The notes beneath the pieces are model-generated. The model had not been told where the DNA came from. It saw only the letters and a list, made by a program, of their open reading frames with translations, and did not search any database. A stretch of DNA of 21,541 nucleotides from a virus: positions 14,520-36,060 of the IMG/VR virus record IMGVR_UViG_3300029448_000154; one strand, 5' to 3'. Shown here one piece after another: positions 1 to 21,541 of this stretch (positions are counted from its first letter, which is position 1; the number at the start of each line of letters is the position of its first letter). Position numbers and translations under genes: made by a program.

Positions 1-9
1 TGAGAAAAA

Positions 10-612
10 ATGGCAAGTAAAAGAAAATACGAACGTATTACAACTCCAGTCGGTGTCGCAAGTTACCCTTGGTTAAAAGACGCAGATTATAAATTCGACA
101 AAGTAAATGGAATTTATAGTTGTAATATTTATGTTGATGACAATGAAGCAAAAGATTTTGTTACAGTTATCGACAAAGCTTACACGGAAAATTTAGCTGA
201 ACAAAAAAAGTTAAATGCCGGTAAAACAATTAAACCAGGACCAAAGCCTTACGTTTCAGAAAACGGTAAAACTTTATTTAAAATAAAGATGAAAGGTAAA
301 ATTGGCGATGTTGAAATTAGACCAGTTGTAATTGATAGTTCAGGTCAACCCATGACAGATATGATTGTTTATGGTGGCAGTAAAGTAAAAGTATCTGCAG
401 ACTTAATACCATATTACGTAGCAACTACTGGTGCTGGTATCTCATTGAGACTGGTAGGTGTACAAATATTAGAACTACAAACAAAACCTATGCCAAGTAT
501 GGCTAACTTAGGATTTAAAGAAGAAAAAGGTTATGTGCATGTAGCTGAAGAACAAACAGAAGCCTCTGTTAAAACACCTGTAAATGAAACTTCAAAAGAA
601 GACTTTATTTAG
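10..612 (+). CDS. Single-stranded DNA-binding protein (T7 gp2.5-like)
   Basis: A 200-residue protein resembling T7 gp2.5, which coats ssDNA at the replication fork and contacts the phage polymerase and primase-helicase. The recognisable parts are the N-terminal stretch GVASYPWLKDADYKF, a strand-rich OB-fold-like middle with YGGSKVKVSADLIPYY (about residues 121-136), and a low-complexity acidic C-terminus ending EDFI. In gp2.5 the acidic tail ends in a terminal Phe that mediates partner binding; here an extra Ile follows the Phe. It is a little shorter than T7 gp2.5 (232 residues). The ATG at 10 lies close to the window edge, so its ribosome binding site cannot be fully judged. It overlaps the endonuclease start by 29 nt, and its position directly before a gp3-like endonuclease matches T7 order. 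Confidence 0.85.
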   Translation: MASKRKYERITTPVGVASYPWLKDADYKFDKVNGIYSCNIYVDDNEAKDFVTVIDKAYTENLAEQKKLNAGKTIKPGPKPYVSENGKTLFKIKMKGKIGDVEIRPVVIDSSGQPMTDMIVYGGSKVKVSADLIPYYVATTGAGISLRLVGVQILELQTKPMPSMANLGFKEEKGYVHVAEEQTEASVKTPVNETSKEDFI

Positions 613-997
613 AAGTGGACTTGAGGAACGCATAGCTCAGCAATTAAAAAAGCTAGGCGTTCCTATAAGTTATGAGTCTTTTACAATTAGATATTTAAGA
701 CCTGCAAAAAATTCAAGGTATACACCTGACTTTGTATTACCAAACGGAATTGTCATCGAAGCGAAAGGTAGATTTTTAACTAAAGACAGACAAAAACATC
801 TTCAAGTTAAAGAACAATACCCACACATTGATATTAGATTTGTGTTTTCAAACCCTAATCAACGTATCAGTAAAATATCAAAAACTACTTACGCAAAGTG
901 GTGTCAAACAAACGGATTTAAGTATGCAAAAGAAACAATACCCAAAGAGTGGATTGCTGAAGCAGACGTCAGGATTAAAAAACCGACAGTCGACTAA
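584..997 (+). CDS. Endonuclease I, Holliday-junction resolvase (T7 gp3-like)
   Basis: A 137-residue homologue of T7 endonuclease I, the homodimeric structure-specific nuclease that resolves branched DNA and helps degrade host DNA. Motifs line up with the T7 active site: RSGLEER (E14), then YTPDFVLPNGIVIEAKG with D49, E59 and K61, equivalent to T7 E20, D55, E65 and K67. Also conserved are LDIRFVFS-like DIRFVFSNP (about residues 83-91) and IPKEWI (119-124). The length is close to T7's 149. The ATG at 584 lies within the 3' end of the ssDNA-binding protein gene with no strong Shine-Dalgarno, suggesting coupled translation. All catalytic residues are present, so it is expected to be active. Confidence 0.93.
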   Translation: MKLQKKTLFRSGLEERIAQQLKKLGVPISYESFTIRYLRPAKNSRYTPDFVLPNGIVIEAKGRFLTKDRQKHLQVKEQYPHIDIRFVFSNPNQRISKISKTTYAKWCQTNGFKYAKETIPKEWIAEADVRIKKPTVD

Positions 998-1325
998 ATA
1001 TATTTTTATAGATTCAACAAAAACTCCAATAAACCTAGATATTACTAAAGAACAAATTGATGCGCAGCATCGTAAACAAGGATTACTAGGTATTGGTTAT
1101 CATTTCATTATTACTATTGATGGTGATGTTAAAAAAGGAAGACACGTAGATCAAATAGGTTTTAACCTTAATGATGATAAAGGCGAAACAATAGGAATAG
1201 CTTTAGTTGGCCATAAAAAATTTAATGAGCTGCAAACCAAAGCATTAAACAAATTAGTTAACGACTTAATACTTAAGTACGGACAACTACAAATTAAATC
1301 AACAATAAGAGAGTTAGGAATATGA
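924..1325 (+). CDS. T7-lysozyme-like (amidase_2 fold) protein, probably catalytically dead
   Basis: A protein of about 133 residues related to T7 gp3.5, the N-acetylmuramoyl-L-alanine amidase that also binds and inhibits phage RNA polymerase. The match is clear in LLGIGYHFIITIDGDV (residues 54-69; T7 has a GYHFII-type strand), in the following KGR, and in GIALVG (91-96). The zinc site is missing: where T7 has His17 in FVHCSAT this protein has Asp30 in FIDSTKT, and the chain stops at RELGI before the His122 and Cys130 positions. Start is uncertain: the frame is open from a TTG at 828, deep in the endonuclease gene, but the ATG at 924 gives an N-terminus of T7-like length. The stop overlaps the next ATG (ATGA). 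It may survive as an RNA polymerase regulator; that is inference. Confidence 0.7.
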   Translation: MQKKQYPKSGLLKQTSGLKNRQSTKYIFIDSTKTPINLDITKEQIDAQHRKQGLLGIGYHFIITIDGDVKKGRHVDQIGFNLNDDKGETIGIALVGHKKFNELQTKALNKLVNDLILKYGQLQIKSTIRELGI

Positions 1326-1795
1326 AAATTATTTTAGAAGGACCTGACTGTGCAGGTAAAACAACACTAGCAACAGCATTAAAAGGTAAATTAACTGATT
1401 ATCTTTATATACATCATGGTCAATACAAGCACGCGTACAAACCACATTTAGAAAGTTTAAAATTAGATAGTGTAATTATAGATAGGCATTGGCCAAGTGA
1501 ATTAATCTACAGCACTATATTTAGAGGTGGTCCAGCTTACAACATAAATCAAATGGAACAGCTAGCTAGAAAAGATGTAAATAATAAATTTATATTATGC
1601 TTACCACCTAAAGCAAAAGTTCTTTCAAGATTTGAAGAAAGAAGAAAAGAGGGTGATGAAGATTTTGACAGTGTTGGAAAAGTTTATGATGCGTATGTTT
1701 TATTAAAAAACATGTTTCCATACTTTACAATTTTTAATTATGCGGAGGAAAATACTGATGAGTTCATTAAAAAAGAAATCTATGAGCAAAAATAA
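1322..1795 (+). CDS. P-loop deoxynucleoside monophosphate kinase
   Basis: A 157-residue P-loop kinase of the thymidylate kinase/dNK-like type, which would phosphorylate a (deoxy)nucleotide in the cytoplasm using ATP. Visible motifs are a Walker A GPDCAGKTT (residues 7-15), a DR-x3-S substrate motif DRHWPSE (54-60), the strand FILCLPP (90-96), and an Arg-rich LID-like segment RFEERRKEGDEDFDS (103-117). It is shorter than cellular thymidylate kinases (about 210 residues), as usual for phage versions. The ATG overlaps the previous stop and is preceded by TTAGGA. The next gene encodes a thymidylate-synthase-fold enzyme, so the pair likely acts in sequence on the same nucleotide, perhaps a modified dCMP. 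The exact substrate cannot be read from sequence. Confidence 0.75.
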   Translation: MKIILEGPDCAGKTTLATALKGKLTDYLYIHHGQYKHAYKPHLESLKLDSVIIDRHWPSELIYSTIFRGGPAYNINQMEQLARKDVNNKFILCLPPKAKVLSRFEERRKEGDEDFDSVGKVYDAYVLLKNMFPYFTIFNYAEENTDEFIKKEIYEQK

Positions 1796-2606
1796 AACTG
1801 AAGAAAAACCTAAAATAAATTCTACAAGTATATTGTGGTTGTCGTTATTAAATATGATTAAACAATGCCCAACAGTATCACCAAGAGGTATTGAAACAAA
1901 AGAGCAGTTATGTGTATCAACTAAAATTAATATGAACGAACCAATGGTTAATATAAAATCTAGAAAAATAGGTCAAAAATTTAGATTTGCAGAAGCAGCT
2001 TGGATATTAAGTGGTGATAATAGAGTTAAAACAATAGCACCATTTTCTAAAATGATTACAAAATTTAGTGATGATGGTGTTAGATTTTTTGGAGCTTATG
2101 GTGTTAAAGTAGTAGATCAATTACCATACATAATACAAACATTAAAAGATGATCCGTCATCAAGACAAGCAGTAATTAATATATGGCGTGAAAATCCTAG
2201 AAAATCTAATGATGTACCTTGTACATTAAGTTTACAATTTTTAATTAGAGATAATCAATTAAATTGTATGGCTACAATGAGGTCAAGTGATGCTTGGCTT
2301 GGTTGGGTTTATGATGTTTATAATTTTTCAATGATTTCCTTGTATGTGTTGTTACAATTAAAGAGCCAACATAATGTTAAGTATGATTTAGGTCATCTGT
2401 ATTTAACTGTTGGCTCTCAGCATTTGTACAAGCAGCAGTTTGAACAAGCACAAGTTTGTTTAGAAAAAGCTGATTACTTTGAAGATGAAAAATCACCTAC
2501 ATATTTAAAAGATGGTGAACAATTAATTAATTTGTTGTGGCAAAAAGCTTTACAAAATGAAGATGAAACACAACAGCAACTAGTTTTAGATGGTATGCGA
2601 TCATAG
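1758..2606 (+). CDS. Thymidylate-synthase-family enzyme, dCMP hydroxymethylase-like
   Basis: A 282-residue ThyA-fold enzyme that would add a one-carbon unit from methylene-tetrahydrofolate to C5 of a pyrimidine monophosphate. It has the folate/catalytic Glu (AEAAWILSG, E79), SSRQAVI (134-140), the nucleophile Cys155, MRSSDAWLG (174-182) and VGSQHLY (218-224). Two positions differ from true ThyA: Cys is followed by Thr rather than His (PCT, not PCH), and the residue matching E. coli TS Asn177, which selects uracil, is Asp186 (GWVYDVYNF). T4 dCMP hydroxymethylase has the same CT and an Asp there. dCMP hydroxymethylase or dCMP methylase is therefore favoured over thymidylate synthase. ATG 1758 is chosen for GGAGGA at 1744-1749; an in-frame ATG at 1740 lacks this. 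Overlaps the kinase gene by 38 nt. Confidence 0.8.
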   Translation: MSSLKKKSMSKNKTEEKPKINSTSILWLSLLNMIKQCPTVSPRGIETKEQLCVSTKINMNEPMVNIKSRKIGQKFRFAEAAWILSGDNRVKTIAPFSKMITKFSDDGVRFFGAYGVKVVDQLPYIIQTLKDDPSSRQAVINIWRENPRKSNDVPCTLSLQFLIRDNQLNCMATMRSSDAWLGWVYDVYNFSMISLYVLLQLKSQHNVKYDLGHLYLTVGSQHLYKQQFEQAQVCLEKADYFEDEKSPTYLKDGEQLINLLWQKALQNEDETQQQLVLDGMRS

Positions 2607-2621
2607 TAGATGAAGATCTAC
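2606..2621 (+). other. Hairpin at the 3' end of the TS-family gene
   Basis: Perfect 6-bp inverted repeat GTAGAT / ATCTAC around a GAAG tetraloop, starting on the last base of the stop codon. It is followed by CAACATTTTG rather than a clean T-run, so it is a weak terminator candidate or an mRNA 3'-end stabiliser. Confidence 0.45.
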
Positions 2622-2695
2622 AACATTTTGCCTTTCGATATGATTTGTAAACCAAATAAAGTGTGCGTTTAAAGGGTAATACTTAGTACCGCCTT

Positions 2696-2713
2696 ACAAA
2701 CCTAGCGGTTTGT
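2696..2713 (+). terminator. Possible intrinsic terminator with a competing upstream stem
   Basis: Perfect 7-bp stem ACAAACC / GGTTTGT with a TAGC loop, running into TTTT (2713-2716). An alternative stem, ACCGC (2688-2692) with GCGGT (2705-2709), uses part of the same right arm, so the two cannot form together. The T-run is short and the stem AT-rich, so termination would be weak. Confidence 0.4.
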
Positions 2714-2725
2714 TTTGGAGAAAGA

Positions 2726-2753
2726 GTGATCTACGGCGAGGACGCGTAGTTAC
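2726..2753 (+). other. Long stem-loop in the intergenic element
   Basis: GTGA-(T)-CTACG pairs with CGTAG-TTAC: nine base pairs including one G-T, with a single bulged T and a 9-nt loop GCGAGGACG. No T-run follows. It is immediately followed by the GGCCGGCC palindrome. Confidence 0.45.
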
Positions 2754-2850
2754 TTTGGCCGGCCGATCCAGTTAACTTGACTGCTGTATCGCATAGATGC
2801 TGAAGTAATAAAAATATCCTCGCGCGTATTTCAATTTATAGAAAGGTAAC

Positions 2851-4410
2851 ATGGAAACTTCCGCAAAATTTTTAAGACACGAACCCTGTCCATCATGTGG
2901 TTCAAAAGATAATCTAGCTCGATATGATGATATGCATGCCTATTGTTTTGGCTGCAATTACTATGAGCATTCAGAAAACAAAACTCCAACAATACAAAAT
3001 TCAAATATGAACGAACTTGCAGAACAAGAATATAAGCCAATAATTTCTAGAAAAATTAAAATTGATACTTGCAAAAAGTACAATTACAAATTTGCTAAAT
3101 ACAAAGATGAATTAGTACATGTAGCTGATTATGGAAACAACACTTACAAATTAAGATTTAAAGATAAAAGATTTTCTTGGTTAGGTGATGCAAGAAGTAC
3201 AGGTTTATTTGGTGAACAATTATTTAGAGATGCTGGCAAGCGTATTACTATAGTTGAAGGTGAGCTTGATTGTTTAAGTGTTAGTCAAGTGTATGGTAAC
3301 CAATGGCCAGTTGTTTCATTAAAAAATGGAGCGCACTCAGCAGTAAAAGATGTAACTAAATCTCTCGAATTTTTGTCAGGCTTTGAAGAAATTATAATTT
3401 GTTTTGATCAAGATGAGCCAGGATTAAAAGCTGCTAAACAAGTTGCAGAGTTATTTCAACCTGGTCAAGCTAAAATAGCAAGACTACCAATGAAAGATGC
3501 TAACGAAATGTTAGTAGCAGATAAAACTAAAGAACTTTTAAATTGTTTATGGGACGCAAAAGTATTTAGACCTGATGGTATAATTGATGCAGCTGATTTG
3601 TTAGACAAAGTAGTTAATAAAGAAGTCGTTGAAACTATAAATTATCCTTTTCCATCTATGAATATTAAAACTAAAGGTATGCGTAAAGGTGAGTTAGTTA
3701 CAGTTACAGCAGGTACAGGTATTGGTAAAAGTCAATTCTGTCGTGAGCTAGCTTTTAATCTTATAAAAAATAATAAAAAAATTGGCTACATAGCGTTAGA
3801 AGAAAGTATACAAAAATCAGCTGAAAGTTTATTAAGCTTAGAATTAAATACACCGTTACATTTATCTACAGAAAAACAAGATAAGAAAAAATTATCAGAA
3901 GCTTTTAAATCATTATTTAATAATGGTAATGTTTTATTATACAATCATTTTGGTTCATTAGAACAAGGTCATTTATTATCTAAAATAAGATACTTAGCTA
4001 AAGCTTTAAAATGTGAATACATATTTTTAGATCATTTAAGTATTGTAATTTCAGGTAATGAAAGCGGCGATGAGCGTAGAAACTTAGATGCTATAATGAC
4101 TGGTTTAAGATCTTTAGTATCTGAAACTGGAATAGCTTTAATAGTAGTAAGTCATTTAAGAAGAACTTTTAATGATAAAGGCCATGAAGAAGGTGCATCA
4201 ACATCATTAGGACAGTTAAGAGGAAGTCATGGAATAGCGCAACTTAGTGATATTGTAATAGGCTTAGAAAGAAATCAGCAATCAGCAAAAACGCAAAACC
4301 TTACATCAGTAAGAGTTTTAAAAAACCGTTGGTCCGGTGAAACAGGTTTATGTGGCAGAATAAATTTTGATCCAACAACTGGACGCTTGCAAGAGCATGA
4401 AGAGATTTGA
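2851..4410 (+). CDS. DNA primase-helicase (T7 gp4-like)
   Basis: A 519-residue bifunctional replicative primase-helicase that unwinds the fork as a hexamer and primes lagging strands. The N-terminal zinc finger is CPSC (C13, C16) and CFGC (C32, C35). TOPRIM primase motifs are IVEGELD (134-140; E136) and CFDQDEPG (184-191; D186, D188). The RecA-like helicase has Walker A GTGIGKS (288-294), catalytic Glu in ALEES, Walker B IFLDHLSIV (391-399), a SHLRR switch (434-438) and a C-terminal KNRWSGETG with the likely arginine finger. T7 gp4 is 566 residues; the acidic C-terminal tail that docks on polymerase is reduced here to EHEEI. All catalytic motifs are intact. The start is supported by GAAAGG upstream. 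Confidence 0.96.
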   Translation: METSAKFLRHEPCPSCGSKDNLARYDDMHAYCFGCNYYEHSENKTPTIQNSNMNELAEQEYKPIISRKIKIDTCKKYNYKFAKYKDELVHVADYGNNTYKLRFKDKRFSWLGDARSTGLFGEQLFRDAGKRITIVEGELDCLSVSQVYGNQWPVVSLKNGAHSAVKDVTKSLEFLSGFEEIIICFDQDEPGLKAAKQVAELFQPGQAKIARLPMKDANEMLVADKTKELLNCLWDAKVFRPDGIIDAADLLDKVVNKEVVETINYPFPSMNIKTKGMRKGELVTVTAGTGIGKSQFCRELAFNLIKNNKKIGYIALEESIQKSAESLLSLELNTPLHLSTEKQDKKKLSEAFKSLFNNGNVLLYNHFGSLEQGHLLSKIRYLAKALKCEYIFLDHLSIVISGNESGDERRNLDAIMTGLRSLVSETGIALIVVSHLRRTFNDKGHEEGASTSLGQLRGSHGIAQLSDIVIGLERNQQSAKTQNLTSVRVLKNRWSGETGLCGRINFDPTTGRLQEHEEI

Positions 4411-4612
4411 TTACTATAGTACCAAATGGAGTGATTATATTATGTCACAAATTGGTGAGTCAATTACTGCAGCTCGTAAAGAAAACAAAATGCAGTATCT
4501 TTATGTACACAGAGAAGAGGACGCAGAAATAATTATGGATATGTTAAATATACTTTCGTCAATGAGTCAATATGCTTTTATGATTGAAGTTAGATATGTA
4601 AGGTTAAATTAA
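4397..4612 (+). CDS. Small hypothetical protein between primase-helicase and polymerase
   Basis: A 71-residue ORF with no family I recognise. It overlaps the primase-helicase stop by 14 nt and its TAA overlaps the polymerase ATG (TAATG), which fits a real coupled gene. A second start is equally possible: the ATG at 4442, preceded by GGAG at 4427-4430, which would give 56 residues beginning MSQIGESI. The C-terminal half (EEDAEIIMDMLNILSSMSQ and following) looks like a helix then a strand, with no membrane segment. T7 also has small accessory genes (4.1-4.7) in this place, but no homology is claimed. Confidence 0.5.
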   Translation: MKRFDYYSTKWSDYIMSQIGESITAARKENKMQYLYVHREEDAEIIMDMLNILSSMSQYAFMIEVRYVRLN

Positions 4613-6345
4613 TGAATTATATTTTAGACTTAGAGTGCGATAACTTATTAGATAAAGTTACAAAAATACATTGTATAGTAATAAAAGATATTAATACTGA
4701 TGAAGTATTTACAGACTTAAATGTTTGTGTTGAAAAAATTAAAGATGCAAAAATGTTAATTGGTCATAACATCATAGCATTTGATATTCCTGTTATAGAA
4801 AAAATATTAAAGTTTAAACCTAAAGCTGAGCTGTTTGATACACTAGTAGCAACTCGTTTAATATTTGCTCATATAAAAGAAATTGATTTTAAATTAATGC
4901 ACAATGGTTTTCCTAAAAATTTAATAGGTTCACAATCATTAAAAGCTTGGGGACATAGACTTAAAGAGCACAAAGGAGAAAAGCCTCAATCATGGGACAC
5001 ATTTACTCCAGAAATGCTTATGTATTGCGAGCAAGATGTTCATGTAACACATAAACTTTATAACAAAATATTAAGTAAAGAATATTCAGATGAAGCTTTA
5101 AACTTAGAACACGAAGTACAATTATTATGTACACAAATGATGGCTAACGGTATTGGCTTTGATACTAATGCTGCTAAAAAATTATACTCAAGTTTATCAG
5201 ATGAAAGAGAAAAACTAGGATTTCAGTTACAAAAATACTTTCCACCTTGGATTGAAGAAACACAATTTATTCCTAAACGAGATAATAAAAAAATGGGTTA
5301 CAAAGCAGGTATAGCTTTTATTAAAAAGAAAGAAATACAATTTAATCCAAACTCAAGAGATCATATTGCTTTTAGATTAAAAGAAAATCGTAATTGGAAA
5401 CCAAAAGAATTTACACCTGATGGTAGAGCTAAAGTTGATGATGAAATTTTAAAAGAATTACAGTGGCCAGAAGCTAAAGTATTATCAAGATATTTTATGA
5501 TACAAAAACGTATAGCTCAAATAGCAGAAGGTAATAATGCATGGTTAAAATTAGAAAGAAACAATAGAGTTTATGGTTCAATAAATATTAATGGTGCTAT
5601 TACAGGAAGAGCTACACATAGTAATCCTAACTTAGCACAAGTTCCTGCAGTAATTTTAGAATATGGTCCTGAGTGTCGTTCATTATTTTGTGCAAGTGAA
5701 GGTCATGTATTAGTTGGAGCTGATATGTCACAAATAGAATTACGAATATTAGGTCATTATATTTCTGCTTATGATGGTGGTGAGTACGCTGATGATGTTA
5801 TTAATGGAGACATACATACGAGAACACTACAAGCATTAGGTTTAAAACAAGAAGAAAGATGGCTTGCAAAAAGATTTATGTACACATTTCTCTATGGCGG
5901 GGGTGGAAAGAAACTAGGTGAAGTAATGGGTACAACTACTGAAGAAGGTTTTAAATTAAAAGATAAGTTTTTAAAAAAGATACCTGCACTTAAAAAGCTA
6001 GTAACTAAAGTACAAGAAGTTTCAGCTAACGGTGACATTGGTGCACTTGATGGTAGACGAGTATTTTGTAGGTCACAACATAGTGCATTAAATAGTTTAT
6101 TACAAAGTGGAGCTGCTATTGCTAGTAAGTATTGGATAGCAGAATGTAAATCATTTTTAAATGAAGACTGTAAATTAGTTGCATGGATCCATGATGAATT
6201 AATATTAGAAGTTAAAAAAGGTAAAGAAGATTTTGTTAAACAAGAAGTAATAAAAGCTATCGAAAGAGCTGGAGTTAAATCAAAACTTAGAGTTCCACTT
6301 ACTGGAGATAGCAACATTGGCCACACCTGGAAAGCAATACATTAG
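4612..6345 (+). CDS. Family A DNA polymerase with 3'-5' exonuclease (T7 gp5-like)
   Basis: The 577-residue replicative polymerase. The exonuclease domain has motif I DLECD (D6, E8), motif II GHNIIAFD (D58) and motif III YCEQDV (D142), so proofreading should work. Polymerase motif A is VGADMSQIELRI (D371, E376), motif B is AKRFMYTFLYGG (K420, Y424, Y428) and motif C is WIHDEL (D528, E529). The residue matching E. coli Phe762 / T7 Tyr526 is Tyr424, as in T7. It is 127 residues shorter than T7 gp5. Much of the difference is in the thumb: only about 30 residues (213-244) stand where T7 carries its long thioredoxin-binding insertion before FNP-SRDHI. Its processivity mechanism may therefore differ. 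Preceded by AAGG; overlaps the HNH gene by 29 nt. Confidence 0.97.
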   Translation: MNYILDLECDNLLDKVTKIHCIVIKDINTDEVFTDLNVCVEKIKDAKMLIGHNIIAFDIPVIEKILKFKPKAELFDTLVATRLIFAHIKEIDFKLMHNGFPKNLIGSQSLKAWGHRLKEHKGEKPQSWDTFTPEMLMYCEQDVHVTHKLYNKILSKEYSDEALNLEHEVQLLCTQMMANGIGFDTNAAKKLYSSLSDEREKLGFQLQKYFPPWIEETQFIPKRDNKKMGYKAGIAFIKKKEIQFNPNSRDHIAFRLKENRNWKPKEFTPDGRAKVDDEILKELQWPEAKVLSRYFMIQKRIAQIAEGNNAWLKLERNNRVYGSININGAITGRATHSNPNLAQVPAVILEYGPECRSLFCASEGHVLVGADMSQIELRILGHYISAYDGGEYADDVINGDIHTRTLQALGLKQEERWLAKRFMYTFLYGGGGKKLGEVMGTTTEEGFKLKDKFLKKIPALKKLVTKVQEVSANGDIGALDGRRVFCRSQHSALNSLLQSGAAIASKYWIAECKSFLNEDCKLVAWIHDELILEVKKGKEDFVKQEVIKAIERAGVKSKLRVPLTGDSNIGHTWKAIH

Positions 6346-6790
6346 TAGAAATTTAAGTGGTAGAGTTTTAACCCGTGGTTATACAGAAAATGGTTGGACT
6401 TATTTAGATTTAAGAACTCGTAGGTCTAGAATTAGTGAACGTTGGGTTAGATCTAGTTACTACAAAACAATATGTATTACTCAAGCTTGGCAAGCATCGC
6501 AGCGTAGAGCTAAAAGAAAAAAATTAACACATACAATTACTTTGTTACAAGTAATTAAATTATATCCTAAAGATCACAAATGCCCTGTTTTTAAAACACC
6601 TTTAATATTTGGTGGTGGTCTAAATAAATTTTCTCCATCACTAGACAGAATAAATAATTTAAAAGGTTACGTTAAAGGTAACGTTCAATGGATTTCAGCA
6701 CGAGCTAATACTCTTAAACGAGATGCAACTGCGAAAGAACTATACACACTTGCAAAATATATATCAACAATCAACAAAACAAAAATATGA
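6317..6790 (+). CDS. HNH-type (His-Me finger) endonuclease
   Basis: A 157-residue protein whose C-terminal half has the phage HNH-like pattern: CP-x4-PL (C89 to L96), PSLDRINN (107-114), GYVKGNVQWIS (117-127) and AN-x2-K-x2-AT-x2-EL (130-142). Such free-standing nucleases nick or cut DNA and often act as homing endonucleases; T7 has a related gene (5.3) just after its polymerase. The N-terminal half is basic and Arg-rich and may contact DNA. There is no in-frame ATG in the ORF. The TTG at 6317, with GGAGATAG at 6304-6311, is the best start and overlaps the polymerase by 29 nt. The canonical first His of HNH is not obvious, so activity is uncertain. Confidence 0.75.
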   Translation: MATPGKQYISRNLSGRVLTRGYTENGWTYLDLRTRRSRISERWVRSSYYKTICITQAWQASQRRAKRKKLTHTITLLQVIKLYPKDHKCPVFKTPLIFGGGLNKFSPSLDRINNLKGYVKGNVQWISARANTLKRDATAKELYTLAKYISTINKTKI

Positions 6791-7521
6791 AAAATGTATT
6801 ATTAATAGACGGTGACATATTAGCTTATACAATAGCTAGTAATAGTGAAAAAGCTATAAACTGGGGTAATGACTTTTGGACATTACATACAGATTTTAAT
6901 GAGTGCAAAACTAAAGTAGAAGATTATCTTAAAAATATAACTAATAACTTTAGTGCTAAAAAACTTTATATATTTTTATCTGATACTAATAATTTTAGAA
7001 AACAAATATATCCAGCTTATAAATTAAACAGAACTAATAAAAGAAAACCAACTTGTTTACCTCAAATAAAAAGATATTTGTTTGAAGAACACGAAGCTAT
7101 AAGTGAGCCTAGATTAGAAGCTGATGATTTGATGGGTATATTTGCTACTGATCCAAGTATTAAAGGTAATAAAATTATTGTATCTATAGATAAAGATTTA
7201 AAAACTATACCAGGAAATATCTCTATAGATTTAGAAACAGTAGAAAAAATAACTAAAAAGAAAGCTAAATACAATCATGCACTTCAAACTTTATGTGGTG
7301 ATAGTGTTGATAACTTTCCAGGAGTGCCAGGTGTTGGACCTGTAAAAGCAGCTCAAATACTTAATACTAAAAATTTATGGTCAGCAATAGAAGCATCTTT
7401 TATAAAAGCTAAGTTATCTAAAGAAGATGCACTACTGCAAGCTAGATTAGCTTATATATTGCAGCATGGTGACTACAATTTTAAATCTAAAAAAATAAAA
7501 ATGTGGAGACCAAATGCCTGA
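6787..7521 (+). CDS. 5'-3' exonuclease, FEN family (T7 gp6-like)
   Basis: A 244-residue 5' nuclease that would remove RNA primers and degrade host DNA for nucleotide salvage. Metal-binding acids appear in order: LIDGDILAY (D8, D10), LEADDLMG (E111, D113, D114), SIDKDLKT (D135, D137) and CGDSVDNFPGVPGVGPVKAA (D172, D175), the last being the helix-hairpin-helix signature of the FEN fold. It is shorter than T7 gp6 (300 residues) but keeps every catalytic acid. Its ATG overlaps the HNH stop (ATGA). Placement downstream of the polymerase matches T7. Confidence 0.94.
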   Translation: MKNVLLIDGDILAYTIASNSEKAINWGNDFWTLHTDFNECKTKVEDYLKNITNNFSAKKLYIFLSDTNNFRKQIYPAYKLNRTNKRKPTCLPQIKRYLFEEHEAISEPRLEADDLMGIFATDPSIKGNKIIVSIDKDLKTIPGNISIDLETVEKITKKKAKYNHALQTLCGDSVDNFPGVPGVGPVKAAQILNTKNLWSAIEASFIKAKLSKEDALLQARLAYILQHGDYNFKSKKIKMWRPNA

Positions 7522-7726
7522 TCCAACAGATCCAAAACACTATAATAAACTTAAAATCCAACCTAGAGATTACATAACAGCTAACAAACTTGATTATAAT
7601 GAGGGTAATGTTGTCAAATATGTTTCTCGTTGGCGTTCAAAAAACGGTTTAGAGGATTTATTAAAAGCTAAAAACTATTTAGATTATTTAATACAAAATG
7701 AAAAAGATAAAAATAACAGCAAATAG
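7514..7726 (+). CDS. DUF3310 small protein (related to the T7 gp1.7 domain)
   Basis: A 70-residue protein with the DUF3310 signature: DPKHYNKLKIQPRDYI at the N-terminus, then YNEGNVVKYVSRWRSKNG (about 48 to 65 minus gaps; roughly residues 28-45) and LEDLLKAKNYLDYLI. This domain is common in phages and is part of T7 gp1.7, a nucleotide kinase; the isolated domain alone has no obvious P-loop, so kinase activity is not claimed. The start has GGAG at 7504-7507, six bases before the ATG, and overlaps the exonuclease stop by 8 nt. It closes the DNA-metabolism block. Confidence 0.85.
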   Translation: MPDPTDPKHYNKLKIQPRDYITANKLDYNEGNVVKYVSRWRSKNGLEDLLKAKNYLDYLIQNEKDKNNSK

Positions 7727-7755
7727 TAGCATGTTTAGATAAAAATAAACAATTT

Positions 7756-7947
7756 ATGGCTAAAAACGAAGACTTTACTTTACCACTTCTAACAGATGAT
7801 TTGATTAAGGAATTAGACAAATTATTTCCAGATCAATGTGCAGATCTAAAAGAAAGTGAACGAATGATATTTTTTAAAAGTGGTCAACGATCGGTTATAG
7901 ATTTTTTAAAATCAAAACAAACAGACAATATATTAAAAAGGAAATAA
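7756..7947 (+). CDS. Small conserved phage protein, function unknown
   Basis: A 63-residue acidic/helical protein with LLTDDLIKELDKLFPDQC near the N-terminus, a central ESERMIFFKSGQRSVIDFL and a basic tail. Similar short proteins with an FPDQC-like motif followed by a W/F-x-x-G-x-R pattern are, as I recall, frequent just before the portal gene in marine T7-like podoviruses; no function is known to me. The ATG at 7756 follows a 29-nt AT-rich leader (7727-7755) without a Shine-Dalgarno. The next gene starts 3 nt after its stop, so the two are probably co-translated. Confidence 0.7.
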   Translation: MAKNEDFTLPLLTDDLIKELDKLFPDQCADLKESERMIFFKSGQRSVIDFLKSKQTDNILKRK

Positions 7948-7950
7948 ATT

Positions 7951-8172
7951 ATGTGTGCACCTAGAAGACCAAAAATGCCAGCACCACCGCCACCAGCTCC
8001 GGCTCCGGTTCCTACACCAGTAGCAGATACAAATGTACCTGAATTGGACCTAGCTATTGAGTCAGAAGGCCAAGAAAATGCTAAGAAAAAGAAAGCTAAA
8101 AAACTTGGTAAGAAGTCTTTAAGATCTGATGTAATGGCGCCAGGTGATTCTGGTTTAAATATACCATCTTAA
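7951..8172 (+). CDS. gp7.3-like tail/virion protein
   Basis: A 73-residue low-complexity protein: a Pro/Ala-rich N-terminal run (about residues 8-24), an acidic centre and a Lys-rich segment ending KKLGKKSLRSDV, then SGLNIPS. The C-terminus resembles T7 gp7.3, which ends with GGKKSL and GGGINI-type motifs, and the location immediately before the portal is also that of T7 7.3. In T7, gp7.3 is a small virion protein needed for tail assembly and ejected at infection. Identity rests on short motifs plus synteny. AAAAGGAA lies about 8 nt before the ATG, a good ribosome binding site. Confidence 0.6.
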   Translation: MCAPRRPKMPAPPPPAPAPVPTPVADTNVPELDLAIESEGQENAKKKKAKKLGKKSLRSDVMAPGDSGLNIPS

Positions 8173-8185
8173 TTAATTAAATTAC

Positions 8186-9775
8186 ATGTTACAAAAAGAT
8201 AACAATTTAAGTAAATTATACGAAAAGTTATCTATCAAAAGAGACGAGTTTTTAGATAGAGGACGTGAGTGTGCTGAGTTAACGTTACCAGCTATACTCC
8301 CATACGAAGGATTTGGTAGTAGTGATGACTTATATACACCATATCAATCTGTTGGTTCTAGAGGTGTTAATAACTTAGCATCAAAATTATTACTATTATT
8401 ACTTCCACCTAACGCACCATTTTTTAGATTAAGTTTATCAGGTAAAGTTAGAGAAGAATTAGAACAAGATCCAAAATTAAAAACTAATGTAGAAAAATCT
8501 TTAGCTAAAATTGAAAGAGAAGTAATGAATGCTATTGAACAGAGTGCTTTACGTGTACCTGTGTTTAGTGCATTAAAACATTTAATTATTACTGGTAATG
8601 TTTTAGTACATTTTCCAAAAGAAGGACAAATGAAAATTTATCCTTTAAGTCAGTACTGTATTAAAAGAGATAGTCAAGGCAGCCTTTTAGAAATAGTTAT
8701 TAAAGAAAGTGTATCACCATTAAGTTTATCAGTTGAAGTAAGAGCTGCTTGTCAGGTTACAGATGCAGATGAAGAAATAGATTTATATACTTGTATTAAA
8801 AGACAAGAAGATGGAAAATACTCAGGTTATCAAGAGTGCAATAAAGTAGAAATACCTGGAAGTTACGGAACTTATAAAGAAGATGATTTACCGTACATAC
8901 CACTTCGTATGATTAGAGTGGACACTGAGGACTATGGAAGATCTTACTGCGAGGAATTCCTTGGCGACTTGAAGTCGATTGAGGGTTTATCTAAAGCTTT
9001 ATTAGAATCAGCAGCTGCATCTTCAAAAGTAGTGTTTATGGTTAAACCAAATGCACTAACTAAAAAAAGAGATTTAGTTGAATCAAGCAACGGTGATATT
9101 ATTACTGGTGTTAAAGATGATGTTTCAGTTTTACAAACTGAGAAACAATATGATTTACAAATAGTTGAAAGAAGTATTAATACAATAGCAGAAAGACTTT
9201 CTTATGATTTCTTATTACAAAGTGCAGTAACAAGAGATGCTGAACGAGTAACTGCTGAAGAAATTAGAAAACTAGCAAATGAATTAGAGTCAGCTTTAGG
9301 TGGTATCTATTCATTGTTGTCACAAGAATTACAATTACCTTTAGTTAATTTATTAATGAAAAGATTATCTGCAAAACAGATGATTCCTAAATTACCAAAA
9401 GGAAGTATACAACCAACAATTATAACTGGTGTAGAAGCTTTAGGTAGAGGTAATGACTTACAAAAATTAAGAGAGTTTGTGCAAGACATGACTGCGTTAG
9501 CAAGTGTTAATCCACAAGCTGCTGAATTAATTAATATTAATGATTTAATAAACAGAATTGCTACTTCACACGGTATCGATACTGAGGGATTAATTAAGGA
9601 CGAAGAGCAAATCGCTCAAGAACAACAGCAAGCTCAAGCTGATCAAACAGGTCAAGCTGCCATTGATCAAGGTATGGGTCCTGCAATTCAAGGTGCTGTT
9701 GATGGAGTTAGAGATGGTTCCGTAAGTCCTGAACAAATAGCACAAGCTGTACAGCAAATACCTGGAGGAAATTAA
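8186..9775 (+). CDS. Portal (head-tail connector) protein, T7 gp8-like
   Basis: The 529-residue portal subunit, a dodecameric ring at one capsid vertex through which DNA is packaged and ejected and on which the tail is built. Family signatures include RECAELTLPAILPYEGF (residues 28-44), SRGVNNLASKLLLLLLPPNAPFFRL (about 58-82, the clip/stem entry), EDYGRSYCEEFLGDLKSIE (about 249-267, the most conserved portal block), VTRDAERVTAEEIRKLANELE (about 348-368) and a Gln/Ala-rich C-terminal tail. The length agrees with T7 gp8 (536). No Shine-Dalgarno is seen before the ATG at 8186. The stop overlaps the scaffold start (TAATG). Confidence 0.95.
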   Translation: MLQKDNNLSKLYEKLSIKRDEFLDRGRECAELTLPAILPYEGFGSSDDLYTPYQSVGSRGVNNLASKLLLLLLPPNAPFFRLSLSGKVREELEQDPKLKTNVEKSLAKIEREVMNAIEQSALRVPVFSALKHLIITGNVLVHFPKEGQMKIYPLSQYCIKRDSQGSLLEIVIKESVSPLSLSVEVRAACQVTDADEEIDLYTCIKRQEDGKYSGYQECNKVEIPGSYGTYKEDDLPYIPLRMIRVDTEDYGRSYCEEFLGDLKSIEGLSKALLESAAASSKVVFMVKPNALTKKRDLVESSNGDIITGVKDDVSVLQTEKQYDLQIVERSINTIAERLSYDFLLQSAVTRDAERVTAEEIRKLANELESALGGIYSLLSQELQLPLVNLLMKRLSAKQMIPKLPKGSIQPTIITGVEALGRGNDLQKLREFVQDMTALASVNPQAAELININDLINRIATSHGIDTEGLIKDEEQIAQEQQQAQADQTGQAAIDQGMGPAIQGAVDGVRDGSVSPEQIAQAVQQIPGGN

Positions 9776-10494
9776 TGGTAGAAAAAGTACAGGTGGAAAC
9801 ACCAGAACCAGTAGAACCAACAGTTGAAGCACCTGCTGAAACAACTACTGAAACAGTAAAAGAAGAACCTAAAGAAAAAATATTAGGTAAATTTGATACA
9901 CAAGAAGATTTAATTAAATCATATCAAGAGTTAGAAAAGAAAAATAGTCAGCCTAAAACTGAAGATAAAGGTTTAGAAATTGAAGCTAAAGCAGAAGAAG
10001 CTGTAGCTCAGGCTGGTTTAGATATGACAGCTCTTCAAAGTGAATACGATACTAATGGTGAGTTATCAAAAGATAGTATTGATAAATTAACATCAGTTGG
10101 AATTGATAAAAATATTATAGATGCGTATATTGATGGTCAAACTGCTTTAGCACAAAATATTGAAACAGATATTAAAAGTGCTGTTGGTGGTAACGATCAA
10201 TATAAAGAAATGATGGTATGGGCTAAAGAAAACTTAAGTACAGAAGAAGTATCTGCATACAACAGTACAGTTAATAGTAGAGATGTTGCATCAGTTAAAT
10301 TAGCTGTATCTGGTTTAAAAGCTCGTATGGACGCAGGTAAAGAACCAAATTTAGTGCAAGGTAAAGCATCAATAACTTCTAATGGTTATGAGTCTTGGGC
10401 TCAAGTTACAGAAGCTATGGCTGATCCAAAATATACTAAAGATCCTGCTTATCAAGCAGAAGTACAAAGTAAATTAAAAAACAGTAACTTATAG
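9775..10494 (+). CDS. Capsid assembly scaffolding protein (T7 gp9-like)
   Basis: A 239-residue, Glu/Lys/Thr-rich, largely helical protein. It has a disordered acidic N-terminus (Pro/Glu/Val/Thr), the common phage-scaffold motif ILGKFDTQEDLIKSYQELEKK (about residues 37-57, typical of podoviral scaffolds), and a compact C-terminal region ESWAQVTEAMADPKYTKD that would bind the capsid protein. Scaffolds guide procapsid assembly and then leave. The position between portal and capsid is diagnostic. GGAGG lies just before the TAATG overlap with the portal stop. Confidence 0.92.
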   Translation: MVEKVQVETPEPVEPTVEAPAETTTETVKEEPKEKILGKFDTQEDLIKSYQELEKKNSQPKTEDKGLEIEAKAEEAVAQAGLDMTALQSEYDTNGELSKDSIDKLTSVGIDKNIIDAYIDGQTALAQNIETDIKSAVGGNDQYKEMMVWAKENLSTEEVSAYNSTVNSRDVASVKLAVSGLKARMDAGKEPNLVQGKASITSNGYESWAQVTEAMADPKYTKDPAYQAEVQSKLKNSNL

Positions 10495-10501
10495 GAACGT
10501 T

Positions 10502-10639
10502 ATGGCAAGACAAGGACTTTATGCAAACATCAATAAAAGAAAACGAGCCGGTACTTCTCGTGCAAAGTCAAAAAGTACAATATCAGCTAAGTCATACAAA
10601 AATATGAAAGCTGGTTTTCCAAAAAAGAAAAAAGTATAG
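10502..10639 (+). CDS. 45-residue basic protein before the capsid gene
   Basis: A short ORF starting MARQGLYANINKRKRAGTSR and ending GFPKKKKV. It is extremely basic (Lys/Arg/Ser-rich). AGGAA at about 10493-10497 sits at good spacing before the ATG, which begins 7 nt after the scaffold stop. Small proteins with the pattern GLYANI-x-KR-x-AGTSR and AY-NMKAGFPKK are common in marine and enteric phages as I recall, with no established function; DNA binding or capsid association is only a guess from charge. The compact motifs, good ribosome binding site and tight spacing argue that it is real. Confidence 0.75.
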   Translation: MARQGLYANINKRKRAGTSRAKSKSTISAKSYKNMKAGFPKKKKV

Positions 10640-10664
10640 TTGTGCAACCTTATTAGGTGGCAAC
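10639..10664 (+). other. Stem-loop just after the 45-residue ORF
   Basis: GTTG ... CAAC outer arms with an inner ACCT-TATT-AGGT hairpin. Nothing T-rich follows, so this is not a classic terminator. It could be an RNA processing site or mRNA stabiliser upstream of the capsid message. Confidence 0.4.
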
Positions 10665-10781
10665 TGAGTAAACATAATAAGATAATAAAACTTGGCCGTC
10701 TGCGGACGACAACCCTGAAAATAAAACAGAAAATGTTTCTCTTTAATTAATAACAATCATAATAACAAATAGGAGTATATT
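10640..10781 (+). promoter_or_regulatory. Capsid gene leader region
   Basis: 142 bp without a gene. It holds two stem-loops (10639-10664 and 10692-10712), the second being the GC-rich segment TTGGCCGTCTGCGGACGACAA in an otherwise AT-rich stretch, then an AT-rich leader and the strong AGGAG at 10771-10775 before the capsid ATG. In T7 a strong class III promoter stands before gene 10, so a late phage promoter is expected here, but no consensus could be verified. Confidence 0.5.
10692..10712 (+). other. GC-rich hairpin in the capsid leader
   Basis: TTG-gc-CGTC-TGCG-GACG-a-CAA: a 4-bp GC-rich stem with TGCG tetraloop, closed by a further 3 bp across a small internal loop. It shares TTGGCCG with the element at 2755-2761. 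Confidence 0.4.
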
Positions 10782-11759
10782 ATGGCAAATGCAACACCTG
10801 CTAGTATTGGACGAGTAAATGCTAGTGGATCAGAAGATGCGTTATTTCTTAAGGTGTTTTCGGGAGAGGTTTTAACAGCTTTCGAAAGATCTAGTGTAAC
10901 GCAAGGAGCAGAGATGGTTAGATCTATCTCTAACGGTAAGTCAGCAAGTTTTCCTGTCATGGGCAGAATCGCTGCGGCATACCACACACCTGGCGCTGAG
11001 ATAGTTGGATCAGACGTGAACCACAATGAGAAAGTTATTACAATTAACGATCTTTTAGTAAGTTCTGCGTTTCTTTCAAATATCGAGGAAGCTAAAAATA
11101 ATTGGGATGTGCGTTCAAATTACAGCGCCGAAATCGGCAGAGCACTCGCGTTCCAAAAAGATAAACACGTCTTACAAACTATTGGTCAAGCAACGCTAGC
11201 GTCAGCTAATATCACTGGTGGAGATGCAGGAACAGTATTAACTAATACTGGTATTGCGTCAGCAACAGCAGCTACAGCAGCAAATGCAATGATCGATTCA
11301 TTGTTTGATGCAGCTTCAAACTTAGACTCTCACTACGTTCCAAAAGAAGGTAGAAAAGCGTTTATAAGACTTGAAGAATACTACAAACTAGCAAACGCAA
11401 CTAATGCAGTTAATATTGACTTTAGTGGTGGAGCTAACGGTGGAGTAGCAGAAGGTAAAGTTATGAGAGTAGCTGGAATTGAATTAATTCCAACTGCACA
11501 TTTCGTTTCAGCTAATGTTAACTCTGGTGTAGATCAAGGTTCAGCAACTCAGGGTGGTTCAAACCCTCAAGCTGTTAACTTATCTAACTTTGTTTGTTTA
11601 GTGTCACACCCATCAGCAGCAGGTACGGTTCAACTTATGAATCTTGCAACTGAGATGGAATATGACATCAGAAGACAAGGTACGTTAATGGTTGCTAAGT
11701 ACGCTATGGGTCATGGTGTTCTAAGACCAGAAGCAGCAATAGGTATTAAAGAAGCGTAA
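10782..11759 (+). CDS. Major capsid protein (T7 gp10-like, HK97 fold)
   Basis: The 325-residue shell protein. Typical T7-group capsid features are an N-terminal SEDALFLKVFSGEVLTAFE (about residues 17-35), MVRSISNGKSASFPVMG-RIAAAYHTPG (45-71), the INDLLVSSAFLSNIEE segment (88-103), EIGRALAFQKD (116-126) and a C-terminal HPSAAGTVQLMNLATEMEYDIRRQGTLM (277-304) ending in HGVLRPEAA. The size matches T7 gp10A (345). It has the best ribosome binding site in the window (AGGAG). The first 400 bases are noticeably richer in GC and in C/G-ending codons than other genes, in keeping with very high expression. No slippery frameshift site like that of T7 10B was evident at the 3' end. Confidence 0.96.
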   Translation: MANATPASIGRVNASGSEDALFLKVFSGEVLTAFERSSVTQGAEMVRSISNGKSASFPVMGRIAAAYHTPGAEIVGSDVNHNEKVITINDLLVSSAFLSNIEEAKNNWDVRSNYSAEIGRALAFQKDKHVLQTIGQATLASANITGGDAGTVLTNTGIASATAATAANAMIDSLFDAASNLDSHYVPKEGRKAFIRLEEYYKLANATNAVNIDFSGGANGGVAEGKVMRVAGIELIPTAHFVSANVNSGVDQGSATQGGSNPQAVNLSNFVCLVSHPSAAGTVQLMNLATEMEYDIRRQGTLMVAKYAMGHGVLRPEAAIGIKEA

Positions 11760-11781
11760 TTTTTAATTACGTTCTTTTATT

Positions 11782-11815
11782 GGGAGGCGAGGTTAACACA
11801 GACAACTCGCCTTCC
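11782..11815 (+). terminator. Strong hairpin after the capsid gene (terminator or processing site)
   Basis: Ten-pair stem GGGAGGCGAG / CTCGCCTTCC (one G-T) with a 14-nt loop, centred in the 82-bp gap after the capsid gene. T7 has its late terminator T-phi in exactly this place. There is no T-run after the stem here (AAACAATC follows), so efficiency as an intrinsic terminator is doubtful. An RNase III-type processing site is the alternative. Confidence 0.55.
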
Positions 11816-11841
11816 AAACAATCAAAATTTTAAATAAATAT

Positions 11842-12444
11842 ATGGCTACACAAATTACAAACACAAGTGAATTACAAGCTATTAATACTATATTAAGTAT
11901 TATTGGTGAAGCACCAGTATCTTCTATTACAACTAATATTGGATCAGATGTTTCTATTGCAAAACAAATATTAGATGAAAGTTCTGTAACTGTACAAAGT
12001 AAAGGTTGGAATTTTAATACAGAAGAAAGTTTTTCTTTAGCTATAGATAGTAATAATAAAATTCCAGTACCATCAAACTGTGTATGGTTAACTACAAGAC
12101 CTGGAGATTCAACTTTAAAAGTAATAATAAGAAACGGATTTTTATATAATAAAGAAAAGCACACAGATATTTTTGATGCAGCTGTTAAAGTTGATATGAT
12201 TATATTATTACCTTTTACAGAGTTACCAGAATTTGCAAGAAGATATGTTGTAACTGTTGCTGGTCGTAGATTTCAAGCAAGATATTTAGGATCAAAAGAA
12301 TTAGCTGGCTTTAGTGAGCAAGACGAATTAGCAGCACTTACTACTTGTGAACAATTAGATGCAGCTAATGAAAAACAAAACATTCTAAAAGGAGACGTAG
12401 CAAACCGTATCGTATTTAGAAATAATCATCGAAGGTTTTATTAA
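11842..12444 (+). CDS. Tail tubular protein A / adaptor (T7 gp11-like)
   Basis: A 200-residue protein of the gatekeeper/adaptor family that forms the ring connecting portal to tail nozzle. The N-terminus (SELQAINTILSIIGEAPVSSI, about residues 9-29) is the family signature, followed by a VQSKGWNFNTEE motif (about 51-62), PVPSNCVWL (74-82) and a C-terminal ARRYVVTVAGRRFQARYLGS (about 130-149). The length matches T7 gp11 (196). There is no clear Shine-Dalgarno: the ATG follows an A/T-only leader. The stop overlaps the gp12-like start (TAATG), so the two nozzle proteins are likely coupled. Confidence 0.94.
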   Translation: MATQITNTSELQAINTILSIIGEAPVSSITTNIGSDVSIAKQILDESSVTVQSKGWNFNTEESFSLAIDSNNKIPVPSNCVWLTTRPGDSTLKVIIRNGFLYNKEKHTDIFDAAVKVDMIILLPFTELPEFARRYVVTVAGRRFQARYLGSKELAGFSEQDELAALTTCEQLDAANEKQNILKGDVANRIVFRNNHRRFY

Positions 12445-14885
12445 TGACAGTAGTATCAACTTCTATTCCAAATTTAGTTAATGGAATATCGCAACAAAAT
12501 CCTACACAAAGGAATATTACTCAAGCAGAAGCTCAAGTAAATGCACAAAGTTCTATCGTAAAAGGTTTAACTAAAAGACCACCATTAGAATTTATTGCTA
12601 ATATTTCTTCAAACCAAGCATACTCAACAAATACAGCAGTTCACCCATTTATAAGAGATGGAAATAATCAGTATATGCTTACTGTTTTTAATGGTGGAAT
12701 TAAAGTATTTAACCTTAGTGGAACTGAGCAGACTTCTACAATATCATCTGGCTCTAGCTATTTAGCGTCCACAAATCCCAAAGAAGATTTTAAATTTGTT
12801 AGTGTTGGTGATTTTACATTTATTTTAAATAGATCTATTAAACCTGCAATGACTAGTACAACTACAGCTGCAAAAGTTAATGAAGCTTTAGTTTGTTTTA
12901 AAAATGCAAACTATGGAAGAACTTATAGTGTTACATTAACTCACCCAAGTATGAATAGTGGTAGTCCAATTACTAGTTCATTTACAATGCCACCAGGAGA
13001 TAATGTGGCAACTCAAGGTGGACTTAGAGACACAGCTAAAATTGCAACAGCAGTACGAACTCATAGTGGAGGCTCACCAGGAACTACAGGTGGAACTGCA
13101 TTAAACGCATCACCAATATCAAGTCATTTTACAGTTACACAATATGATTCTGTATTACATATTAAACCAACAGATAATAATGCTAACTTTACAATAACTT
13201 CATCAGATGGTGCAGGTAATACAGCTATGTATGTAGTCAGAGATGAAATAAATGATTTTACTAAACTACCTTATTATGGACCAGTAGGAACTATAATAAA
13301 AATTACTGGTGATCAAGGTGAAACAGATTCAGAATATTATGTATCATTTACAGGTAATGGTGTTTGGTCAGAAACTATAGGACCAGGAACTAAAACATCA
13401 ATTGATGCAGCAACAATGCCTCATGCAATAGTTAGGAATACAAATGGTTCATTTACTTATGCACCGTTAACTTGGACAGATAGAAAAAGTGGAGATATTG
13501 AAACTAATCCAGATCCAACTTTTATAGGTAAAACAGTTAATAATATTTCTTTTTATAAAAACAGAATGATTTTATTAGCAGATGAAAATATTATATTTTC
13601 TGAAGCTGGCTCTTATTACAATTTCTTTTCAACTTCTGTAGCAGCTCAATTAGATACAGATCCAATTGATTTAGCTGCAAGTTCAAATGAAGTTAGTATT
13701 TTAAAACATGTAATTCCTTATAATGAAGAATTACTTTGTTTTTCAGATCGAGCTCAATTTAAAGTAGAAGCTACAGAAGCAGGATATTCTCCTAGCTCAA
13801 CTGGTATTACTTTATCAACTAGGTTTCAACACGATCCAAAAGTTACACCAGTAGGTGCAGGTAATTATATTTATTTTACACAAGCAAAAGGTGCAAGTAC
13901 AGCAGTACAAGAATACTTTGTAGAACCAGATACATCAAATAATGATGCTGCAGATATAACAGTAGGCGTACCAACTTTAATACCAACTAACTGTCATAAG
14001 TTAATATCAAATACTATTGAAGATACTATATTAGCTTTAGTTGATGATGGTATTGATAGTAATTTAGCACCTTATACTGCATCAAGTAATGTAGCACCAA
14101 CAAATGCAAACCGTTTATATGTTTATAAATATTTTTGGAACGCAAATGAAAAAGTACAAAGTGCTTGGTCATATTGGGATTTTACTGGAGTACAAATTAT
14201 TAGTGCAATAACTTATGAATCTAATGTTTATATATTAGCTAATGAAAGACAAAATTGTAAATTATATAAACTTGATTTAAGAAATTTAGAAGACGATACT
14301 TTAGGTATAAATATCTATTTAGATCAAAGAGTTAAACTAAGTGGAAGTTATGATGCTGGAACTGGACTTACAACGTTTACAATGCCTTATACAGTTAATG
14401 CAGGTTTACAGTGTATAAATGCTACTAATGGAGCAGATATAAGTATTAATAGTCAATCTGGCACAACTGTTACAGTAAAAGGTAATGTTGCGTCAGCTTA
14501 TTTAGGATTTAACTTTCAAACATTATATACATTATCAAGACAATATTTAAGAGAACCAGGCAAACAAGGTGGTTTAACTGCTTTAACAAGTGGAAGATTA
14601 CAAGTTAGAACTATGAGTTTTGATTATGTTAATACTGGTTTCTTTCAAGCAACAGTTTCACATGATAATAGAACAGATAAAACATATTCATTTAATGGAT
14701 ATATAATTGATAACTCTACTTCTATTATTGGTAATCCAGTTATTACAACAGGAACATTTAGAATACCTGTACAAGCACAAAATACACAACACTCTGTAAC
14801 ATTAAAATCATCTTCTTATTTACCAGCAAATATTGTTGGAGCTGAAATGGAAGGATTTTATTACAGAAGATCACAACGTGCGTAA
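12444..14885 (+). CDS. Tail tubular protein B / nozzle (T7 gp12-like)
   Basis: An 813-residue beta-rich protein forming the hexameric tail nozzle. Family hallmarks are the N-terminal SIPNLVNGISQQNPTQRN (residues 7-24), GLTKRPPLEFI (41-51), the central TDRKSGDIETNPDPTF-IGK segment (about 345-363), FYKNRMILLADENIIFSEAGSYYNFF (about 370-396), PYNEELLCFSDRAQFKVE (about 426-443) and the C-terminal tail EMEGFYYRRSQRA. The size is close to T7 gp12 (794). Translation likely depends on GAAGG at 12431-12435 plus coupling to the upstream gene. No inserted receptor-binding or enzymatic domain is obvious. Confidence 0.95.
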   Translation: MTVVSTSIPNLVNGISQQNPTQRNITQAEAQVNAQSSIVKGLTKRPPLEFIANISSNQAYSTNTAVHPFIRDGNNQYMLTVFNGGIKVFNLSGTEQTSTISSGSSYLASTNPKEDFKFVSVGDFTFILNRSIKPAMTSTTTAAKVNEALVCFKNANYGRTYSVTLTHPSMNSGSPITSSFTMPPGDNVATQGGLRDTAKIATAVRTHSGGSPGTTGGTALNASPISSHFTVTQYDSVLHIKPTDNNANFTITSSDGAGNTAMYVVRDEINDFTKLPYYGPVGTIIKITGDQGETDSEYYVSFTGNGVWSETIGPGTKTSIDAATMPHAIVRNTNGSFTYAPLTWTDRKSGDIETNPDPTFIGKTVNNISFYKNRMILLADENIIFSEAGSYYNFFSTSVAAQLDTDPIDLAASSNEVSILKHVIPYNEELLCFSDRAQFKVEATEAGYSPSSTGITLSTRFQHDPKVTPVGAGNYIYFTQAKGASTAVQEYFVEPDTSNNDAADITVGVPTLIPTNCHKLISNTIEDTILALVDDGIDSNLAPYTASSNVAPTNANRLYVYKYFWNANEKVQSAWSYWDFTGVQIISAITYESNVYILANERQNCKLYKLDLRNLEDDTLGINIYLDQRVKLSGSYDAGTGLTTFTMPYTVNAGLQCINATNGADISINSQSGTTVTVKGNVASAYLGFNFQTLYTLSRQYLREPGKQGGLTALTSGRLQVRTMSFDYVNTGFFQATVSHDNRTDKTYSFNGYIIDNSTSIIGNPVITTGTFRIPVQAQNTQHSVTLKSSSYLPANIVGAEMEGFYYRRSQRA

Positions 14886-15366
14886 CGCAGTACCATTTGT
14901 TCGTGAAGCTATATTAGAAGATGCACTTGTGTTAGCACAAAATATTAGAAAATTAGATAAATTAGAAATTAAATACTCACATAATGTTACACCAGTAGCA
15001 GCACTTATGTCAGCGTTTCAAACACGCAATGGCAAAAATTATTCTATCGTAGATGACGATGGTTATGTTTATGCAATGTTTGGTGTTAGTGATTGTTTAC
15101 AAAATAAAGGTTATGGAGTTATTTGGTTGTTGTGTTCAGAAGAACTTAAAAAGTTTCCAAGACGTTTTTACATTGAAAGTAAATATTGGCTAGATGTTTT
15201 ACAACAAGACTACGAAATAATTTATAATTATGTTTATGAAAAAAATTGGCTATCTTTAAAATGGTTACAACTATGTGGTTTTAAACCAGTTAAAAAAGTT
15301 AAAGTAGGAACTAAAAATAAAAATTTTATATTAATCTCAAGAGAAAGAAAAAATACTAATGTGTAA
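14878..15366 (+). CDS. gp13-like protein with GNAT acetyltransferase fold
   Basis: A protein of about 162 residues of the kind found between gp12 and gp14 in T7-like phages. The N-terminus RNAVPFVREAILEDALVLAQNIRKLD and the later YNYVYEKNWLSLKWLQLCGFKPVKK (the W-L-x-x-CGF pattern near the end of GNAT folds) resemble phage GNAT-like proteins and T7 gp13 (NYVWVGNTSHIRFLKTIGA). T7 gp13 is needed for virion maturation. No AcCoA-binding R/Q-x-x-G-x-G/A loop is clearly visible (QNKGYG is the nearest), so enzymatic activity is doubtful. The frame opens at a TTG at 14833, but GTG at 14878 gives the usual N-terminus and overlaps the gp12 stop by only 8 nt. Confidence 0.75.
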   Translation: MRNAVPFVREAILEDALVLAQNIRKLDKLEIKYSHNVTPVAALMSAFQTRNGKNYSIVDDDGYVYAMFGVSDCLQNKGYGVIWLLCSEELKKFPRRFYIESKYWLDVLQQDYEIIYNYVYEKNWLSLKWLQLCGFKPVKKVKVGTKNKNFILISRERKNTNV

Positions 15367-15892
15367 TCCAATGGCAATGGCTGTAACAAATTTTGCAGTT
15401 CAAACTATATCAGCTAAAGCTGAATACGATGATGCTAAAAATAGAGCTCGTATACAGAGAGAAAATAATGAGAAAGCTAGAAAGTCATCTCAAATGGCTT
15501 ACTTATCAGACTTAGGTAAACTAGATATAGAGCAGCAACAAAAACAAAAAGAAATTGCTATTGCTAAAGAAGCAAAAGAAACAGAATTAATTAAGAAACA
15601 AAGTGAAGGCTATTTAGCAGGACTTGAAAAAGGTAACGCAAACATAAATGCTGTATTAAGAGATATAGGTTACGAATATCAACCAGAGTTCTTAAATCAA
15701 AAAGCAGCAGTAGAAGATATTAATACACAAACAATATTTGGTTACACAGATGCTTACAGAGCTATGGAAAGATCTTATGCATCACTTAAAGCACCTGTAA
15801 TGCCAAGCAAAACTGCAATGGCTCTTAAAATCGCTGGAGCTGGAGTTGATTCTAAAGGTAAATATGACAGCGGTTATTACGGGCAAACATAA
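15359..15892 (+). CDS. Internal virion protein (T7 gp14-like)
   Basis: A 177-residue protein corresponding in place and size to T7 gp14 (196), which is ejected and forms the outer-membrane part of the trans-envelope DNA channel. The N-terminus MCNPMAMAVTNFAVQ is short and hydrophobic as in gp14 homologues. It is followed by a long charged helical region rich in Lys/Glu/Gln (about residues 20-85) and an Ala-rich middle, then a C-terminus ending SKGKYDSGYYGQT. It overlaps the previous stop by 8 nt and its TAA overlaps the next ATG. Confidence 0.82.
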   Translation: MCNPMAMAVTNFAVQTISAKAEYDDAKNRARIQRENNEKARKSSQMAYLSDLGKLDIEQQQKQKEIAIAKEAKETELIKKQSEGYLAGLEKGNANINAVLRDIGYEYQPEFLNQKAAVEDINTQTIFGYTDAYRAMERSYASLKAPVMPSKTAMALKIAGAGVDSKGKYDSGYYGQT

Positions 15893-17256
15893 TGGCTATT
15901 AGGTATCAATCAGGTTTTATAGGTTCTCAAACTGTATCAAGAGAAAGTGAAGCAACAGCTTTAGTAGATGGTTTAAATACATTTGCTAGAGGTTTTGATA
16001 CATTTGCAAAAGCCAAAGGTAAAAAAATTACAGAAAAAACTACACAAGAAGCTGAAAAAGCTGCAAGATTAGATAACTTAAAATCTTATCAAGATGGTGT
16101 TGATAGTGGAAAATTAGATGCTACTAAATCAGAATTTTGGATTTCAGTATATGATAATGTTAAAGGACAAAATGCTGGAGCAGAATTTAAAACTAAAAAA
16201 GCTTTAGCTTATAATGAGTGGTGGGCAGAAAATGTAGAAAATGACGATTTAGATGGTAGTTTATATTCAGCTTGGTCATCAGAATTTGATTCACAATATA
16301 TTGATGCAAACAAAGAACAGTCTTCATTTTTCTTAAAAGGTCTTGATGGTTATATTAGAGCTACTAATCAACAGTTAGCTGGTAATTATGCATCATCAAA
16401 TGCTTTAAAATTAAAAACTAAAGGTAAAAATAATTTAATTGAAGCTTTAGAAAGTGTAGTTGGTACTGATGAAGTTACAACTAAAATAGCTGAGCTAGAT
16501 GTTAAAACAAACTTAAGTAGATTTTTAGATAAAGAAGAATTTAATGGTGCAGTTATACAAGCTTATAAAAATAAAATTGCAAGACTAGCACTTAAAGGTG
16601 ATCCAACAGCAGACTACGATACTGCTTTAGAATTGGTTGATGAACTAATTAGTTTTAAAAGAGCTAATGGTTCTAAAATTGTAAATGGCAAATCGGTTGA
16701 AGAATTAACTAATTTAAAACAAACATTAGAGTCAGAAGAATTACAACATCAAGGTTTAATGAAAAAAGTATCTGATACTGTAGTTGTTCAAGACTGGTAT
16801 AAACAAGAAGAAAGAGTGTTAGCAAAAAAAGCAGGTTTTGATTTTGTAACAGGTCTTGGTGAACAAGATGGTTTAGAAAGAGCTAACTTAGCTAAAGATG
16901 AATATAGTAAAAGAGTTAAAGCTTGGATGCGTACTAATGGTGACCAACCAGTAGAATTACAAAAAGCATTTTTGTCAGAATTAAAAACAGATTTAATGAA
17001 TAAGTATGAAAATAAAGATATTGAAAATATCAGTATGTATAATGCTCGTTCAAACAAATTTAATATTAAAAGAGAAAAAGCAGAACTTGAAGTTGCAGCA
17101 GCATTATATTTTGAAGACCCTACAGACCCAAGTCTTATGGAAGATTATGGAACTATAGCTAAATTAAATGGTTATGTTGATAAACTAGGTAATGTTACTT
17201 CAGATAATATTAGAGATTTGCTTGTTGATTTAAACAAATTGTTTGAGGGCGATTAA
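15892..17256 (+). CDS. Internal virion protein (T7 gp15-like, short)
   Basis: A 454-residue, mostly helical, Lys/Glu-rich protein in the gp15 position. T7 gp15 (747 residues) forms the periplasmic tunnel with gp16. The N-terminus (VDGLNTFARGFDTFAKAKGKK) and the repeated EFWISVYDN / AYNEWWAEN segments resemble podoviral gp15 N-terminal regions. It is only about 60% of the T7 length, so the tunnel portion may be shorter or partly supplied by other proteins. No signal peptide or membrane helix is seen. GAGGG precedes the next start, and the stop overlaps that start (TAATG). Confidence 0.78.
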   Translation: MAIRYQSGFIGSQTVSRESEATALVDGLNTFARGFDTFAKAKGKKITEKTTQEAEKAARLDNLKSYQDGVDSGKLDATKSEFWISVYDNVKGQNAGAEFKTKKALAYNEWWAENVENDDLDGSLYSAWSSEFDSQYIDANKEQSSFFLKGLDGYIRATNQQLAGNYASSNALKLKTKGKNNLIEALESVVGTDEVTTKIAELDVKTNLSRFLDKEEFNGAVIQAYKNKIARLALKGDPTADYDTALELVDELISFKRANGSKIVNGKSVEELTNLKQTLESEELQHQGLMKKVSDTVVVQDWYKQEERVLAKKAGFDFVTGLGEQDGLERANLAKDEYSKRVKAWMRTNGDQPVELQKAFLSELKTDLMNKYENKDIENISMYNARSNKFNIKREKAELEVAAALYFEDPTDPSLMEDYGTIAKLNGYVDKLGNVTSDNIRDLLVDLNKLFEGD

Positions 17257-20200
17257 TGACAAATGAAGAATACTTAAAGAAAAAAGCGGAAGAGTGGAGA
17301 AAAAATAATCCAGGCGTTGAACCTAAAGATGTTGGTTTAATTAAAAATAAAAAGCCTGATGATTTTAACACTTGGGATATTGCTAAAGATATGGCTATGT
17401 CAGTGCCAGAAGGTGCTATTAACATGGTTGAATTTACAGGAGATTTTTTAGAAAGAAATATGCCTATTGGTGCACTTCAATTTGGTTGGGGTGATGGTGA
17501 AATTAAAATGAACGATTTTATTCCATCTTATTTAAAAGGTGGTGAAGGTGGAGATTTTAAACCTGAAGATAGACAATTACCACATTTTCATAAACCAGAA
17601 ACTTTAGCTGGTGAAATGACTGAAGGTGTATCTAGATTTTTAACAGGTATGGTTGGTCCTTCAACTTTTTTAAAAGGTGTTGGTTTTGGTGGAACATTAG
17701 TTAAAAATGGTTTAAGGGGTATGACTTCTGGAGCTATTGCAGATGCAACTGTTTGGGATCCAAATGAAGGTCGTTTGTCAGATTTATTAGTTCAGTCAGA
17801 ATCAGTTTTATTAAATAACAAAGTTACACAATATCTAGCATCAGAAGATGACGACACAGCTAATGAAGCTGCTCTTAAAAATGTATTAGAAGGTTTATTA
17901 ATTGGTGGTCCTTTAGAAATATTAATTGGAATTAAAGCAATTAAGAGTGCTAGAAAAACAAAAGACTTAGCAGAAAAAGAAAAAATTTATAAAGAAGCTG
18001 GCGAAGCTATAAAAAACAAAAAAGAAATAGTTAGAGTATCAAAAGTAAGAAACGAATTAATAGAAAAATCTAAAGAACTTGCTAACGAAGTTGACAATGC
18101 AAAGATAGAAAAATTGCAAAAACAAATAGTAAGATTAAGTAAAAAAGTTGCTAAAGTAGATGCAAAAACAAATAAAGCTATTAATGTTAATAAAATTGAT
18201 AAGTCACTTAAAGTAGCAAAGAAAACAGCTAAAAAAGATACAGAAAGTTTTTTTAGTAGTATTTTAAATGTAAAAGCTTTTAAATCTGGTGCTCATGTTA
18301 CCAGAACTATAGACCAATTTGCAGAACTTTTTGATGACTCATTAAAAACATTTTTAAGAGATGACAAATTAACTAACGCAGTAGTTAAAGATGCAGCTAA
18401 AATTTTATCTGAAGATCCAGAAACTTTACTAAAAGCTTTACCTAAAGCTACAGCAGATGCAGATCAAGCTGTTATTCGTATGATAGCTACAAAACAAGTT
18501 TTAAATGATATTGCTGTACAGTTTCAAAAAGTTTCAACTACTTGGGCTAAAGCATTTGGTACTGATAGAAGTAAGTGGACACCAACAGCTTTAGAGGAAG
18601 TAGCTAAATATACACAAATTATTAGAGAAACAACTACAGCTTTAAAGAAACAAATAAGAGGAGCTGCTAGAACTACACAAGCTGGTAATATAAAAGGTTT
18701 AAGTGGCACTGGACAAATTATAGATGTTCAAAAAGTATCAGATACTATTTTAAATTTTAAAGGTGATGCGGTTACTATTGCTAACAAAGTAGCAAATTTA
18801 AAAACAGCAGATGATATTATAGATGCTGCTGGTAAAACAAAATTTCAAAAAGCTGTTGAAGTTACAAACAGCATTTATATAAATTCTTTACTATCAGGTA
18901 TATGGACTAATGCAGTTAACATGACTTCTGGTTTATATGAGATAGCTTATAGACCACTTGAAATGATTGGTGGCGGTGTAGCTAATAGAGATGCACGATC
19001 AGTTGCTTTAGGTTTTGCTCAGTTTCGTGGGTATATAATGAACGCTAAACAAACTTTACGTATGACAGCATTAGCTTTTAGACAAGGTGATGCAGTTTTA
19101 GATCCACTAATGAGAACACAAGACAACTTAGAAATAAGAGGTGGTAAAGCAGTAAAACCAATATCAGGTGATAACTTAGGATTTGATGGTAAGACAGGAA
19201 CTATTGTTGATTGGTTAGGTAGGTTTTTAGAACTGCCATCAAGATTACTTTTAACAGGTGACGAAATGTTAAAACAAATTAATTTTAATGGTTACTTACA
19301 TCGTGAAGCTGTACATAATTCACTTGAAAAAGGGCTTAAGTATGGATCAAAAGAATACAATCAAAATGTAAAAAATATTATGGAAAGTGGTTTGTTACCA
19401 AATGGTAAAGCCAATTCAGAAATTCCAATGGTAGCAAAAGCAGTTGAAGAAGCTAGAGTTTCAACATTTACAAATAATCTTAAAGATGGCTCATACAGAA
19501 ATTGGGGATCAAACATTGAAAACTTTTTTAACCGCATGCCTGAATTTAGATTTATGGCACCATTTATTAGAACACCTACAAACTTATGGAGACACTATGG
19601 AAACCGTGTTCCTGGTTTAGGATTTTTTACAAAACAAAATCAAGACTTATGGAAATCAGGTGATCCAAGAGCTAGATCAGAAGTTATTGGTCGTCAAATG
19701 ATTGGTATGGCGGCAACTGTTTATGCTTTAGATATGGCAAATAGTTATGTTGAAATAAAAGACGATAATGGAAAAGTTATAGGTAAATTACCTAAAATAA
19801 CTGGTCGTGGTCCAAAAAATAGAGAAACACAAAATATTTGGAGAAAAACTGGTTGGCAACCTTACTCAATTTTAATTGATGAAGGTAATGGTAAGTACGT
19901 TTATAAAGCTTACAATAGATTAGATCCTAGATTTTATGTTCAAGGTATTGTTGCTGATATGTCAGAAAATATTAGAAACATAAATGAAGAAGATAAATAT
20001 CCTTTATGGGCTGCTGCTGTTCTTTCTGTAATGAGAGGTATTGGTGATAAATCTTACACAAGAGGTATTGCTGAAGTTGCAGAATTAATGGGAGACTTAA
20101 CACCAGCAGGACTTGAAAGATTTGTTGGTAACACAGCAAGTAATTTTATTCCTTATGCTTCGTTAAGAAGTCAAGGTATTCCATACATAGCACCTAAAGA

Positions 20201-20861
20201 TAAAAACGTTTATGAAACAAGAGATTGGGTAGATACAGTTGTTTCTAAAACACCATTTATGGGTAATGATTTAGAATTAAAAAGAGATGCCTTTGGAGAA
20301 ATTATAGAAAAGAAAACTACTGGATTTTATAACAACTTAGATGGTTGGGGTTCTGTATTTATGGGACCAATGGGTATTGGTTTAAAATCAGAACTTGATA
20401 CAGACAAAAAATTTATAATGGAAATAGCATCTTTAAAAGTTCCATTATCAACACCAAATCCAGTTAAATTTAAAATTATAGATTTAAGAGATTTTAAAAA
20501 TAAAAAACGTGAAACTAATGGTAAACAATCAGCTTATGATTTTTGGCAAGAACAAATAGGAAAAGTAACACTAGATGGCAAAACAATTAAACCTTACCTA
20601 GAAAAAAAGATGCAGGGTAGATCTTGGGAAAAGAGAAGCCAAGGTGATTTAAACTTTGATGGTGGTAAGGAGATGCTAATTAAAAAATGGCATGCAGCAT
20701 TTGTTAAGAAAGCTTATGCAAAAATGCTTAAAGAATATCCTGAAGTAAAACAAGCAATTAAAGAAGCTCGAAAAACAAAAGGTAATATTAAAAAGAACGT
20801 CACATCAGGGTCACGTTTAGATAAAAACAAGCAAGATTTGGAGAAAATTTTATTATATTAA
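17256..20861 (+). CDS. Large internal virion protein (T7 gp16-like) without a visible transglycosylase domain
   Basis: A 1201-residue ejection protein in the gp16 position (T7 gp16 is 1318). In T7 it is ejected, spans the inner membrane and pulls in the first genome segment; its first 150 residues are a soluble lytic transglycosylase. Here the N-terminus is lysine-rich with no SLT active-site Glu motif and no following GLMQ-type block. Visible features are Gly/hydrophobic stretches at about 120-165 and 213-232 (VLEGLLIGGPLEILIGI), a charged coiled coil at about 240-325, a hydrophobic SIYINSLLSGIWTNAVNMTS near 545-565, and a conserved-looking RMPEFRFMAPFIRTPTNLWRHYG around 757-779. GAGGG before the TAATG overlap supports the start. 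Confidence 0.85.
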   Translation: MTNEEYLKKKAEEWRKNNPGVEPKDVGLIKNKKPDDFNTWDIAKDMAMSVPEGAINMVEFTGDFLERNMPIGALQFGWGDGEIKMNDFIPSYLKGGEGGDFKPEDRQLPHFHKPETLAGEMTEGVSRFLTGMVGPSTFLKGVGFGGTLVKNGLRGMTSGAIADATVWDPNEGRLSDLLVQSESVLLNNKVTQYLASEDDDTANEAALKNVLEGLLIGGPLEILIGIKAIKSARKTKDLAEKEKIYKEAGEAIKNKKEIVRVSKVRNELIEKSKELANEVDNAKIEKLQKQIVRLSKKVAKVDAKTNKAINVNKIDKSLKVAKKTAKKDTESFFSSILNVKAFKSGAHVTRTIDQFAELFDDSLKTFLRDDKLTNAVVKDAAKILSEDPETLLKALPKATADADQAVIRMIATKQVLNDIAVQFQKVSTTWAKAFGTDRSKWTPTALEEVAKYTQIIRETTTALKKQIRGAARTTQAGNIKGLSGTGQIIDVQKVSDTILNFKGDAVTIANKVANLKTADDIIDAAGKTKFQKAVEVTNSIYINSLLSGIWTNAVNMTSGLYEIAYRPLEMIGGGVANRDARSVALGFAQFRGYIMNAKQTLRMTALAFRQGDAVLDPLMRTQDNLEIRGGKAVKPISGDNLGFDGKTGTIVDWLGRFLELPSRLLLTGDEMLKQINFNGYLHREAVHNSLEKGLKYGSKEYNQNVKNIMESGLLPNGKANSEIPMVAKAVEEARVSTFTNNLKDGSYRNWGSNIENFFNRMPEFRFMAPFIRTPTNLWRHYGNRVPGLGFFTKQNQDLWKSGDPRARSEVIGRQMIGMAATVYALDMANSYVEIKDDNGKVIGKLPKITGRGPKNRETQNIWRKTGWQPYSILIDEGNGKYVYKAYNRLDPRFYVQGIVADMSENIRNINEEDKYPLWAAAVLSVMRGIGDKSYTRGIAEVAELMGDLTPAGLERFVGNTASNFIPYASLRSQGIPYIAPKDKNVYETRDWVDTVVSKTPFMGNDLELKRDAFGEIIEKKTTGFYNNLDGWGSVFMGPMGIGLKSELDTDKKFIMEIASLKVPLSTPNPVKFKIIDLRDFKNKKRETNGKQSAYDFWQEQIGKVTLDGKTIKPYLEKKMQGRSWEKRSQGDLNFDGGKEMLIKKWHAAFVKKAYAKMLKEYPEVKQAIKEARKTKGNIKKNVTSGSRLDKNKQDLEKILLY

Positions 20862-20864
20862 TTC

Positions 20865-21541
20865 ATGGCTAATTCATTTTTAGAGTATACGGGTAATGGT
20901 AGTACAACTGCCTTTTCGATCACATTTGATTACTTAGACGCTACACACTTAGCGTGTACAGTTAATGGTGTATCTACATCATTTACGTTAAGTAATGGTG
21001 GAGCAACGGCTACTCTTGGATCAGCACCTGCAAGTGGAGCGGCAATTAAGTTTTCAAGAACTACATCACAAGCAACAAGATTAACAGATTATGTAGCAGG
21101 TTCAGTTTTAAAAGAAAGTGATTTAGATACAGATAGTAAGCAAGCTTTCTTTATGGCTCAAGAAGGTATTGATACTATTAGTTCTAAAATGGGTCAAAGT
21201 ACAACTAACTTTCAATTTGATGCTTTAAATAAAAGAATTATAAATGTTGCTAACCCAACATCAGATCAAGATGCAGCTACAAAACATTATTTAGAAAATA
21301 CTTGGCTATCAGCAGCAGATAAAACAGCTTTAAATACTGTTAATAGTAATATGTCAAATATTACTTCAGTAAATTCTAACATATCTAATATTAACTCAGC
21401 AGTATCTAACGCTACAAATATCAATACTGTAGCTACCAACATTGGTTCAGTAAATACTGTTGCTACAGATATTACAAAAGTAATTGCAGTAGCTAATGAT
21501 TTAGCAGAAGCAGTTTCAGAAATTGAAACAGTTGCAGATGA
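20865..21541 (+). CDS. Tail fibre protein, N-terminal part (T7 gp17-like), cut by window edge
   Basis: An open frame of 225 codons running off the right edge. The N-terminal domain has the T7 tail-fibre anchor signature: EYTGNGSTTAFSITFDYL (residues 7-24), a CTVNG turn, ISSKM (about 105-109) and the NPTSDQDAATKHYLENTW block (about 129-146) typical of podoviral fibres. It binds the tail tube between gp11 and gp12. From about residue 157 there are repeats of the form S-N-I-x-S-V-N (NSNMSNITSV, NSNISNINSA, NTVATNIGSV, NTVATDITKV), an extended trimeric rod. The receptor-binding tip lies outside the window. The ATG at 20865 is 3 nt after the gp16-like stop; no Shine-Dalgarno at proper spacing is seen. 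Confidence 0.9.
   Translation, partial: MANSFLEYTGNGSTTAFSITFDYLDATHLACTVNGVSTSFTLSNGGATATLGSAPASGAAIKFSRTTSQATRLTDYVAGSVLKESDLDTDSKQAFFMAQEGIDTISSKMGQSTTNFQFDALNKRIINVANPTSDQDAATKHYLENTWLSAADKTALNTVNSNMSNITSVNSNISNINSAVSNATNINTVATNIGSVNTVATDITKVIAVANDLAEAVSEIETVAD

Follow-up and report, generated by a model that had tools for sequence, protein, structure and literature searches.

A predicted dCMP 5-hydroxymethylase and an adjoining kinase suggest a two-gene cytosine-modification pathway in a T7-like phage of SAR11

The DNA analysed here (the window, 21,541 nucleotides) corresponds to positions 14520-36060 of G000, a viral record of 36,060 bases, and carries two overlapping genes which, judging from their sequences, are best explained overall as a dCMP 5-hydroxymethylase and a kinase that would feed 5-hydroxymethylcytosine into phage DNA, a reading we hold with good though not full confidence. 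Support from outside the window comes from the conservation of the pair, from fuller cassettes in other phages, from the restriction-resistant DNA of phage AXL3 and from a non-orthologous replacement of the enzyme that keeps the same substrate-selecting residue. The record is 93% identical to Pelagibacter phage HTVC119P across 99% of the length and 85% identical to HTVC200P, both of them T7-like SAR11 phages assigned to Autographiviridae/Votkovvirus, and the window's phage is a T7-like pelagiphage. Its gene order is also T7-like (integrase, RNA polymerase, SSB, endonuclease I, amidase, kinase, ThyA-like gene, primase/helicase, DNA polymerase, exonuclease). An ORF of 157 aa without Pfam match overlaps the end of the DNA polymerase gene (6317-6790), and the equivalent place in Votkovvirus S28C10 is annotated as an endonuclease. 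The features of the pair are as follows:

1322..1795, plus strand: P-loop dNMP kinase of the thymidylate-kinase superfamily, 157 aa (P-loop GPDCAGKT, DRHWPSE motif, basic lid RFEERR)
1744..1748, plus strand: GGAGG ribosome-binding site within the kinase gene, read from the sequence, 9 nt before the ATG at 1758
1758..2606, plus strand: predicted ThyA-fold dCMP 5-hydroxymethylase (profile matches; alignments with E. coli ThyA, T4 gp42, SPO1 gp29 and AXL1 gp63)
2163..2165, plus strand: codon of Arg136, at the MilA Lys133 position by alignment; Arg in deoxyribonucleotide-using enzymes (PMC5175136)
2211..2213, plus strand: codon of Asp152, equivalent to T4 Asp145 and E. coli ThyA Leu143 (alignments; PMC6400193)
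2220..2225, plus strand: codons of the nucleophile Cys155 and of Thr156, equivalent to T4 Cys148-Thr149 and E. coli Cys146-His147 (alignments)
2283..2285, plus strand: codon of Ser176, at the MilA Ala176 position by alignment; Ser indicates a deoxyribose substrate (PMC5175136)
2313..2315, plus strand: codon of Asp186, the residue that chooses cytosine and not uracil, aligned with E. coli Asn177 and T4 Asp179 (PMC8670742, PMC6400193)

An earlier note, made from the letters alone, had described the P-loop kinase ORF as adjacent to and overlapping a ThyA-fold gene that would be labelled thymidylate synthase by default. The ORFs are as described, and thymidylate synthase is indeed the GenBank name of the protein in HTVC119P and HTVC200P, while the kinase is a hypothetical protein in HTVC119P. 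The first ATG in the ThyA-like frame lies at 1740, but 1758 is the better start since GGAGG stands 9 nt upstream of it and the HTVC119P annotation begins at the equivalent codon; the overlap with the kinase gene is then 38 nt. Both genes are under purifying selection, as indicated by dN/dS values against HTVC200P of 0.17 (ThyA-like gene) and 0.15 (kinase). The ThyA-like protein matches Pfam Thymidylat_synt (E=1.9e-22), and its closest solved relative by sequence in the PDB is the CMP hydroxymethylase MilA (E=9e-23). The kinase has a short core, with a P-loop-to-DRH stretch much shorter than that of cellular TMP kinases. In T4, a phage dNMP kinase (gp1) likewise follows the dCMP hydroxymethylase gp42, although the window's kinase is TMK-like. 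The gap between the ThyA-like gene and the primase gene (2607-2850) looks like a structured RNA: its MFE z-score is -3.1 with 0/200 shuffles as stable, and 11 relatives show 83% column identity with 15/47 consensus pairs changed on both sides. No Rfam match was found for it, even at E up to 1.

The active site argues for a cytosine-directed enzyme. In alignments with E. coli ThyA, T4 gp42 and AXL1 gp63, the residue at position 177 (E. coli numbering) is Asp and not Asn, Asp186 falling on E. coli Asn177 and T4 Asp179, while Cys155-Thr156 falls on E. coli Cys146-His147 and T4 Cys148-Thr149. Both changes, and their occurrence in T4 gp42, had been claimed in the earlier note, as had the motifs shared with T4, which are found as MRSSDAWLG (174-182) and VGSQHLY (218-224). 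Two features go beyond that note: Asp152, and the lack of the synthase-like C-terminal folate-closing tail (APVAI-like), the protein ending in ...QLVLDGMRS. In the ternary complex of the T4 enzyme, Asp145 activates a water molecule, where E. coli ThyA has Leu143, and the T4 enzyme is also without the C-terminal tail (PMC6400193). This position is the best single discriminator between hydroxymethyl and methyl transfer, and positions 177 and 147 were the two best residue markers for modified-cytosine contigs in MetaGPA (PMC8670742). The full signature of the window's enzyme (Asp at 143, Cys-Thr, Asp at 177, tail absent) is that of T4 gp42, whereas thymidylate synthases have LxxCH with Leu at 143 and Asn at 177, the SPO1/SP8 dUMP hydroxymethylases have DxxCN with Asn at 177, and the Xp12-type enzymes, represented in our alignments by AXL1, Elanor and PaMx28, have NxxCP with Asp at 177 and a tail. 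The catalytic framework (Glu79, Tyr114, Arg175, Asp178, His222 and Tyr224) is invariant in the alignment; Glu79 and Tyr114 are the equivalents of T4 Glu60 and Tyr96, and T4 Ser94 is replaced by Gly112. Over its whole length the window's enzyme shares only about 22% identity with T4 gp42, and it has no equivalent of Trp80. We regard the ThyA-like protein as a predicted dCMP 5-hydroxymethylase. Modified phage DNA is probable, given the T4-type active site and the adjoining nucleotide kinase gene, and 5-hydroxymethyl-dCMP would be the substrate of that kinase.

MilA, from the mildiomycin pathway, shares Asp186 with the window's enzyme but prefers CMP owing to Lys133 and Ala176 (PMC5175136). A ribonucleotide hydroxymethylase was rejected, since Arg136 and Ser176 are residues of the deoxy type and point to dCMP rather than CMP. 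As for the product, the alternative that survives best is an Xp12-type dCMP methylase leading to 5-methylcytosine, as contained in Xp12 DNA (PMC7653180, PMC9206674). Such enzymes share the ThyA fold, Asp177 and the cytosine target, and work cited in PMC8670742 is described there as showing that Asp177 on its own redirects E. coli ThyA towards dCMP, the product being methylated. They have, however, Asn143, Pro147, a C-terminal tail and neighbouring DHFR and deaminase genes, and they fall in a different clade. The window's enzyme has Asp and Thr at the two positions and is without the tail, and no DHFR was found in its genome. We find a methylase unlikely, and 5-hydroxymethyl-dCMP is the better prediction and more likely product in view of Asp152, the missing tail and the lack of a DHFR match in G000. 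The latter is also consistent with a reaction that does not consume tetrahydrofolate. The sequence evidence thus agrees with the pairing first proposed, a dCMP-modifying ThyA homologue with a dNMP kinase partner, and narrows the product to the hydroxymethylated nucleotide.

A scan of viral contigs returned 248 relatives, of which 80 were kept, and the family alignment comprises 73 distinct sequences. All 73 have Asp at 177 and Asp at 143, and position 147 is Thr in 71 and Ser in 2. The peptide patterns used to fetch the relatives contained DxPCT or MRSSD, so the constancy of Asp143 and Thr147 is partly due to selection; Asp177 was absent from those patterns, and was included in one pattern of the cellular-genome scan. 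Cellular genomes gave no match with a near protein as query, while the family alignment as query gave 11 loci spread over various bacterial genomes or MAGs, of which none was labelled SAR11. One genome, Brevibacillus panacihumi W25 (L112), has two neighbouring ThyA-like genes of the family (at 5978 and 7923); the active site of one is disturbed (HMPCST, SDTHTYS), and the other has DIPCT/YDV.

Besides the window, HTVC119P and HTVC200P, the kinase-hydroxymethylase pair lies between amidase and primase in 38 T7-like IMG/VR contigs, in all of which the kinase is directly upstream wherever the contig covers the region. About 45 non-T7 loci usually have the order (methyltransferase)-NTP pyrophosphatase (PRA-PH)-kinase-hydroxymethylase-dCMP deaminase-PolA. 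In the tree the T7-like set is a single group (support only 57/91) that falls within the cassette forms, which suggests one acquisition, with the flanking genes lost afterwards, and the kinase, hydroxymethylase and primase distances correlate within the T7-like phages (r 0.88-0.92). A PRA-PH gene is present in some T7-like relatives (L047, L054, L057), and a third T7-like arrangement, hydroxymethylase-kinase-NTPPase (L166, L168, L169), has DxxCT and Asp177. The T7-like kinases have 157-184 aa; those of most non-T7 cassettes (L017 7004-7987; L059-L100) are longer, at about 310-360 aa, and contain an additional region at the C-terminus. Upstream of the NTPPase, most non-T7 cassettes also have a gene for a SAM-dependent methyltransferase (L017 5635-6459 and equivalents), which may serve further modification of 5hmC or its nucleotide.

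The nearest characterised relative is Stenotrophomonas phage AXL3, whose modification is known solely as restriction resistance: of 37 enzymes, only 2 cut its DNA, both recognising sites of A and T alone, whereas C/G-containing sites resist cutting, and the best published match of its ThyA homologue is HTVC200P, with 44% identity (PMC7504290). AXL3 (gp27-gp31), Pseudoxanthomonas phage PW916 and the Manatee Spring phages have the residues of the window's enzyme in a homologue (about 40-46%), and a homologous kinase lies upstream of it. Unlike the window, the AXL3 cassette adds an NTP pyrophosphatase, a dCMP deaminase and a SAM methyltransferase, and the kinase ORFs of AXL3 and PW916 (about 330-360 aa) have the extra C-terminal region that the window's kinase lacks.

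The earlier note had seen no glucosyltransferase or dCTPase in the window. In profile searches this holds for the rest of the genome too, including the search for a dCTP pyrophosphatase suggested there, and for HTVC119P and HTVC200P. G000 gave no dCMP deaminase, PRA-PH pyrophosphatase or DHFR. In the complete genomes of HTVC119P and HTVC200P there was no PRA-PH match, and no dCTPase, other pyrophosphatase family, deaminase, glucosyltransferase or other 5hmC-capping enzyme was found by Pfam among the hypothetical proteins. The window's phage, T7-like and integrase-bearing, differs from T4 in these respects. With no dCTPase found, partial replacement of cytosine is to be expected unless the host dCTP pool is exhausted, and complete, T4-like replacement looks unlikely without a dCTPase, dCMP deaminase or glucosyltransferase in the genome. 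The same lack of a dCTPase in the three genomes would suit a role of 5-hydroxymethyl-dCMP in pool control or defence evasion, in which dCMP/dCTP is diverted and little of the product enters virion DNA. We consider this quite improbable, as the conserved kinase partner points to incorporation, full cassettes elsewhere adjoin a DNA polymerase gene and AXL3 DNA is restriction-resistant (PMC7504290).

An ordinary thymidylate synthase, raising the dTMP supply together with an adjoining TMP kinase, is what the GenBank annotation implies; the ThyA and TMK family matches and the dTMP demand of an AT-rich genome are in its favour. It was nevertheless rejected, and we give it very little credence, since position 177 is Asp instead of Asn and position 147 Thr instead of His. 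The NCBIfam cut-offs for thymidylate synthase are also far from reached (best 67 bits vs 327), no dCMP deaminase was found to supply dUMP, and AXL3 has a separate ThyX beside its homologue of the window's enzyme (PMC7504290). A dUMP hydroxymethylase making 5-hydroxymethyluracil DNA as in SPO1/SP8 was likewise rejected and is scarcely credible: in the tree those enzymes lie closer to the window's enzyme than T4 gp42 does, and they have Asp143 and the missing Trp80 in common with it, but they keep Asn177 and have Asn147, while the window's enzyme and every aligned family member have Asp177.

For the predicted dCMP 5-hydroxymethylase, Cys155 would attack C6 of dCMP while Asp186 holds and protonates the cytosine. 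Methylene-tetrahydrofolate would donate the carbon, and a water molecule activated by Asp152 would complete the group as CH2OH, leaving tetrahydrofolate. The overlapping kinase would then phosphorylate 5-hydroxymethyl-dCMP, host nucleoside-diphosphate kinase would provide the triphosphate, and the phage polymerase would incorporate it, giving DNA that contains 5-hydroxymethylcytosine. The dCMP would likely derive from host DNA, after its breakdown by T7-type endonuclease I and exonuclease of the phage. No ribonucleotide reductase was found in HTVC119P, HTVC200P or S28C10, and one is encoded by HTVC021P, HTVC120P and Eistla, all without the pair. In this small sample of T7-like pelagiphages, ribonucleotide reductase and the kinase/ThyA module are thus distributed in a complementary way, which fits, without proving, a salvage route that supplies the hydroxymethylase with dCMP released from host DNA.

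The slot of the pair is occupied by a different module in sister phages. Votkovvirus S28C10 (AP013540), whose polymerase, primase and endonuclease are 64%, 68% and 71% identical to those of the window, has in this slot, besides an NTPPase and a dCMP deaminase, a kinase homologous to the window's (42%) and a ThyA that shares only 25% identity with its counterpart there. L131, L134 and L135 have a kinase with 79-81% identity to that of the window, followed downstream by a further ThyA, at 22% identity to the window's and 33% to that of S28C10, and by an NTPPase. The ThyAs of these four phages are non-orthologous to the window's, at about 20-25% identity, and have Asp at 177, Leu at 143 and Tyr (as in S28C10) or His at 147; Asp177 with Leu143 is the pattern expected for dCMP methylation. 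The repeated pairing of Asp177-type enzymes with this kinase in one slot is the strongest genomic sign of a cytosine target and of a kinase that serves the modified nucleotide. The NTPPase of L135 (5724-6167) ends in KQLVLDGMQS, near-identical to the QLVLDGMRS of the window's hydroxymethylase (2570-2606), although the two proteins are unrelated; the common tail could be the scar of an in-frame recombination or a docking peptide used by both. A broader proposal, to which we give slightly less than even weight, is that integrase-bearing T7-like SAR11 phages have a cytosine-modification slot between lysozyme/amidase and primase, in which the kinase is kept and the modifying enzyme swapped, the window's hydroxymethylase alternating with an unrelated and independently dCMP-directed ThyA branch in its sisters. 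Their genomes would then alternate between 5-hydroxymethyl- and 5-methylcytosine, fed by recycled host dCMP and not by a ribonucleotide reductase of their own.

In the literature searched, there was no report of base-modified DNA in T7-like SAR11 phages, nor of a cytosine-hydroxymethylase pathway in T7-like phages. The window's phage probably has modified DNA built through a pared-down two-gene pathway. If so, the name thymidylate synthase in HTVC119P and HTVC200P is a misnomer, and the pathway, for which no dCTPase was found, would lend itself to tests in cultured pairs of phage and host. SAR11 bacteria rank among the most abundant in the sea, and their phages are correspondingly common. A streamlined host would then be confronted with phages carrying 5hmC, and the exchange of modifying enzymes next to a constant kinase would offer a natural experiment on arms races over base modification.
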